Assembly: GCA_024655825.1 (NCBI GenBank)
Contig: JANLFJ010000010.1
Coordinates: 1 to 64,000, forward strand
Reading direction: 5' to 3'
Length of the DNA stretch: 64,000 nt
Source of the DNA: Peptococcaceae bacterium
GTDB lineage: Bacteria > Bacillota > Peptococcia > DRI-13 > PHAD01
Of the stretch, positions 1-64,000 are shown piece after piece (positions within the stretch are counted from its first letter, which is position 1; every line of letters starts with the position of its first letter). A program made the translations under genes and the position numbers. Under the pieces are notes generated by a model. It was not told where the DNA came from. It searched no databases and worked only from the letters and a program-made list of their open reading frames with translations.

Positions 1-303
1 AGGATAAATCAATATTTTGTTAAGTATCAAATTTTAGTAATTACAGCGGCGATTAAGTCGCTGATTGATTACAACTATATTGTACTAGGAGGTGGCAATA
101 TCTGTATGTATAAAGAGGCAGCTGAATGGTTTAACATACCGTTTTTTTGGCCGGGTTTTTTCGTTATAGCTTGTTGCATCTATATGGATAGGTTAAGCCT
201 GGTTTTCCCTTATTCTTATGTGATGTCTGATAATATATCAGGATTACAAAAAATAAACGCCATGATGCAAATAACGCAAAAGATAAACAGCGTTTTAGTA
301 TAA
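1..303 (+). CDS. Hypothetical protein, C-terminal part only (runs off the left edge)
   Basis: The frame is open from the first base to the TAA at 301-303, about 100 codons without a stop in AT-rich DNA, so it is probably the end of a gene that starts outside the window. The visible part has a hydrophobic stretch around FFWPGFFVIACCIY, which could be a membrane segment. An AGGAGG at 89-94 lies 11 to 12 bases before an internal ATG at 106, so a separate 65-residue protein starting there is also possible. I do not recognise a family. Its low GC content differs from the gene that follows, which may point to transferred DNA. Confidence 0.3.
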   Translation, partial: RINQYFVKYQILVITAAIKSLIDYNYIVLGGGNICMYKEAAEWFNIPFFWPGFFVIACCIYMDRLSLVFPYSYVMSDNISGLQKINAMMQITQKINSVLV

Positions 304-339
304 TGTAATCAGCGATAAGCGGAAGGGAGGAAGAACCGC

Positions 340-900
340 ATGCCCAAAAAACTGGCCTGGCCCGCTTTGCTGATCATGCTTGCCTGCGCCTTGCTGCTCG
401 GTTTTTCGACAGCGACAGCCGTCACGTATTACAAAACATACCCGGTGGCCAGGATTGTGCTGAACGGCAACGAGGTGGCCACCCCGGACGTGCCGGCGTT
501 TATCATCGACGGGCGGGTTGTGGTTCCCCTGCGGGTTGTGGCGGAAGCCATGCAGGCCGAGGTGGAGTGGTCCGAAGGAACGCGGACCGTTACGATCACC
601 AGGCCTGATCTTGTGCCCCCGCCGGCGAAGGATAAGATCAGTTTTTCCCCGATACAGCTGCGCGGCTACAACCCCAATTCCACCGAGGTGTCCGGCAGGG
701 TGACGAACAACAACAGCAATTCGGTGCATATCAGATTCACTGTGAACTTCATTGAAGCGCGCGGACCGCTGGGGCACGTCCACGTCGAGCTGAAGTCGGC
801 AAGCCCCGGCGAGGCCACGGAGTTTTATGCGCTGATCAAAGAAAACGTTCAAGCCTACGAGCGGATCGAAATAACCATCGACGAACTGGAGTGGACCTGA
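340..900 (+). CDS. Secreted stalk-domain (copper amine oxidase N-like) protein
   Basis: This 186-residue protein begins with a signal peptide (two Lys, then a hydrophobic run to about residue 28). Residues about 38-85 match the stalk domain often annotated as copper amine oxidase N-terminal domain: VLNGNEV, then DGRVVVPLRVVAEAMQAEVEW and a TVTITR end. The remaining about 90 residues look like a small beta-rich FxLYD-type domain with SGRVTNNNSNSVHIRF. Such proteins sit on or outside the cell wall of Firmicutes, and their exact role is usually unknown. A GGAAGGGAGGAAG site lies just ahead of the ATG. Its last 46 bases overlap the end of the convergent gene on the other strand, which carries two regions of the same domain type. 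Confidence 0.75.
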   Translation: MPKKLAWPALLIMLACALLLGFSTATAVTYYKTYPVARIVLNGNEVATPDVPAFIIDGRVVVPLRVVAEAMQAEVEWSEGTRTVTITRPDLVPPPAKDKISFSPIQLRGYNPNSTEVSGRVTNNNSNSVHIRFTVNFIEARGPLGHVHVELKSASPGEATEFYALIKENVQAYERIEITIDELEWT

Positions 901-1736
901 TCAAACCGCCAGTTCACTTCCGAGGACATAAAAGCGAACAGGTCGACGGGGACCAAAACCCTTTCGTTAATGGACAGCCGCGTCGGGGCTTCAAAACGGG
1001 TTTTGTAGCCGTTGATGACCGCAAAGTCCCACCAGACCGAAACCTCCACTTTCCTTGGCCCTTTTTCAAAGGTGACCACGCCGATGTTGTTGCCGTCAAC
1101 CGCGTAACCTGTTTTGTAACCGAGTTTTTCGGCGATGACCGCGGCCGGGACCAGCACGCTCCCGTCGGCGGCGTAGGGTTTATCCTGCCTGAACACCACC
1201 GGCTTGTTGTCGACAAGCACGTTGATTTTCAAGTCCTCCGGCCCGGTGAGGCCTTCCAGCAGGTACGGCTTGGGTATTACGCCGTAGTCCGCTTTCAGAT
1301 CGCGGCTGACCAGCCCTTTCGGGCAAAATTCCCAGTATTCACCGGTTGCCTGGTACCCGGACCTGCTCCACTCATTGAGGACCTCTTCGCTGACGACGGT
1401 GTTCGGCGGCAGCCGTAGTTTGGCGGGGTCGCTGCCCTGCAGCCATTTTTTGGCTTCCTCCAGCGAGCCAAACGGCTTGGGAAGGCTGATGTCTTCCTGG
1501 ATGTTCCATCTGATTTTGCCGTAGCTCAGGCTGCCCTTATAGTCCAGCCGGCCGGACAGGCCGCTGTATTCGTCGTAGATCCTGTGGATGGTCAGGCCGT
1601 CGGAGCTGAGCCTTTCTCCCAGCAGGACCCGGTAAGTCTGGCCGGGTATGACCCGGTAATCTCCCGGAATATCGGCCAGCGCGCCCTGGGCCGGAAGCAG
1701 CATGAGCATAAGGACCAGCAATAATATTCTTCTCAT
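855..1736 (-). CDS. Secreted protein with stalk-domain repeats
   Basis: The 293-residue product has a clear signal peptide (MRRILLLVLMLMLLPAQGALA). The C-terminal half, from about residue 165, holds a stalk-type domain: INVLVDNKPVVF, then GSVLVPAAVIAEKLGYKTGY, and a second half with NGYKTRFEAPTRLSINERVLVPVDLFAFM. This domain is shared with the neighbour at 340-900. The N-terminal half (about residues 25-160) is not recognised. The protein is likely extracellular and cell-wall associated. The two genes converge and share 46 coding bases at their ends. A fitting sigma-A promoter lies at 1778-1806 on the minus strand. Confidence 0.7.
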   Translation of the reverse strand: MRRILLLVLMLMLLPAQGALADIPGDYRVIPGQTYRVLLGERLSSDGLTIHRIYDEYSGLSGRLDYKGSLSYGKIRWNIQEDISLPKPFGSLEEAKKWLQGSDPAKLRLPPNTVVSEEVLNEWSRSGYQATGEYWEFCPKGLVSRDLKADYGVIPKPYLLEGLTGPEDLKINVLVDNKPVVFRQDKPYAADGSVLVPAAVIAEKLGYKTGYAVDGNNIGVVTFEKGPRKVEVSVWWDFAVINGYKTRFEAPTRLSINERVLVPVDLFAFMSSEVNWRFDQVHSSSSMVISIRS

Positions 1737-1777
1737 CGTTTTTACTCGCCTGCCTGATTTTAGTGCTACTGAATAAT

Positions 1778-1806
1778 ATTATAGTTTATCGCGGCATAAA
1801 GTTAAA
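1778..1806 (-). promoter_or_regulatory. Sigma-A promoter for the minus-strand stalk-domain gene
   Basis: Read on the minus strand, a -35 TTTAAC (1801-1806) is followed after 17 bases by a perfect -10 TATAAT (1778-1783). It lies about 40 bases upstream of the start codon at 1736. Confidence 0.6.
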
Positions 1807-1844
1807 TAGCCGGCGGAAGGCGGAACGCTTTATTCCGGCCGAGC

Positions 1845-1873
1845 TTGCGGTAAAGGTGGGCTTGGGGTATAAT
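1845..1873 (+). promoter_or_regulatory. Sigma-A promoter for the MNT/HEPN genes
   Basis: A -35 TTGCGG (1845-1850) and a perfect -10 TATAAT (1868-1873) are separated by 17 bases. The promoter ends about 30 bases before the MNT start at 1905. Confidence 0.65.
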
Positions 1874-1904
1874 TGAGCCAAAATATGGAATGAGAGGCTA
1901 AAAC

Positions 1905-2363
1905 ATGACCATAAATATAATTAAAGATATGATCATTCGAAAAGCAAGGGAAGTAATATCAGCAAGAGAAGAGGTCCTTTTTGCGTATTTGTTCGGTTCT
2001 TTAAGCAAAGGCACAGCCGGGAAAATGAGCGATGTGGATATTGCCGTATTTTTGGACCAAGACAAACATGCAGCAGCGGGTCTTTTCGGCTACCAAAGCG
2101 AGTTTTCGGTTGAGCTGGAGCGCCTCTTGCAGGAGCGGGTGGATCTGGTAATATTGAACTCAGCTCCCCTGGTGCTGCGATTCAAGATAATCAAGGATGG
2201 TCAACTGATGTTTTGCCGATCGGAAAGCGCCAGGCGAGCATTTCATGAACGGACAATCAGAGAATACCTCGATTTCAGGCCGTTTTTAAGGGCGCAAAAT
2301 GACTGCCTGCGCAGGCGCCTGGCTGAAGGCACCTTTGGAGGGGGTAAATGTGGCGGACATTGA
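1905..2363 (+). CDS. MNT-type nucleotidyltransferase antitoxin
   Basis: This 152-residue protein has the minimal nucleotidyltransferase signature: LFGSLSKG (residues about 30-37), then MSDVDIAVFL (the GS...DxD metal-binding pattern) and a later VDLVIL strand. In MNT/HEPN toxin-antitoxin modules this enzyme is known to neutralise the HEPN RNase, in studied cases by AMPylating it. The HEPN gene follows in a different frame and overlaps the end of this one by 14 bases. That partner is damaged here, so this antitoxin may be an orphan. The tail beyond about residue 130 looks divergent, so the C-terminus may itself be altered. Confidence 0.8.
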   Translation: MTINIIKDMIIRKAREVISAREEVLFAYLFGSLSKGTAGKMSDVDIAVFLDQDKHAAAGLFGYQSEFSVELERLLQERVDLVILNSAPLVLRFKIIKDGQLMFCRSESARRAFHERTIREYLDFRPFLRAQNDCLRRRLAEGTFGGGKCGGH

Positions 2364-2593
2364 ATTGATAAAAGAAAAACTGAAACAGCTTGACCGTTAT
2401 TGCATGCAACTGAGCAAGTATCAGGGTGTGACAGCTGAAGAGTTGGAAACAGATCAAAGGAATGGCTGGGTTCAGAAATATTCTTGTTCATGAATATGCA
2501 AAAGTGGACATGAAGAAGGTGGCAGAAATTCTTAACCACAATTTTTTATGTTTTATACGATTTGCGGAATATGTGTTAAAATATGTCGAATAG
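2350..2593 (+). pseudogene. HEPN toxin with internal deletion and frameshift
   Basis: A GTG at 2350, preceded by GGAGGGG, opens a frame with a typical HEPN (DUF86) start (ADIELIKEKLKQLDRYC, then LSKYQGVTAEELETDQRN). That frame ends soon after with an unrelated tail at 2491-2493. A different frame from the ATG at 2462 to the TAG at 2591-2593 encodes the family C-terminus, MAGFRNILVHEYAKVDMKK, with the Arg...His pair of the HEPN active site (RNILVH). The middle of the family domain, roughly 50 to 60 residues by my estimate, is missing at the junction near 2455-2465. I therefore call it a broken HEPN RNase toxin of the MNT/HEPN module. Confidence 0.75.
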
Positions 2594-2614
2594 AAATGCC
2601 TGTCTTTCTGTCTG

Positions 2615-4171
2615 TTACAACAGCGGCGAAAGCAGCCTGGCCGCCGATTCCAGCACGCGCCGCGGCAGCGACCGCTCCTTGAAGCTTTCCAGGTCCAGGG
2701 CGTGTGAATCCAGGAGGTCCCGGGCAAAATCCTCGTCCAGCCGTCGGGCGGTTTCCTTGTCGTAGACCAGGGCATTCACCTCAAAGTTCAACCGGAAACT
2801 GCGCTGGTCCATGTTGGCCGAACCGATCACGGAAAGCACCCCGTCCACCGTCAGGACCTTGCAGTGCATCAGGCCCTTCTGGTAAAGGTACACTTCCACC
2901 CCGGCCTCCATCAGCTCTTCCAGGTAGGACATAGCGGCGAGAAAGACGATCTGGTGATCCGTTCTGTCGGGCAAAAGGATCTTGACGTCCACCCCGCTCA
3001 AGGCCGCCGTCTTGAGGGCGGTGAGGATGCTTTCATTGGGTATGAAATAGGCCGAAGAAAGGTGGACCGATTTTTCGGCGGTGGCGATGGCGTAGTAATA
3101 GGCCTGCATGATCGACTCCCAGTGGGTGTCCGGCCCGCTGGAAGCAATCTGGACGATTTTGTTGCCGGGACGCTCGCCGGTGGGACAGGGAAATTTCTCT
3201 TCCAGCGACTCTTTGGTGATAAAGTACCAATCCAGCAGGAAAATGCGCTGGAGAAAACAGACGGCGTTCCCGCTGATCCGCAGGTGCGTGTCCCGCCAGT
3301 AGCCGATGCCCGGGTCGCGGCCCAGGTACTCGTCGCCGATGTTGGCGCCGCCCACGAAGCCGATCCGCCCGTCGACCACCAGTATCTTACGGTGGTTGCG
3401 GTAATTGATCCTGTTGTGCAGGATTGGGAAACGCACCGGGAAAAAGGGTTCTATTTTTATTCCCGCCTGTCTCAGGCTCTGCAGGTAAGACTCGCCCAGC
3501 TCGCGGGAACCCAGGGCGTCGTATATGACACGCACCTCAACCCCCTGCCGTGCTTTTGCCAGCAGGATTTCCATGAGCCGGCTGCCGATTTCGTCGCTCC
3601 GCAGGATATAAGTTTCAAGGTGGATATGCTCGCGTGCTGATTCCAGGGCTTCAAACATCGCGGAAAAAATCTGATCACCGTCGGTGAGGACCTGGACATC
3701 GTTGTACAGGGTAATAGGGGATTCGGCGGTGTTGATGATCAGGTTCATCAGTCTTTCCTTGGAAGCGGGCAACTTGCTGAAATCAGGGTTACTTTCAGGA
3801 ATACTTTCCTCCAGGGGATAGATAAATTCACTCAGCCTTCTTTTTTTTGCGGTCAGCCGGCGTTTCCTGATTTGCCGGCCCACGGTCATGTACAGGACGA
3901 AACCCAGCACGGGCAGGAAAATGAGGACCAGGAGCCAGGCCAGGGTCCGGGCCGGGTCCCTTCTTTCCAGGATGATGACGATGGCGGTGAACACGACGAG
4001 GCAGGCCAGCAGCACGGTGATGGCATCGGTCGTCAGCTCCAGGTAGGGAGGGGCATTAACGTGTTTGAAGTAATTGAAAATGGCCTTGTACGCCGTGGTG
4101 ATGATCAGCCCGTTGATGATCAGGAGGGTCAGGATGAAAAGAAAAACAACGGAAACGCCGGTTTTCTTCAT
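2615..4171 (-). CDS. cls: Cardiolipin synthase
   Basis: The 518-residue membrane enzyme condenses two phosphatidylglycerol molecules to cardiolipin and glycerol. It has N-terminal hydrophobic segments (residues about 5-30 and 48-95, the latter with two spans), then two phospholipase-D domains. The HxKxxxxD motifs are HRKILVVD (residues about 260-267) with GGAN downstream, and HCKVLTVD (about 436-443) with GSANMD downstream. Length and layout match the bacterial Cls family. It converges on the broken HEPN gene and is divergently placed from the efflux operon, with about 240 bases between. I saw no clear promoter for it in that gap. Confidence 0.93.
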   Translation of the reverse strand: MKKTGVSVVFLFILTLLIINGLIITTAYKAIFNYFKHVNAPPYLELTTDAITVLLACLVVFTAIVIILERRDPARTLAWLLVLIFLPVLGFVLYMTVGRQIRKRRLTAKKRRLSEFIYPLEESIPESNPDFSKLPASKERLMNLIINTAESPITLYNDVQVLTDGDQIFSAMFEALESAREHIHLETYILRSDEIGSRLMEILLAKARQGVEVRVIYDALGSRELGESYLQSLRQAGIKIEPFFPVRFPILHNRINYRNHRKILVVDGRIGFVGGANIGDEYLGRDPGIGYWRDTHLRISGNAVCFLQRIFLLDWYFITKESLEEKFPCPTGERPGNKIVQIASSGPDTHWESIMQAYYYAIATAEKSVHLSSAYFIPNESILTALKTAALSGVDVKILLPDRTDHQIVFLAAMSYLEELMEAGVEVYLYQKGLMHCKVLTVDGVLSVIGSANMDQRSFRLNFEVNALVYDKETARRLDEDFARDLLDSHALDLESFKERSLPRRVLESAARLLSPLL

Positions 4172-4322
4172 AGGCCACTTTTCGCCTCGTTTCTGGACTG
4201 CGTTTCTTCCTCATTATGATTATGATCTATTTTAATCCTTTTCATTGGCCGGTGAAATAGATTTTCGACATCTTTCGGCCCGCCCAGGCGCAAAGAAATT
4301 GAAAAAATGGCCGGAAACGCGA

Positions 4323-4352
4323 TTGACAACCTACCCGGCAGAGAAATAGAAT
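4323..4352 (+). promoter_or_regulatory. Sigma-A promoter of the RND efflux operon
   Basis: A consensus -35 TTGACA (4323-4328) is followed after 18 bases by TAGAAT (4347-4352). It lies about 58 bases upstream of the GTG start of the adaptor gene and immediately upstream of a palindromic operator. Confidence 0.65.
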
Positions 4353-4364
4353 GAAAATGTGTGC

Positions 4365-4382
4365 TGACCGACCGTTCGGTCA
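4365..4382. promoter_or_regulatory. TetR-type operator (perfect 7-bp arms, 4-bp spacer)
   Basis: The arms TGACCGA and TCGGTCA form a perfect inverted repeat around CCGT. The site starts about 12 bases after the -10 box, so a bound repressor would cover the transcription start. It resembles operators of AcrR/QacR-like TetR repressors. The likely ligand protein is the TetR gene at the end of the same operon (8599-9210). That pairing is inference. Confidence 0.6.
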
Positions 4383-4409
4383 AAAGCCAGCAAGCAAGGA
4401 GGTCTTCAG

Positions 4410-5420
4410 GTGAATAACAGACTGGTAGTTTTGGCGGCGCTCGTTATGGCGTTTGGCCTGGCCGTATCCGGCTGCGGCCAGAAACCGGCCCAGCAGGCCG
4501 CTGGTGGCGTAAAAAAAATACCCGTGCGGGTGGAAACGGTGAAGAAGGACACGCTGAAAAAGACTATAAACCTAGGAGGGCTTTTGCAGCCCCAGGACCA
4601 GGTTTATTTGAGCGCGAAAAACCCTTCCTTGCGGGTACTGCGTGTGCCTGTCAGGGTGGGAGACGAGGTGGCCGCAGGGACCCCCCTGGTGGTCTTTGAT
4701 TCGCGCGAGATTGACCTGCAGCTCGAGCAGGCCCGTCTCAACTACGAGCGAAACCAGCAGCTTTACGAGGCGGGAGCGGTTTCAAAGTCCCAGTTTGAGC
4801 AGGTTAAATTTACATACGAGAACCTGCTGCTCCAAAAGGAGGCCGCGGTGATTAGCAGTCCCTTCGCGGGGACGGTCGCCAGCGTGGAGGCCGTGGAAGG
4901 CCAGCTCGCAGGCGCCGGCTCACTGGTTTCGGTGGTCAACAGCGATAAGCTGAAACTCCAGGTGCAGGTCGGCGAGGCCAATATCGGCAGGCTGAAAAAA
5001 GGCGGGGAAATGACGGTCGCGGTGCCGGCTGCCGGCGGGGAATACAGGGGCCTCATCACCTCCATCGCGCCGCAGGCTGACAGCAGGACCAGGGCCTACC
5101 CGGTGACCCTGGAGATAACCAACGAAGACAAAGCGCTCAAGGGCGGCATGTACGGCGAAGTCCAGCTGGTCGTGGAGACCAGGGAGGACGTGGTGGTTGT
5201 TCCCCAGCAGGCCATCCTTGACCAGGGAGCGAAAAAAGTGGTCTACGTCGTGGAAAACGGCCAGGCCAGGATGAAGGAGGTCAGGGTTGGATTGACCCTG
5301 GGAGACAGGGCGGAAATCATCGAGGGGCTGCAGGCCGGGGAAGCGCTGGTCGTTGAGGGACAGTACGGCCTAAAGGACGGCAGCCCCGTTTCGGCCGAGA
5401 CGGGGAGTGAACGGCGATGA
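4410..5420 (+). CDS. RND efflux adaptor lipoprotein (membrane fusion protein)
   Basis: This 336-residue lipoprotein has a type II signal with lipobox VSGC (Cys22), so it should be anchored on the outer face of the membrane. It then shows the layout of HlyD/AcrA-type adaptors: a split biotinyl-lipoyl domain (QVYLSAKNPSLRVLRVPV ... VISSPFAGTVASVEAVEGQL), a short coiled-coil hairpin (QLEQARLNYERNQQLYEAGAVSKSQFEQ cut short here), a beta-barrel part, and a C-terminal membrane-proximal part (QAILDQGAKKVVYVVENGQA). It starts with GTG after AAGGAGG. It overlaps the pump gene by 4 bases. There is no TolC-like gene, as expected in a monoderm. Confidence 0.9.
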   Translation: MNNRLVVLAALVMAFGLAVSGCGQKPAQQAAGGVKKIPVRVETVKKDTLKKTINLGGLLQPQDQVYLSAKNPSLRVLRVPVRVGDEVAAGTPLVVFDSREIDLQLEQARLNYERNQQLYEAGAVSKSQFEQVKFTYENLLLQKEAAVISSPFAGTVASVEAVEGQLAGAGSLVSVVNSDKLKLQVQVGEANIGRLKKGGEMTVAVPAAGGEYRGLITSIAPQADSRTRAYPVTLEITNEDKALKGGMYGEVQLVVETREDVVVVPQQAILDQGAKKVVYVVENGQARMKEVRVGLTLGDRAEIIEGLQAGEALVVEGQYGLKDGSPVSAETGSERR

Positions 5421-8400
5421 AGCTTTCGGACGCATCGGTAAGAAGACCCGTCGCGGTCACCATGCTGTTTTTAATCATCATCCTGCTGGGCGCGGTATCG
5501 GTCAGCAAGCTGAACATGGACCTGCTGCCCGAATTGAACCTGCCCATGGCCTTGGCCATGACCACTTACGAAGGCGTGGGCCCGGAAGAGATCGAAAACC
5601 TGGTCACCCGGCCGATCGAAAGCGTGCTGGGCACGGTCAACGGCATCAAAAACATCAGCTCAACCTCCAGCCTGGGCCGCTCCATGGTCATGGTGGAGTT
5701 CGCCTGGGGCACGGACATGAACTTCGCCCTCAACCAGATGAGGGAAAAGCTGGACCTTATCGCCAATGTGCTGCCTTCCGATGCGGGCAAGACCACGTTG
5801 ATCAAGATGGACCCCAATCTGATGCCGGTGGTGGTTTTGGGTTTTGGAGGCAGCCAGGACCTGGCCGTGCTGGATAAGCTGGCCGCCGATGTGGTCAAAC
5901 CACGCCTGGAACGGGTCGAAGGGGTGGCTTCCGTGTCCGTGGAAGGCGGCGTGCAGAGGGAAATACGCGTGTCTGTCGTTCCCCAGCGTCTTCAGGCTTA
6001 CGGCCTGAGCCTCGACCGGATCGTATCCTACCTGCGGGCGGAAAACCGCAACACCTCCGCGGGAACGGTGGAGGAAGGCCAGCGAGAGCACGTGCTCCGT
6101 GTCACCGGGGAATTTAGAGACGCGCAAGAGATCGAGAACCTCAAGATCCCCCTTTCCACAGGGGGTTATATCAGGCTGGGCGAACTCGCCAGGGTGGAAG
6201 ACACCTTCAAGGAGAAGAGAAGCTTTGTTTACATGGACGGCGCGCCAGGCATCCAGATATCCATCCAGAAGCAGACGGACGCCAACACCGTAAAAGTGTC
6301 GGACGCCGTCTCCAAGGAACTGGAGGAGATCAAAAAGTACCTGCCGAAAGACGCGCAGATCAAAACAGGTTTTGATCAGGCCGAGTTTATCAGGCTCTCC
6401 ATCCGCAACGTGACGAGGAACATCCTGGCCGGCTCCGTGCTGGCGGTGTTTGTGCTGCTGCTTTTTTTAAGAAACCTCCGCAGCACGCTCATTATCGGCA
6501 CGGCCATCCCCATTTCCGTCATCGCCACCTTTATCCTCATGTTCTTCGGCGGCCTCACCCTGAACATGGTTTCCATGGGCGGCCTGGCCCTGGGGGTGGG
6601 GATGATGGTGGACAACGCCATTGTCATCCTGGAGAACATATACCGCCACCGCCGGGAAGGGTATTCGCGGGTTGAAGCGGCCACCAGGGGCTCAGGGGAG
6701 GTAGGGGTCGCCATTGTGGCCTCGACGCTCACTTCAATAGTGGTTTTCCTGCCGATCGTTTATGTCGAAGGCCTGGCTTCCCAGATTTTCCGGCCAATGG
6801 CCCTGACGGTGTCCTTTTCGCTCCTTTCCTCGCTGGCGGTGGCCCTTACCCTTGTCCCCATGCTTTCTTCCAAGATTTTAAAGGTCAACCACGCCGGGAA
6901 GGCCGGGGAAAACGGGAGCCCAAACGGCAGCGGCGGCGGGAACGGGCGTTTCGCCTTCTTTGCCAGGCTGGCCGACTTCTGGTACGGGATGATCGACAGC
7001 CTGGACGCGAAGTACCGCGTCGTCCTGCACTGGGCAATCAATAACAAAAAGAAAGTTGTCTTCCTGACCGCGGGTTTGCTGGCGGCGAGCCTGGCCCTAA
7101 TTCCCGCGGTGGGCATGGAATTCATGCCCAAGCAGGACAGCGGCGAATACACGGTGAGCATCGCCCTCCCCAACGGCACGGCTTTGCGGGAGACGCAGCG
7201 CGTCACCGAACTGATGGTCGGTTACATCCACGAACTGCCGGAACACGAGTGGACCTTCTACGCCGTGGGCAGCGGCGGCGGGATGATCGGTTCCGCCTCC
7301 ACCACGGAGCGCGCTTTTATCCGCGGCAGGCTGGTCGATAAAAGCAAGCGGCAGCGCGGCATCGACCAGATACTGGACGAACTGCGGCGAAAATGCGCCG
7401 GCATTCCTGGCGCCAGGATAAACATCAGCGCTGCGGACAGCAGCATGGGAGGCAGCGGGGCTCCCATCGAGATCAGGCTGACCGGCGACAACCTTGAAGT
7501 TCTGCGGGCCTTTTCCGAAGCGGTCGCCGCGCGCATAAAAACGGTGGATGGTGTCCGCGAAGCCAGGGCCAGTTTCGAGGAGGGTCGCCCCGAACTCCAC
7601 ATCAGGCTCAACCGGGAAAAGGCCGACCTTTACGGGATAAACGTCGCCCAGCTTTCCAGCCTGGTCGCCGCAACGGTCAACGGATCCACCGCCACCAAGC
7701 TGCGTTCCAAGGGCGAGGAGATCGACGTGACCGTCATCGTCGACGAGAAATACAGGAAAAACGTAAACGACCTGAAAATACTGACCGTGCCTTCTTCCAC
7801 GGGCGCGCTTATTCCCCTGGGAGACGTGGCCGACTTCGAAACAACCACCGGCCCGACGAGCATCAGCCGGATCAACCAGTCCAGGCGGGTTTCGGTGACC
7901 GGGGACATTTCCGGCAGAGACTTAAAGAGCGTCATTACCGACATCCAGGCCGCGATCAGGGATATGAACGTTCCTCCCGGCATCCAGGTAATTTTCGGCG
8001 GTTCAAGCATGGACATGATGGAATCATTCCGCGACCTGGGCTTTGCCCTTATCCTGGCGATCATCCTGGTGTACATGATCCTGGCCTCGCAGTACGAGTC
8101 TCTGCTCTATCCTTTCGCCATAATGTTCGCCCTTCCTCCCACCGTCATCGGGGTCGTGTTCTCCCTGCTCGTAACCGGGCGGACCTTCAACGTTCCCGCC
8201 TTTATCGGGGTCATCATGCTGGCCGGGATCGTCGTCAACAACGCCATAGTCCTCGTCGACTACATCAACACCCTGCGCCGCCGCGACGGGCTGCCGCGCA
8301 AGGAGGCCATACTCAAAGCGGGGCCCACCAGGCTCAGGCCGATCCTCATGACAACCCTGACCACCATCCTGGGGCTGGTGCCTCTCGTCCTCGGCCTGGG

Positions 8401-8602
8401 AGAAGGGTCCGAGATGTCGGCTCCCATGGCTACGGCCGTTTTCGGCGGGCTGTCCTTTTCCACCCTGATCACCCTGGTCCTTGTACCCTGCATGTATATC
8501 ATCCTGGAAGACGCCAAGAATAAACTGGCCGGCCGGTGGAGAAGGTTCCGCGGGGGCAAGGGCGCCGCGAGTGTTTCCGCTGCCGGGGGTGAACAGCGAT
8601 GA
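5417..8602 (+). CDS. RND family efflux pump (AcrB/HAE1 type)
   Basis: The 1061-residue protein has the full duplicated RND layout: a first transmembrane helix (VTMLFLIIILLGAVSVSKL), a large outer loop domain, a helix bundle, then a repeat of the same plan. Two diagnostic helix-4 regions are visible, LGVGMMVDNAIVILENI and LAGIVVNNAIVLVDYI, and the first carries the Asp used in proton relay in AcrB. It likely exports drugs or lipophilic compounds using the proton gradient. It is translationally coupled to the adaptor before it (ATGA) and the TetR gene after it (ATGA). The substrate cannot be told from sequence. Confidence 0.93.
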   Translation: MKLSDASVRRPVAVTMLFLIIILLGAVSVSKLNMDLLPELNLPMALAMTTYEGVGPEEIENLVTRPIESVLGTVNGIKNISSTSSLGRSMVMVEFAWGTDMNFALNQMREKLDLIANVLPSDAGKTTLIKMDPNLMPVVVLGFGGSQDLAVLDKLAADVVKPRLERVEGVASVSVEGGVQREIRVSVVPQRLQAYGLSLDRIVSYLRAENRNTSAGTVEEGQREHVLRVTGEFRDAQEIENLKIPLSTGGYIRLGELARVEDTFKEKRSFVYMDGAPGIQISIQKQTDANTVKVSDAVSKELEEIKKYLPKDAQIKTGFDQAEFIRLSIRNVTRNILAGSVLAVFVLLLFLRNLRSTLIIGTAIPISVIATFILMFFGGLTLNMVSMGGLALGVGMMVDNAIVILENIYRHRREGYSRVEAATRGSGEVGVAIVASTLTSIVVFLPIVYVEGLASQIFRPMALTVSFSLLSSLAVALTLVPMLSSKILKVNHAGKAGENGSPNGSGGGNGRFAFFARLADFWYGMIDSLDAKYRVVLHWAINNKKKVVFLTAGLLAASLALIPAVGMEFMPKQDSGEYTVSIALPNGTALRETQRVTELMVGYIHELPEHEWTFYAVGSGGGMIGSASTTERAFIRGRLVDKSKRQRGIDQILDELRRKCAGIPGARINISAADSSMGGSGAPIEIRLTGDNLEVLRAFSEAVAARIKTVDGVREARASFEEGRPELHIRLNREKADLYGINVAQLSSLVAATVNGSTATKLRSKGEEIDVTVIVDEKYRKNVNDLKILTVPSSTGALIPLGDVADFETTTGPTSISRINQSRRVSVTGDISGRDLKSVITDIQAAIRDMNVPPGIQVIFGGSSMDMMESFRDLGFALILAIILVYMILASQYESLLYPFAIMFALPPTVIGVVFSLLVTGRTFNVPAFIGVIMLAGIVVNNAIVLVDYINTLRRRDGLPRKEAILKAGPTRLRPILMTTLTTILGLVPLVLGLGEGSEMSAPMATAVFGGLSFSTLITLVLVPCMYIILEDAKNKLAGRWRRFRGGKGAASVSAAGGEQR

Positions 8603-9210
8603 GGGAAAGCGGCAGCCCGGCCAAGCAGGATTTGATTCTGAAGGCTGCGGCAGAGGTCTTTTCAACCAGGGGGTTTCACGGCGCCAGGATAGAAGAGATT
8701 GCCCGGCAGGCCGGGGTGGGCAAGGGCACCGTTTATGAATACTTCAAGAGCAAGGAACACCTTTTCAGCGAAACGCTGAAGGCGGGAATGGAGAAGTTCA
8801 ATCAACGACTTTTGGAGGAGACCGGCAGGCACGATTGCGCCAGGGAGAAACTGGCCTCCTTTGCCCTGCTGCACATCCTGTTCGGGAAGCGGTACCGTTC
8901 CATGGCCAGGATGGCCATGCTGGGAACGCTGCCGCTCGACGAGTCGTTCCGCAAGCGGGTGCGGCAGCTCCACGCGCAGCGCCTGGAGATGATCGAGAAT
9001 ATTGTAAAAGAGGGCATTGCCGGCGGCGAAATAAGGCCGGTCGATCCCTTCCTGGCGGCCAACCTGTTCTACGGGGGAGTCGGCCTTATCGCCGGCCCCT
9101 TTGTCGAACTCGCTCCCGCTGAAATTGAAAGGTCGGTGGAGAGAATAATCGATTATTTTTTCAGGGGAATTGCAGCCCGAGATACAGAATTTGTCCCGCC
9201 TGTGGTATAA
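8599..9210 (+). CDS. TetR family transcriptional regulator
   Basis: The 203-residue protein has a TetR N-terminal DNA-binding domain: ILKAAAEVFSTRGFHGARI, then EEIARQAGVGKGTVYEYF and KSKEHLF (residues about 13-58). The rest is a helical ligand-binding domain. It overlaps the pump gene by 4 bases, so it is made with the pump. It probably represses the operon by binding the inverted repeat at 4365-4382 and lets go when a substrate of the pump binds. This role is inferred from position and family. Confidence 0.9.
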   Translation: MRESGSPAKQDLILKAAAEVFSTRGFHGARIEEIARQAGVGKGTVYEYFKSKEHLFSETLKAGMEKFNQRLLEETGRHDCAREKLASFALLHILFGKRYRSMARMAMLGTLPLDESFRKRVRQLHAQRLEMIENIVKEGIAGGEIRPVDPFLAANLFYGGVGLIAGPFVELAPAEIERSVERIIDYFFRGIAARDTEFVPPVV

Positions 9211-9211
9211 T
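9203..9211 (+). promoter_or_regulatory. Extended -10 promoter element
   Basis: TATAAT at 9206-9211 is preceded by TGG, giving an extended -10 (TGn-TATAAT). No good -35 is seen. It overlaps the stop codon of the TetR gene and could drive the small gene at 9277. Confidence 0.4.
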
Positions 9212-9276
9212 TCAAATAAACAGGGCGAGGTGATTGTTATACGCGCTTTAACTATTACCGGGAAAGAGGTGACGGG

Positions 9277-9642
9277 GTGTTACTGGGTGAGTTCAAGCAG
9301 GAGATCATGAGGCTGAACAACAAGGTGAACATGGAGATTTTCAGCCAGGGTTTGAGATGGCAGAAGGTCGAAATCATCGACGACAAGGTATTCATTATCG
9401 CTAATAACAAGCGCCTCCGGGGGCTTGACGCCTTGGACCCGGTGGACCGCCTGACCACCAAGTTGATCGACCTCGCGCTCATCCTGGAGTTCAAGGACCG
9501 CTTCATCAAGACGGTGGAAGAGGCGCTGAAAGTCAAGATTCTGGCTCACCTGAAAGACTACGACCCATATACGGAAATTTCCTTCAGTGTTACAATTTTC
9601 GAGAAAAAAGTGGATGAGTTGATAAAAGAAATAAAGTTATAA
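9277..9642 (+). CDS. Small conserved protein resembling DUF2294
   Basis: This is a 121-residue soluble protein without signal peptide or membrane segment. Its plan, an N-terminal helix, a strand VEIIDDKVFIIANNKRLRGLDAL, a long central helix and an end strand EISFSVTIFEKKVDELIKEI, resembles the DUF2294 family, whose function is not settled. The match is by general pattern, not by a diagnostic motif. It starts with GTG, with GAAAGAGG about 10 bases upstream. It stands alone, between the efflux operon and the long leader region. Confidence 0.55.
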   Translation: MLLGEFKQEIMRLNNKVNMEIFSQGLRWQKVEIIDDKVFIIANNKRLRGLDALDPVDRLTTKLIDLALILEFKDRFIKTVEEALKVKILAHLKDYDPYTEISFSVTIFEKKVDELIKEIKL

Positions 9643-10079
9643 AAAAATATAAGATTTGCGCTTAATAAGCAGGAATTTTTATTTTCGTGTCGAATAGGAT
9701 ACAACGGAAAAAACCGAACAGCGCTGTAAGCTGGCTGAGGGAGCTCCCTAAAAAGAGAGCCCGATATGACCGCTGGTTAGTGGATGAAAGGCAATCAATC
9801 CTTTCATTGTACCGACCGGCGTTTTTTATTATCGGGAGAGCCCGAAACGACCGCTTACCCGTCCCCGGCGAAGGAGAGAAGGGTAGTTCCTTTTTTCCTC
9901 CGGCGGGCAGAGGGCAGGCGGTTTTTTGTTTAGGGGCAAAAATTTCGGGGCGGCCCGCCGGCCCTGCGGACCAAAGCCGGCTGCCGCGCTTTTCGCCAGG
10001 CTTGTCTCCAGAAAGGGGGTGATGGAAAAAAGAAGCTGACCGGTTTTTAAAGGATGCACAGAAAGTGAGGGAGTCGATT
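9643..10079 (+). other. Long non-coding leader upstream of the NIF3-like gene
   Basis: About 440 bases lie between genes. The first part is AT-rich and holds the GCAGGA-N13-TGTCGAA motif (9669-9694). The rest is GC-rich with several short inverted repeats, such as GGGAGCTCCC at 9739-9748. It also has an imperfect direct repeat: units beginning GAGAGCCCGA at 9755-9779 and 9836-9857, 81 bases apart and nearly identical over about 22 bases, both containing GACCGCT. An open frame of 111 codons crosses it, but its product looks like random translation and has no ribosome site. I matched it to no riboswitch class. It could be a structured leader RNA or a decayed repeat element. Confidence 0.4.
9669..9694 (+). 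promoter_or_regulatory. GCAGGA-N13-TGTCGAA motif, copy 1
   Basis: GCAGGA (9669-9674) and TGTCGAA (9688-9694) are separated by 13 bases. The same pair at exactly the same spacing occurs upstream of ftsE (55885-55910). TGTCGAA is the core of the Spo0A binding box, which may or may not be relevant. Confidence 0.4.
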
Positions 10080-11096
10080 GTGAGCAAAAAAGTACTGGTC
10101 AAGGATTTAGTGGAAGCTCTGGACAAAATAACCGGGGGGAGGGTGCTGAAGTCCCCTGAGGATACGGCCGGCGGCAAAAATTTGTTTGTGGTGACCAAGT
10201 CCTCGAACATCCCCGGGAAAGCCGTCACCGAAACGCCCGGCCTGGTCTGCGGCAGCATGGAGATGGAGATCAAGAAAGCGGCTGTCATAATGACTCTTAC
10301 CGAGAGCGCTATCGAACTGGCGGGCGCGACAGGTGTCGACGCCATCGTGGCGCATCACCCTATTGCCGATGCTGCCAATTCAGGCGGGGTCCTGCTGCGG
10401 ACCTACCTTGGGCTCTACAAGGTGGCGGCGCTGGAATTGCACGAAGCTTTTCACGGGCTTCATCCGGGCATTGCCTACCTCCACGGTCACCGCGCCTACC
10501 ATGTGGACATCAGGTACGGCGGCATTCCGGGCAATATCCTCTACGTCGGCGAGGCGCTTGCCGGGATTAAGACAGTGGGGGACATGCTGGAGCGCCTGAA
10601 TACCCTCATGTCCGCCGAAGTGGAGGAAAGGATGCTCGAAAGCGAGCGGGAAATCAGGGGGTGCCGTGACATCCAGGAAACGAGCGTTTGCGCGAAAGGC
10701 GTCATCCTGGTCGGCAGGCCCGAAAACCCTGTCACCAAGGTCATTCACATCTTCCCGCACACGGGTTTCACCCCGGAACACCTGGAGAGCGTCGTCCGGG
10801 AACATCCAGGCGCGGATACTTTGCTGGCCACCATCAGCAGGGCATACCCCGGCAATCCCCTCATTGAAAAAGCCCGGCAGCTCGGACTGAATTTTATTTG
10901 CGGGAACTCGCACGCCCTGGAAATCATGGAAAACGGCCTGCCCCTGGCCTGGGCGATAAAGGCGCACCTGCCCGAACTGGAGGTTGTCCTCTTCCGGGAG
11001 AGAATGACCAGCGTTCCCCTCGAGTCGTTCGGCGGCAAAGAGCTCCAGGAATACGCGCGCGATATCTCCGCGAGATTTTTGTCAGGCAAAAAATAA
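10080..11096 (+). CDS. NIF3-like (GTP cyclohydrolase I type 2-like) protein
   Basis: The 338-residue protein has the NIF3 family signature with the metal-binding VDAIVAHHPI (HH pair) near residue 90, after a stretch VTETPGLVCGSMEMEIKKAAVIMTLTE that corresponds to the family start, and a C-terminal region with a Gly/His-containing NSHALEIMENGL. NIF3 proteins are widespread di-metal proteins of uncertain function. I chose the GTG at 10080 over the GTG at 10065 because GTGAGGGAG sits 6 bases ahead of it. A membrane protein gene follows after 25 bases, so the two likely form an operon. Confidence 0.65.
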   Translation: MSKKVLVKDLVEALDKITGGRVLKSPEDTAGGKNLFVVTKSSNIPGKAVTETPGLVCGSMEMEIKKAAVIMTLTESAIELAGATGVDAIVAHHPIADAANSGGVLLRTYLGLYKVAALELHEAFHGLHPGIAYLHGHRAYHVDIRYGGIPGNILYVGEALAGIKTVGDMLERLNTLMSAEVEERMLESEREIRGCRDIQETSVCAKGVILVGRPENPVTKVIHIFPHTGFTPEHLESVVREHPGADTLLATISRAYPGNPLIEKARQLGLNFICGNSHALEIMENGLPLAWAIKAHLPELEVVLFRERMTSVPLESFGGKELQEYARDISARFLSGKK

Positions 11097-11121
11097 TCAA
11101 ATAAAGAAAGGAGCAATGAAA

Positions 11122-12198
11122 GTGAGTACGGAAATCAAAACTGGTGAAAAGAAAATAAAGACGATCGAAATCGTGGGCCTCGTTTTGGTTGGCTTGTCTT
11201 TAGTCGGGCTGTTTTTCGCTCCCGGGTTTATCGCCGGCATCTTTGACGCCATGGTCAAAAGGGCCTTCCCCACGATTGTCCAGACCACCCTTACCGGCAC
11301 GCTCGGCGTAGCCGTCATCATCAGCGTAATGGTCGGGCGCACCCTGGAACGACTGGGGTTTACCGACGCCCTGATGAGGCTCTTCCTTCCCCTGGCCAGG
11401 CTGATGAAGGTCAACTCCGCCGTCCTCATCCCCGCCATTTATAACATCCTTGGAGACATCAACGCCGCGGGAAGGATCGGGGGCCCTATCCTGGTTAAAG
11501 CCGGGGCCACCAAGGACGAGCAGAAAATCGCCATCTGCACCATGGTCCAATCGCAGCAGTCATTCTCCACTTTCATGTTCGGGCTGATCGCCCTGACGGC
11601 CGTGGGCGCCAAGGCCTTCCTGGTGATAGTCATCGCCGTGTTTTTACCGCTGGTCATTGTGCCCCCGCTGTTGAGGCTGACCATCTGGCGCAACACCAAA
11701 GCCGTGTCGCTGGAACAACTGCCCAGCTTTACGCCCACCACCGGCGCGCTGCCGACTCTCTTCGGCGCGACCCGGGAAGGCGCTGAAATCGTTTTCCTCC
11801 TGATCATCCCCGCTTTCGCCGTGATCTTCTCCCTGATCGGCGCTCTCGATTACCTCGGTATCTGGAAGCCCATCGAAAACGCGCTCACCTCGATGCTGTC
11901 GGCCCTGGCCATCGATCCCAAGTCGGGGATGGTCAGCATACTGGCTTCGCCGACCCTGGCCATGTCCCAGTTGAAAGACGTGGCCGCGACCATGCCGAAA
12001 AATTTGGTCATCGGGTCTTTCGTGCTGGCGGCTTCAGGGTTCCCGCTTTCCGTCATTTTCGGGCAGATCCCGGTCATCTGGTCCGGGGTTACCGATTTGT
12101 CCCACCGCGAGGCTATGGGCGCCGCCGTGCTGGGCGCGGTTATGAGGCTGCTCACCGCGGGCCTGGTTGCGCTCCTTCTGACACCGCTCCTGTCCTAG
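11122..12198 (+). CDS. Multi-pass membrane protein with Gate (nucleoside recognition) domains
   Basis: The roughly 358-residue protein has about eight to ten hydrophobic segments, beginning with IEIVGLVLVGLSLVGLFFA. Two copies of a Gate-like plan are visible: TIVQTTLTGTLGVAVIISVMVG with a conserved NILGDINAAGRIGGP stretch, and EIVFLLIIPAFAVIFSLIGAL later. Gate domains occur in nucleoside transporters, spore-maturation proteins and FeoB; the substrate here is unknown. The start is uncertain: AAGGAG is too close to the ATG at 11116 but well placed for the GTG at 11122. A strong terminator follows. Confidence 0.7.
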   Translation: MSTEIKTGEKKIKTIEIVGLVLVGLSLVGLFFAPGFIAGIFDAMVKRAFPTIVQTTLTGTLGVAVIISVMVGRTLERLGFTDALMRLFLPLARLMKVNSAVLIPAIYNILGDINAAGRIGGPILVKAGATKDEQKIAICTMVQSQQSFSTFMFGLIALTAVGAKAFLVIVIAVFLPLVIVPPLLRLTIWRNTKAVSLEQLPSFTPTTGALPTLFGATREGAEIVFLLIIPAFAVIFSLIGALDYLGIWKPIENALTSMLSALAIDPKSGMVSILASPTLAMSQLKDVAATMPKNLVIGSFVLAASGFPLSVIFGQIPVIWSGVTDLSHREAMGAAVLGAVMRLLTAGLVALLLTPLLS

Positions 12199-12233
12199 GT
12201 TGCGGCCGGGTCCGGAGGTGTCAGATTGAGTGG

Positions 12234-12260
12234 GGGGAGGCTTCGGCCTCCTCTTTTTTT
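12234..12260 (+). terminator. Rho-independent terminator
   Basis: GGAGGC and GCCTCC pair around a TTCG tetraloop (12236-12251), followed by a run of seven T. It ends the NIF3-like/Gate operon. Confidence 0.85.
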
Positions 12261-12275
12261 CATTCAGGCGGCCTG

Positions 12276-12719
12276 TCAGGCTACCAGGTCACCCAGGGGG
12301 ACGGTGAATTCGCCGCGCCTTTCCCAGTACACGCGGACGTCGGGCCGGGCCAGGGGGATGTCGAGGACACGACCGGCCAGGCTGACGCGGAGGCTGAAAC
12401 CATGCTTCAATTCGGCCTGGTCAAGTATTTTATTGTTCGCCAGCTTCAGCTTGAGTCCCGGCAGATCCTCTTCGCGGATGGCGATGGCCCTGGCGGGTTC
12501 GGCCTCAAAGGGACCCAGGGCGACCTTGAGTTCGTGGACTGCCTTTCTCCCGGTGGCCGCCACGGTTTTATTGGGCCATATGTTACAATTGTAGTTGTAG
12601 ACATCGGTTCCAATCGAGAGAGGAAGCAGGACATCGCCTGCGTAGAGTTCCATCCGGAAGCTGTGGTTGGGGGTAAGAAAGAGCGAGGTCTCCGTCACCA
12701 GTTCCAAACCTATTTCCAT
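12276..12719 (-). CDS. Conserved hypothetical protein
   Basis: This 147-residue protein has no signal peptide or membrane segment. It is rich in beta-strand-forming residues (SLFLTPNHSFRMELYAGDVL, GFSLRVSLAGRVLDIPLA). It contains one Cys (NYNCNIW). I do not recognise the family. The gene is supported by a near-perfect ribosome site, AAAGGAGGTG, about 7 bases before the ATG, and by its even composition. It is transcribed opposite to its neighbours. Confidence 0.6.
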   Translation of the reverse strand: MEIGLELVTETSLFLTPNHSFRMELYAGDVLLPLSIGTDVYNYNCNIWPNKTVAATGRKAVHELKVALGPFEAEPARAIAIREEDLPGLKLKLANNKILDQAELKHGFSLRVSLAGRVLDIPLARPDVRVYWERRGEFTVPLGDLVA

Positions 12720-12774
12720 ACTGCTGCACCTCCTTTCCTGGTTCGGGTGGAATAAATGTTATGCTGTTGCGGTG

Positions 12775-13095
12775 AAATTGGTGCATGGCTTTATTGGCGT
12801 TGACCACGACCGGGGCCAAAAAACCGGCGCCTGCCTGGAGGGAGATGAAGCCGCCCGCATGTTCATTGAAGCGGGGGAAGATGTGATTCATCATGGGCAC
12901 GGAATAAGCCCCGACAAAGCTCAACTCATGGCTGAAAATGGGGTGGCCCTGGCGGTGACGCCTCATGCCGGGACAAGCAAAAAGCCGACCTCGCCGCAGG
13001 AAGTCTACGAGTTTTACAAAAAAGGGGTCAAGATAGCTGTGAAGTGTTGGTCTCAAAAAAATAAACAGGGCCAGGACCGCCCTGTTGTGGAATGA
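12775..13095 (+). pseudogene. Remnant of a metal-dependent amidohydrolase
   Basis: The frame to the TGA at 13093-13095 contains a part typical of imidazolonepropionase-like amidohydrolases: KTGACLEGDEAARMFIEAGE, then DVIHHGHGIS and VALAVTPHAGTS, then PQEVYEFYKKGVKIAV. The His-containing metal-site strand is present, but everything before about 12800 and after about 13041 does not fit the family. The N-terminal two thirds and the C-terminal Asp-containing segment are missing. It is a roughly 80-residue fragment, a leftover of a gene that may once have belonged with the catabolic genes that follow. Confidence 0.65.
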
Positions 13096-13108
13096 AAAAA
13101 CCCATTGG

Positions 13109-13153
13109 AATCACTTGCAGGAGGAGTTTTGTTTCCGGCAAGTGATTTTTTTG
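13109..13153 (+). terminator. Rho-independent terminator
   Basis: AATCACTTGC (13109-13118) pairs with GCAAGTGATT (13138-13147), followed by a T run. It isolates the amidohydrolase remnant from the isomerase operon. Confidence 0.75.
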
Positions 13154-13212
13154 TGGTAAATTGACAAAAAACATTTATTTTATGAAGGAATTATCAAACC
13201 ACATATAGAAAT

Positions 13213-13231
13213 AAAATATATGATATATTTT
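13213..13231. promoter_or_regulatory. Perfect AT-rich palindrome upstream of the PrpF-family gene
   Basis: AAAATATAT and ATATATTTT flank a single G, forming 9-bp arms. It lies about 60 bases before the start at 13290, where an operator or a promoter would be expected. Palindromes occur by chance in AT-rich DNA, so this is weak on its own. Confidence 0.35.
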
Positions 13232-13289
13232 AAAGCGGAGGGGGACAACCCCTTTGACTTCAGTCATGTTGACAAGCGGGTGAGGAAAG

Positions 13290-14423
13290 TTGTTGAAGGG
13301 TATTCCCTGCATGATCATGCGCGGGGGAACAAGCAAGGGTCTTTTTTTCGCCGAGAAGGACCTGCCCCCGCCCGGCCCGGAGAGGGACCGGATGCTTTTG
13401 CGGGTGATGGGCAGCCCGGACGGCAGGCAGATTGACGGCCTGGGCGGCGCCGCGTCTGTCACCAGCAAGGTCGCAATCATCGCTCCTTCCGCGGCGGAAA
13501 ACGCCGACGTAAACTACACGTTTGCCCAGGTGGCGGTGGACAAGGCGGTGGTCGATTACAAGGGCAACTGCGGCAATATCTCTTCGGCAGTCGGGCCTTA
13601 CGCCATTGAGGCCGGTCTGGTAACGATCAGCGAACCGCGCACCGTGGTGAGGATCCTGAACACCAACACCAACAAGATCATCCATGCCGAAGTCCAGGTC
13701 AGAAGCGGGCAGGTTCTCTACGAGGGGGAATACAGGATCGACGGGGTGCCGGGAAGCGCGGCTCCCGTCAAACTCACGTTCTTTGACCCGGCCGGGTCCG
13801 TGACGGGTAAACTCCTGCCCACCGGAAACGCCGTTGACGTGCTCCGGGTGCCTGGAAGCGGGGAGATCGAGGTTTCCATAGTCGACGCGGCCAACCCGCT
13901 CGTCTTCGCCAGGGTGGAGGACGCCGGGCTTACTGGGTTGGAGCTTCCCGCGGAAATAGACTCATCGGAGGAAATCTTGCGGCGGATGGAGGCGATCCGG
14001 GCGGCTGCGGCCGTAAAGCTGGGCTTTGTCGCCAACGCGGAGGAAGCGGCCTTAAAATCGCCCGCCGTGCCGAAGATGACCCTGGTGACCCGGGCGAAGG
14101 CTTACGTCACCACGGAAGGGCGCCTGGTAAAGGAAGAGGAGATTGACCTCGTGGGGCGGATGATGTCCATGCAAAAAGCCCACAGGACCTACGCCCTGAC
14201 GGGCGCGTTGTGCACCGCAGCGGCGGCGGCGGTCGAAGGGACGCTGGTTCAGGGACTGGTCTCCTTGCGCCTTGATGAGACGAGCCTCAGGATAGGGCAC
14301 CCCGGCGGGGTCATCGAAGCGGGCGTGGAAACGGAGCGGCACCCGGGCGGGACGCGGCTGATTAGCGTGAGCGCTTACAGGACGGCGAGGCTGCTTATGA
14401 AGGGGACCGCTTATTACCTATAA
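13290..14423 (+). CDS. PrpF-family isomerase (aconitate/methylitaconate isomerase-like)
   Basis: This 377-residue cytosolic protein starts CMIMRGGTSKGLFF, the PrpF family N-terminal signature, and has LGGAASVTSKVAII and YKGNCGNISSAVGPYA, the regions carrying the catalytic Lys/Cys residues in the family. PrpF relatives move double bonds in tricarboxylates such as 2-methylaconitate, 4-oxalomesaconate and 3-methylitaconate. The start is a TTG preceded by GGTGAGGAAAG. The gene is followed closely by a molybdenum hydroxylase, so it probably acts on a breakdown product of an aromatic or heterocyclic acid. That is inference from context. Confidence 0.85.
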   Translation: MLKGIPCMIMRGGTSKGLFFAEKDLPPPGPERDRMLLRVMGSPDGRQIDGLGGAASVTSKVAIIAPSAAENADVNYTFAQVAVDKAVVDYKGNCGNISSAVGPYAIEAGLVTISEPRTVVRILNTNTNKIIHAEVQVRSGQVLYEGEYRIDGVPGSAAPVKLTFFDPAGSVTGKLLPTGNAVDVLRVPGSGEIEVSIVDAANPLVFARVEDAGLTGLELPAEIDSSEEILRRMEAIRAAAAVKLGFVANAEEAALKSPAVPKMTLVTRAKAYVTTEGRLVKEEEIDLVGRMMSMQKAHRTYALTGALCTAAAAAVEGTLVQGLVSLRLDETSLRIGHPGGVIEAGVETERHPGGTRLISVSAYRTARLLMKGTAYYL

Positions 14424-14453
14424 CAAATATAACGACAGGGTGGTGCAAACAGC

Positions 14454-15314
14454 GTGAGCAAATTCAAATACCTGCAGGTTGAAAGCCTGCCTGAGGCGTT
14501 TTCCATCCTCGACGAGTACGGGAAGTCGGCCGCTCTGCTGGCGGGCGGGACGGACCTGCTGATCAACATCAAAGAGGGTAAGATTATGCCGCGGGCCGTT
14601 ATCCCTCTGAAGAGGATCAGGGCCCTGGCAGGCAGAATCACTCCTGAGAATGAAGGGCTGACCATCGGCGCGCTGGCAACTTTGAGCGAGGTGGCGGCGA
14701 ACGAGACGGTCAGGGCCCGTTACACGGCTCTGGCCGAGGCGGCAGGCAAGATCGGCTCCAGGCAGGTCAGGAACTGGGCGACGATCGGCGGCAACATCTG
14801 CAACGCCTCGCCGGCTGCCGACACGGTACCCGCCCTTTTACTATTCGACGCGGAGATAAATATAACCGGGAAGCGCGGCCAACGCGCGGTACCCGCTGCT
14901 GCTTTCTTCCTGGGTCCCGGCAAAACCGACCTTAGAGAAGGCGAGATCGTTGAGTCGATCTTCCTGCCGGCCCCACCGCCGGAGTGCGGTTCTTGCTACC
15001 TGAAGCTCGGCCGGCGGGAAGGCGTTGACCTGGCCATTGTGGGGGCCGCCGCCCTGGTAAGCAGGGCGGGAGAGGTGCGGATAGCCGTCGGCGCCGCCGG
15101 CCCCACCGCTTTCAGGGCGACCGGAGCGGAAAAGCTGCTGGCCGGGAGGGCCGGCAGCGCGGAAGCCCTGGAAAAGGCCTTGCCGGAAGTTTCCGGCCAG
15201 GCACGGCCGATCACGGACATACGCGCGAGCAGGGAATACCGCCTGGCCATGGTTGAAGTCTTGACCAGGCGGGCCCTGGAAACAGCCGGGGACAGGCTCA
15301 AACAAAAGGAGTGA
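14454..15314 (+). CDS. Molybdenum hydroxylase FAD subunit (CoxM/XdhB type)
   Basis: The 286-residue protein has the CoxM fold: SLPEAFSILDEYGKSAALLAGGTDLL at the start (a PCMH-type FAD domain, GGTDLL motif) and TIGGNICNASPAAD near residue 105, the second FAD-binding motif. A C-terminal CO-dehydrogenase flavoprotein domain follows (DIRASREYRLAMVEVLTRRAL). It passes electrons from the iron-sulfur subunit to an acceptor. The gene begins with GTG and is 7 bases from the next subunit gene. The three subunit genes form one operon. Confidence 0.93.
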   Translation: MSKFKYLQVESLPEAFSILDEYGKSAALLAGGTDLLINIKEGKIMPRAVIPLKRIRALAGRITPENEGLTIGALATLSEVAANETVRARYTALAEAAGKIGSRQVRNWATIGGNICNASPAADTVPALLLFDAEINITGKRGQRAVPAAAFFLGPGKTDLREGEIVESIFLPAPPPECGSCYLKLGRREGVDLAIVGAAALVSRAGEVRIAVGAAGPTAFRATGAEKLLAGRAGSAEALEKALPEVSGQARPITDIRASREYRLAMVEVLTRRALETAGDRLKQKE

Positions 15315-15321
15315 AGGAAGA

Positions 15322-15819
15322 ATGGAGAGCACAAAAGTAATGGTGGAATTCACCCTGAACGGGAAAGCGCAAAAAGTGGCCGTCAAGCCCACGCACACCC
15401 TGCTGAAGGTTCTGCGCGACACTTTCGGCTTCAAAGGCACCAAGGCGAGCTGCGAAAAAGGGGAGTGCGGCGCGTGCACCGTGCTTTTGGACGGCAGGGC
15501 GGTCAATTCATGCCTGGTCCTGGCGCCGGAAGTTGACGGCCGCAGCGTGGTGACTATCGAGGATTTGAATAAAGATAATAAACTGGACCCCATCCAGGAA
15601 GCCTTCCTGGAGGAAGGAGCGGTGCAGTGCGGGTTCTGCACCCCGGGGATGATCATGGCGGCAAAGGCCCTGCTGGATGAAAACCCGGACCCGGAGGAAA
15701 GAGAAATAAAAGAGGCCCTGGCCGGCAACCTCTGCCGCTGCACGGGCTACACCAGGATAATCGGCGCTGTTTCCAAGGCGGCCCAGAAAAGAAAAGGAGC
15801 CGGCGCCGGCGAGCGATAA
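15322..15819 (+). CDS. Molybdenum hydroxylase 2Fe-2S subunit (CoxS/XdhC type)
   Basis: The 165-residue protein carries two [2Fe-2S] clusters. The plant-type site is CEKGECGACTVLLDGRAVNSC (four Cys). The second, helical site has CGFCTPGMIM and CRCTGYTRI. Its length and the order of motifs fit the family. It links the molybdenum centre to the FAD subunit. The C-terminus ends in a short basic tail. Confidence 0.95.
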   Translation: MESTKVMVEFTLNGKAQKVAVKPTHTLLKVLRDTFGFKGTKASCEKGECGACTVLLDGRAVNSCLVLAPEVDGRSVVTIEDLNKDNKLDPIQEAFLEEGAVQCGFCTPGMIMAAKALLDENPDPEEREIKEALAGNLCRCTGYTRIIGAVSKAAQKRKGAGAGER

Positions 15820-15877
15820 ACCGGCAGTTGCCGCCGTGCGGCGGCGCGGCTTAAATCTGGAGAACGGGGTGGTGTTT

Positions 15878-18100
15878 ATGAAATACATTGGCAAAGACGT
15901 GCCGCGGGTGGACGCGGTAAAAAAGGTCACCGGCAGCTTGAGGTTTGCCGTGGACGAAGGAGTAAACGGGATGCTGCACTGCAAGATCCTGCGCTCTAAG
16001 GTTGCCAGGGCCGTGGATTTGAAAATAGACACTGGTCCGGCCCGCGAGGTCCCGGGCGTCTACGCGGTGCTGGCCGGGGAAGACCTGCCGCAGCCGGTCC
16101 CGCGTTTCGGCCCGGTTTTGGCCGACTTCCCGCTGCTGGCGGACAAGGAGATTAAGTTCCACGGCCAGCCGCTGGCAGTGGTCCTGGCGGAGGACGAAGA
16201 TGTTTGCGCGGCCGCGCTCCGGCTGATCAGGGTGGAATGCCGGGAACTGCCCGCCGTGACAAGCATCGAAGAAGCTTTGAAACCAGGGGCTCCCCTGGTT
16301 AACGCCGGGTCCAATGTCTTCAGCGAGTACAATTACGGCTGGGGCGACGTGGAGGGCAGCAGGAGCGAGTGCGCCTGCGAGCTTGAAAACGAGTACACCT
16401 TTCCCATGGTCCACCATTTTGCTCTGGAACGGTACTCGTGCCTGGCAATCCCTCTGGTCGACGGCGGCGTGGAAATAAGGACGCCCATCCAGAACCCCTT
16501 TATCCTGCGCCGGGTTGTCGCCGCCTGCCTGGGCCTGGAATACTCCAAGGTTCGGGTTGTGGCCACTGATATTGGCGGCGGGTTCGGCGGGAAAGGCTAC
16601 GCCAAAATAGAACCGCTGGCGGCCTACCTGGCCCTGCGGACCGGCAGGCCCGTAAAGATCCTGCTTTCCACCGAAGAAGGCTTCTTCGCGGCGCGCCGCC
16701 TTTCTTCCCGCGTCAGGCTGAGGACGGGTTTTGACCGGGATGGGAAGATCATCTACCAGGACATCCTCGCCGATTACGCGATGGGGGCTTTCGTTGACGC
16801 GGCTCCCCGCATCGTCGCCAAGGCCTCCTTCCTGGCCTGCGGTCCTTACCGGACTCCTCATGCCCGCATCAGGGCAAGGGCCATCTACACCAACACCACG
16901 CCGGCCACGGCCTTCAGGGGATTCGGCATGCCCCAGCTGACCTGGGCCCTGGAGTCGCAAATGAACGAAGCGGCCGCCAGGCTGGGTATTGATCCTCTCC
17001 GGCTCAGGTTTATTAACCTGCCGCGCAAGGGCGAGGTCCTGATCCCCGGGGACACGCCGGTGGACGGGGACTGGCACGAAGGGCTGGCCAGGGCGGCCGA
17101 ACTGATCGGTTGGGACAAGAAAGAGGAAGAGAAAAAGGAAAAAAACACGGGGCTGGGGATTGCCATCGGGATTAAAAACCCCATCCCGTCGAGTGTGTCC
17201 CACGCGCTTGTCAAGCTGCACTCCGACGGCAGCGCCACGGTGGCCGTGGGCACAACGGAGATGGGCCAGGGTGCAAGGACGGTGATGGCCCAGTTTGCCG
17301 CGGAAACCCTGGGCATCCCCCTGGAACGTGTCCATGTGGTGATGGGGGATACCCTGGCCGCTCCTTTTGACCTCTCGACAGCCGCCAGCAGGTCTTCCAT
17401 CACCATGGGCCATGCCGTGGTAAGGGCCTGCCGGGACATCCTGGAACAGGTGAAGGAAATGGCGGCCGGGCTCGCTTCCCAAAAACCGGAAGCCGTGGTG
17501 ATCGAAGAGGGAGTGGTGAAGGCCGGCGAGGTGAAGATGACTTACGCCGAACTCCTGGCCGCCTGTTACGGGCCGGCCATGGGAGAAGTGGTCGGCCGGG
17601 GGATTTACCAGGGCAAAAAGGCGCCCGGGCACCCGCTCGGCGGGCTGACCGATTTCTGGGAAGTCGTGTTCTGCGCGGCAAAAGTCAGGGTGGACAGGGA
17701 AACCGGCAAGGTCTCCGTCCTCAAACTGGTCAATGTCAGCGACATCGGAAAAGCGGTCAACCCCCTCCAGGCCAAAGGGCAGGAAGAAGGCGGGGCCGTC
17801 ATGGGGATAGGGCACACCCTGATGGAACAGATGGTCTACGATGAACACCATTTGCTGGTCAACGGGAGCGCCCTGGATTACAGGATCCCGACCGCCCTGG
17901 ACATACCGGAGGAGATCAAGTGCGCGTTCGTTGAAAACCAGGACGGGCCCGGTCCTTTCGGTCTCAAGGGAATAGGCGAAAGCGGCTGTTTCGCCACCGC
18001 CCCGGCCGTTGCCGGCGCGGTGTACGAAGCCGCAGGCGCCTTGATCCGGAACCTGCCGATTACCGCCGAACGCATCTGGAGAGAAATAAAAGAAAGGTAA
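15878..18100 (+). CDS. Molybdenum hydroxylase catalytic subunit (CoxL/XdhA type)
   Basis: The 740-residue protein binds the molybdopterin cofactor. Visible family regions are the N-terminal hammerhead (PRVDAVKKVTGSLRFAVDEG), TDIGGGFGGKGYAK, TAFRGFGMPQ, TTEMGQGARTVMAQFAAETL, and GLKGIGESG with the catalytic Glu near the C-terminus. Xanthine dehydrogenase, nicotinate dehydrogenase and CO dehydrogenase share this plan. I see no CO-dehydrogenase-type active-site Cys loop, so a hydroxylase of a heterocycle or aldehyde is more likely. I chose the ATG at 15878 because of the GGGGTGGTG ahead of it. The substrate cannot be fixed from the sequence. The PrpF-like gene upstream suggests an acid catabolic route. 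Confidence 0.9.
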   Translation: MKYIGKDVPRVDAVKKVTGSLRFAVDEGVNGMLHCKILRSKVARAVDLKIDTGPAREVPGVYAVLAGEDLPQPVPRFGPVLADFPLLADKEIKFHGQPLAVVLAEDEDVCAAALRLIRVECRELPAVTSIEEALKPGAPLVNAGSNVFSEYNYGWGDVEGSRSECACELENEYTFPMVHHFALERYSCLAIPLVDGGVEIRTPIQNPFILRRVVAACLGLEYSKVRVVATDIGGGFGGKGYAKIEPLAAYLALRTGRPVKILLSTEEGFFAARRLSSRVRLRTGFDRDGKIIYQDILADYAMGAFVDAAPRIVAKASFLACGPYRTPHARIRARAIYTNTTPATAFRGFGMPQLTWALESQMNEAAARLGIDPLRLRFINLPRKGEVLIPGDTPVDGDWHEGLARAAELIGWDKKEEEKKEKNTGLGIAIGIKNPIPSSVSHALVKLHSDGSATVAVGTTEMGQGARTVMAQFAAETLGIPLERVHVVMGDTLAAPFDLSTAASRSSITMGHAVVRACRDILEQVKEMAAGLASQKPEAVVIEEGVVKAGEVKMTYAELLAACYGPAMGEVVGRGIYQGKKAPGHPLGGLTDFWEVVFCAAKVRVDRETGKVSVLKLVNVSDIGKAVNPLQAKGQEEGGAVMGIGHTLMEQMVYDEHHLLVNGSALDYRIPTALDIPEEIKCAFVENQDGPGPFGLKGIGESGCFATAPAVAGAVYEAAGALIRNLPITAERIWREIKER

Positions 18101-18125
18101 AAGAGAAATAAAAGAGAGTTGAACA

Positions 18126-18150
18126 ACGGGCGCCGGGGGGCGCCCGTTTT
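18126..18150 (+). terminator. Rho-independent terminator
   Basis: ACGGGCGCC and GGCGCCCGT form a strong stem around a G-rich loop, followed by TTTTC. It ends the molybdenum hydroxylase operon. Confidence 0.75.
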
Positions 18151-18255
18151 CGCACCACTTGCCGTCTTCTCCAAAATGCTGTATCCTATTGTTTTAGGAG
18201 CGGCTTCGCCGCGATAATGCGGGCAGCATAAGCAATCAAAAGGGGCTGAGCATAA

Positions 18256-20184
18256 ATGGGTTTGAACCTCACGCAGAAAATAATCAAAGCGCACCTGGTC
18301 GAAGGAGAGATGAAGGCGGGCCGGGAAATAGCGATAAAAATCGACCAGACGCTTACCCAGGACGCGACCGGCACGATGGCCTACCTGCAGTTTGAAGCCA
18401 TCGGCATCCCGCGGGTCAAGACCGAACTGTCCGTGAGCTACGTGGACCATAACACGCTGCAGGCCGGCTTTGAGAACGCCGATGACCATAAATTCCTGCA
18501 AACCGTGGCCGCGAAGTACGGGATACATTACTCGCGGGCCGGGAACGGCATCTGTCACCAGGTGCACCTTGAAAGGTTCGGCAAGCCCGGCAAAACCCTG
18601 CTGGGTTCGGACAGCCATACCCCGACCGGCGGGGGTTTGGGCATGCTGGCCATCGGGGCGGGCGGCCTGGACGTGGCCCTGGCCATGGCCGGCCAGCCGT
18701 TTTACCTGACCATGCCGGAGGTCATAAACGTTCGGCTTACAGGCAGGCTTGCTCCCTGGGTTTCGGCCAAGGACATCATCCTGGAGCTCCTGCGCAGGCT
18801 GACGGTAAAAGGTGGGGTGGGCAAGGTTTTTGAATACGGCGGCCCGGGTGTGGCTGAGCTGACGGTCCCGGAGCGGGCCACAATCACCAATATGGGGGCC
18901 GAGTTGGGAGCGACGACCTCCATCTTTCCGAGCGACGCCCAGACCCAAAAATTCTTGAAAGTGCAGCAAAGGGCGGCGGATTTTGTAGAATTGCTGCCCG
19001 ATCCTGATGCCGCATACGACGGGACCATCGAGATCGACCTGTCCCTGCTGGAGCCGCTGGCGGCGAAACCCCACAGCCCCGACAACGTGGCGGCGGTGAG
19101 GGAACTGGAAGGGCAGAAAATCGACCAGGTATTTATCGGCAGCTGTACCAATTCTTCCTACGCCGACCTGGTCAGGGTTGCCCGCATCCTGAAAGGGAAA
19201 ACGGTGCACCCGGATGTAAGCCTCTGCATAGCGCCCGGCTCGCGGCAGGTTTTTTACATGCTGGCCAAGGAGGGGGTCCTGGCTTCGCTTATCGCCAGCG
19301 GCGCCAGGATCCTGGAATCGGCCTGCGGCCCCTGCATCGGCGTCGGGCAGGCTCCCGCTTCCGGGGCCGTCTCTTTGAGGACATCAAACAGGAACTTTGA
19401 AGGCCGCAGCGGCACAGCGGACGCCAGGGTTTACCTGGCCGGGGCCGAAACCTGCGCGGTGGCGGCCCTGACCGGCTGCCTCACCGACCCCAGGAAAATG
19501 GGCGACCCGCCGGGTAAAACCATGCCTGAAGAATTTACAGTCGACGACAGCATGATCATCGAGCCGCCCAGGAACGGGAGCGCGGTAGAAGTTGTCAGGG
19601 GCCCGAACATAAAGCCGCTGCCGGATTTTGACCCCCTGCCCGGTAAGATTTCGGCAGCGGTGGTGCTGAAGGTGGGAGACAACATCACCACCGACCACAT
19701 CATGCCCGCCGGCGCCCAGATACTCTCGCTCAGGTCAAATATCCCCGCGATCTCCAGGTACGTTTTCAGCCGGGTCGACCCCGCGTTTTACCAGCGCGTG
19801 GTCGAAGAAAAGGGCGGGATAATCGTCGGCGGCCACAACTACGGGCAGGGTTCCAGCCGGGAACACGCGGCCCTGGCTCCCAGGTACCTGGGCATAAAAG
19901 CCGTGCTTGCCAGGTCTTTTGCCCGCATCCACCTGCAGAATTTGATTAACTTCGGCATACTGCCGCTGACTTTTGCGGATGAAGGCGACTACGAAGCCGT
20001 AAACCAGGGGGACAGGCTGGAACTCGACAACCTTTTGGAGGCGGTGCGGCGAAACGAAATAACGGCCAGGAACCTGACGCGGGGCGCTTCCTTCAGGCTG
20101 AAGCATTCCCTTACGCCCAGGCAGGTGGAGATTGTAACGGCTGGCGGGCTGTTGAAATATGCCGGCTTAAACTTGAAAAAGTGA
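18256..20184 (+). CDS. acnA: Aconitate hydratase
   Basis: The 642-residue enzyme interconverts citrate and isocitrate through cis-aconitate with a [4Fe-4S] cluster. Cluster Cys are in FIGSCTNSSYAD and SACGPCIGVGQAP. The substrate-side motifs SDSHTPTGGGLGMLAIGAGG and the C-terminal swivel domain (DNITTDHIMPAG, GGHNYGQGSSREHAALAPRY cut here, RSFARIH) are all present. The length is shorter than the roughly 900-residue AcnA type and matches the compact mitochondrial-like form in anaerobic bacteria. A ribosome site AGGGGCTGAG precedes the ATG. Isocitrate dehydrogenase follows after 25 bases. Confidence 0.92.
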   Translation: MGLNLTQKIIKAHLVEGEMKAGREIAIKIDQTLTQDATGTMAYLQFEAIGIPRVKTELSVSYVDHNTLQAGFENADDHKFLQTVAAKYGIHYSRAGNGICHQVHLERFGKPGKTLLGSDSHTPTGGGLGMLAIGAGGLDVALAMAGQPFYLTMPEVINVRLTGRLAPWVSAKDIILELLRRLTVKGGVGKVFEYGGPGVAELTVPERATITNMGAELGATTSIFPSDAQTQKFLKVQQRAADFVELLPDPDAAYDGTIEIDLSLLEPLAAKPHSPDNVAAVRELEGQKIDQVFIGSCTNSSYADLVRVARILKGKTVHPDVSLCIAPGSRQVFYMLAKEGVLASLIASGARILESACGPCIGVGQAPASGAVSLRTSNRNFEGRSGTADARVYLAGAETCAVAALTGCLTDPRKMGDPPGKTMPEEFTVDDSMIIEPPRNGSAVEVVRGPNIKPLPDFDPLPGKISAAVVLKVGDNITTDHIMPAGAQILSLRSNIPAISRYVFSRVDPAFYQRVVEEKGGIIVGGHNYGQGSSREHAALAPRYLGIKAVLARSFARIHLQNLINFGILPLTFADEGDYEAVNQGDRLELDNLLEAVRRNEITARNLTRGASFRLKHSLTPRQVEIVTAGGLLKYAGLNLKK

Positions 20185-20209
20185 TGTGCGCTGACTGGAG
20201 GAGAAGCAA

Positions 20210-21418
<1,209 letters not shown>

Positions 21419-21466
21419 TTTACATACATGTATGCTTGAATACAGGAGAGACTACGTGTATAATGT

Positions 21467-21515
21467 ATACATAATACAAAACAAGCCGGAAGAAGAGGCG
21501 AAGAATACATAATAC
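21467..21515 (+). repeat. Pair of 11-bp direct repeats in the gap before the carboxyltransferase gene
   Basis: ATACATAATAC occurs at 21467-21477 and 21505-21515. A TACATACATGTATG palindrome-like run lies at 21421-21434. All are upstream of the promoter at 21541-21570 and could be a regulator site. Confidence 0.35.
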
Positions 21516-21540
21516 AGGGAGAATAATTGTTGGATTGTGC

Positions 21541-21570
21541 TTGAAAGAGACGGCGCAGATAAAGTATAAT
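21541..21570 (+). promoter_or_regulatory. Sigma-A promoter of the carboxyltransferase gene
   Basis: TTGAAA (21541-21546) and TATAAT (21565-21570) are 18 bases apart. It lies 45 bases upstream of the start codon. Confidence 0.7.
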
Positions 21571-21614
21571 TTTATTATTTATAACCAACGGTGAGGAGTA
21601 ATGGAGGTTAGACC

Positions 21615-23030
21615 ATGGCCCAACAAAGAAGGAAAATAGGCATCACCGACACCACCTGGCGCGATGCCCACCAGTCCCTGCTGGCTACCCGGATGAAGAC
21701 TGAACACATGCTGCCCATTGCCGCTAAAATGGACGAAGTCGGCTTTCATTCCATGGAGGTATGGGGCGGCGCCACCTTTGACAGCTGCATGCGCTTTCTA
21801 AACGAAGACCCCTGGGAACGCCTGGATAAGATCAGGAAGGCCCTTAAAAAAACAAAAATCCAGATGCTGCTGCGCGGCCAAAACCTTGTCGGCTACAAGC
21901 ACTATGCCGACGACGTGGTCGAAGAATTTGTCAAAAAGGCTTTCGCCCACGGGATCGACATTTTCAGGATTTTTGACGCGATGAACGATGTCCGGAATTT
22001 GCAAAAAGCCATGGAAGTGGCCAAAAAAGAGGGAGCCAGCGTGCAGGCCACCATGTGCTACACGATAAGCCCGGTCCACGACCTCGGTTATTTCATGAAA
22101 ATGGCCCGCAGCCTGGTGGATATGGGGGCGGACTCTTTTTGCATCAAGGACATGGCCGGCATCCTGAAACCTTACCCGGCGGCTGAACTCGTTGCCGAAC
22201 TAAAGAAGGAGTTCCCTGAAATCCCCGTGCAGGTGCATACCCACTACACGAGCGGGATGGCTTCCATGATGTACCTCAAGGCCATCGAGAGCGGCGCCGA
22301 TGTCATCGACACGGCCATTTCCACCATGGCCCTGGGCACCTCGCAGCCGCCGACCGAAACGATGGTGGCGACGCTGGCCGGCACGCCGTACGACACGGGC
22401 CTGAACCTGGAAGCGCTGAGCGAGATAGCCGATTACTTCAAGGACGTGCGCAAGGAATACAAGGAATTCGACGTGTACAAGGCCGGGGTGGATACCAATG
22501 TCCTCCTCTACCAGATACCGGGCGGGATGCTGTCCAACTTCATCACCCAGCTGCAGCAGCAAAACGCCATCAACAAGCTGCCCGAGGTGCTGGCCGAAGT
22601 GCCGCGGGTGCGCGAGGACCTGGGCTACCCGCCGCTTGTCACCCCGACCAGCCAGATAGTGGGGACCCAGGCCGTCATGAACGTGCTGCTGGGGCGTTAC
22701 AAGATGGTGACGAACGAGGTGCGCGCGTATGTGAAAGGCTTGTACGGGGCGACGCCCGCGCCGGTCAACGAAGAAGTGAGAAAACTTATCATCAAGGACG
22801 AAGAACCCATCACCGGCCGCCCAGCCGACTACATAGAACCGCAGCTGGAACAGGCCGGGCGCGAGATCGGCATCTACTTGCAGAAGGAAGAGGACGTCCT
22901 CTCGTACGCGCTTTTCCCGCAGGTCGCCAGGCAGTTCTTGGAAGAGCGTTACGCCGCGAAAACCAATGTGGACTACAACCTGGCCCGCGAGAACGAAGCC
23001 AGCACGGGGGCCAAGGTCTATCCCCTGTAG
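21615..23030 (+). CDS. Oxaloacetate decarboxylase alpha / pyruvate carboxylase B-type carboxyltransferase subunit
   Basis: This 471-residue protein holds the biotin-dependent carboxyltransferase barrel: DTTWRDAHQSLLATRMKTE at the start, EVWGGATFDSCMRFLNEDPW, RGQNLVGYKHYADDVV and DMAGILKPYPA, with metal-site VHTHYTSG. It catalyses transfer of CO2 between oxaloacetate or pyruvate and carboxybiotin. It lacks the C-terminal biotinyl domain with an MKM motif that longer oxaloacetate decarboxylase alpha chains carry. A separate biotin carrier must therefore exist, as in the transcarboxylase 5S subunit. It follows aconitase and icd and has its own promoter. Confidence 0.88.
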   Translation: MAQQRRKIGITDTTWRDAHQSLLATRMKTEHMLPIAAKMDEVGFHSMEVWGGATFDSCMRFLNEDPWERLDKIRKALKKTKIQMLLRGQNLVGYKHYADDVVEEFVKKAFAHGIDIFRIFDAMNDVRNLQKAMEVAKKEGASVQATMCYTISPVHDLGYFMKMARSLVDMGADSFCIKDMAGILKPYPAAELVAELKKEFPEIPVQVHTHYTSGMASMMYLKAIESGADVIDTAISTMALGTSQPPTETMVATLAGTPYDTGLNLEALSEIADYFKDVRKEYKEFDVYKAGVDTNVLLYQIPGGMLSNFITQLQQQNAINKLPEVLAEVPRVREDLGYPPLVTPTSQIVGTQAVMNVLLGRYKMVTNEVRAYVKGLYGATPAPVNEEVRKLIIKDEEPITGRPADYIEPQLEQAGREIGIYLQKEEDVLSYALFPQVARQFLEERYAAKTNVDYNLARENEASTGAKVYPL

Positions 23031-23095
23031 GGGGCTGCCTGCCGGCATATGTCTTAAGAATATGAAAACCGTTTAAGCAGGAACAATTAACGAGA

Positions 23096-23124
23096 AATCC
23101 AGGAATAACATCCTGGATTTTTTT
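23096..23124 (+). terminator. Rho-independent terminator
   Basis: AATCCAGGA pairs with TCCTGGATT around ATAACA, followed by seven T including the last stem bases. It ends the carboxyltransferase gene. Confidence 0.85.
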
Positions 23125-23163
23125 GTGCGACGGACAAAAACAGGCCTCCTCGCGCGAATCATA

Positions 23164-23319
23164 TTACGATATGGTTCGCCGCATCTCCACCAGGTCGTGG
23201 TAACAGCGAGGGCAGTACTCGCCTTTATTGCTTATAAACACGCTCTTGTCTTCCGCCCAGGCCTCCTCAATCAAATCAAGCGGCTGACCGCAGCGGATGC
23301 AGCAGTTCGTTTCCCGCAT
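23164..23319 (-). CDS. 51-residue zinc-ribbon protein
   Basis: Read on the minus strand, the start ATG is at 23317-23319 and the stop at 23164-23166. A ribosome site AAAGAGGTGAGG lies directly ahead. The product has two Cys-x2-Cys pairs, CIRCGQ near the N-terminus and CPRCYHDL near the C-terminus, plus an additional Cys next to the first. This is a treble-clef/zinc-ribbon layout. The function is not known. The good ribosome site and the paired Cys make it a real gene despite its size. It ends 40 bases from the terminator of the previous gene. Confidence 0.65.
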   Translation of the reverse strand: MRETNCCIRCGQPLDLIEEAWAEDKSVFISNKGEYCPRCYHDLVEMRRTIS

Positions 23320-23431
23320 CGACCTCACCTCTTTGAATATTCTTTCCGCGGTGGCAGGAGTTATGCGGCGGGAAAAGAATTAGTAATATAAAACAATATG
23401 ACGACGAAATTAAAATTGTGGCGGGATAGGT

Positions 23432-24562
23432 ATGGGAAAACTTAGCCTGGAAAAGATCATCTCCGAAACGCTGCAGGCGATTGAAAAGGGCAAAAGCCAG
23501 ATCTACGACATCGCCGAGAACACGCGCAGCGAAAGCGAGAGGGTAAAAAAAGAACTGCAGGAAATCCAGGGCCAGATCATGCTGACTATCGACCAGGTGG
23601 ATAACCTGGAGCGGGTTGAAAAGGCGGCCCGTATCCGCCTGATGGAGGTCAGCCGCCATTTTGACAGGTACTCGGAAGAGGAGGTCAGGGAGGCTTACGA
23701 AAGGGCTCGCAACCTCCAGGTGGAGCTTGCCTTGCTGCGGGAACGGGAAAGCCAGCTCAAACTGCGGCGCAATGAACTGGAAAGGAGCCTGCGAAAACTC
23801 GTCAGCACGCTTGAAAAGGCCGAGGGACTGATGACCCAGGTCGGCGTGGTCCTTGACTACCTTGGAGGAAACCTGAAGGTGATTAATAACGAACTGGAGG
23901 TAGTTAACCAGAGAAGGCTCCTGGCTCCCCGGATCATTCAGGCCCAGGAAGAGGAGCGAAAAAGGGTGGCCCGTGAAATCCATGACGGGCCGGCCCAGTC
24001 CATGGCCAACGTAGTGCTGCGGACGGAGGTGTGCGAGAAACTGATGGAAACGGACCTGGCCGCGGCCAGGAAGGAGCTGCGGGAACTGCGGGAGACGGTA
24101 AAGGGAAGCCTGCAGGACGTTCGCCGCATCATTTTCGACCTGCGGCCGATGACCCTGGACGACCTCGGCCTTTTGCCGGCACTGGGCCGTTACCTGGAGA
24201 CATTGAAGGAAAGACACCAGATAAACATAGAAACCAAATTCAGCGGCCAGCAGAAGCGGCTCAGTTCAACCATTGAAGTGGCTGTTTACCGGGTTGTGCA
24301 GGAGGCAGTTCAGAATTCAATAAAACATGCCCACTCTTCGAAGATAGTGGTAAAATTAGAAATGGAGCCGCAAAGCGTTATTGTCTCCATTAAGGACGAT
24401 GGAATCGGCTTTCAGGCCGAGGGCTACCTGGAGTCGCCCAGGGCCGACAGCTACGGCCTGCTGGGAATGAAGGAAAGGCTGGATATCCTGGGGGGACAGC
24501 TGTCCATAAAGTCGATCCCCGGTACGGGAACTGAAATACTGGCCATTCTCCCGTTAGACTAA
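23432..24562 (+). CDS. degS: DegS-like sensor histidine kinase
   Basis: The 376-residue protein has no transmembrane segment. The first about 170 residues are a long coiled coil rich in Glu, Lys and Leu, the DegS sensor domain. The HisKA_3 phosphoacceptor region is EERKRVAREIHDGPAQSMAN (His in REIHD), near residue 183. The HATPase domain carries VVQEAVQNSIKHAHSS (N box) and GIGF, with GLLGMKERLDILGG. It is cytosolic as in B. subtilis. The DegU-type regulator gene follows 18 bases downstream. In B. subtilis this pair controls exoenzymes, competence and motility. Confidence 0.9.
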   Translation: MGKLSLEKIISETLQAIEKGKSQIYDIAENTRSESERVKKELQEIQGQIMLTIDQVDNLERVEKAARIRLMEVSRHFDRYSEEEVREAYERARNLQVELALLRERESQLKLRRNELERSLRKLVSTLEKAEGLMTQVGVVLDYLGGNLKVINNELEVVNQRRLLAPRIIQAQEEERKRVAREIHDGPAQSMANVVLRTEVCEKLMETDLAAARKELRELRETVKGSLQDVRRIIFDLRPMTLDDLGLLPALGRYLETLKERHQINIETKFSGQQKRLSSTIEVAVYRVVQEAVQNSIKHAHSSKIVVKLEMEPQSVIVSIKDDGIGFQAEGYLESPRADSYGLLGMKERLDILGGQLSIKSIPGTGTEILAILPLD

Positions 24563-24580
24563 CCAAGGAGAGAGAAAAAC

Positions 24581-25243
24581 ATGGCGGAAGAGAAAATCAG
24601 GGTTGTTATTGTCGATGATCATCCCCTGGTCAGGGAAGGGCTGCGCAAAATACTGGAGATGAGCGACGAGATCGAAGTGGTCGATGAAGCCGGCGACGGG
24701 CAGGGCGCAATCAATGTAACGCGCAAGCAAAAGCCGGATGTGATCCTGATGGACATCAACATGCCCGGCACCAACGGCATAGAGGCCACCAGAGTGATTA
24801 AACGGGAGTTCGCTTCGGTGGGTATCATCGCCCTGACCATTCATGAGGAGGAAGAGTACATCCTGGAACTGGTCAGGGCCGGTGTTTCCGGTTATGTCCT
24901 CAAGGACATCGCGCCGGCCAAACTGCTGGAAACGATCAAAACGGTGGCGGCAGGGCAGTCCGTGATCGACCCCGGCATCACCAGCAAGGTGTTCGGCGAG
25001 TTGAACCGCCTAAGCCGTTCCCGCCGCGTGAAAGAGGAATGGGAGACCCTCACCGACAGGGAAATGGATGTTCTCAAACTTATCGCCCAGGGCAGGAGCA
25101 ACAAGGAAATAGCCAAGCTGCTCACCATTAGCGAGAAAACAGTGAAAAACCACATTACCAACATTTTCAGAAAGCTGCAGGTTGAAGACAGGACCCAGGC
25201 CGTCCTTTTTGCCATCAAAAACCGGATGGTGGAACTCCAGTAG
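24581..25243 (+). CDS. degU: DegU-like response regulator (NarL family)
   Basis: The 220-residue protein has a receiver domain: VVIVDDHPLVREGLRKIL, phospho-Asp in DVILMDINMPG (about residue 60), LTIHEE, and Lys in YVLKDIAP. A C-terminal LuxR-type helix-turn-helix follows: LTDREMDVLKLIAQGRSNKE and SEKTVKNHITNIFRKL. It is the partner of the kinase just upstream. Its position before the Tad pilus genes makes pilus control plausible but unproven. Confidence 0.92.
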   Translation: MAEEKIRVVIVDDHPLVREGLRKILEMSDEIEVVDEAGDGQGAINVTRKQKPDVILMDINMPGTNGIEATRVIKREFASVGIIALTIHEEEEYILELVRAGVSGYVLKDIAPAKLLETIKTVAAGQSVIDPGITSKVFGELNRLSRSRRVKEEWETLTDREMDVLKLIAQGRSNKEIAKLLTISEKTVKNHITNIFRKLQVEDRTQAVLFAIKNRMVELQ

Positions 25244-25302
25244 GAAAAAAACGCCTGCCCCGCGCATATACTACATTACCAGCTACTGTGGGGGAAACCG
25301 GA

Positions 25303-25743
25303 GTGGGCGTGTTGCAGCTTGTCTTGCTTAATCTGATCATACTGGTTTACGGGGTGTACCGCGCCCGGGAGGAAATGCGGCGGCGGGATTTTCCGCCGCT
25401 GTGCATGATCCTGGGGAAAGATGAAAACGTGTATATTGAAGGCGTGGTGAGGCATACGACCGCCTGGATGAGGAGGCGCGGCGTTCCTAAACGCCTTGTT
25501 TTGTTTATCGAGGCCCCCGGCGGCGAAACAGCCGTGATTGCGCGAAAACTGGCGCAGGATTTGTCGATTATTGCCTGGGAAATGATGTTTGGGGCGGAAA
25601 TCCAGGAATTTATCGGCAAGCGCGAGCCTCTCGTGAAAATCCTCGACTTGCGCGGGGTAAAGGGACAAAACAGGCCTTGCGGGCTGGTAGAAAAATGGTT
25701 GAGGGACGGTGGTGGAGAACAGGCCGCAGAAAGCGAGGGATAG
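25303..25743 (+). CDS. Hypothetical membrane-anchored protein
   Basis: The product of about 146 residues has one N-terminal membrane segment (LQLVLLNLIILVYGVYRA) followed by a cytosolic part without a recognised domain (AWMRRRGVPKRLVLFIEAPG, then GETAVIARKLAQDLSIIAWE). I do not know the function. The start is uncertain: GTG codons occur at 25288, 25303 and 25309, and the GGGGGAAA ahead of 25303 made me prefer it. It lies between degU and the Flp pilin gene. Confidence 0.5.
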   Translation: MGVLQLVLLNLIILVYGVYRAREEMRRRDFPPLCMILGKDENVYIEGVVRHTTAWMRRRGVPKRLVLFIEAPGGETAVIARKLAQDLSIIAWEMMFGAEIQEFIGKREPLVKILDLRGVKGQNRPCGLVEKWLRDGGGEQAAESEG

Positions 25744-25749
25744 GTGCCG

Positions 25750-25768
25750 GGTCCTAATTCATAGGACC
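25750..25768. other. Hairpin between the hypothetical gene and flp
   Basis: GGTCCTA and TAGGACC pair around ATTCA. It has no T run, so it may be a weak terminator or a regulatory site. The rest of 25769-25913 shows no other clear feature. Confidence 0.4.
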
Positions 25769-25913
25769 AGTATTTAGTGAAAATTTAGGAAACATTTCTG
25801 GAAAAAATAAGTTCACGGCCGGATGGTCAATTCTGGTGCGGCGTGTAAAATGGTAATCACAACAAAGACTTGTCCAGCGGTGGAATAATGTCAAGAAAGG
25901 AGATGGGTATCCG

Positions 25914-26102
25914 ATGTTGAGCCGGATCAGAAGTTTTCTTCGCGATGAAAGAGGACAGGGGCTCGCCGAGTACGGCCTTATTATCGCCCTGGTGGCCCTG
26001 GCTGTCGTAGGCGCTCTCACGGCCCTCGGCGGTGGACTAACCAGCATTTTCGGGGACATCAATGACGACCTGACGAACGCCACTTCCGGCGGTTCCAGCT
26101 AA
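25914..26102 (+). CDS. flp: Flp/Fap-type IVb pilin
   Basis: This 62-residue pilin has a short basic leader, a prepilin processing region (GQGLAEYGLIIALVALAVVG) with the Glu at +5 of the mature protein, and a hydrophobic helix of about 20 residues, with a Gly/Ser-rich tail. Cleavage would be expected before the GLAEYG helix by the prepilin peptidase encoded two genes on. It is the main pilus subunit of the Tad system. A strong ribosome site (AAAGGAG) is ahead of the ATG, consistent with high expression. Confidence 0.9.
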   Translation: MLSRIRSFLRDERGQGLAEYGLIIALVALAVVGALTALGGGLTSIFGDINDDLTNATSGGSS

Positions 26103-26128
26103 CCGGGATGAATAAGGAAGGGTAAACG

Positions 26129-26158
26129 GGCCCTGCTTAAGTTCTCTTAGGTAGGGCC
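26129..26158 (+). other. Hairpin between flp and the prepilin peptidase gene
   Basis: GGCCCTGCTTAA can pair with TTAGGTAGGGCC using two G-U pairs, around GTTCTC. It may reduce read-through so that pilin is made in excess, or protect the flp message 3' end. There is no T run. Confidence 0.45.
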
Positions 26159-26218
26159 TTCCTGGTCCTTAAACGTGTTTCTCTTAAATTCAAAATGCCG
26201 GGGAAAGGAGTGTTTCTT

Positions 26219-26731
26219 ATGCCGGTGATAGACGTGACGCTGCTTGTTGTGCTCCTGATCTCCTGCTATACGGACCTCAGGTTTCAAAAAATCTACAATG
26301 CCCTTCTGTTTCCCCCGCTCCTGGGAGCACTTGTTTTGCACTGCCTGTCTGGAGGCATGGGGGGGCTCTTTTTTTCCTTGAAAGGCCTGGCCCTGGGGAT
26401 GGCGCTCCTGTTCCCGCCTTACCTGTTGGGAGGCATGGGAGCCGGGGACGTTAAGCTCCTCGGGCTGGTAGGCGCCCTCAAAGGAGCGCAGTTTGTTTTT
26501 GCCAGTTTCCTTTTGGCCGCCCTTTTAGGCGGAGTCATGTCTTTGCTGGTGCTGGCCTGCCGCGGCCAGCTGGCCAGGGGACTGAAGAAAACCGGGCAGG
26601 GTTTGAAAACGGCATTCTTTTCAAGGTTCACGGTCTGGAATTTTGCCAGTTTGGAAGAAGAAAACGCCGACAGTTTTCCTTACGGCCTGGCCATAGCAGC
26701 GGGGGCCCTGGCGGCTTTGATGGTGGCCTAA
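26219..26731 (+). CDS. tadV: Prepilin peptidase (TadV/CpaA, A24 family)
   Basis: The 170-residue membrane peptidase has the two catalytic Asp: SCYTDLRFQKIYN (residues about 17-29) and GMGAGDVKLLGLVG. Several hydrophobic segments surround them. It cleaves the leader of Flp and TadE-like pilins at the membrane. I chose the ATG at 26219 because AAAGGAG lies 8 bases ahead. An upstream ATG at 26195 has no ribosome site. Confidence 0.88.
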   Translation: MPVIDVTLLVVLLISCYTDLRFQKIYNALLFPPLLGALVLHCLSGGMGGLFFSLKGLALGMALLFPPYLLGGMGAGDVKLLGLVGALKGAQFVFASFLLAALLGGVMSLLVLACRGQLARGLKKTGQGLKTAFFSRFTVWNFASLEEENADSFPYGLAIAAGALAALMVA

Positions 26732-26732
26732 G

Positions 26733-27128
26733 ATGCTGAAAAGATTTCTTAAGTGCGGCAGGGGCCAGGCGGCAGTCGAATTCGCCCTGGTCATCCCGGT
26801 GCTGTTGCTTCTTTTATTCGGGATTGTGGAGTTTGGCCGCATATTTGGCGCCAGCCTTATTGTGGCCCACAGCGCCCGCGAGGGAGCAAGGCTTGGTTCG
26901 ATGGGCGCTTCCGACAGCGAGATCATCCTGCGCGTGGAAGAAGCGGCAGCATCTTTGGATGCGGATCTGCTGGATATAGAGATAACTCCAGACGAGGCCG
27001 GGAGGGAAACAGGAACGCCCATTCGCGTTCATGTGGCTTATCCCGTTACGGTGTACGCGCCCTTTATTTCGATAATAACTGGGCAAACCGTAACGGTTCA
27101 ATCCGATATGGTAATGAGAGTGGAATAA
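26733..27128 (+). CDS. tadE: TadE-like pseudopilin
   Basis: The 131-residue protein starts with a short basic leader and GQAAVEFALVIPVLLLLLFG, the TadE prepilin signature with the Glu in VEF. A periplasm-side domain of about 90 residues follows (IVAHSAREGARLGSMGAS, PVTVYAPFISIITGQ). TadE pseudopilins are needed for Flp pilus assembly. The gene begins one base after the stop codon of tadV. Confidence 0.88.
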   Translation: MLKRFLKCGRGQAAVEFALVIPVLLLLLFGIVEFGRIFGASLIVAHSAREGARLGSMGASDSEIILRVEEAAASLDADLLDIEITPDEAGRETGTPIRVHVAYPVTVYAPFISIITGQTVTVQSDMVMRVE

Positions 27129-27183
27129 AAAAAGGACCTGCAATTGCCGGCAGCTGCCGGCATGAGCCGGAGGGTGAAGTGAT

Positions 27184-27900
27184 TTGAAAAACAAGCATGT
27201 AATCGCGCTTTCCATCCTGTTTGGACTTCTTACGGCATACCTGATCTATGATTACCTGACCAAAGTTGAGAGGTCCATGAACAATGTCCAGTACGGCGAG
27301 GTGGTGATGGCGGCGGCGGACATCCCGGCCCAAACGCTGGTCACCGGCGAGATGCTCCAGGTGAAAAAGGTTGCCGCGGAGTACATCCACCCACTGGCCG
27401 CCCGCAAGAAGGAGGAGGTTATCGGGCGTATTACGGTGGCGCCTGTGGCAGCGGGCGAGCAGGTTCTCAAAAAAAGGCTCGCGGGTCCCAGCGAGGCCAA
27501 GCACGGGCTGTCTTACCTCATACCGGCCGGCAAGCGCGCGGTTACGGTGGCTGTAGACGATGTGAGCGGCATTTCGGGCCTGATCAGGCCGGGCGACCGC
27601 GTTGACGTGGCCGCCACCGTGAGCATTCCCGGAGAAAGGGAACAAAAAGAAATTCCCTACACCCTGGTTATTCTGCAGGACCTGCAGGTGCTGGCGGTGG
27701 GCAAGACGCTGGAAGACAAAAGCGAAGGTCAAACCCCGCTCGAATACAAGACCGTAACCCTGGCTGTTACCGTTGAGCAGTCCCAACCCCTGGTCCTGGC
27801 CAGCCAGAGAGGAAGCATCCGCCTGATGCTTCGCTCGCCTGTCGACAGCAGCCTGGTGGATACTGCTCCCTACAGGGCGGAACATTTTCTTACCCGTTAA
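27184..27900 (+). CDS. cpaB: CpaB/RcpC pilus assembly protein
   Basis: The 238-residue protein has an N-terminal membrane anchor (HVIALSILFGLLTAYLI) and a SAF domain (VVMAAADIPAQTLVTGEMLQ, then LIPAGKRAVTVAVDDVSGIS, GLIRPGDRVDVAATV). In diderms RcpC sits with the secretin. Here no secretin is present, so it probably acts as a scaffold on the outer face. It starts with TTG, with GGAGGGTGAAG upstream. Confidence 0.88.
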   Translation: MKNKHVIALSILFGLLTAYLIYDYLTKVERSMNNVQYGEVVMAAADIPAQTLVTGEMLQVKKVAAEYIHPLAARKKEEVIGRITVAPVAAGEQVLKKRLAGPSEAKHGLSYLIPAGKRAVTVAVDDVSGISGLIRPGDRVDVAATVSIPGEREQKEIPYTLVILQDLQVLAVGKTLEDKSEGQTPLEYKTVTLAVTVEQSQPLVLASQRGSIRLMLRSPVDSSLVDTAPYRAEHFLTR

Positions 27901-27937
27901 AGTAAAGAACATTCTTCATGACCGGGAGGTAACCGGA

Positions 27938-29140
27938 ATGGAAGCCATACGCGTTCTGGTGGTTGATGACATAGCTGAAACCAGGGACAACATCCGCCGC
28001 CTTCTTTCTTTTGACAGGGACCTGGCCGTGGTCGGCGAAGCCCGCGACGGGGTGGAGGCCGTGCAAAAGGCGGCGGCTCTGGATCCCGACGTGGTGCTGA
28101 TGGATGTGAATATGCCCAGGCTGAATGGCCTTGCGGCCGCGGAGAAAATCATGCAGAATCAACAGGGTTGTTCCGTCATCTTCCTGAGCGTGCAGGATGA
28201 GGCCGAATACCTTCGCAAGGCCATGGCCGCGGGGGCCCGTGATTACCTGGTGAAACCTTTCCAGGGGGAAGAATTGATAAGCGCCATAAAAAGGGTTTAC
28301 TTGCTGGAAAGCAGGCGGGCCGCTCCCGGCGAGGACAAAACCGCGGGGAAAGAAAAGCCCCAGGTGATAACAGTTTTCGGCACCAAGGGCGGCGTGGGGA
28401 AAACGACCATCGCCGTAAACACGGCCGTGCTGCTGGCCCAGGCCAAGAAAAAAGTGGCCGTTGTGGACCTGGACCTGCAGTTCGGCGACATTTCCGTTTT
28501 TCTGAACCTCCTGCCCGGACGCACGATCGCCGAGCTGGCCCAGGAAGGCAGCGAGTTTGATCTTGACCTGGTCGAATCGTACATGATCCCCCACCTCTCG
28601 GGGGTCAGGGTTCTTCCCGCGCCGGGCCGGCCGGAACATGCCGAACTGGTGACCGTTGCCCAGGTGGAGAGGGTCATTGCCGTTTTAAAAACCAGTTACG
28701 ACTATGTGATCATCGATACGCCCCCCGTGTTCAACGATACGAATTTGAGCGCCCTGGACCTTTCCACCCAAATTTTTCTCGTCCTTGCCCTTGACCTGGC
28801 CACGATCAAGAACGTCAAGCTCAGCCTGGAGCTGATGCAGTCCCTGCACCATCTCGGCAAGACCAAACTGCTTCTCAACAGGGCCTCGGACGATGTCGGC
28901 ATAAAAATAAAAACGGCCGAAGAAATACTCGACTTCCTGATAGCCGCCCAGATACCCAGCGACGGCAGGCTTTGCGTCTCGGCCCTGAACAGGGGTATTC
29001 CCTTTGTTCTTTCGGCCCCGGGAGCAAAGATAAGCCAGGCCATGCGCTCCGTATCAGAACTGATCATCAACGACCGGGGGTACCAGGAAGACCTGAAAGA
29101 AAAAAGGAAAGAAAGCTTCCTGGGCAGGCTGTTCAAGTGA
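27938..29140 (+). CDS. tadZ: TadZ/CpaE pilus localisation ATPase with receiver domain
   Basis: The 400-residue protein has an N-terminal response-regulator receiver and a C-terminal ParA/MinD-type ATPase. The receiver keeps VLVVDDIAETRDNIRRLL, the phospho-Asp in VVLMDVNMPRLNG, and Lys in YLVKPFQGE. The ATPase has FGTKGGVGKTTIAVNTAVL (deviant Walker A) and DYVIIDTPPVF. TadZ places the pilus machine in the cell. Many TadZ receivers are degenerate; this one looks phosphorylatable, which would let a kinase control pilus placement. That last point is inference. Confidence 0.9.
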   Translation: MEAIRVLVVDDIAETRDNIRRLLSFDRDLAVVGEARDGVEAVQKAAALDPDVVLMDVNMPRLNGLAAAEKIMQNQQGCSVIFLSVQDEAEYLRKAMAAGARDYLVKPFQGEELISAIKRVYLLESRRAAPGEDKTAGKEKPQVITVFGTKGGVGKTTIAVNTAVLLAQAKKKVAVVDLDLQFGDISVFLNLLPGRTIAELAQEGSEFDLDLVESYMIPHLSGVRVLPAPGRPEHAELVTVAQVERVIAVLKTSYDYVIIDTPPVFNDTNLSALDLSTQIFLVLALDLATIKNVKLSLELMQSLHHLGKTKLLLNRASDDVGIKIKTAEEILDFLIAAQIPSDGRLCVSALNRGIPFVLSAPGAKISQAMRSVSELIINDRGYQEDLKEKRKESFLGRLFK

Positions 29141-29154
29141 GGGGTGACTGCGCT

Positions 29155-30519
29155 GTGTCTCTTTTAAAGCGGCTGGAAAAAGAAAAAGGAACGCGCGCCT
29201 TCCCGGGGGCGGGCGGAACCAGTCACGGCGACGCTAAGGCGGTGGACCCCTTCCGGGATTTCAAGCTCAGGGTCCACCAGGAAGTAATTGAAACGATGGA
29301 CAGGGAGTTAAAAGAAAACCGGGACAAGAACAAGCCCGTAATGGCGCCCGGAGAACTGGGCTGCCGGATCGAAGAAATGGTCAACGCGATCCTGGACCGG
29401 GAAGCATCCAATCTCACCAGGGTTGAAAGGCAGCGGGTCACAGCGGAAATAATGGACGAAGTTTTGGGCCTTGGTCCAATCGAGCAGCTGATCAAGGACC
29501 CCGAAATCTCGGAAGTGATGGTGAACGGTCCACATCAGATTTTTGTCGAGCGAAAAGGCCGGCTGGAAAAAGTGAATGCCTGCTTTCGCGATAACGAACA
29601 CGTTATGCGCATTATCGATAAAATAGTCTCGCCCCTCGGCCGGCGAATCGACGAATCGATGCCCATGGTGGACGCCCGCCTGCCCGACGGTTCCCGCGTC
29701 AATGCCGTAATCCCGCCCCTGTCTTTAATCGGGCCGGTCATCACCATCCGCAAGTTTTCCCGCGACCCCTTGACGATACACGACCTGATCCGTTTCGGAA
29801 CCCTGACTCCCCAAATGGCCGCCTTTCTGGAAGCCTGCGTCAGGGGTCGATTGAACATCGTCATTTCCGGCGGGACGAGCAGCGGTAAGACCAGCACCTT
29901 GAACGTCCTCTCCTCGTTCATTCCCGGAAATGAACGCATCGTGACGATTGAAGACGCCGCCGAACTGCAGCTACGCCAGGAACACGTCATCACCATGGAG
30001 AGCCGGCCGCCCAACATTGAGGGGAAGGGCGAGATCACCATCCGCGATCTGGTCCGCAATTCCTTGCGAATGAGGCCGGACCGGATAGTCATCGGTGAAG
30101 TCCGCTCGGGCGAGGCCCTGGATATGCTGCAGGCCATGAATACGGGGCATAACGGCTCGCTCACCACGGGACACGCCAACTCGCCGCGGGACATGCTGGC
30201 CCGGCTGGAGACCATGGTCCTCATGGCCGGGATGGACCTGCCGGTGCGCGCCATCAGGGAACAGATGGCTTCGGCCATAGACTTGATCGTCCACCAGGCC
30301 CGGCTCCGCGACGGCAGCCGAAAAATAACGAGCATTACCGAAGTCCTGGGGATGGAGGGTGAAGTGATTACCCTGCAGGACATCTACCGATTCGAGAGCG
30401 AGGGTTCTGACGACCGCGGCCGCTTAAAAGGACGCTTCAGGGCTACCGGCGTAAGGCCCAGGTGCGCGGACAAGCTCCTGCTGGCGGGAGTGGTCCTTCC
30501 CGATGACCTGTTCATTTGA
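29155..30519 (+). CDS. tadA: TadA/CpaF pilus ATPase
   Basis: The 454-residue secretion ATPase has MVNGPHQIFVERKGRLEK, then ISGGTSSGKTSTLNVLSSFI (Walker A), VTIEDAAELQL (Asp box), RPDRIVIGEVRSGEALDMLQ (Walker B), and NTGHNGSLTTGHANSP (His box). It powers pilus assembly at the membrane. I chose the GTG at 29155, 8 bases after GAGGGGTGA. The frame is open for another 60 codons upstream into tadZ, but that stretch has no ribosome site and is the tadZ sequence in another frame. Confidence 0.92.
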   Translation: MSLLKRLEKEKGTRAFPGAGGTSHGDAKAVDPFRDFKLRVHQEVIETMDRELKENRDKNKPVMAPGELGCRIEEMVNAILDREASNLTRVERQRVTAEIMDEVLGLGPIEQLIKDPEISEVMVNGPHQIFVERKGRLEKVNACFRDNEHVMRIIDKIVSPLGRRIDESMPMVDARLPDGSRVNAVIPPLSLIGPVITIRKFSRDPLTIHDLIRFGTLTPQMAAFLEACVRGRLNIVISGGTSSGKTSTLNVLSSFIPGNERIVTIEDAAELQLRQEHVITMESRPPNIEGKGEITIRDLVRNSLRMRPDRIVIGEVRSGEALDMLQAMNTGHNGSLTTGHANSPRDMLARLETMVLMAGMDLPVRAIREQMASAIDLIVHQARLRDGSRKITSITEVLGMEGEVITLQDIYRFESEGSDDRGRLKGRFRATGVRPRCADKLLLAGVVLPDDLFI

Positions 30520-30532
30520 GGAGAGGGTTTGG

Positions 30533-31507
30533 ATGGAAATCCGGTTTATCGTGATGAGCGCCTGCGGCTTTGTTTCCGTGACTTCCGGGATTTTCGGCCT
30601 CTACTTGTTGGCGACCAGGGAAAGGCGCAGGCTGCAGGAACGGCTGGAAAAAATGACTGACCTCAGTTGGAGGAAAAGGCAGGAAGAACCGGCGGGAAAA
30701 GAGCAGGGGACGGGCCTGGGCGCCGTTTTGGGCCGCGCCGGGCGGTTCCTTTTCCGGAAAGGGATGACCAAAAAAATCGAGGAGCAGCTTGCCGCGGCTG
30801 GCCTTCCCCTGCGCGGGGAAGAATTCCTGGCCGCCTGGGCGTTCTGTGCCCTGGTCCCGGTTTCCGCCGCCCGCCTGGTCACATCAAACCTGGTCTTCGT
30901 CCTGCTCGTTTACCTTGCAGGGGTGCTGGCGCCTCTTTTGTTCATCGGTTCAGCCAGGCGGAAGAGGCAAAAAAAATTCAACCAGCAGATGAGCGATTCA
31001 CTTTCCATTATGTCCAACGCGCTCAGGGCCGGGTTCAGTTTTGTCCAGTCAATGGAGGTGGTGAGCCGCGAAATGCCCGAACCGGTGGCCGGGGAGTTCG
31101 CCCGCACCTGCCGGGAAATAAGCCTGGGGACATCGGTGGAAGAAGCCCTGCAGAAGATGGTAAAAAGGGTAGCCAGCGCCGACCTTGACCTGCTGGTGAC
31201 AGCCGTATTGATCCAGCGGCAGGTTGGAGGGAACCTGGCCGAAATACTGGACAACATATCCTGCACCATCCGCGAGCGCATCCGCATCCAGGGCGAGATC
31301 CGCACCCTGACGGCCCAGGGCAGGATTTCCGGGATAATAATCGGGCTGCTTCCTCCCGCCTTGATTATCCTTTTGCTCCTGATCAACCCCGGCTACCTGC
31401 TGCCCCTGTTTAAAACGCGGGCCGGTCATCTCATGCTGGCCGGCGGCGTTTTTGCCGAAGCGGCAGGGGTGTTGCTGATCAAAAAGATCGTCAGCATCGA
31501 CTACTAG
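30533..31507 (+). CDS. tadB: TadB pilus inner-membrane platform protein
   Basis: The protein of about 324 residues has an N-terminal membrane segment, then a cytosolic domain and a T2SS-F region: SLSIMSNALRAGFSFVQSME, RTCREISLGTSVEEALQKM, and IQRQVGGNLAEILDNISCTI. Two further membrane segments follow at the C-terminus. I chose the ATG at 30533, with GAGGAGAGGG 7 bases upstream, over an in-frame ATG at 30503. TadB and TadC form the membrane base for the TadA motor. Confidence 0.9.
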   Translation: MEIRFIVMSACGFVSVTSGIFGLYLLATRERRRLQERLEKMTDLSWRKRQEEPAGKEQGTGLGAVLGRAGRFLFRKGMTKKIEEQLAAAGLPLRGEEFLAAWAFCALVPVSAARLVTSNLVFVLLVYLAGVLAPLLFIGSARRKRQKKFNQQMSDSLSIMSNALRAGFSFVQSMEVVSREMPEPVAGEFARTCREISLGTSVEEALQKMVKRVASADLDLLVTAVLIQRQVGGNLAEILDNISCTIRERIRIQGEIRTLTAQGRISGIIIGLLPPALIILLLLINPGYLLPLFKTRAGHLMLAGGVFAEAAGVLLIKKIVSIDY

Positions 31508-31545
31508 ACGGAAGACGAATTATCCGGTTTTGTGGGGAGAAAACG

Positions 31546-32475
31546 ATGGCTCTTATTGTCTTTTCCACATTTTTATTCGCTTTTACCATCGGCCTGGCCA
31601 TGTTCCGGGGTATGTTGAGGGACAGGGAACTGCTCGCCCGGCGCTTGGAAAAGTACACAAAAAGCCTGCGGCAAAAAAGGCGCGAGGAAGAAGATATCCT
31701 GAACAGGCCGTTTTCGGAACGGGTGGTGCGGCCGGTCATAGCGCAGCTTTCCCTTGCCCTGGCGCGCCTGACTCCTTCCAGGAACAGGCGCAAACTGCAG
31801 CAGGTCCTCCAGCAGGCGGGGAACCCGGGCGGCCTGAAAGCCCATGAATTCATGGCCCTCCAGTACATGTTCGCCCTTATTTTGATGCTGGGAGCCTGGC
31901 TTTTTGCCTGGCTGGCCCGAAAAGGGCCAGGCGGCCAGGTCTTCTTTACGGTATCGGCGGGGGTATGCGCCAGCCTGGCCGGCAGGGCCTACCTTAATTC
32001 CAGGGTGAGAAAGAGGAAAGCGATAATCCAAAAAGAACTCCCCGACGCCATGGACCTCCTGACCGTGAGCGTCGAAGCCGGCCTGGGATTCGACGCTGCT
32101 CTTATGCAGGTGGTCGATAAATTCAAAGGGGTCCTGGCGGGCGAGTTCCGGATAACGCTGCAGGAACTGCGGATGGGCAGGTCGAGGCGTGAGGCGCTGA
32201 AAGACATGAGCAGCAGGACCGGAGTCGAGGACCTGCAGGCTTTCGTGGGCGCCATGATCCAGGCTGACCAGCTGGGAGTTCCCATTACCAGGATTTTACG
32301 GGCCCAGTCCGAACAGATACGAGCGAAGAGGCGGCAGCGCGTGGAAGAAAAGGCCATGAAGGCGCCTGTCAAGATGCTGTTTCCCCTGGTTTTCTTCATC
32401 TTTCCCAGCATCTTCATCGTTTTGCTTGGTCCTGCCGCCCTCAAGATTTTCAGTTTCCTGGCGAACAGGTTTTAG
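31546..32475 (+). CDS. tadC: TadC pilus inner-membrane platform protein
   Basis: The 309-residue protein pairs with TadB. It has a first membrane segment (FSTFLFAFTIGLAMFRGML), two central segments (ALQYMFALILMLGAWLFAWL), the T2SS-F domain (LPDAMDLLTVSVEAGLGFD, QELRMGRSRREALKDM, VGAMIQADQLGVPITRIL), and a C-terminal segment (LFPLVFFIFPSIFIVLLGPA). It is the last gene of the Tad set here. No TadD, TadG/TadF or secretin gene is in the window. Confidence 0.9.
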   Translation: MALIVFSTFLFAFTIGLAMFRGMLRDRELLARRLEKYTKSLRQKRREEEDILNRPFSERVVRPVIAQLSLALARLTPSRNRRKLQQVLQQAGNPGGLKAHEFMALQYMFALILMLGAWLFAWLARKGPGGQVFFTVSAGVCASLAGRAYLNSRVRKRKAIIQKELPDAMDLLTVSVEAGLGFDAALMQVVDKFKGVLAGEFRITLQELRMGRSRREALKDMSSRTGVEDLQAFVGAMIQADQLGVPITRILRAQSEQIRAKRRQRVEEKAMKAPVKMLFPLVFFIFPSIFIVLLGPAALKIFSFLANRF

Positions 32476-32543
32476 AAGCAAAAGGCGCGGGATGACTGGC
32501 AAGACAGCCGTGCCGGTACCCGGCGTGCACAAGGGGGGAATAA

Positions 32544-32897
32544 ATTATCAACAAAACAGTCATAATGAAGGGGGGAGAAGTTCTCGGCTGGAATATTCGC
32601 GTGGCCGATACTTTTTTCCGGCGCCTGACCGGGCTTTGGGGAAAAAGGAAGCTGTTCCCGGGAGAGGGGCTGCTGTTGGTGCCCTGCCGGCAGGTGCACA
32701 CCTGGTTTATGTCTTTCCCTGTCGATCTGGTCTTCCTGGACAGGAAAGGGAAGATTGTCGAACTTGCTGCCGGTTTGCCGCCCTGGAAGATAAGCCCCCG
32801 CGCAAGGGGCGGCTTCCAGGTCCTGGAGCTGCCGCAGGGGACAATCGAGGAGTTCGGGCTGCAAAGGAATGACGTGCTCGAAGTGCTCAGGGTCTAA
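32544..32897 (+). CDS. DUF192 family protein, probably starting with ATT
   Basis: The protein of about 117 residues carries DUF192 features: VADTFFRRLTGLWGKRKL, LLLVPCRQVHTWFMSFPVDL, VFLDRKGKIVELA, and LELPQGTIEEFGLQRND. The start needs comment. The ATG at 32565 has no ribosome site. A frame starting at the ATT at 32544, directly after a stop codon, gives IINKTVIMKGGE, and the INKT stretch is usual at the start of DUF192 proteins. The site AAGGGGGGAA (32531-32540) lies just ahead of the ATT. The function of the family is unclear. Confidence 0.75.
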   Translation: MINKTVIMKGGEVLGWNIRVADTFFRRLTGLWGKRKLFPGEGLLLVPCRQVHTWFMSFPVDLVFLDRKGKIVELAAGLPPWKISPRARGGFQVLELPQGTIEEFGLQRNDVLEVLRV

Positions 32898-32995
32898 AAT
32901 GTGCTACAAAAATTTACAATTTACGTATACTATACTAAATGATGGCAATACTACTAACAACAACTAATTAAATTCCAGTAAGGAGGAATTAGCCA

Positions 32996-33739
32996 GTGGA
33001 AATGCAGTTGTTGTTAGAAAAGACCAGGATACTGCACCAGTTGCTCCAGAAGTCGGCAGGACAGGCCTTGGATTTCAACGCTATCGCCGGGGAACTCTCC
33101 CGCATGATCGAATCCAGCGTGTATATCGTGGGAAAAAACGGGAAAGTGCTGGGCAAAGGAGAGACCACTTCCGTCAGGGGGGGCCTTTTTCACCCCGATG
33201 AGCTGAAGGACGGCCAGTTCAGCGAAAGCAGCCAGCAGTGGCTGTTTGGTTTTACCCACACCGAAGTCAACCTGGTTCCCAAGGATACCGGCTTTTATTG
33301 CATCCTGGCCCCTGTATTCGGCAGCGGCGAGAGGATGGGTACTGTCGTCTATGCCCGGGAAGGCCAGCCCTATTCTCCGGCCGAAACAATCCTGGCCGAG
33401 TACGGCGCCAGCGTAGCGGGCATGCAGATTCTGAGGAACGCCAGCGAGCGCCTGGAAACTGAAGCCAGGAAAAAGACCGTGGTGCAGCTGGCCCTGGAGG
33501 TGCTTTCCTATTCGGAATTGGAGGCCGTCAAGTACATTTTCAGCGAGATAGAAGGCAGCGAGGGCTTCCTGGTTGCCAGCAAGCTGGCGGAGGAGTACAA
33601 GCTGACCCGTTCCGTCATCGTGAACGCCCTCAGGAAACTGGAAAGCGCCGGGGTCATCGATGCGCGCTCCCTCGGCATGAAAGGGACTTACATCAAGGTC
33701 TTGAACGATTTTCTCTACGAACAACTGGCCCAGATTTAA
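32996..33739 (+). CDS. codY: CodY GTP- and branched-chain amino acid-sensing global repressor
   Basis: The 247-residue protein has a GAF domain (residues about 1-155: LLEKTRILHQLLQKS, RMIESSVYIVGKNGKVLG) and a winged helix-turn-helix (FLVASKLAEEYKLTRSVIVN, ALRKLESAGVIDARSLGMKG). The match to CodY is clear in both halves. It represses nitrogen and carbon genes when GTP and branched-chain amino acids are high. It starts with GTG after AAGGAGGAA. It is not in the usual codVWXY cluster, and no clear promoter or self-binding site was found ahead of it. Confidence 0.93.
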   Translation: MEMQLLLEKTRILHQLLQKSAGQALDFNAIAGELSRMIESSVYIVGKNGKVLGKGETTSVRGGLFHPDELKDGQFSESSQQWLFGFTHTEVNLVPKDTGFYCILAPVFGSGERMGTVVYAREGQPYSPAETILAEYGASVAGMQILRNASERLETEARKKTVVQLALEVLSYSELEAVKYIFSEIEGSEGFLVASKLAEEYKLTRSVIVNALRKLESAGVIDARSLGMKGTYIKVLNDFLYEQLAQI

Positions 33740-33745
33740 TAGGCC

Positions 33746-33801
33746 GCAAGCGAAAAATAATCCCCGCCATATTAGCCAGGCGGGGATTATTTTTCGCTTG
33801 C
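33746..33801. terminator. Perfect 23-bp inverted repeat after codY, probable two-way terminator
   Basis: Arms 33746-33768 and 33779-33801 are exactly complementary, with a 10-base loop. Within the stem TCCCCGCC/GGCGGGGA is flanked by A and T runs, so it has the features of a terminator in both directions. The 23-bp perfect stem is longer than usual. Confidence 0.75.
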
Positions 33802-33953
33802 CTTCTTTTCTGCTTTGCTGTCGCTGTCCACTTCCTGCCATGAAAGTGAGTGGCGACAGCATCTGCATGTAAAGCATCCGTACGGCTTAGATCAACAGGT
33901 GGTGGAAAACCAGTTGTATATTGCGTTAGCTTAATAACACGCCACAATAAACA

Positions 33954-34070
33954 TTAGGGGTTTTTCAAGGTCTGGTTGTGTTCTCCAATATTCCGCAGTA
34001 AAATCCCCTCTTCTGTATATTCCCAGGTCATCCGGATGTCCATGGTAATAGTTGCCTCAAATTTCCTACT
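33954..34070 (-). pseudogene. C-terminal remnant of a RelE/YafQ-type toxin
   Basis: Read on the minus strand, the last about 35 codons give TITMDIRMTWEYTEEGILLR, then NIGEHNQTLKNP and a stop. This looks like the end of RelE-superfamily mRNA interferases (the beta-strand DIRxTWEY and the Arg/Gly/His strand). Upstream on this strand the frame runs antisense through the HicB remnant, so the N-terminal two thirds are missing. I saw no antitoxin beside it. The fragment is too short to be functional. Confidence 0.5.
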
Positions 34071-34436
34071 TGTATTTCGGCAGGATGGAGCCCCGAAGAA
34101 GCATTGAAAAATGCAAAAGAAGTGCTGGCCCTCCATTTGTATGGGATGGAGCAAGAAAAACTGGATATACCAGAACCTACACGGATCGAAGATGTAAAAA
34201 TTGAAAAGGGCCAGACCCTGGCACTGGTGGAGGTATTTATGCCGCTGTACAGGATTGAGATGGCACAAAAGCTGGTCCGAAAGCAGATTACGCTGCCGGC
34301 ATGGCTTTGTAAGTTGGCCGACCAAGCTAACATTAATTATTCAATGGTATGCCAGGATGCTCTTATTAATGCTTTGGGAATTAATCCGGATGAGCATCAA
34401 CGGCTGCGCATTTTTCGGTTGCCAAACAAAAAATGA
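34056..34436 (+). pseudogene. HicB-type antitoxin lacking its N-terminus
   Basis: In this frame, FPTCISAGWSPEEALKNAKE is the second half of a HicB domain, followed by VLALHLYGMEQEKLDIPEPT and a C-terminal arc-type DNA-binding part (RKQITLPAWLCKLADQANIN, YSMVCQDALINALGI). The usual first 25 residues with the N-terminal strand are gone, and a TTG at 34104 is the first start codon. No HicA toxin gene lies next to it. The break point meets the RelE remnant of the other strand at about 34060, so a rearrangement joined pieces of two modules. It may still be a small DNA-binding protein. Confidence 0.6.
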
Positions 34437-34443
34437 ATTGAAT

Positions 34444-35079
34444 TTATCTACGCTCAATTACGGCAACTCTCTCCAATTCTCGGTAATTTCGTATATCAAT
34501 ATTTATAAATATCTCATAGTTATTTTTATTATTAATAAGTCCTTCAATATATGCATCCCAGTTTCCGTTTTTGGTAATTAAACTCTTTAACTTGCTTCGT
34601 GTTAAAATATCTTGGTGGATAGAAATTATTTCTGGGGAATTAATATACTCCTCCGGGCTATTATAACCATTGGTTTTGATTGCATTAAAGTAGTTTACCT
34701 TAATCGGGTCATTATCCTGTAGTTTCCTCATTTGCTCCAACTGCTCTTTTAAATACATAGCCGCCTCTTCCGCAGTAACATTAATTCCCTTTGCTTTTGC
34801 TTCTTGTTTTAGTAGTGCATGTTCAACCAACATGCCAAGGGAAACCGTTTTATAGAATAAATCTGATTGGGGTTTGTTTAATTTCTCATATGCTTCTTTC
34901 TTAATTCTCATTCGTTGCTCTAATTCAGCAGATGTGATTTCTTGTTGACCAACTTTTGCAACTAATTGCTCGCTTTTAGAATTATTTTCCCGGCCGTTTG
35001 TATTTTCGCCAGACACTTGATTTGTACAACCCATTAGGAGTAATAGAATTAGAATTAATGAAAGCTTAATATTTCCCAA
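34444..35079 (-). CDS. SurA-like lipoprotein
   Basis: The 211-residue protein has a lipoprotein signal with lipobox LLMGC (Cys18). Residues about 40-110 resemble the SurA N-terminal domain (LVAKVGQQEITSAELEQRM, RIKKEAYEKL, LVEHALLKQEAKAKGINVT) seen in peptidyl-prolyl isomerase chaperones. No PpiC/parvulin catalytic domain follows, so it would act as a chaperone or be unrelated in role. I chose the TTG at 35079 with GGGGGAAA upstream. The frame continues open to 35247, with no ribosome site there. It lies in the AT-rich island. Confidence 0.65.
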   Translation of the reverse strand: MGNIKLSLILILLLLMGCTNQVSGENTNGRENNSKSEQLVAKVGQQEITSAELEQRMRIKKEAYEKLNKPQSDLFYKTVSLGMLVEHALLKQEAKAKGINVTAEEAAMYLKEQLEQMRKLQDNDPIKVNYFNAIKTNGYNSPEEYINSPEIISIHQDILTRSKLKSLITKNGNWDAYIEGLINNKNNYEIFINIDIRNYRELERVAVIERR

Positions 35080-35180
35080 AGATAATTTCCCCCGCTTATT
35101 AAAATTAGGTTCATTGTTTAACAAAGGGGCTGAGCTTTCAAACCCCTTTGTTGACAAACTCGGGAAAAATAAACGGCCTA

Positions 35181-35456
35181 CTAGAAATAATAGAGCACTA
35201 CATAAACCGCAATAATTGTTAAAAGAACTTGAACTGAAGCCTTCCAAAATTCGTTTTTATAAAATTCCTGAATAGAGAGCGAAAAACTACTAATTGCTAT
35301 TACTGATAAGAGTAATTTAAGAATAGGGAATATTATTTCTCTTGATGTTGTAAAAAACACAGTAATAAGAAGAATTACAGCTATAAGTTTTATTAAGTAG
35401 TTACCGATTTTATTTATCTTATTGGTTATGTTAATTATGTACATTTTGCTGTCCAT
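35181..35456 (-). CDS. Small hydrophobic membrane protein
   Basis: The 91-residue protein has three likely membrane segments (LIKLIAVILLITVFFTTS, LLLSVIAISSFSLSI, VQVLLTIIAVYVVLYYF). AAGGAG lies 9 bases before the ATG. No family is recognised. Its end is just upstream of the lipoprotein gene on the same strand, so the two may be co-transcribed. AT-rich composition fits the rest of the island. Confidence 0.5.
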   Translation of the reverse strand: MDSKMYIINITNKINKIGNYLIKLIAVILLITVFFTTSREIIFPILKLLLSVIAISSFSLSIQEFYKNEFWKASVQVLLTIIAVYVVLYYF

Positions 35457-35543
35457 ATTAATAAGAACTCCTTACATTCTTTTTACTATTTATTATATTA
35501 TATTGAGCCCACAAATGTTGTTGTTATTAGGAAAAGGTTTTAA

Positions 35544-35583
35544 AATTAAGGGGGCTAACCACAAACAGTTAGCCCCCTTAATT
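35544..35583 (-). terminator. Rho-independent terminator of the Tyr-rich secreted protein gene
   Basis: A perfect 16-bp stem (35544-35559 and 35568-35583) with core GGGGGCTAAC and an 8-base loop, followed on the minus strand by a T-rich run. It begins at the stop codon of the gene at 35583-36269. Confidence 0.8.
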
Positions 35584-36269
35584 TAAGGCAGTGGAGCATA
35601 TTCTTGCCAGTATTCAGTGTCATAACAATTAGTACGTTGACTATCCCAGTAAGCATAGCAAGTAATATCATCCATGTAGGGATAATAGTAACCGCCCGAG
35701 GTATAGTCATAATACCTCCAGTAATCTTTCGTCCACCAGGTAGTATTAATTCCAGCGTAACCAGCTACATAAACAGAAGCGATAGCTAATGCCTTGCTAT
35801 AAGGGGAAGGGATATCTGCGGCTAATGCTGAGGCTACGGCGGCTATAGTTATCATATAAAAGAAAGTATCACCGTTCTCAATAAAGTGGCTGGCGCTGCT
35901 GTATCCCATTATAGTAATGCTGTTATTCTTTGGCTTATCTATTTTTGTTTTTGTGACTTTTGTTTCACTGACAAGGGTGGTGCCGTTTAGATATAGTTTC
36001 CTGTTCTTTTTATCATATGTATAAACTTCCGTGGTATTGCTTTCTTTTTCTAATACTACGTTTTTAAAGGAGCCATCTTTGCCTCTGTCCAATACATAAG
36101 TATAAATTTTTCCTTTATACGAGTAGGACCCTTCTTCGCGCACACCTTGTTCAGTACTATAAATCTTAGATTCAATTATAGTAACTGAATGATCTTGTGC
36201 AAAAACTGGTGTTGTTAATGAAAATATCATTATTAAACAAAGTGTTAGAGTTAACAATTTTTTCATCAT
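35583..36269 (-). CDS. Secreted protein with Tyr/Trp-rich C-terminus
   Basis: The 228-residue protein has a signal peptide (MMKKLLTLTLCLIMIFSLTT, then PVFAQ). The central part is rich in Lys and Thr strands. A hydrophobic helix lies near residues 135-160 (ITIAAVASALAADIPSPYSK). The last 60 residues are unusually rich in Tyr and Trp (WWTKDYWRYYDYTSGGYYYP) and have two Cys (TCYAYW, TNCYDT) that may form a disulfide. I do not recognise a family. GGAG and AAAGAGCT lie ahead of the ATG. It is probably an extracellular or surface protein of the island. Confidence 0.6.
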   Translation of the reverse strand: MMKKLLTLTLCLIMIFSLTTPVFAQDHSVTIIESKIYSTEQGVREEGSYSYKGKIYTYVLDRGKDGSFKNVVLEKESNTTEVYTYDKKNRKLYLNGTTLVSETKVTKTKIDKPKNNSITIMGYSSASHFIENGDTFFYMITIAAVASALAADIPSPYSKALAIASVYVAGYAGINTTWWTKDYWRYYDYTSGGYYYPYMDDITCYAYWDSQRTNCYDTEYWQEYAPLP

Positions 36270-36593
36270 AGCTCTTTCAAACTCCTTCTATTGCAAATTA
36301 ACATTTATAGTGGAATTAGTGGAATGACAAGCCCAATGGAATCCCCTCCCTTCTATGAGGTAAAACCCTAAATGTAATGATTCTTTTAAAATGATACTTT
36401 CTCACATGTATTTTGGGTTGTACTAAGTTAATATTATCACAAGAAAAAAGAAAATAATGTCGAATTAAGCAGAAAATGGTATAAAAGTTTATTTATACTA
36501 TCTTAAAAATGATTATAATTAGAATTATTATTATAATTTGACATATTTTATGCAAATTGGAAGTAGAATATTGATAAAAGGTGGGAGCGGAAT
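36270..36593. other. AT-rich intergenic region
   Basis: About 320 bases between divergent genes. I see TTGACA at 36538-36543 and a TAGAAT-like element about 20 bases further on, too far apart for a good promoter, and an AT-rich near-palindrome around 36510-36540. TGTCGAA at 36458-36464 lacks the GCAGGA partner. No gene is evident. Confidence 0.4.
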
Positions 36594-38251
36594 ATGTATA
36601 ATGAAATGGACAGGTTAATAATGATTTTTGCAGCGGTAATATTATTACTTGCTTTTTTACCGGGTGCTATTTTTGCCGGGGCCTTTTTTTATTGGCAAAA
36701 CTGTTTTATAAGCAAAGGATATATGTGTACGGTGTTTATATTATTACTGGTCTTGCAGATGTTTTATACTTAGCCTCCCGGGAAATTGACAATTTTGTTG
36801 TCAAATATTTTACGGCAATCTGGGAGATATATAAGGCTCTTTATTATCAAAAAGCGCCGGCAGGGATAGACTGGGGTTTATTGTTTGGTGCAGGGTTACC
36901 GGCGGGAGCTGCGGCTTACTTGCTTTATCAGTTTTATGATTATGCAAGGCCGGAATGGGTCAAGCAGCGAAAAGGATTATATGGTACTCGGGGAAATAAG
37001 AAGGAGTTTAATGTAAAACTCCTCGGCAAAATATCGGGAGAAAAGCATCCGGCCAACGGTACTTTGATAGGTGTTGATAATAATGGCAAAAAGGTTATCA
37101 TAACAGATGAGGAGCTTAACGGCCACTGCCTTTTGCTGGGGGCTACCGGCGCCGGGAAAACAACTACGCTGCTGAATTTTATCGAAAGCGCGGCGCAGAG
37201 GGGACTGCCGGCAGTTATTGTGGACGGCAAGGGAGACGATGACTTCGTTGGTAAGGTCAGGCACTTGGCCGAAAAACACGGGAGAAAATTATATTTTTTC
37301 AGCATGACCGAAATTGCCGTCAGCAAGCATTATAACCCTTTGCGGCATGGCAATTATACGGAACTTAAAGATAAGCTTATAAGCCTGACTGAATGGACAG
37401 AACCCCACTACAAGATGCAGGCGGAAAGGTATTTGCAGACGGCAGTCAAGGTGCTTATGGCGGCCGGTATAACGGTGGACTTGGTCAGTATAGCCGAGGA
37501 AATAGCACCGAAAAGGCTGGAGACGCTTGCCGCAAAGCTGCCTGAAGAAGTCGGAATAAAGGTGTTTGATACTGTTGATGAGGCAGGGAATACAATATTC
37601 GGATTGTTAAACAGGCTGGCCGTATTTGCTGAAAGCGAAATAGGATGGCTTTTTACCGACACGGGAGACGCAAATACCATAGATTTGTTGAAAGTCATGC
37701 AAGAAAAGGCCATGGTTTTATTCAGCCTGAACAGCTTGATGTTTGCTGAGTATTCCCGGCTTTTGGGGAGACTTATTGTCATTGATTTGAAAACGGCGGC
37801 AGCCAGGCTGCTAAGCCGGAAACAAAACATTTATTGCATCTTCGATGAGTTTGGCGTATTCGCTGGACTGCAAGTGATCGATTTGGTCAACAAATCCAGG
37901 GCGGCAGGCTTTCATATTATCCTTTCGACCCAGGAGTTGGCCGACCTGCGTTTTGGCGGAGGCAACGACCTCATGGAGCAGGTCCTGGGCAATACAAATA
38001 TAAAAATAATACACCGGCAGGATGTGCCGGCGTCCGCCGAACTACTGGCTTCATTGATAGGGACCAAAGATGATTACATGATAACACAGCAGGTCAACCA
38101 AACAGGTGCAACTGGGATGGGAACGGTGAAACAGGAAAAGAGCTTTATTGTTCATCCGGATGATATCAAACGGTTGAGTGTTGGGGAAGTTTATATGATT
38201 AAGAAGTTTCCCCATTTTGATGTAAATAAGTTAATAGTGAAATTATTTTGA
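36594..38251 (+). CDS. TraG/VirD4-like type IV coupling ATPase, apparent frameshift
   Basis: From an ATG at 36594, with a GTGGGAGCGG site, the first frame encodes a hydrophobic start (MIFAAVILLLAFLPGAIFAG) and stops at 36771-36773. The second frame, used from about 36692, continues with membrane segments (VYIITGLADVLYLASRE and a second, GLLFGAGLPAGAAAYLLY) and the ATPase: LLLGATGAGKTTTLLNFIES (Walker A), IYCIFDEFGVFAG (Walker B), HIILSTQELADLRFG and a C-terminal TraG part. Adding one A to the AAAA at 36697-36700 would join the frames as YWQKLFYKQ. The break is therefore a mutation, a sequence error, or a slippage site. No relaxase or other transfer gene is nearby. Confidence 0.8.
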
Positions 38252-38856
38252 AATGAATACAAACAATATTATCACCCCGAATTAATAGCGTTTATTATGC
38301 AAAATATATTTAATATTAATGATTAATTGAGAGATTTCCGCTTATTGTCGGCAAAAATGGCAAAAATAATCGTTTGAATAATTATTTGCCAAATATACAT
38401 TATATTTATTATATCTTATGATTAATTCAAATACAAACATTAAATGTATAATAATGTTTAAATATGCCATAAATAGCCTATATTTAACTTTAGCGTCAAT
38501 TTCTGTAGATTTTGTTGGCTGTTCAAGCTCCGTTAACTTGAATGCGAAATTTGTAATAAATGCTCCCTTATTATGGCATTTAATTGCCAGAAAAAAACAT
38601 CTCACCGCGCGCCTTTTGTTGTTTATTGGTAAAACCTTTCTTTGTTGCGCCAATTGGGAATTTAATAAAGAAAGTGCTGTTCAAGTATTTTTCCAAAACT
38701 TTTCAAGACTTATTGATAAATCCTGGGCCAAAATCTTTGAATCGCAGGCTATGGAGTTGTAATTTATATCCTGCCACTGTATTAGTCCTGTAATGGTTGT
38801 ATAAACCTTACGCCGGCCTGGCCTTTGGCTTCAGCCGGCAAAGAACAAAGGGGGGA
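38252..38856. other. AT-rich region without a supported gene
   Basis: About 600 bases. Open frames on both strands (for example 38418-38762) lack ribosome sites and recognisable features. GGCAAAAATAAT (38359-38370) and ATTATTTGCC (38381-38390) make a weak hairpin without a T run. It marks the right end of the AT-rich island; GC rises sharply at about 38800. Confidence 0.4.
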
Positions 38857-39639
38857 TTGTCGCTGCTCAGGGACTGGCTCGATTCGTTGCTCGACATGGT
38901 TTTTCCCGAGGTGGAACTGTGCGTGTTTTGCCTGAAGGAGCTGGGGGGACGCGCCTTCAGGGGGGTCTGCCCGGATTGCGCCGGCCGGGTGATGAACCTG
39001 GGCAGCCTGCTGCGGGCCTGCCCGCGCTGTGGCTTTTTTGCTGGGTCTAGGCGGCCGTGTCCCAACTGCGGCGACTGGGACGAGGAAAGCCTGCAGAGGT
39101 CTGTGAGCGTGGCGCCGTATGACGGCATATACAAGGAACTGATCAATAACCTTAAATACGGCGGCCGGAAAGAGCTGGCCGTTCCCCTGGGCCATCTCAT
39201 GGCCGGAAAGGCAAAAGAATCCGGCCTGGCCGCGGCGGCGCAGGTGGTGGCGCCAATACCCCTTTACCCGCTGCGCGAAGAGGAACGGGGCTACAACCAG
39301 AGCCTTCTGCTGGCCGGAGTGGTGGCGGGCGAACTAGGCCTGGCCTGCGAAGATGACCTGCTGGTGAGGGTGCGCCATGAAAAAACTCAGACCGGCCTTG
39401 GACGAAAAGAAAGGAGAGCCAACATACGGGGGGCTTTTACCGTCAACAATGCCCGGAAAATTGTGGGCCGCAGGGTCCTGCTGGTCGATGACGTCCTGAC
39501 GACCGGCGCGACCATGCTGGCCGCAGCCGCCGCCCTGTCGGCATCCGGGGCGGAGGGAATATACGGCCTGACCTGGGCCGCGGGTGCCGGCAATTATTTG
39601 CAGGTCAAAGCAGGAAGTGGGACAAAAAAAGAGAAATAA
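38857..39639 (+). CDS. comF: ComF family phosphoribosyltransferase-like protein
   Basis: The protein of about 260 residues has an N-terminal double zinc ribbon (CVFCLKEL, CPDCAGR, CPRCGFF, CPNCGDW) and a phosphoribosyltransferase fold: PIPLYPLREEERGYNQS and VLLVDDVLTTGATMLAAAAAL (the PRPP loop). In naturally competent bacteria ComFC helps DNA uptake. I chose the TTG at 38857, 3 to 4 bases after an AAAGGGGGGA site. It opens the conserved block that leads into the flagellar genes, as in B. subtilis. Confidence 0.88.
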   Translation: MSLLRDWLDSLLDMVFPEVELCVFCLKELGGRAFRGVCPDCAGRVMNLGSLLRACPRCGFFAGSRRPCPNCGDWDEESLQRSVSVAPYDGIYKELINNLKYGGRKELAVPLGHLMAGKAKESGLAAAAQVVAPIPLYPLREEERGYNQSLLLAGVVAGELGLACEDDLLVRVRHEKTQTGLGRKERRANIRGAFTVNNARKIVGRRVLLVDDVLTTGATMLAAAAALSASGAEGIYGLTWAAGAGNYLQVKAGSGTKKEK

Positions 39640-39678
39640 AATAATGAACGTAAGGTTAGATAGTGAAGAGGTGAGAAT

Positions 39679-40095
39679 ATGGAAGTGCGGAACTGCCCGG
39701 AATGCGGCAGGGTATTCACCTTTATCAGGACAAACCTCTGCCCGGAATGCCAGAAAAAGGACGACGAGGATTTCAGGGTTGTCCGCGCGTTTATCGCCAG
39801 GAATCCGGGTGCTCATGTTTCTACTGTCAGCGAACAGACGGGCATCAGTGAAAAGAAGATCTTTCGCTTTATCAAGGAAGGACGAATTGAAGCTGGAGCC
39901 GATAGGGTATCCGGACCGCTGGCCTGCGAAGTATGCGGGATTGCCATACCGGCCGGGCGTCTTTGTAAAACGTGCAGCGATAAACTGTCTTCAGGGTTGA
40001 AAAAGAGCATCATGGAAGAAAACAAAAAGGCCAGGGAAGAGATGAAAAAGGGGCCCCGCATGCACACGGCGGAACTTTTCGAGAAGCGCGATTAG
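39679..40095 (+). CDS. yvyF: YvyF-like flagellar operon protein
   Basis: The 138-residue protein belongs to the family found just before flgM in Firmicutes (TIGR03826). It has an N-terminal zinc ribbon (CPECGRVFTFIRTNLCPECQ), a MerR-like helix-turn-helix (VSTVSEQTGISEKKIFRFIK), and a second Cys set (CEVCG, CKTCSDKL). The role in motility is not clear. It is read in the same direction as comF, 39 bases downstream, and is followed by a terminator before flgM. Confidence 0.85.
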   Translation: MEVRNCPECGRVFTFIRTNLCPECQKKDDEDFRVVRAFIARNPGAHVSTVSEQTGISEKKIFRFIKEGRIEAGADRVSGPLACEVCGIAIPAGRLCKTCSDKLSSGLKKSIMEENKKAREEMKKGPRMHTAELFEKRD

Positions 40096-40120
40096 TCATG
40101 TGGGACAGCAAACGAGAGAA

Positions 40121-40154
40121 AAAGGCCGCTTTTCCAAAAAGAAGCGGTTTTTTT
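40121..40154 (+). terminator. Rho-independent terminator
   Basis: CCGCTT (40126-40131) pairs with AAGCGG (40142-40147), flanked by A runs and followed by seven T. It separates yvyF from flgM. Confidence 0.65.
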
Positions 40155-40168
40155 CGCGTTTTTGGTCC

Positions 40169-40196
40169 TAAATTATTATCATCGATTATCCGATTA
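40169..40196 (+). promoter_or_regulatory. Candidate sigma-28 (SigD) promoter of flgM
   Basis: TAAA (40169-40172), 17 bases, then CCGATTA (40190-40196), against the family pattern TAAA-N15/16-CCGATAT. The flagellin leader has the same arrangement with the same 17-base spacing, which supports both. Confidence 0.45.
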
Positions 40197-40251
40197 AATA
40201 AAAAGAGCACCCATATGCTTATTCAAAAATCAGGTGTGAGGGGTGAGCGGT

Positions 40252-40536
40252 TTGCGTATCAGCAGCCAGCACATTCTTGGGATTCAAAAGGCATACAACC
40301 AGCAGAACAAACCGGGCAAAACCGGCAGCGCCGACCGGCCGGCCAGGGAAGACGGGGTCAGCATATCACAGGAAGCCCGACTGTTGAGCGTTGCCCTCAA
40401 GGCGATCCAGGAAAGGCCGGAAGTGGACGCCCAAAAAGTTGAGGAACTTAAAGCGGCGGTCAGGGACGGCACCTATCAGGTCAGTAGCGAGGACCTTGCC
40501 GATAGAATCTGGGCGGAGAACTGGCCCAAAAAATAG
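40252..40536 (+). CDS. flgM: Anti-sigma-28 factor FlgM
   Basis: The 94-residue protein starts MRISSQHILGIQKAYNQ, as expected for FlgM, with a flexible middle (Gly/Ala/Arg) and a C-terminal sigma-binding helix region (VEELKAAVRDGTYQVSSEDL, ADRIWAEN). FlgM binds sigma-28 until the hook is complete and FlgM is exported. I chose the TTG at 40252, 8 bases after GAGGGG. A GTG at 40243 is weaker. flgN follows 21 bases downstream. Confidence 0.88.
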   Translation: MRISSQHILGIQKAYNQQNKPGKTGSADRPAREDGVSISQEARLLSVALKAIQERPEVDAQKVEELKAAVRDGTYQVSSEDLADRIWAENWPKK

Positions 40537-40557
40537 CTCTTAAGGGGGGCGGCCTGG

Positions 40558-41046
40558 TTGGATAACGATTTTGGCAACCTGGTTCAAATTCTTGAAGAAC
40601 AAAAGAGCATTTACGAGGAACTGCTCAGCCTGGGCAGGCAAAAACAAGGTGAGCTGGTTAAAGGTTCGGTTGAAGAACTCGACAAGCTGACCAGGAAGGA
40701 AGAGGCGCTGATTTTTCGGAACGGCCGCCTGGAAGAGGAAAGGTGCAGGTGCGCGGCGGAAATCGTCGCCCGCTGCGGCCTTGAGGAGAACTCCACGCTC
40801 CAAGAACTGCTGAAAGCAGCGCCCGAAGAGGCAAGGCGGGAGTTGGAGCGTCTTCGCGCCTCCCTGGCGGAAATCCTTGACCGGATGGAGAAAGTCAACC
40901 GGGAGAACATGAACCTGACCCAGCAGTCTCTCCGCTTTATCCGCTTTTCTTTAGAGACCATGGCCGGGGAGACCGAGACGACCTATACCGCTGAAAAAGA
41001 AATAAAAATAGAGGCTTTGAACCGGCTTTTGGACAAGAAAATATGA
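40558..41046 (+). CDS. flgN: Flagellar export chaperone FlgN
   Basis: The 162-residue all-helical protein (LVQILEEQKSIYEELLSLGR, then KQGELVKGSVEELDKLTRKE) fits FlgN, the chaperone of the hook-associated proteins FlgK and FlgL. Its genes follow directly. The start is a TTG after AAGGGGGGCGG. The identification rests on helical pattern and on the position between flgM and flgK. Confidence 0.85.
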   Translation: MDNDFGNLVQILEEQKSIYEELLSLGRQKQGELVKGSVEELDKLTRKEEALIFRNGRLEEERCRCAAEIVARCGLEENSTLQELLKAAPEEARRELERLRASLAEILDRMEKVNRENMNLTQQSLRFIRFSLETMAGETETTYTAEKEIKIEALNRLLDKKI

Positions 41047-41087
41047 CCTTTGGTGCCGGACACGGGTAAAAGAGGGGTGAAAAAGGG

Positions 41088-42539
41088 ATGCGTTCCACCT
41101 TTTACGGCTTGAATATAGGGTTAAAGGCTTTGCAGGCCCAGCAGAAGGCCCTGGATGTCACCAGCCACAACATCGCCAACGCCAATACGCCCGGGTACAC
41201 CCGGCAGGACGTGATCATGGAGGCCTCGCCCGCCTTTTTGACGGAAAAGGGATATGTCGGCGCGGGGGTGGATATAACGGAAATCCGCCGGCTCAGGGAC
41301 GAGTTCCTCGACGTCCAGATCAGGACCGAGAGCAAGTACCTGGGCGAGTGGGAAGTGCGCTCGGACATCCTCGCCAAGCTGGAAGGGATCATCAACGAAC
41401 CTTCCGACAGCGGCCTGCGTTCCGTCATGGACGAATACTGGGCGGCGTGGCAGCAGCTCTCCACCAATGCCGCGAGCGCGGCCGACAGGAACGTGGTGAT
41501 CCAGAGCGGGGTCGACCTGGCCGACCTCTTCAACCAGCTCGACAGCACCCTGAGCGAGCTGCAGGCCGACATCAACAAGGGGATAGAATCCCGCGTAAGC
41601 GAGATCAATTCGATTGCCAAGCAGGTCAGCGCTTTGAACGACCAGATCATCAAGGCCGAGCTGGGCGGCTTCAAGGCCAACGACCTGCGCGACAGGCGCG
41701 GCCTGCTGGTGGAGCAGCTTTCCAAGATTATCTCCGTCCAGGTGGTTGAGGACAGGTTCGGCGCTCTGGACATAACCGCGGGGGGAGGGACCCTGGTAGC
41801 CAACAATTACTACGCCGTCATGAAATTCACCGATGACCCGGCTGACCCGACCCGGGCCACCCTGCAATGGGTCGACCCCGCCGGCGGCAATGTGGTGGGA
41901 GACGTGCGCGTAAACGGCGGCTCCCTGCAGGGGTACATCGAGATGAGGGACAAGACCATAGTCAGGATCAAGAACGATTTATCGCAGCTGGCCGCCAGGA
42001 TTGCCGAAGAAGTGAACGCCCTGCACAGCGCCGGTTCAGGTTTGAACAACACCACGGGCACTGAGCCGGGTCTTGACTTCTTTGTCAAAAAAGACGAGAA
42101 TATTCCTTTCAGTGCTTCGAACATCATGGTCAACCCGCAGCTGATCGACGACCCGAACAAGGTCGCCGCCAGCCAGAGCTCGCCGGTCGTATCGGGAGAC
42201 GGCAGCAACGCCCTGGCGATTGCACAGCTGAAGAGCAAGCTGACCATGAACCCGGCTGGTCCAGGGGAATATACCACCACTTTCGACGACTTCTACCGGT
42301 CGACTGTCGCCGCGCTGGGGATCGAGGCGGGGGAAGCCGAGCGGATGCTGGACAACCAGAACCTGCTTATCAACCAGCTGAGCAACAAGCGGGAAGCCAT
42401 CTCGGGCGTGTTCCTCGACGAAGAGATGGTGAACATGATCAAGTACCAGCACGCATATGAGGCGGCGGCCCGGATAATCAACGCCATGGACGAGATGCTT
42501 GACACCATTGTCAACAGGCTCGGCCTGGTGGGAAGGTAG
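41088..42539 (+). CDS. flgK: Flagellar hook-associated protein FlgK (HAP1)
   Basis: The 483-residue protein has the flagellin-like N-terminal region TFYGLNIGLKALQAQQKALD with VTSHNIANANTPGYTRQDVI and the C-terminal heptad region VFLDEEMVNMIKYQHAYEAA. It forms the junction between hook and filament. It is followed after 11 bases by flgL. Confidence 0.93.
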   Translation: MRSTFYGLNIGLKALQAQQKALDVTSHNIANANTPGYTRQDVIMEASPAFLTEKGYVGAGVDITEIRRLRDEFLDVQIRTESKYLGEWEVRSDILAKLEGIINEPSDSGLRSVMDEYWAAWQQLSTNAASAADRNVVIQSGVDLADLFNQLDSTLSELQADINKGIESRVSEINSIAKQVSALNDQIIKAELGGFKANDLRDRRGLLVEQLSKIISVQVVEDRFGALDITAGGGTLVANNYYAVMKFTDDPADPTRATLQWVDPAGGNVVGDVRVNGGSLQGYIEMRDKTIVRIKNDLSQLAARIAEEVNALHSAGSGLNNTTGTEPGLDFFVKKDENIPFSASNIMVNPQLIDDPNKVAASQSSPVVSGDGSNALAIAQLKSKLTMNPAGPGEYTTTFDDFYRSTVAALGIEAGEAERMLDNQNLLINQLSNKREAISGVFLDEEMVNMIKYQHAYEAAARIINAMDEMLDTIVNRLGLVGR

Positions 42540-42550
42540 GGTATTGACAG

Positions 42551-43423
42551 ATGAGACTGACCAACAACGTCATGTACAGCAACCTGAAGCGCAACCTCTC
42601 CAACAACCTGCGCAGCCTGGCGGAAATGCAGGACCGGCTGACCTCGCAGAGGATGATCAGGAAGCCTTCCGACGACCCCGCGGGGACGGTGGAGAGCCTG
42701 CGGCTGGCCTCCAGGCTTAGGGAGTGCAAGCAGTACCAGTCGAATGTCCAGGATGCCGTCAGCTGGCTGGAAAGCACCGACGACACCCTCAACCACCTGA
42801 CGGAGATATTGAACCGCGCTCATGAACTGACGGTTTACGCGGCCAACGGCACGCTGAGCCGGGAAGACCGCAGCGCCATCGCCGACGAAGTGCAGCAGAT
42901 CATCGGAGAGGTGGAGACGATTGCCAACGCCACCCAGGGCGACAGGTACCTGTTCGGGGGGACCAATACCCAGCAAAAGCCGTACGACGGCGGCGCGTGG
43001 AACTCAAATACGCAAAAAATATATTACGAAATCGGCGCCGGCGTGACGCTGCCGGTGAACATAACGGCCCAGGAGGTTTTCCTGGAGAAGGACCTGCTGG
43101 GAACCCTGCAGTCCATATATGACCATATGGTGGGCAGCGACCTAACCAGCTTAAGCGGCAGCGACCTGGAAAACCTGCAGGAAAACATCGACCAGGTGCT
43201 TTCCTGCCGGGCCCAGGCCGGGGCCAGGCTCAACCGCCTGGAAATGGCGACGGAGCGCCTGCAGGACCAGGAGTTGAACTTCATGACCCTGCAGACGGAG
43301 GTAGACGGTCTGGACATGGCCCTGGCCGTTGTGGACCTCAAGAATCAGGAGAGCGTCTACCAGGCGTCTTTGGCCGTGGGAGCGCGGGTGATCATGCCCA
43401 CTCTGGTCGATTTTCTGAGCTAG
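42551..43423 (+). CDS. flgL: Flagellar hook-associated protein FlgL (HAP3)
   Basis: The 290-residue protein starts MRLTNNVMYSNLKRNLSNNL and has SQRMIRKPSDDPAGTVESLR, typical for FlgL, with a flagellin-like C-terminus (VDLKNQESVYQASLAVGARV). It connects FlgK to flagellin. It is 26 bases from fliW. Confidence 0.92.
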   Translation: MRLTNNVMYSNLKRNLSNNLRSLAEMQDRLTSQRMIRKPSDDPAGTVESLRLASRLRECKQYQSNVQDAVSWLESTDDTLNHLTEILNRAHELTVYAANGTLSREDRSAIADEVQQIIGEVETIANATQGDRYLFGGTNTQQKPYDGGAWNSNTQKIYYEIGAGVTLPVNITAQEVFLEKDLLGTLQSIYDHMVGSDLTSLSGSDLENLQENIDQVLSCRAQAGARLNRLEMATERLQDQELNFMTLQTEVDGLDMALAVVDLKNQESVYQASLAVGARVIMPTLVDFLS

Positions 43424-43449
43424 TTCTAAAAGGATGGAGGAATACCGCC

Positions 43450-43956
43450 TTGCTTGTTCAGACCATGCGTTTTGGCGCTATCGAGGTGCCGGAAGAAAAC
43501 ATCATCGATTTTCCCTGGGGGCTGCCGGGGTTCCCGGGCCAAAAACGGTTCGTGCCCATCCAGCACCGGGAGGACGGGGCCGTTTCCTTCTTGCAGTCGC
43601 TGGAAATGCCCGAACTGACCTTTATCGTGGCCGACCCGTTCAAACTGGTGGCCGGCCTGGAAGTGGACATACCGGAAAACGAGCTGGCAGCGCTGGAGAT
43701 AACGTCGCCGGAGGAGGCCGGCGTTTACGCCATCCTCACCGTGAAGCGGGGTGGAGAAGAAATCACCGCCAACCTGGCGGCCCCGCTGGTCGTCAATACT
43801 TCCAAAAGGAAGGCGCGCCAGGTCATCTTGAGCGACCAGGACGGCGGCAGATTAAGGTATCCCCTGGTGACAAAAGGCCGGGCGGAAGGAAAGCGAGGAG
43901 ATGCCGGTGCTTGCCTTGACGAGAAAAACGGGACAGAGCCTGGTGATAGGCGATGA
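43450..43956 (+). CDS. fliW: Flagellar assembly factor FliW
   Basis: The 168-residue protein shows the FliW core: IEVPEENIIDFPWGLPGFPG, FVPIQHREDGAVSFLQSL, then FIVADPFKLV and a C-terminal NLAAPLVVNTSKRKARQVIL. FliW binds either flagellin or CsrA and so ties flagellin synthesis to its export. The start is a TTG; a GGAGG is about 10 bases upstream. Its last about 50 bases overlap the start of csrA in another frame, so the extreme C-terminus past about residue 145 is shared with csrA coding DNA. Confidence 0.92.
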   Translation: MLVQTMRFGAIEVPEENIIDFPWGLPGFPGQKRFVPIQHREDGAVSFLQSLEMPELTFIVADPFKLVAGLEVDIPENELAALEITSPEEAGVYAILTVKRGGEEITANLAAPLVVNTSKRKARQVILSDQDGGRLRYPLVTKGRAEGKRGDAGACLDEKNGTEPGDRR

Positions 43957-44140
43957 AATAGAGGTCACCGTGGTGGAAATCAGGGGTGACCAGGTCAGGA
44001 TTGCCGTCAGCGCTCCCCGGAACGTGGCCGTGCACCGGAAGGAAGTGTACGAGCTGATCAGGGAGGAAAACAGGCGGGCGGCCTGTCTCCCCGCAACGCT
44101 GGATGTTGATGAAATCTTGGGACTGGCGGGGGGAAAATGA
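43907..44140 (+). CDS. csrA: Carbon storage regulator CsrA
   Basis: The 77-residue RNA-binding protein has LALTRKTGQSLVIGDEIEVT, VVEIRGDQVRIAVSAPRNVA and VHRKEVYELIREEN, the full CsrA core. I chose the GTG at 43907 because MLALTRKTGQ is the usual family start and AGGAG sits 6 bases ahead. The ATG at 43901 touches the ribosome site. In B. subtilis CsrA represses flagellin translation by binding the hag leader. The GTG lies inside fliW, giving 50 bases of overlap. Confidence 0.93.
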   Translation: MLALTRKTGQSLVIGDEIEVTVVEIRGDQVRIAVSAPRNVAVHRKEVYELIREENRRAACLPATLDVDEILGLAGGK

Positions 44141-44234
44141 GTAAAAAATTGCCCAAATAATATGCATGCTCAAGAAAAATGGACTTGCCGGGAGAAAACC
44201 GGACAAAACAAGCAGGCAATGAAAAAAAACGGGC

Positions 44235-44262
44235 TAAAAAGAACAAGGCGTCTTTTCGATAT
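44235..44262 (+). promoter_or_regulatory. Candidate sigma-28 promoter of flagellin
   Basis: TAAA (44235-44238), 17 bases, then TCGATAT (44256-44262). It lies about 107 bases upstream of the flagellin start, giving a leader of about 90 bases. The leader holds AAGGAGG, whose AAGGA fits the CsrA core ANGGA, next to the start codon. Confidence 0.5.
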
Positions 44263-44368
44263 ATTCTGGTAGAAGAACCTCGCCTGTTCGTAGCGGCCGG
44301 ACGAAAAGGGCAGGGTCTTTCTATACAGCACAGGGAAGTGCGAAAAAATTCAAGGAGGATGATATTTG

Positions 44369-45853
44369 ATGAGAATCAACCAGAACATTGCCGCCTTAAA
44401 CGCCTGGCGGGGACTGACCCAGACCGACACCGCCCTGAGCAAGTCGCTGGAGAAGCTGTCGTCGGGCATGCGGATCAACCGGGCCGGCGACGACGCGGCG
44501 GGCCTGGCCATATCCGAAAAGATGCGCGGCCAGATCAGGGGCTTGAACCAGGCGATGCGCAACGCCCAGGACGGGATTTCCTTAATCCAGACCGCTGAGG
44601 GTGCCCTTAGCGAAACCCACTCCATCCTGCAGAGGATGCGCGAACTGGCCGTCCAGGCGGCCAACGACACCGCCACGTCGGCGGACCGCGCCGAAATACA
44701 AAAGGAAGTCGACGAGCTGGCCAAGGAGATTACCAGGATTTCCAACACCTCCGAGTTCAACACGAAGAACCTCCTGGCGGGCGGGTTCTCTTCCAGCTTC
44801 CACATCGGCGCAAACGCGGCTCAGAGCATCAGCCTGAGCGTCAGCGCCATGGACGCTTACACGCTCGGGGTGGCCGGCAACCTGGTCACGACCTCGTACA
44901 CGGGGACCAACACCGGTGTTTCCAGCATCAGCACCGCTTCCGAGAACCTCAACGGCCTCTTCCTCTCAGTGACAAAGACCAACCAGACCTTGAGCGCCGT
45001 CACTCCCAGCAACGCCGCCGGTGGTGCCGGTACGCTGAACGCTGCCTCCAACTACAGCGCGGCCACCGATAAGAGCTTCATCGTCAAGATCGGGACGGTC
45101 GACGGCAGCGGCAAGGTCACGGCCGCCTCGTATTCGACGGACGGCGGCGGCACCTGGAGCAGCGCGGTGGTCGACTCCTCGGGCGCTAACGGCATAGTTA
45201 CCCTGTCGGACGGCTTGCAGCTCACGATTGCCACTGATGCGGACAACGCTTCGGGCGACACCTACTCCTTCTCCGCCACCGCCCAGTACCTGTCTTTCCA
45301 GGTCAACACCGCGGCAGACGGCACCGGCACCAGGTACGGCGATATAGTGAAGGCTTACAACAACCAGTCCAGCGTGGTCGTGGGCGACGCCGACCACCAG
45401 CTGACGGCCTCCTTTACCTTCTCCACCGTGGTTTCAAAAGTTGCAGAGGGTAGTTATTCAGGCGACCAGATCACCCAGACGATCACCTCCTCCTCGGCTG
45501 CCGTCACAGCCGCTGACGGGAGCGTCACCACCGCGGCCGTGGCCCAGAAGGGGATCAATGTTTCCACCCAGGACGACGCCAACAACGCCATCACCAAGAT
45601 CAACACGGCCATATCCACGGTGTCGGCGGAACGCTCCAAGCTGGGCGCTTACCAGAACCGCCTGGAGCACACCATCGCCAACCTGGGGACGGCCTCCGAG
45701 AACCTGTCCGCCGCCGAATCCCGTATCCGCGACGCGGACATGGCCTCGGAAATAATGAATTTCACCAAGCTGAACATCCTGGCCCAGGCGGGCACGGCCA
45801 TGCTGGCCCAGGCCAACATGCGGCCGCAGTCGGTTCTTCAGCTCCTTCAATAG
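44369..45853 (+). CDS. hag: Flagellin
   Basis: The 494-residue flagellin has the conserved N-terminal domain (MRINQNIAALNAWRGLTQTD, SSGMRINRAGDDAAGLAISE) and C-terminal domain (IRDADMASEIMNFTKLNILA, QAGTAMLAQANMRPQSVLQL). The middle, residues about 165-395, is a variable surface-exposed region rich in Thr, Ser, Ala and Asp, without Cys. It lacks a zinc-protease HExxH. I chose the ATG at 44369; a TTG directly upstream is less likely. A leader with CsrA-type site and a sigma-28 promoter is upstream. Confidence 0.93.
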   Translation: MRINQNIAALNAWRGLTQTDTALSKSLEKLSSGMRINRAGDDAAGLAISEKMRGQIRGLNQAMRNAQDGISLIQTAEGALSETHSILQRMRELAVQAANDTATSADRAEIQKEVDELAKEITRISNTSEFNTKNLLAGGFSSSFHIGANAAQSISLSVSAMDAYTLGVAGNLVTTSYTGTNTGVSSISTASENLNGLFLSVTKTNQTLSAVTPSNAAGGAGTLNAASNYSAATDKSFIVKIGTVDGSGKVTAASYSTDGGGTWSSAVVDSSGANGIVTLSDGLQLTIATDADNASGDTYSFSATAQYLSFQVNTAADGTGTRYGDIVKAYNNQSSVVVGDADHQLTASFTFSTVVSKVAEGSYSGDQITQTITSSSAAVTAADGSVTTAAVAQKGINVSTQDDANNAITKINTAISTVSAERSKLGAYQNRLEHTIANLGTASENLSAAESRIRDADMASEIMNFTKLNILAQAGTAMLAQANMRPQSVLQLLQ

Positions 45854-45874
45854 TAATTAAATAGTTTGCAGGTA

Positions 45875-45909
45875 GCGAAGAGCCGGCCGGGTCCCGGCCG
45901 GCTCTTCGC
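45875..45909 (+). terminator. Long GC-rich hairpin after flagellin
   Basis: Two 17-bp arms (45875-45891, 45893-45909) with core GAGCCGGCCGGG are perfectly complementary around one central base. There is no T run, so it may be a strong transcript-end structure that limits read-through to fliD and stabilises the flagellin message. Confidence 0.6.
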
Positions 45910-45960
45910 CAAGAGCCTGCGTTGGCAGGCAGCCATTCTTTTTGCGGGCGGTGAACAACT

Positions 45961-47496
45961 ATGGTCAGCACCAACCTCCGGATAGGAGGCTTGTCTTCAG
46001 GCATCGACACCGATTCCATCGTGCAGGACCTGATGAAAGCGGCCCGGGCGCCCCTTGATAAAAAAGTCAGGGAAAAAACGCTCTGGACATGGAAGCAGGC
46101 GGATTACCGCAGCATCAACCTCAGCCTGCTTAATCTAAAGAACGCGGCTTTCAACATGAAACTGGAATCACCCTTCCTGGCCAAGCAGGTGACCACGGAG
46201 GACGCCGGCATTGTCACGGCAACGGCGGCGAACACGGCGGCGGGCGGCACGTACAGCATCAAGGTCCTGCAGCTGGCTACGGCAGCCAGCAACGCCAGCA
46301 CGGGGGCGGTGTCCGCGGACCCTGACGATAAAATCGACGCCGGCGCGTCCATCCTCTCGCAGGCGGCCAAGTGGGCCGTTCCCGGCGGCTTTTTCGACGG
46401 CAAAACGGAAGCGGACACGTTTACGGTCACCGTCAACGGGGAAGAGTTCACCTTTACATACGGCGACAGCTTAAACGGCATCATCGCCGAAATAAACGAA
46501 AACAGTGAGGCGGCGGTTTCTCTGTTTTACGACAGCGCCACCGACAGGGTGGCTTTGAGTTCCACCGTCACCGGGGCCAGCGCCGGCCTGGAAGTGACCG
46601 GCGACTTTTTTACCACGGTGCTCAGGGTGGACAACCTGCAAAAGAGCAGCGGCACGGACGCCTCTTTCGAATTGAACGGCCTGCAGACGACCCGCTCCGG
46701 CAACACCTTTACCATCAACGGCGTGACCTTCAGCTTAAAAGGCCTCACCGCGGGCGGGCTGGGGGGAGCTGCGACCCGGGTGGAGGTCCGGGCCGATGGC
46801 GATGCGGTCTACAATCTCATTGCAGACTTTGTCAATACGTACAATGAAATCTATGAGGCAATCGACAGCAAGCTGAAGGAAGAACGCTACTCCGACTATT
46901 ATCCCCTTACGGACGAGGAAAAAAGCGCCATGTCCGAAAAAGAAATCGAGCTCTGGGAAGAAAAGGCCAAAAGCGGTCTTTTAAAAAACGATGCCCTTCT
47001 CGGCGGGATATTGAGCAGCATCAGGAGCGCGATGAGCGGCATGCTGCAGGGGGTTGACGGCCCGCGGTCGCTGGCCGAGATCGGCATCACCACGGGCAGT
47101 TACTGGGACGGCAACGGCGGCAAACTGGTCATCAACGAGAGCAAGCTGCGGGCGGCGCTGGCCGAGGACGCGGAAGGCGTGGCCAGTCTCTTTAACAACG
47201 ACGGCGGAGCGGCAGGCGAGCAGGGTGTGGCCGTAAGGCTGTACAATACCCTGGTGTCGGGTATCGGGCGCATTACCTCGTACGCCGGCAGCAGTTCGGC
47301 GTTGTACGACCAGTCATATATCAGCAGGACCATCCGTGAAATAGACAGCCGGATCGCCACCCTGGAAGAGAGGCTCGCCAAGCAGGAAGAACGCTACTGG
47401 CGCCAGTTTACGGCCATGGAACGCGCCATCTCCAGCCTGAACCAGCAGAGCAGCTGGCTTTCTTCCCAGTTCACGAGCTTGCAGGGCCAGCGATAG
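45961..47496 (+). CDS. fliD: Flagellar filament cap protein FliD (HAP2)
   Basis: The 511-residue protein starts with STNLRIGGLSSGIDTDSIVQ, the FliD signature, followed by DLMKAARAPLDKKVREKTLW. It has a long variable middle and a C-terminal coiled-coil region (IREIDSRIATLEERLAKQEE, RYWRQFTAMERAISSLNQQS). It caps the growing filament and guides flagellin folding. It is followed by flaG and fliS. Confidence 0.93.
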   Translation: MVSTNLRIGGLSSGIDTDSIVQDLMKAARAPLDKKVREKTLWTWKQADYRSINLSLLNLKNAAFNMKLESPFLAKQVTTEDAGIVTATAANTAAGGTYSIKVLQLATAASNASTGAVSADPDDKIDAGASILSQAAKWAVPGGFFDGKTEADTFTVTVNGEEFTFTYGDSLNGIIAEINENSEAAVSLFYDSATDRVALSSTVTGASAGLEVTGDFFTTVLRVDNLQKSSGTDASFELNGLQTTRSGNTFTINGVTFSLKGLTAGGLGGAATRVEVRADGDAVYNLIADFVNTYNEIYEAIDSKLKEERYSDYYPLTDEEKSAMSEKEIELWEEKAKSGLLKNDALLGGILSSIRSAMSGMLQGVDGPRSLAEIGITTGSYWDGNGGKLVINESKLRAALAEDAEGVASLFNNDGGAAGEQGVAVRLYNTLVSGIGRITSYAGSSSALYDQSYISRTIREIDSRIATLEERLAKQEERYWRQFTAMERAISSLNQQSSWLSSQFTSLQGQR

Positions 47497-47515
47497 ACAG
47501 GAGGTGCAAGAACAG

Positions 47516-47890
47516 ATGAGCGTTGAACCCGTGGTCCCTGTTAACACTGTTTCCAGGGTATCGTCATTCCAACCGGGGCAGCAGCCTGCCGAAAAAAGCG
47601 GGCAGGAGGCTAAAGGTTTAGGCCGGCCCGCGGAAAACCAGCAGCCCGAGGGCGGGGAAGAAATGTCCCTTAAGGAGGCTAAAGCCCTGGCGGACGTGTT
47701 GAATAAGGTTTCCGAGTTTTACGACCGGCAGCTGCGTTTTGACGTGTTCGAGGAAACCAACAGGGTCTATGTGCAAGTCATTGATAAAGCAACAAAAGAA
47801 GTCATCAAGCAGATACCGCCCCAGGAAATGCTGGAACTTTCGGCTAAAATTAAAGAAATGGTCGGGCTTTTTCTTGACAAATACGTCTGA
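47516..47890 (+). CDS. flaG: FlaG family protein
   Basis: The 124-residue protein has a disordered N-terminal half and a conserved C-terminal domain: LRFDVFEETNRVYVQVIDKA, TKEVIKQIPPQEMLELSAKI. That is the FlaG/YvyC pattern. The role is in filament length in some species. I chose the ATG at 47516 after AGGAGG. A GTG at 47504 overlaps the ribosome site. Confidence 0.9.
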   Translation: MSVEPVVPVNTVSRVSSFQPGQQPAEKSGQEAKGLGRPAENQQPEGGEEMSLKEAKALADVLNKVSEFYDRQLRFDVFEETNRVYVQVIDKATKEVIKQIPPQEMLELSAKIKEMVGLFLDKYV

Positions 47891-47908
47891 TGCAGGCGAG
47901 AAGAAAGG

Positions 47909-48304
47909 ATGATCAACGTGGCAGTCCCCAATCCGTACCAGCAGTACAGGCAGCAGCAGGTCAGCGCCGCTACCCCCGAAAAACTGCTGTTGATGCTGTT
48001 TGACGGGGCCATCCGTTTCAGCGGCCAGGCCCTAAAGTCATTGCAGGAAAAACGAAACGACGCCGCTCACCACAGCCTGACCAGGGTGCAGGACATCATC
48101 ATGGAATTGATCGGTTCTCTAAATATGGAATATGAGATTGCACAAAATTTATATTCTTTGTATTATTATTTATATAGGAGACTGGTCGAGGCCAATGTCA
48201 AAAAAGACGCCGCCATTGTGGAGGAAGTGATGAAATTCCTTAAAGAACTGCGCGGCGCCTGGTATGAGACGGCGGCAAAGGCCAAAAGCGAAGGAGCGGT
48301 ATAA
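47909..48304 (+). CDS. fliS: Flagellin export chaperone FliS
   Basis: The 131-residue helical protein has NPYQQYRQQQVSAATPEKLL and LMLFDGAIRFSGQALKSL, the FliS start, then SLNMEYEIAQNLYSLYYYLY and RRLVEANVKKD. FliS binds the flagellin C-terminus before export, and also CsrA-FliW-type regulation depends on flagellin availability. It lies 18 bases after flaG and 3 bases before the next gene. Confidence 0.93.
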   Translation: MINVAVPNPYQQYRQQQVSAATPEKLLLMLFDGAIRFSGQALKSLQEKRNDAAHHSLTRVQDIIMELIGSLNMEYEIAQNLYSLYYYLYRRLVEANVKKDAAIVEEVMKFLKELRGAWYETAAKAKSEGAV

Positions 48305-48307
48305 GTT

Positions 48308-48811
48308 TTGAAGGATAACGTCGTCAGGCTCGGCCTTGCAAGCATGGCCCGGGAGTACCGGGAGCAAACGGCGATCTACGAAGAGATGCGCCGGCTTGCG
48401 CTTGAACAGGAAAAATGCCTGCAGCAGCCGGAAGTAGACACCGATTTGCTTATGGAATTATTAAACCGGCGCCAGGAAATGATCAACAGCCTGGAGGAAA
48501 GGAACAGGAATATGGGCCAGTTGAAGGAAGAGATCAGGCTGGCCCTGGGTATTGACGAGTTCACGATCGGCCAAATTTCGGCTTGCCTTAACGCCGCGGA
48601 GATTGAAGAGCTGGCGGAGAGCATGGAAAAACTAAGCATGGTCCTGGTGGAAATCAAAGAGCTTGACAGGAAAAACGAGCAAGCCATGCGGCACCATATC
48701 CAGGAAACCGCCGGGAAACTGAACCGGCTCCAGCACGGCAGGAAGGCGCGGAAAGCCTACCAGCCCGGGCTGGTAAACAAAGATGGTGTGTTTATCGATT
48801 ATTCAAAATAG
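48308..48811 (+). CDS. fliT: FliT-like flagellar chaperone
   Basis: The 167-residue all-helical, coiled-coil-rich protein (REYREQTAIYEEMRRLALEQ, MELLNRRQEMINSLEERNRN) lies where B. subtilis has fliT. FliT is the chaperone of FliD. Sequence similarity in this family is low, so the name rests on position and helical pattern. The last 20 residues (YQPGLVNKDGVFIDYSK) look like a conserved flexible tail. The start is a TTG, 3 bases after fliS. Confidence 0.6.
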   Translation: MKDNVVRLGLASMAREYREQTAIYEEMRRLALEQEKCLQQPEVDTDLLMELLNRRQEMINSLEERNRNMGQLKEEIRLALGIDEFTIGQISACLNAAEIEELAESMEKLSMVLVEIKELDRKNEQAMRHHIQETAGKLNRLQHGRKARKAYQPGLVNKDGVFIDYSK

Positions 48812-48813
48812 GA

Positions 48814-48851
48814 ATAAAAAAGGCATCGGCAGGGATGCCTTCTTTATTTTT
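48814..48851 (+). terminator. Rho-independent terminator of the flagellar operon
   Basis: AAGGCATC and GATGCCTT form a stem around GGCAGG, followed by a CTTTATTTT run. It ends the flaG-fliS-fliT-like genes. Confidence 0.7.
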
Positions 48852-49045
48852 CCGGCTTTTTGTGCAGATTGTTTTGCCAAATTTTTTCGATAACCCGTGA
48901 AATTCGGCGTAATTTTTGGCCGGAACTTGGGAGACAAGGCTTTTTGAATCGCTAAAAAAATATGTTTTTCGACAGTGTATAGGACCTTTTTCCTGTTAGG
49001 AGACAGGTAACATATATGTAAAATAATGTAAGCAATAATTTTTTT

Positions 49046-49106
49046 TTATCCACATTTGGACCATTCACCATCAGAGTTATCAACAGTTTTATACACATTA
49101 TCCACA
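49046..49106 (+). other. Cluster of four DnaA boxes
   Basis: Exact matches to TTATNCACA at 49046-49054 (TTATCCACA), 49089-49097 (TTATACACA) and 49098-49106 (TTATCCACA), plus one near match TTATCAACA at 49077-49085. All are on the plus strand. The last two touch, and the second lies 3 bases before the third. AT-rich DNA surrounds them. The gap 48852-49215 holds no gene; the boxes are the main feature seen in it. Known DnaA clusters away from the origin regulate genes or titrate DnaA. Confidence 0.7.
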
Positions 49107-49215
49107 ACCGGAAGCGAGGAAGGTATTTTGTCAGAACATGGCCGGGGGTGGAATTATCTGAGAATAATGTGCGCGGCAAAAGGACATGCTCTAAACGGCG
49201 TTGCAAATGAAAAAA

Positions 49216-49244
49216 TTGACTAAGGCAATATCCGGTGCTATAAT
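49216..49244 (+). promoter_or_regulatory. Sigma-A promoter of the cold shock gene
   Basis: TTGACT (49216-49221) and TATAAT (49239-49244) are 17 bases apart. The leader to the start codon is about 45 bases, short for a cold shock gene. The DnaA-box array ends 110 bases upstream. Confidence 0.85.
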
Positions 49245-49294
49245 CAACACGGTGGAGATTCCACGCGTATTTAGTTTTAGGAGGAATGTTTTTG

Positions 49295-49492
49295 ATGCAG
49301 GGCAAAGTTAAATGGTTCAACAAGGAAAAAGGGTACGGCTTTATCGAGCGGGAAGGCGGCTCCGACGTTTTTGTACACTTTTCCGCTATTCAGGAGGAGG
49401 GGTTTAAGACCCTTCAGGAGGGAGAGATTGTCCAATTCGAAATAGTGGAGGGGCCCAAGGGTTTGCAGGCGGCGAACGTAATCAAAGCCTAA
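49295..49492 (+). CDS. csp: Cold shock protein (CspA/CspB family)
   Basis: The 65-residue protein is one cold shock domain: [20 protein letters not shown] with RNP1 (KGYGFIE) and VFVHFSAIQ (RNP2). It binds single-stranded RNA and acts as an RNA chaperone. I chose the ATG at 49295, about 10 bases after GGAGG. The ATG at 49286 sits almost on the ribosome site. A promoter and DnaA boxes lie upstream. Confidence 0.95.
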
Positions 49493-49520
49493 ACGGGAAC
49501 GCACGATAAACAGCGATTGG

Positions 49521-49553
49521 AACCCTGGTAAAATCTACCGGGGTTTTATTTTC
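49521..49553 (+). terminator. Rho-independent terminator
   Basis: AACCCTGGTA (49521-49530) pairs with TACCGGGGTT (49536-49545), with one mismatch, followed by TTATTTT. It ends the cold shock gene. Confidence 0.7.
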
Positions 49554-49634
49554 GGCAGGAAACAGTGTGGGCAGGATTTTTTTGGGTTGAGGGGAATAAT
49601 TATATTAACAGCAATTTGAAGAGGAGTGGATGGC

Positions 49635-50162
49635 ATGAGGTTTCAAATAAGGGGCAAAAACATGCAGTTAAGCGATGCCTTGAAGGAGTACGTGGAAAAA
49701 AGAGTAGGCAAGCTGGAGAAGTACTTTGAAAACAACCCCGAAGCTATCGTCACTCTTGTTGTGGAGAAGGAGAGGCACCGCGTGGAGGTGACCATGCCTA
49801 TCAACGGGTACATCCTGCGCGGCGAAGAAGAGTCGACGGACATGTACGCCTGTATCGACCTGGTGGTGGATAAGCTGGAAAAACAGATCAACAAGTACAA
49901 GACGCGCTTGAACAGGAAAAACAAGGGACTGAGCATTAGGGAGATGACTCCTGAAACGGAAATCCCTGTTGAAGAATACAAAGAACCGGAAGTGGTCAGG
50001 ACGAAGCGTTTTGCCATTAAACCGATGGCGGTGGAAGAGGCCATCATGCAGATGAACCTTTTAGGCCACAACTTTTTTGTTTTTTCCAACGCGGAGACGG
50101 AAGAGGTAAATGTTGTTTACCGGCGCAAGGACGGGAACTACGGTCTGATTGAGCCGGAATAA
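49635..50162 (+). CDS. hpf: Ribosome hibernation promoting factor HPF (long form)
   Basis: The 175-residue protein has the HPF/YfiA N-terminal domain (MRFQIRGKNMQLSDALKEYV, VTLVVEKERHRVEVTMPI) and the long-form C-terminal dimerisation domain (VVRTKRFAIKPMAVEEAIMQ, MNLLGHNFFVFSNAETEEVN, VVYRRKDGNYGLIEP). The C-terminal domain joins two ribosomes to inactive 100S dimers. I chose the ATG at 49635, 8 bases after GAGGAG. Confidence 0.95.
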   Translation: MRFQIRGKNMQLSDALKEYVEKRVGKLEKYFENNPEAIVTLVVEKERHRVEVTMPINGYILRGEEESTDMYACIDLVVDKLEKQINKYKTRLNRKNKGLSIREMTPETEIPVEEYKEPEVVRTKRFAIKPMAVEEAIMQMNLLGHNFFVFSNAETEEVNVVYRRKDGNYGLIEPE

Positions 50163-50186
50163 CTGCAGCAAGTGGGAGGCGCCGGC

Positions 50187-50237
50187 ATGGATAAAACCGG
50201 CAGCATAAACACGGCATGGTGCTGCTGCAACTCCTAG
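50187..50237 (+). CDS. Possible 16-residue peptide with a Cys triplet
   Basis: An ATG at 50187 with AGTGGGAGG 8 bases upstream opens a frame of 16 codons, MDKTGSINTAWCCCNS, ending in TAG at 50235-50237, 28 bases before secA. Three consecutive Cys are unusual. It may be a leader peptide or chance. Confidence 0.2.
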   Translation: MDKTGSINTAWCCCNS

Positions 50238-50265
50238 ATGAGGCCGGAAAGCGGGTGCATGATAA

Positions 50266-52929
50266 ATGGTGCTGGGTTTACTAAAAAATATTTTTGATGA
50301 AAACATCAGGGAAGTCAGGCGGCTGAGCAAAAAGGTGGAGACGATAAACAGGCTTGAACCCGGGATGCGCTCTTTGAGCGACCGGGAACTGCGCGCCAAG
50401 ACGGAGCAGTTCAGGGAGCGCCTGGCCGGGGGAGAAACCCTTGACGACATCCTGCCGGAGGCCTTTGCCGTTGTCCGGGAAGCCTCCCGCCGGGTTTTGG
50501 AGCTGAGGCATTTTGATGTCCAACTGATTGGCGGCATGGTCCTCCACGAGGGAAAAATCGCCGAGATGAAAACCGGTGAAGGCAAAACCCTGGTGGCTAC
50601 CCTTCCCGCCTACCTGAATGCCCTGACGGGCCGGGGAGTGCACATCGTCACGGTCAATGACTACCTGGCTACGCGCGACAGCGAATGGATGGGCCAGGTT
50701 TATAAGTTCCTCGGGCTGTCGGTGGGCCTGATCGTGCACGGTCTCGATTTTGAAGAACGCAAGAGAGCCTACAACGCGGATATAACGTACGGCACCAACA
50801 ACGAGTTCGGCTTCGATTACCTCAGGGACAACATGGTCTTTCATCCCGACCACATGGTGCAGAGAGGGCTGCATTACGCCATCGTGGACGAGGTGGACAG
50901 CATCCTCATCGACGAGGCCCGCACTCCTCTCATCATTTCCGGGACCGGCGACAAGCCGAAGGACCTCTATAAAAAGGTGGCCCGGATCATCCCGCGCCTC
51001 AAAAAGGAAGAAGACTACACCGTTGATGAAAAAGCCAGAATCGTCACGCTTACGGAGAAGGGCGTGGAGAGGGTTGAAAACATGCTGGGCGTGGATAACC
51101 TCTACGATGACGTAAACATCGAGCTGAGCCACCACGTCAACCAGGCCCTGCACGCTCATGTCATCATGAAGAGGGATGTCGATTACGTCGTCAAAGACGG
51201 CCAGATCATCATTGTCGATGAGTTTACCGGGCGGCTCATGTTCGGGCGCCGGTACAGCGAAGGATTGCACCAGGCCATAGAGGCCAAGGAAGGGGTCGAC
51301 ATCGAAAAGGAGTCCCAGACCCTGGCCACCATCACCTTCCAGAACTATTTCCGAATGTACGAAAAACTTGCCGGCATGACCGGCACGGCCGTGACCGAAG
51401 AAGAGGAATTCAGAAAGATATACAAGCTCGATGTCGTCGTCATTCCCACCAACAAGCCCATGATCCGCAAGGATATGCCGGACGTCGTCTACCGCACGGA
51501 GGCCGGCAAGTTCAACGCCGTGGTGGACGAGATTGAAAGACGGACCAAGCAAGGCCAGCCTGTGCTGGTTGGGACCATATCCATAGAAAAATCGGAACGC
51601 CTTTCCGAAATGCTGAAAAAAAGGGGCATCGAGCACCAGGTCCTAAACGCCAAGTTTCATGACCTGGAGGCCCACATCGTGGCCCAGGCCGGGCGGAAAG
51701 GGGCCGTTACCGTATCCACCAACATGGCCGGTCGCGGTACCGACATCCTGCTGGGAGGCAACCCCGGCTACCTGGCCCGCCAGGAGATGCTCAAACAGGG
51801 CTACGAGTCTCATGTGATCGAAGAAGCGGCCAGCTACAGCGCGGTGGAGGATCCCGGCATCCTGCGGGCCAGGGAACACTACCGGCGGCTGTACGAGGCC
51901 AAGAAGGTGGAAACCGACAAGGAACACGAGGAAGTCGTGAAACTGGGCGGTCTCCATATTATCGGCACGGAACGGCACGAGAGCAGGCGCATCGACAACC
52001 AGCTGCGCGGCCGTTCGGGACGCCAGGGAGACCCCGGCTCCAGCCAGTTCTACATTTCCCTGGAGGATGACCTCATGCGCCTCTTCGGCGCCGAAAACAT
52101 CATGGGACTCATGGACAGGCTGGGGATGGACGATTCGATTCCCATCGAGAACAACCTCATTTCCAGGGCTATCGAGAACGCGCAGCGCCGGGTGGAGAGC
52201 CGCAACTTCGATATCCGCAAGCACGTCCTGGAGTACGACGACGTCATGAACCAGCAGCGGGAGGTCATCTACGGCCAGCGCCGCAAGGTCCTGATGGGAG
52301 AAGACATGAAGGAGAGCATCCTGGAGATGATCGGGAAGGTGGTCAACCGGACTGTGGACCGTTTCGCCGGGGAAAGCAGGTACTCGGAGGAATGGGACCT
52401 CAAGGGGATGCTCGAGCAGGCCAGGCATGTTTTCCTGCCGCGGCACACCCTGACGCTGGCGGACCTGTCCAAACTGGAAGACAAAGAGATCAGGGAGCTG
52501 TTGTTGGGCGAAGCGTGGAAAGATTACGAGAAAAGAGAGAAAGAACTGGGACCGGAAAACATGCGGGAACTGGAGCGCCTGGTCACGCTCAGGGTGGTGG
52601 ACAACAAGTGGATGGGCCATCTGGACGCCATGGACCAGCTGCGCCACGGCATCGGGCTGCGGGCTTACGGCCAGCGGGATCCCCTGGTTGAATACAAGTA
52701 TGAAGCCTATGACATGTTTAACCAGATGATCGAGGAAATCCAGGAAGAAATCGTGCGCTACGTCTATCACGTCACCTTCGTGGAAAGACCGAAGGAGAGG
52801 GAGGATTTGGTCGAAAACCGCGGGGAGGGCGAAGTGAAAAGAACGCCGGTCACAAGCCGCAAAATCGGCCGGAATGATCCCTGCCCCTGCGGCAGCGGGA
52901 AAAAATACAAAAAATGCTGCGGGAAATAG
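50266..52929 (+). CDS. secA: Preprotein translocase ATPase SecA
   Basis: The 887-residue motor drives proteins through SecYEG. Visible motifs are [20 protein letters not shown] (Walker A), [20 protein letters not shown] (DEVD Walker B), and the helicase motif [14 protein letters not shown]. The C-terminal [17 protein letters not shown] zinc motif, which binds SecB or ribosome-linked partners, is present. Length and layout are standard. It is followed 13 bases later by prfB, as in many Firmicutes. Confidence 0.96.
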
Positions 52930-52942
52930 GAGGTTTGCTGTT

Positions 52943-54062
52943 TTGTCAGTGGAAATAAAGCGGGAACTGGAAAAAATCAAAAAAAGAATCGACGAATTAA
53001 GGGGGTCCCTTTGACATCGCCGGTAAACAGGCTGAACTGAAAGAACTTGAAGAAAAGATGGCTCAACCCGGCTTTTGGGAAGACCCGGAGGAAGCCCAGA
53101 AGATTGTGCAGCGAAGCAGCGTCTTGAAAAACAGGGTCCAGGAATGGGAAGACCTTTACGACCGCTTCGAGGAGGCGGGGGTGCTTTATGAACTGGGACA
53201 GGAAGAGGAGGAATACCTGGAGGAGGCGGAAAAAACCCTGGAGGAACTCGGCCGGGAACTGGACAGGCTGGACCTTCAGCTGCTCTTTCGCGACAAGTAC
53301 GACGCCGGCAACGCGATCGTTTCCCTCCACCCCGGCGCTGGGGGAACAGAGTCCCAGGACTGGGCGGAGATGCTTCTCAGGATGTATACCCGCTGGGCCG
53401 AGCGAAAGGGCTTCGCCGTGGAAATGCTTGATTACCTGCCGGGGGAGGAAGCCGGCATAAAGAGCGTCACCCTGCTGGTAAAAGGAGAAAACGCATACGG
53501 CTGCCTGAAAACCGAGAAGGGCGTTCACCGGCTGGTGCGGATTTCGCCGTTCGACGCTTCCGGCAGGCGCCACACTTCTTTTGCGGCCGTCGACGTGATT
53601 CCCGAAGTGGACGAGGAAATCGACGAGATCACCCTGGACTATTCGGAAATCAAGGTCGACACCTACCGTTCGGGCGGGGCGGGAGGCCAGCACGTGAACA
53701 AGACTGATTCGGCCGTGCGCATGACCCACCTTCCCACCGGGATAGTGGTGCAGTGCCAGAACGAGCGGTCCCAGATTTCCAACCGCATGGCCTGCGAGAA
53801 AATACTCAAAGCCAAACTGCTGGAATTGAAGCGGGCTGAAAAAGAAAAGGAATTGAACAGCCTGAGGGGCGAACAGCAAGAGATCGGTTGGGGCAGCCAG
53901 GTCCGGTCGTACGTGTTTCATCCCTACAGCCTGGTGAAGGACCACCGGACCGGGGTGGAAGTGGGCAACGTCCAGGGGGTCATGGATGGGGAGATAGACG
54001 TGTTCATTGACGCCTGCCTGAGGATGGAGGCCGCTAGAGATATGAATAGTAGTGGGAGTTGA
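52943..54062 (+). CDS. prfB: Peptide chain release factor 2, with programmed +1 frameshift
   Basis: The first frame starts at the TTG at 52943 (GGAGG 8 bases ahead) and ends after 23 codons at the TGA at 53012-53014. The second frame continues from GAC at 53013 to the stop at 54060-54062. RF2 recognises UGA and UAA, so low RF2 lets ribosomes shift and make more RF2. The body has [15 protein letters not shown] (SPF codon-reading motif) and [14 protein letters not shown] (GGQ catalytic motif). The total length of about 372 residues is normal. There is one gene here, not two. Confidence 0.96.
53000..53015 (+). promoter_or_regulatory. RF2 +1 recoding site
   Basis: An internal Shine-Dalgarno-like AGGGGG (53000-53005) is followed by CTT TGA C (53009-53015). 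This is the well-known prfB autoregulation signal. The ribosome shifts from CTT into the +1 frame. Confidence 0.95.
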
Positions 54063-54068
54063 GGAATC

Positions 54069-54887
54069 GTGGACCAGGTTACAGAAGAGAAACTGAAAGA
54101 CACCGCCAGGCAGATCCGCCGCGATATAATCACCATGATTGCCGCGGCCGGTTCGGGTCACCCCGGGGGCTCGCTTTCGGCGGTGGAAATAGTGACGGCC
54201 CTGTACTTCCGGGAAATGAGGATCGACCCGTCCAACCCGGCTTGGCCGGAGCGGGACAGGTTTGTCCTCAGCAAGGGACACGCCGCGCCGCTGCTCTTTT
54301 CCGCGCTGGCGGAGAGGGGCTTTTTCCCGCGGGAGGAGCTCCTGACCTTCCGCCGGATAAACAGCCGGCTGCAAGGACACCCGGACATGAAAAAAGCCCC
54401 GGGCGTGGAAATGTCCACCGGCTCCCTGGGACAGGGAATTTCGACGGCGGTGGGCATGGCCCTGGCCGGGAAGATTGACCGGAAAGACTACCGGGTCTTT
54501 GTCCTTTTAGGGGACGGGGAAATAGAAGAGGGGCAGGTCTGGGAAGCGGCCATGGCCGCTGCCCACTACAGGCTGGACAACCTCACCGCCTTCCTTGATT
54601 ATAACGGGCTGCAGATAGACGGGCCCATTTCGGAGGTGATGTCGCCGGAGCCGGTTGACAAGAAATTTGCCGCCTTCGGCTGGCATGTCCTGGAAATCGA
54701 TGGGCACTCCTTTGCGGAAATCGGCGAAGCCGTGGCGGAAGCCAGGCGGACCAAGGGCAAGCCGACCATGATCATCGCCAGGACGGTTAAAGGAAAAGGC
54801 GTTTCATTTATGGAAAACCAGGTAGGCTGGCACGGCACGCCGCCCAACCGGGAACAGGCGGAACAAGCCCTGGCCGAGCTGTCCTGA
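54069..54887 (+). CDS. tktA: Transketolase, N-terminal subunit
   Basis: The 272-residue protein holds the thiamine pyrophosphate-binding half: [60 protein letters not shown], and [20 protein letters not shown]. The second subunit is the next gene, so transketolase is split, as in many Clostridia and archaea. Together they transfer two-carbon units in the pentose phosphate pathway. It starts with GTG. Confidence 0.92.
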
Positions 54888-54903
54888 AAGGGAGGAAGAA
54901 AAC

Positions 54904-55851
54904 GTGGAAATGATTGCGACGAGAGACGCGTACGGCAAGGCTCTCGTTAAACTGGGCGCCAGTGACCCGCGGGTCGTTGTGCTGGATGCCGACCTGGCCA
55001 AGTCAACCAAAACCGTGGAATTTATGAAGCATTACCCGGAGCGTTTTTTCGACATGGGGATTGCCGAGCAGAACATGATGGGGACGGCCGCCGGCCTGGC
55101 GGCCGCAGGGAAGGTCCCTTTCGCCAGCACGTTTGCGGTTTTCGCCGCCGGCCGGGCCTTTGAACAGGTGCGCAACTCCATCGCCTACACCAGGTTGAAC
55201 GTCAAGATAGCCGCCACCCACGCAGGGCTGACCGTGGGAGAGGACGGCGCTTCCCACCAGGCCATTGCCGACCTGGCGGTTATGCGGGCCTTGCCCAACA
55301 TGACTGTCGTCGTTCCGGCCGACGGCGTGGAAACGGAAAAGGCCGTCTTTGCCGCGGCCGAGACCGGGGGGCCTTTTTACATACGCCTGGGGAGGTCCGC
55401 TTTGCCGGTGCTTTTTGACGGCGATTACCGGTTTCGCATCGGCGAGGCGGCCGTCATGCGGCCGGGCAATGACGCCTCGGTTATAGCGTGCGGCATAATG
55501 GTGGCCGAAGCCCTCAAGGCGGCGGAAGAACTGGAAAAAGAAGGGCTGTCCGTACGGGTGATCAACATGTCCACCATCAAGCCCCTGGACAGGGAGGCGG
55601 TAACCATTGCCGCCAGGGAGACGGGAGCGATAGTCACCGCCGAGGAGCATACCGTTCTCGGCGGGTTGGGAAGCGCTGTGGCCGAAACCCTGGTGGAGAC
55701 CGTTCCCGTGCCCATGGAAAGGGTGGGGATAAAGGACGTTTTCGGCGAGTCCGGCAAGCCCCAGGAACTTTTGGAGAAATACGGGCTCACGGCGAAAAAT
55801 ATCAAGGATGCGGTGTATAAGGCGATCGGACGGAAAAAAGAACGGGCATAA
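54904..55851 (+). CDS. tktB: Transketolase, C-terminal subunit
   Basis: The 315-residue protein has the pyrimidine-binding half (VVVLDADLAKSTKTVEFMKH, RFFDMGIAEQNMMGTAAGLA, then FAAGRAFEQVRNSIAYTRLN) and the transketolase C-terminal domain (VIACGIMVAEALKAAEELEK, VTAEEHTVLGGLGSAVAETL). It pairs with the subunit encoded just upstream. GGAGGAAG lies ahead of its start. Confidence 0.92.
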   Translation: MEMIATRDAYGKALVKLGASDPRVVVLDADLAKSTKTVEFMKHYPERFFDMGIAEQNMMGTAAGLAAAGKVPFASTFAVFAAGRAFEQVRNSIAYTRLNVKIAATHAGLTVGEDGASHQAIADLAVMRALPNMTVVVPADGVETEKAVFAAAETGGPFYIRLGRSALPVLFDGDYRFRIGEAAVMRPGNDASVIACGIMVAEALKAAEELEKEGLSVRVINMSTIKPLDREAVTIAARETGAIVTAEEHTVLGGLGSAVAETLVETVPVPMERVGIKDVFGESGKPQELLEKYGLTAKNIKDAVYKAIGRKKERA

Positions 55852-55884
55852 CGAATACCCGCCGGCATTTAACAGGCCTTTCCA

Positions 55885-55910
55885 GCAGGATTTCCCCTGA
55901 TCATGTCGAA
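55885..55910 (+). promoter_or_regulatory. GCAGGA-N13-TGTCGAA motif, copy 2, upstream of ftsE
   Basis: GCAGGA (55885-55890), 13 bases, TGTCGAA (55904-55910). It has the same elements and spacing as the copy at 9669-9694. It lies 55 bases before ftsE. Confidence 0.4.
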
Positions 55911-55965
55911 CAAAAAGATAGTTGGCAGAATAATTGCAGAGATTTAATTAAAGCGGGGTGATCAG

Positions 55966-56652
55966 GTGATCCAGATGTTCAACGTCTTCAAGACATACAA
56001 CGGTGAAGTAAGGGTGGATGCCCTTTGTGATATAAACCTCCACATTAAAAAGGGGGAGTTTGTTTTTATTGTCGGTCCCAGCGGGGCCGGCAAATCGACC
56101 CTTGCCAGGCTGATGATCAGGGAAGAGCTGCCGACAAAAGGACAGATCATGGTCGACGGCCGCAGCATCATCAGGATGAAAGAACGGGAAGTTCCTTATC
56201 TTCGCCGGAAAATCGGCTTCATCTTCCAGGACTTCCGGCTTCTCATGGACCGCACCGTCTATGAAAACGTGGCCTTCGCCCTCGAGGCCCTGGAGATGCC
56301 GCGCAGCGTCGTCCGGGAGCGTGTTCCCGCCGTCCTGGAAATGGTGGGACTGGCGGACAAGATCAATTCTTATCCCTACCAGCTGTCCGGCGGCCAGCAG
56401 CAGAGGGTCTGCATTGCCAGGGCCGTGGTCAACGACCCCCTGATAGTGATTGCCGACGAACCGACCGGGAACCTTGACCCCGACACCTCCTGGGGGATCA
56501 TGTCGATCCTGGCGGCCATTAACAAGCGGGGCACGACGATAATTACGGCAACGCATGACCGGGAGATTGTCGACAGGATGAAGCGCAGGGTGATTGCCCT
56601 TTCCGAAGGCCGTATTGTCAGGGATGACGAAAGGGGGTTCTACCAGTCGTGA
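55966..56652 (+). CDS. ftsE: Cell division ATP-binding protein FtsE
   Basis: The 228-residue ABC ATPase has [20 protein letters not shown] (Walker A), [20 protein letters not shown] (signature), [16 protein letters not shown] (Walker B), and [12 protein letters not shown] (H loop). With FtsX it activates peptidoglycan hydrolases at the membrane. It starts with GTG. ftsX overlaps its end by 4 bases. Confidence 0.94.
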
Positions 56653-57536
56653 AGCCGAGCAGTTTTAGCTACGCTTTTCGTGACGCCCTCCGCTCCCTGT
56701 GGCGCAATAAATTCATGAGCATGGCCTCGGTGGCTACCGTGGCCATATCCCTCCTCGTGCTGGGTTCGGCCTGGTTGCTGGTTATGAATACCCACCACCT
56801 GGCCAAAGCAATGGAGTCCGAACTGGAAATCAACGTCTACCTTAAAAACGAAGTGACCAGGGAACAGGCCCTGGCCCTGAAGGAGCAGTTTGCCGGGATT
56901 CCCGGCACGGCCGAAGTGATTTTCGTTTCAAAAGAAGAGGGTTTAAAGGTCCTGGAAGAACGCTTCGGAAAAGAGACCGACCTGCTGGAGGCGCTGGGCG
57001 GCAGCAACCCTCTCCCCGACGTGTACCGTATTAAGGCGCAGGCGGCCGAGGATGTCCCGCGGATTGCCGACGATGCCGGCAAAATTCAGGGAGTGGAAAA
57101 GGTCCGCTACGGCCAGGGGTTTGTGGAGAAACTGCTTTCCTTAACGCGGTGGCTGCGTGTGTCCGGAATAATAGCCATTTTTGCCGTTGCCCTGGCGGCG
57201 GTGTTCCTGATCGCCACGACCATCAGGCTTACCGTTTACGCCCGGCGGCACGAAGTTGCCATCATGAAACTGGTGGGGGCTACCAACTGGTATATCCGCT
57301 GGCCCTTTTTCCTGGAAGGCATGGTCATCGGGTTTACGGGAGCGCTGATTTCCGTCGTTTCATTATACCTGTTTTACGACAAGCTGACCGAGAACATCGC
57401 TCTTACCGTCAGCTTCCTTCCGGTGATGACCGACAAGAACGTCCTCTTTGACATCTATAAAAATCTGCTGATTCTGGGCACGGGCCTGGGAGCGCTGGGG
57501 AGCGCGATCAGCCTGCGCCGCTTCCTGAAAATTTGA
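56649..57536 (+). CDS. ftsX: Cell division membrane protein FtsX
   Basis: The 295-residue membrane partner of FtsE has an N-terminal segment (SMASVATVAISLLVLGSAWL), an extracellular domain (LEINVYLKNEVTREQALALK), and a FtsX permease domain with three segments at the end (VSGIIAIFAVALAAVFLIAT, TIRLTVYARRHEVAIMKLVG, and the segment VIGFTGALISVVSLYLF). GTGA overlap links it to ftsE. Confidence 0.94.
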   Translation: MKPSSFSYAFRDALRSLWRNKFMSMASVATVAISLLVLGSAWLLVMNTHHLAKAMESELEINVYLKNEVTREQALALKEQFAGIPGTAEVIFVSKEEGLKVLEERFGKETDLLEALGGSNPLPDVYRIKAQAAEDVPRIADDAGKIQGVEKVRYGQGFVEKLLSLTRWLRVSGIIAIFAVALAAVFLIATTIRLTVYARRHEVAIMKLVGATNWYIRWPFFLEGMVIGFTGALISVVSLYLFYDKLTENIALTVSFLPVMTDKNVLFDIYKNLLILGTGLGALGSAISLRRFLKI

Positions 57537-57639
57537 CAGCTTCATTTATGATACGCCCGGTAATTTTTTGCAAAGCGGTGAAAATGGCCGACCGCGTAGT
57601 AAGGGAGATGATGGGACTGCAATAATTATAATATCGCTG

Positions 57640-57741
57640 TTGTATTTTACGAAGCTTGCCCAGGGAGAGCAGGCTGGAAAAGAAAAAGGATGGATGACTA
57701 TCGAGGAAGTGGAAGCAGAACTGGGGATTGAGAATGTATAA
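57640..57741 (+). pseudogene. Short antitoxin remnant before the ParE-like toxin
   Basis: A frame from a TTG at 57640 to TAA at 57739-57741 encodes about 33 residues ending KEKGWMTIEEVEAELGIEN, which resembles the C-terminal, toxin-binding end of Phd/RHH-type antitoxins. It overlaps the toxin start by 8 bases, as is usual for such pairs. The DNA-binding N-terminus is not found upstream. It could be a degenerate antitoxin. Confidence 0.4.
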
Positions 57742-58051
57742 GCTGAAAATTTCGCCCGAAGCCAAAGATGATTTGGCAGAAATTAAAGGCTACATTTCTC
57801 AGGAGGCGGATGTAAATCTGGTTTCTAAAATCACGAAAAAAATACGCGGGTTGTCGGAGCATCCTGGAATTGGCGCCCCGCTATCTTCCGTCGTAGATAT
57901 TCAGACAGACTACCGTTTTCTTGCCTGTGCCAATTACCTGATATTTTACAGGTGCGAAGATGGAATTGTTTTCGTGTCGAGAATCTTATACGGCAGGCGG
58001 AATTATACGCGTATCCTGTTCGGTGACTTGCCGGAGGATGAAGAAAAATAG
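57734..58051 (+). CDS. RelE/ParE-family toxin
   Basis: The 105-residue protein has the ParE/RelE toxin fold: KLKISPEAKDDLAEIKGYIS near the start, IRGLSEHPGIGAPLSSVVD, and YRFLACANYLIFYRCEDGIV with VSRILYGRRNYTRILFG at the end. Such proteins poison gyrase (ParE) or cut mRNA (RelE). It lies between ftsX and the protease gene, an insertion compared with B. subtilis order. Only a short antitoxin remnant is seen before it. The start ATG overlaps the antitoxin end. Confidence 0.8.
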   Translation: MYKLKISPEAKDDLAEIKGYISQEADVNLVSKITKKIRGLSEHPGIGAPLSSVVDIQTDYRFLACANYLIFYRCEDGIVFVSRILYGRRNYTRILFGDLPEDEEK

Positions 58052-58175
58052 AGTACATATCGCTTAGTCAATTAAAAAACTGGATCAGTGAATTGCCCAG
58101 TTATATCAGGGCTTTATTCGGACAATTTGGGTGCGAAAGTTGAGTACTTAACATATATATAATTTTGGTGGTAAA

Positions 58176-58206
58176 ATAAAACGGTGATAATAACACCGTT
58201 TTATTG
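58176..58206 (+). terminator. Rho-independent terminator
   Basis: ATAAAACGGTG (58176-58186) and CACCGTTTTAT (58194-58204) pair around a 7-base loop. The T-rich arm follows. It precedes the Ctp protease gene. Confidence 0.65.
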
Positions 58207-58235
58207 TTAGCGGTGATGACCGGGCGGGTGAGATT

Positions 58236-59378
58236 TTGGAAAGGCACGGATTTTTGAAAAAAATAACCGCGATCCTGACCGTTTTCTGTTTTATTGTGAC
58301 AGCGCTGGTCTGCCTTTTTTATTTTACCTGCAGCGCGGAAATAAACAGGATGCTCGAGGTTGGTTTTCTGATCAAAACCCAGTACCTGCATGACGTGACG
58401 GTTAAGCAGCTCCTGAAGGGGGCTGCCAGGGGCATGGTGGAGTCGCTCGACGACCCTTACTCCGTTTTTATGGACGCTCAAGAGTATAACGACCTGCAGC
58501 GCTATATCCAGGGGAGCTTCGGCGGGATAGGCATTTACGTTGAGGTCACCAAGGACAGGAAACTGGTGGTTTCTTCGCCTATTGAAGGCACTCCGGCTTA
58601 CAAAGCGGGGATAAAGAGAGGGGACATCATCATCAAGGTTGATGACGCCTTTACAAGTGAAATGGAATACGACGAGGCCATTGCCAGGATGAGGGGCGAG
58701 CCGGGAACAAAAGTAAAAATAAGCGTGATGCGGGAAGGGATGACCAAGCTGCTCGATTTTACCTTAACCAGGGAGATAATAGATATTCCTTCGGTGGAAA
58801 GCCGGGTCCTGGAAAACAATATCGGCTACCTGCGCTTAAAGGTTTTTTCCAGCAACACCGACGAGATTGCGGCAAAACACCTCAAGAGCCTGCAGGAGAA
58901 AGGAATAAAAGCACTGATCCTTGACCTCCGCGACAACCCCGGCGGTGACCTGGAAACGGCGGTGAACATAGCCGATTACCTGATCCCGGAAAGCCCGATC
59001 GTCTATATTGTCAATAAAAGCGGTTATACCCAGACATATAAGTCCGCCGACCGGAATTATCTTCATCTTCCCCTCGTCGTTTTAATCAACGGGGGGAGCG
59101 CCAGCGCGTCCGAGGTCCTGTCAGGAGCCGTCAAGGATACGGGAGCGGGTGTCTTGATGGGAGAAAAGACTTTCGGCAAAGGTATTGTCCAGGGCATTTT
59201 CCCGCTGGGGAAAGGAGAGGGACTGAAGCTCACGACTTCAAAGTACCTCACCCCTGCCAAGAAAGACATACACGAAAAGGGGATCGAGCCCGACATCGTC
59301 GTAGCGCAGCCGGCTGCCGCGAGCGAGGATGTTCAGCTGAAAAAAGCCCTCGAGTACCTTAAAAGTCGCTTGAAGTGA
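58236..59378 (+). CDS. ctpB: Carboxy-terminal processing protease (S41, CtpA/CtpB type)
   Basis: The 380-residue protease has one N-terminal membrane segment (KITAILTVFCFIVTALVCLF), a PDZ domain (GSFGGIGIYVEVTKDRKLVV, GIKRGDIIIKVDD), and the S41 core with catalytic Ser in INGGSASASEVLSGAV and Lys in MGEKTFGKGIVQG. It lies after ftsX as CtpB does in B. subtilis, where it processes a sporulation signalling protein. The start is a TTG. Confidence 0.92.
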   Translation: MERHGFLKKITAILTVFCFIVTALVCLFYFTCSAEINRMLEVGFLIKTQYLHDVTVKQLLKGAARGMVESLDDPYSVFMDAQEYNDLQRYIQGSFGGIGIYVEVTKDRKLVVSSPIEGTPAYKAGIKRGDIIIKVDDAFTSEMEYDEAIARMRGEPGTKVKISVMREGMTKLLDFTLTREIIDIPSVESRVLENNIGYLRLKVFSSNTDEIAAKHLKSLQEKGIKALILDLRDNPGGDLETAVNIADYLIPESPIVYIVNKSGYTQTYKSADRNYLHLPLVVLINGGSASASEVLSGAVKDTGAGVLMGEKTFGKGIVQGIFPLGKGEGLKLTTSKYLTPAKKDIHEKGIEPDIVVAQPAAASEDVQLKKALEYLKSRLK

Positions 59379-59391
59379 AGGGGGGAAACCG

Positions 59392-60639
59392 GTGTTCCCG
59401 TTTTTGGCCCTCATGCCTTTAATGTTGCAAACGTTTTTTTCCCTGCTTGCCGACTGGCTGTTTTGGGTTATCGTGCTGCTGGTGGCCCTGCAGTACCGGA
59501 GAATGGCCGCCGCTTCCTGGCAGCTTTTTGACCTGCCCGGGGAACCGGTATGGCCGTCCGTGTTGATAGCGGCCGGTTTCGGCATCGCCGGCGGGTTCTT
59601 TGCCAGCATTCTTATCGTTATCGTAGGCATATCCGTCCTGGAACTGGGCATCAGCTACCTGTGGATCACAGCGTTGATCCTGATGCTGTTCCAGCAGCGG
59701 TTCCTGTGTTTTGCTTACGCCGGCGGGGTTCTTTCCCTATCCAGGCTGCTCTTCGGTTTTCCCGAGGTCAGCGTGGCGCAGTTGATGGGGCTGGTGGCCA
59801 TCCTCCACATGGTCGAGTCGCTCCTTATCCTTGCCAGCGGGCACCTGGAACCGCTGCCGGTTTATGTTCGCACCGGGCAGGGACGCGTGGTGGGGGGTTA
59901 CAACCTGCAGAAATTCTGGCCCCTGCCGCTCATTGCCCTGCTTGCCTGGATGGTCCCCGGCGAGGAAATCATTAAAGGGGCTGTTCACATGCCTGACTGG
60001 TGGCCCCTTATTAAAACCGAACTGCTCCAGGGCAAGGGCGAACCGCTGTATGTGATGATGCCTGTGGTGGCGGCCCTCGGCTACGGGGACATCGCCATCA
60101 CCGCCGCGCCCGGCGAGAAGACCAGGACTGCCGCCCTGGAACTGGCCGTATACAGCCTCATCCTGCTGCTCATGTCCATTGCGGCCAGTCACCTGCCCGC
60201 GGTGTCCTTTGTTCCCGCTCTTTTCGGGCCGCTTGGCCATGAGTTCCTGATCCGCGCCGGCCAGCGCCGGGAACTGCGGGGCCAGCCGGTTTTTGTCCAG
60301 CCGGAACGCGGGGTCATGGTTCTCCACGTGTTGCGCGGTTCTCCCCTGCAGAAAGCCGGCGTGCGCAGGGGCGACATTCTCCTTTCTGTTGACGGTTGCC
60401 CTGTGGACGGCGCGCATGAAGTGCGCGAAATACTGTTGGAGACGGCAGGAGCGGTAGAAGTGGAATACCTTTCCGGCAAAAAACGCGAATGGCGGCGTTC
60501 CTTAGCGCCCAGGAGCGGCGGGGAGCCGCTGGGATTTGTACCGGCGCCGGGGATTTACGAAACATCTTTCCTGGAAATGGCCGGTTCGGTCAGCCCTCTC
60601 CGGCGGTGGTGGAGCAGAGCGAGAAAACGCTTTCGTTGA
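59392..60639 (+). CDS. minJ: MinJ-like membrane protein with PDZ domain
   Basis: The 415-residue protein has about six to eight membrane segments (ADWLFWVIVLLVALQYRRMA, LELGISYLWITALILMLFQQ) and a C-terminal PDZ domain (GVMVLHVLRGSPLQKAGVRR, GDILLSVDGCPVDGAHEV). In B. subtilis the gene in the same place, between ctpB and uvrB, is minJ, which links DivIVA to MinD at the division site. Sequence similarity is modest, so the name rests mainly on layout and position. It starts with GTG. Confidence 0.72.
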   Translation: MFPFLALMPLMLQTFFSLLADWLFWVIVLLVALQYRRMAAASWQLFDLPGEPVWPSVLIAAGFGIAGGFFASILIVIVGISVLELGISYLWITALILMLFQQRFLCFAYAGGVLSLSRLLFGFPEVSVAQLMGLVAILHMVESLLILASGHLEPLPVYVRTGQGRVVGGYNLQKFWPLPLIALLAWMVPGEEIIKGAVHMPDWWPLIKTELLQGKGEPLYVMMPVVAALGYGDIAITAAPGEKTRTAALELAVYSLILLLMSIAASHLPAVSFVPALFGPLGHEFLIRAGQRRELRGQPVFVQPERGVMVLHVLRGSPLQKAGVRRGDILLSVDGCPVDGAHEVREILLETAGAVEVEYLSGKKREWRRSLAPRSGGEPLGFVPAPGIYETSFLEMAGSVSPLRRWWSRARKRFR

Positions 60640-60641
60640 TG

Positions 60642-60650
60642 TGATATAAT
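60642..60650 (+). promoter_or_regulatory. Extended -10 promoter upstream of uvrB
   Basis: TATAAT at 60645-60650 is preceded by TGA, giving an extended -10. No good -35 is seen. It is 59 bases before uvrB. I did not find a clear SOS box (GAAC-N4-GTTC) here. Confidence 0.45.
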
Positions 60651-60708
60651 AATATAACGAATATAACGCGAGCGGTTCAAGACCAAGTCGACACGGTGGT
60701 GAACAAAG

Positions 60709-62682
60709 ATGGGCGGCATCTTCAAACTGAAATCGGAATACCGCCCCCGGGGCGACCAGCCGCAGGCCATCGAGGCTCTTGCCGGCTGGCTGAAAAAGGG
60801 GGAGCGCATGCTCACCCTTTTGGGCGCTACGGGGACAGGCAAAACCTATACCATGGCCCATGTCATTGAAAGGATCCAGAAGCCCACCCTGGTCATCGCC
60901 CACAACAAGACCTTGGCCGCCCAGCTCTGCAGCGAATTCAAGGAATTTTTCCCGGACAACGCTGTGGAGTATTTTGTCAGCTACTACGACTATTACCAGC
61001 CGGAGGCCTATGTGCCGCACACGGACACCTATATCGAGAAGGACTCCTCCGTCAACGAGGAGATCGAAAAGCTGCGCCACTCGGCCACCGCCGCCCTGTT
61101 TGAGCGGCGCGACGTCATCGTGGTGGCGAGCGTCTCCTGCATCTATGGCTTAGGCTCTCCCGAGGAGTACCGGGATCAGACCCTTTCGCTCAGGGTTGGG
61201 CAGAATATTGAACGGGAGGCGATCCTCCGGCGGCTGATCGATATCCAGTACGACCGCAATGACCTCAATTTCGTCAGGGGCACCTTCCGGGTGAGGGGAG
61301 ACGTTGTCGATATTTTCCCGGCCTCTTACGGGGAAAGGGCTGTGCGGGTGGAACTGTTCGGCGACGAGGTCGAGCGGATCGTGGAAGTTGACGCCCTGAC
61401 GGGCGAAATAACAGGGATACGCCGCCATGTAAGCATCTTCCCCGCCAGCCACTATGTCACCGGCAGGGAAAGAATGGAAGCGGCCGTCCGGGCAATAGAG
61501 ATCGAACTGGAAGAGCGGCTCAGGTATTTTAAAGACAGGGGCAGGCTGCTGGAGGCCCAGCGCCTGGAAACGCGGACCCGCTACGACCTGGAGATGATGC
61601 GCGAGGCCGGCTTTTGTTCGGGGATTGAAAACTACTCTCGCCACCTGACGGGTAGGAAACCGGGGGAAGCCCCCTATACCCTGCTCGATTTTTTCCCCGA
61701 CGATTTTTTGACGATCATCGACGAGTCACACCAGACAGTCCCGCAGCTGGGCGGGATGTACGAGGGCGACCGGTCGCGCAAGGAAGTCCTGGTCGAATAC
61801 GGGTTCCGGCTGCCCTCGGCCCTGGACAACCGGCCCTTGCGTTTCGACGAGTTTGAACAGAAGATCGGGCAGGTGGTTTTCGTTTCGGCCACTCCCGGAC
61901 CGTATGAACTCAAGAACAGCCGGGCGGTAGTGGAACAGATCATCAGGCCGACGGGGCTGGTGGACCCCGAGGTGTTTGTTCGACCCGTCACCGGCCAGAT
62001 TGACGACCTCATGGCCGAGATCGGGAAGCGCGTCGCGCGAAACGAGCGGGTGCTGGTGACCACCCTCACCAAGAAAATGGCCGAAGACCTCACCGATTAC
62101 CTGCGCGAAGCGGGGATAAAGGTCCGCTACCTGCATTCCGAGATCAACACCCTGGAGCGGATGGTGATCATCCGCGACCTGCGCCTGGGCGTCTTCGATG
62201 TCCTGGTGGGCATAAACCTGCTGAGGGAGGGGCTTGATCTCCCCGAGGTCTCGCTGGTCGCCATCCTCGATGCCGACAAGGAAGGCTTTCTCCGCTCGGA
62301 AAGGTCCCTGATCCAGACCATCGGCAGGGCCGCCCGCAACGTCAACGGCCAGGTCGTCATGTACGCCGACACGGTTACCGATTCCATGAAAAGGGCCATC
62401 GACGAGACCAACCGCCGCCGCAACATCCAGCTGGAATACAACCTCAGAAACAATATAACGCCGCAGACGGTCAAAAAAGCCGTCCGCGACGTGCTCGAGG
62501 CCACCGTGGCGGCCGAGGCCAAGGCGCAGTACAAGATTGACGGGGCCGGGCTGCCGCGCGAGGAGATAAAAAATCTGATTGCCCGGCTGGATAAGGAAAT
62601 GCGGTCGGCTGCCCGCGAACTGGCCTTCGAGCGCGCGGCTGAACTGCGCGACATGATCATCGAACTGAAAGCCCAGCTGTAG
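60709..62682 (+). CDS. uvrB: Excinuclease ABC subunit B
   Basis: The 657-residue DNA repair helicase has [20 protein letters not shown] (Walker A), [20 protein letters not shown] (the beta-hairpin region), [20 protein letters not shown] (Walker B), and the C-terminal UVR motif ([20 protein letters not shown]). It verifies damage and recruits UvrC. GGTGGTGAACAAAG is ahead of the ATG. uvrA follows. Confidence 0.96.
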
Positions 62683-62739
62683 AAAGCTGAAAAAGAAACA
62701 AGGAAAAAGAAAACAGCCGCCAAAGAGGTAAAAAAAGGG

Positions 62740-64000
62740 ATGGCCAAGGACAGGATTGTGATCAGGGGAGCGCGCTCCCATAACCTGAAAAATATTGATG
62801 TGGAAATACCCCGGGACAGGCTGGTGGTGATTACCGGCCTGAGCGGTTCGGGAAAGTCTTCCCTGGCTTTTGACACCATTTACGCCGAAGGACAGCGGCG
62901 CTACGTCGAATCCCTTTCCGCCTATGCCCGCCAGTTTCTGGGACAGATGGACAAACCCGATGTCGATTACATCGAGGGGCTCTCGCCCGCCATCTCCATC
63001 GACCAGAAAACAACCAGCCGCAACCCGCGTTCCACGGTGGGAACGGTTACGGAGATCTATGACTACCTCCGCCTGCTTTTTGCCCGGATCGGCAGGGTGC
63101 ACTGCTACCAGTGCGGGAAGCCCATCAGCCAGCAGACTGTCGAGCAGATTGTGGACAGGCTGATGCAGTACGGCGAAGGGACCCGCCTGCAGGTGCTTTC
63201 ACCCCTGGTTCGCGGGCGCAAGGGGGAACACCAGAAAGTATTCGACGAAATCCGCCGAAGCGGGTTTGTCAGGGTCCGCGTCAACGGCGAAACCAGGGAA
63301 GCCTCGGAGGAAATCAAGCTGGACAGGAATAAGAAACACACGATTGAAGCCGTGGTGGACAGGATTATTATCAGGCCCGGGCAGGAGAAGCGGCTGGCCG
63401 ATTCCCTGGAAATGGCCATTAAGCTCTCCGAAGGGCTTGTTTCCATAGACGTGGCCGGGCGGGAAGAACTGCTTTTCAGCGAAAAATTCGCCTGCCCCGA
63501 TTGCGGCATCAGCTTCGAAGAATTGACCCCGCGGATGTTTTCCTTCAACAACCCGTACGGCGCCTGCCCGGACTGCGGCGGGCTCGGCTTCAAACTGGAA
63601 ATAGACCCGGCCCTGGTGGTGCCGGATGACGGCAAAAGCCTGCTGGAGGGGGCGATTGAGCCCTGGAGCAAGGGCCTTTCTCCCTGGTACATGGGCATGC
63701 TGGAATCGGTCTCCCAGCAGTACGGCTTTTCCATGCACACTCCCTTCCGGGATCTCACCCCAGAGCAGCAGGAAGTCATTCTGTACGGCAGCGGAGGCAA
63801 GAGGATCCGTTTCCGCTACCACAACTCCCAGGGGGAGCTCCGCGTTTTCGACACGACATACGAAGGCGTTATTCCCAACCTGGAACGCCGCTATAAAGAG
63901 ACCCAGTCCGATTACGCCCGGCAGGAAATCGAGTCCTACATGAGCAGCAGCGAGTGTCCCAGCTGCCGGGGCGCCAGGCTCAAACCGGAAAGCCTGGCCG
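62740..64000 (+). CDS. uvrA: Excinuclease ABC subunit A (cut by the window end)
   Basis: The gene starts at the ATG at 62740 (GAGGTAAAAAAAGGG upstream) and is open to the last base, giving 420 codons of an about 940-residue protein. The start is [20 protein letters not shown], with [20 protein letters not shown] (first Walker A) and [18 protein letters not shown]. One zinc site is CYQCGKP. Another is FACPDCGIS with [10 protein letters not shown]. It finds lesions with UvrB. The UvrA family spans two ABC cassettes; only part of the first half is visible. Confidence 0.95.

Follow-up and report, generated by a model that had tools for sequence, protein, structure and literature searches.

A DnaA-box array upstream of csp-hpf-secA shares its geometry with modules at two addresses across Bacillota and probably acts as a DnaA-box cluster outside the origin

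The window (the whole 64,000-nt stretch of DNA analysed) carries four boxes for DnaA, the initiator protein of chromosome replication, on the + strand at positions 49046-49106, in the intergenic region between a flagellar operon and a cold-shock gene. The gene order around the array is fliD-fliS-flgN/fliT, array, csp-hpf-secA-prfB, and the features of this region are as follows.

48308-48811, + strand: FlgN/FliT-like flagellar chaperone, the gene left of the array
48820-48841, + strand: terminator-like hairpin ending the flagellar operon, upstream of the array
48968-48974, + strand: Spo0A-box-like heptamer TTCGACA (reverse complement TGTCGAA), of a kind enriched near hpf-class modules
49046-49054, + strand: DnaA box 1, TTATCCACA, exact, 22 nt 5' of box 2
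49077-49085, + strand: DnaA box 2, TTATCAACA, one mismatch (A at position 6)
49089-49097, + strand: DnaA box 3, TTATACACA, exact, 3 nt 3' of box 2
49098-49106, + strand: DnaA box 4, TTATCCACA, exact, abutting box 3
49077-49106, + strand: three-box core of 30 bp, gaps (3,0), kept across Bacillota at hpf and tsaD
49216-49244, + strand: csp promoter TTGACT-N17-TATAAT, 11/12 matches, 110 bp 3' of box 4
49286-49492, + strand: cold-shock protein gene csp (CSD, PF00313)
49626-50162, + strand: Hpf, long-form ribosome hibernation factor (S30AE, PF02482 and PF16321)
50266-52929, + strand: SecA, the next gene in the conserved locus, recognised from its own sequence

An earlier sequence-only reading had described three exact boxes and one near match on one strand within 61 bp, the last two touching and the second 3 bases from the third, with an AT-rich flank and a density not expected by chance. 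Each of these points was borne out. The boxes start at offsets 0, 31, 43 and 52, leaving gaps of 22, 3 and 0 nt, and the intergenic region of 474 bp is 39% GC. Equally dense arrays were recovered in 0 of 2,000 dinucleotide shuffles of this region and in 0 of 60 shuffles of the window. Within the window, exact TTATNCACA sites are confined to the array; the genome-wide count proposed in that reading, made by pattern searches of the 3.16-Mb draft, returned 108 exact sites versus 47 for a reversed control pattern. The box 2 variant with A at position 6 is frequent at other loci too (consensus TTATYAACA). A search for structured RNA with Rfam gave as its sole match a sub-threshold cspA hit over the csp gene (22.2 bits; gathering score 78). 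Elsewhere in the window, GC content falls to 0.38-0.45 between about 33000 and 40000, compared with about 0.57 in the surroundings, suggesting a horizontally acquired island.

We compared relatives for loss of the boxes and found them conserved. Five genomes of the same order (G001, G003, G005, G006 and G010) carry four boxes at identical offsets upstream of csp-hpf-secA, and two further genomes (G017 and G023) carry four boxes at offsets 0, 30, 42 and 51. Pairwise identity among the relatives was 95% in the boxes, 49% in the inter-box spacers, and 36% and 32% in the 100-bp flanks; judged from these alignments, the boxes and their spacing stay while the surrounding sequence changes freely. A sequence resembling the csp promoter is also visible in relatives. 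The genome under study holds a second array with the same offsets on another contig (C42), where its neighbours are a gene resembling corC and the cluster tsaD-rimI-tsaB-tsaE, tsaD being a tRNA-modification gene. This locus (L001) had been a candidate for oriC and was rejected as such, being the tsaD locus; the boxes at the genome's own oriC, on contig C1, are arranged differently from those of the array. Separately, two facing consensus DnaA boxes and a third were seen just past a transposase-like ORF at a contig end (G000 C7:752-810, L003).

We scanned 84,980 prokaryote genomes with a four-box pattern that allowed 15 gap combinations, and at least 120 stretches matched. Among the matches listed, all 80 titles were Bacillota or MAGs so named, and 113 of 121 had gaps of 21-23 nt followed by 3 nt. 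So as not to fix the spacing in advance, we searched 399 Bacillota genomes for three boxes and let each gap take any value from 0 to 12 (169 gap combinations). This search returned 129 matches, as opposed to 0 for the reversed control pattern, and 101 of the 129 matches listed had gaps of exactly (3,0). These strict cores came from only 87 of the 399 genomes, so the core is not universal, and strict patterns undercount variant modules; named Bacillus-type tsaD loci, for example, often have gaps of (20,4,0) instead. Because the surveyed genomes share ancestry, such counts gauge conservation and not a number of independent events. At -31 to -33, a degenerate box 1 was the most or second most over-represented additional box in both address classes, indicating that the four-box layout seen in the window is the general one.

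We annotated 98 of the 101 cores with about 4 kb of flank on each side, the remaining 3 being already known. With neighbouring genes called by BLAST against a small reference set (the window's own and related proteins, SecA included), 58 cores lay at tsaD and 36 at the comFC/fliT–csp–hpf–secA locus, leaving 4 at other places. The 36 comprise 32 at csp/hpf/secA and 4 beside the comFC, Zn-finger or transporter genes typical of that locus. For a 3-Mb genome we estimate the chance of a core falling within 4 kb of the two genes at about 0.5%. Orientation was constant: TsaD lay on the opposite strand and to the right of the core at 58/58 loci, while Hpf ran in the same direction as the core at 33/33 hpf-class loci. 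Every genome with two annotated cores (14/14) had one at each address. At tsaD the core follows closely on the 3' end of tsaD or corC, and at some loci the genes on either side of it converge. At the hpf address, which is almost always upstream of the csp-hpf gene set, an amino-acid ABC-transporter operon puts about 2.6 kb between core and csp-hpf in several genomes, and three Paenibacillus loci have the module pointing the opposite way with respect to csp. The Spo0A-box-like heptamer was counted within about 250 bp of the modules: TTCGACA occurs in 20/72 and TGTCGAA in 9/72 hpf-class loci, where about 0.01-0.04 per locus is expected, and in 2/35 and 0/35 tsaD-class loci, respectively.

We measured the separation from dnaA at 11 sites in near-complete or single-contig genomes; it ranged from 7 to 35% of chromosome length. 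A constant distance to oriC is thus unsupported and does not explain the conserved addresses, and distances this variable give weak evidence that position matters.

The sequence-only reading had offered three functions for the array: a DnaA-titrating cluster, a DnaA-controlled promoter for the cold-shock gene, or an origin-like element. The last of these did not hold up. That reading had noted that the array is not next to dnaA in the window; dnaA is absent from the window and lies on contig C1, within a rpmH/rnpA-dnaA-dnaN-recF origin region. We found no GC-skew switch in the window, where cumulative skew rises monotonically, and no DnaA-trios either in the window or at any of 118 hpf- or tsaD-class loci. 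The tandem, closely spaced boxes do resemble the basal unwinding system of oriC (DnaA-box#6/7 and DnaA-trios), and in some Bacillota dnaA-dnaN origins the identical (3,0) core stands directly beside trios: at four oriC loci the same three-box core is followed immediately by tandem YTA trinucleotides. In contrast, the hpf and tsaD modules lack trios, dnaA and dnaN. Absence of trios together with absence of a skew switch indicates that the element is a predicted DnaA platform lacking the part that unwinds DNA. With oriC located elsewhere, these findings rule out the array as the origin, and we consider a secondary or relic origin extremely improbable.

The promoter reading stays live. It holds that DnaA acts as a transcription factor at an upstream control region, tying expression of csp-hpf(-secA) to the replication state, perhaps jointly with Spo0A bound to the 0A-like box. 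The strong csp promoter downstream of the array, the nearly constant upstream position of the hpf copy and the fixed direction of Hpf all suit such a role, as does the enrichment of 0A-like heptamers at hpf-class but not tsaD-class loci; moreover, DnaA of B. subtilis activates sda from a cluster that favours its ATP form (PMC4447404). However, the boxes lie far upstream for direct contact with RNA polymerase, and three features of the survey argue for a shared function beyond transcription, namely the identical core 3' of tsaD (between convergent genes in some loci), the transporter operons interposed at several hpf loci, and the inverted Paenibacillus modules. We therefore regard transcription control as an unlikely account of the module, while an added effect on csp-hpf transcription is possible and would not be the common function. 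A further alternative is that the array reactivates DnaA as the E. coli DARS loci do, rather than titrating or inactivating it. The presence of two sites in a genome, with the same spacing of boxes, recalls DARS1 and DARS2, which share a core spacing (PMC5742627). Against this, box I of the DARS core is inverted relative to boxes II and III and DARS works on ADP-DnaA, whereas here all boxes point in one direction, as in datA, and in B. subtilis the site at this tsaD address has a preference for ATP-DnaA. Box orientation rules out membership of the DARS class proper, and a DARS-like activity appears very unlikely.

Of the three functions first proposed, a titrating or regulatory cluster is the best supported, given a geometry that recurs phylum-wide at two addresses and a tsaD core that is usually 3' of a gene and not in its promoter. 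We conclude that the array is probably a platform for DnaA assembly away from the origin, that is, a DnaA-box cluster predicted from its sequence to bind or titrate ATP-DnaA. With its fixed geometry across many Bacillota at just two addresses, the module is most likely an ancient site that controls the timing of replication and not an origin. DnaA, preferentially in its ATP form, would bind cooperatively and head to tail, with nucleation on boxes 3 and 4, the touching consensus pair, and recruitment first to box 2 and finally to box 1. Without DnaA-trios the oligomer would be unable to melt the duplex as it does at oriC, and so would hold or inactivate ATP-DnaA instead. Passage of the fork would duplicate the site, doubling its capacity and restraining premature re-initiation at oriC, in a mode of action like that of B. 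subtilis DnaA-box clusters (DBCs) or E. coli datA.

Precedents for a platform of this kind are known. Like the B. subtilis DBCs, the array is an intergenic DnaA-box cluster outside oriC. Deletion of six DBCs in B. subtilis leads to early initiation (PMC5295017, PMC13220808), which is partly relieved when one DBC is put back (PMC5295017); DBC deletions have a clear effect only when combined. The tsaD address, shared by the second copy in the genome under study and by modules across Bacillota, matches the known B. subtilis DnaA-binding cluster gcp(tsaD)/ydiF. This region binds DnaA in vitro with a Kd of 0.15 uM for the ATP form, and 16-fold more of its DNA was recovered with ATP- than with ADP-DnaA at 55 nM (PMC4447404). 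It differs from the module in that 10 sites were counted there in B. subtilis (PMC4447404), compared to the fixed 3-4-box geometry described here. The hpf address does not appear in the list of top B. subtilis DnaA regions in PMC4447404 and has no known B. subtilis counterpart. If some lineages, apparently B. subtilis among them, lost the hpf copy, this would explain why it was not detected there. In E. coli, every essential box of datA has the same direction, while DARS box I is inverted (PMC5742627). The array shares with datA the unidirectional boxes and the conserved position of a non-coding cluster; datA acts outside oriC on ATP-DnaA, and the array would act in the same manner. It differs from datA in box spacing, and datA needs IHF, which B. 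subtilis lacks. Reviews describe B. subtilis as being without datA and DARS, and its DnaA-box clusters only as holding free DnaA. In the literature searched, no paper mentioned a DnaA box together with hibernation promoting factor, yvyD or tsaD, and we came across no description of the hpf address or of the pairing of the two addresses.

More tentatively, the paired addresses may reflect an ancestral two-site, datA-like system of DnaA control in Bacillota, with standard modules at hpf and tsaD kept through most of the history of the phylum. If this is true, linkage to hpf would couple replication initiation capacity directly to ribosome hibernation. A fixed module at two syntenic addresses makes restraint of initiation outside Proteobacteria directly testable by way of two short intergenic sequences. 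It also provides a defined ligand with which to ask what makes some clusters favour ATP-DnaA, a question described as unresolvable for want of examples (PMC4447404).

Several minor observations were made in the course of the survey. Many hpf-class modules of Clostridia (e.g. L053, L057, L092, L104 and L131) carry a near-ACAAAACANNTGTTTTGT palindrome about 10-25 bp past box 4, possibly a second protein site or a hairpin; no ACAAAACANNTGTTTTGT-like palindrome is present in the window. One 6-Mb genome (G351) contains four TTATCCACA-N12-TTATTCACA-N12-TTATCCACA arrays, on contigs C3, C17, C21 and C26, which represent a different DnaA-box design amplified in a single genome. In several Bacillaceae (L088, L113, L119 and L168), four-box modules lie downstream of a gene for an RlmCD-like RNA methyltransferase, possibly a third address of the module. 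Finally, in MAGs of gut Clostridia (L062, L064, L068, L071, L122, L129, L139 and L162) the module lies downstream of a gene for a DUF1294 membrane protein.
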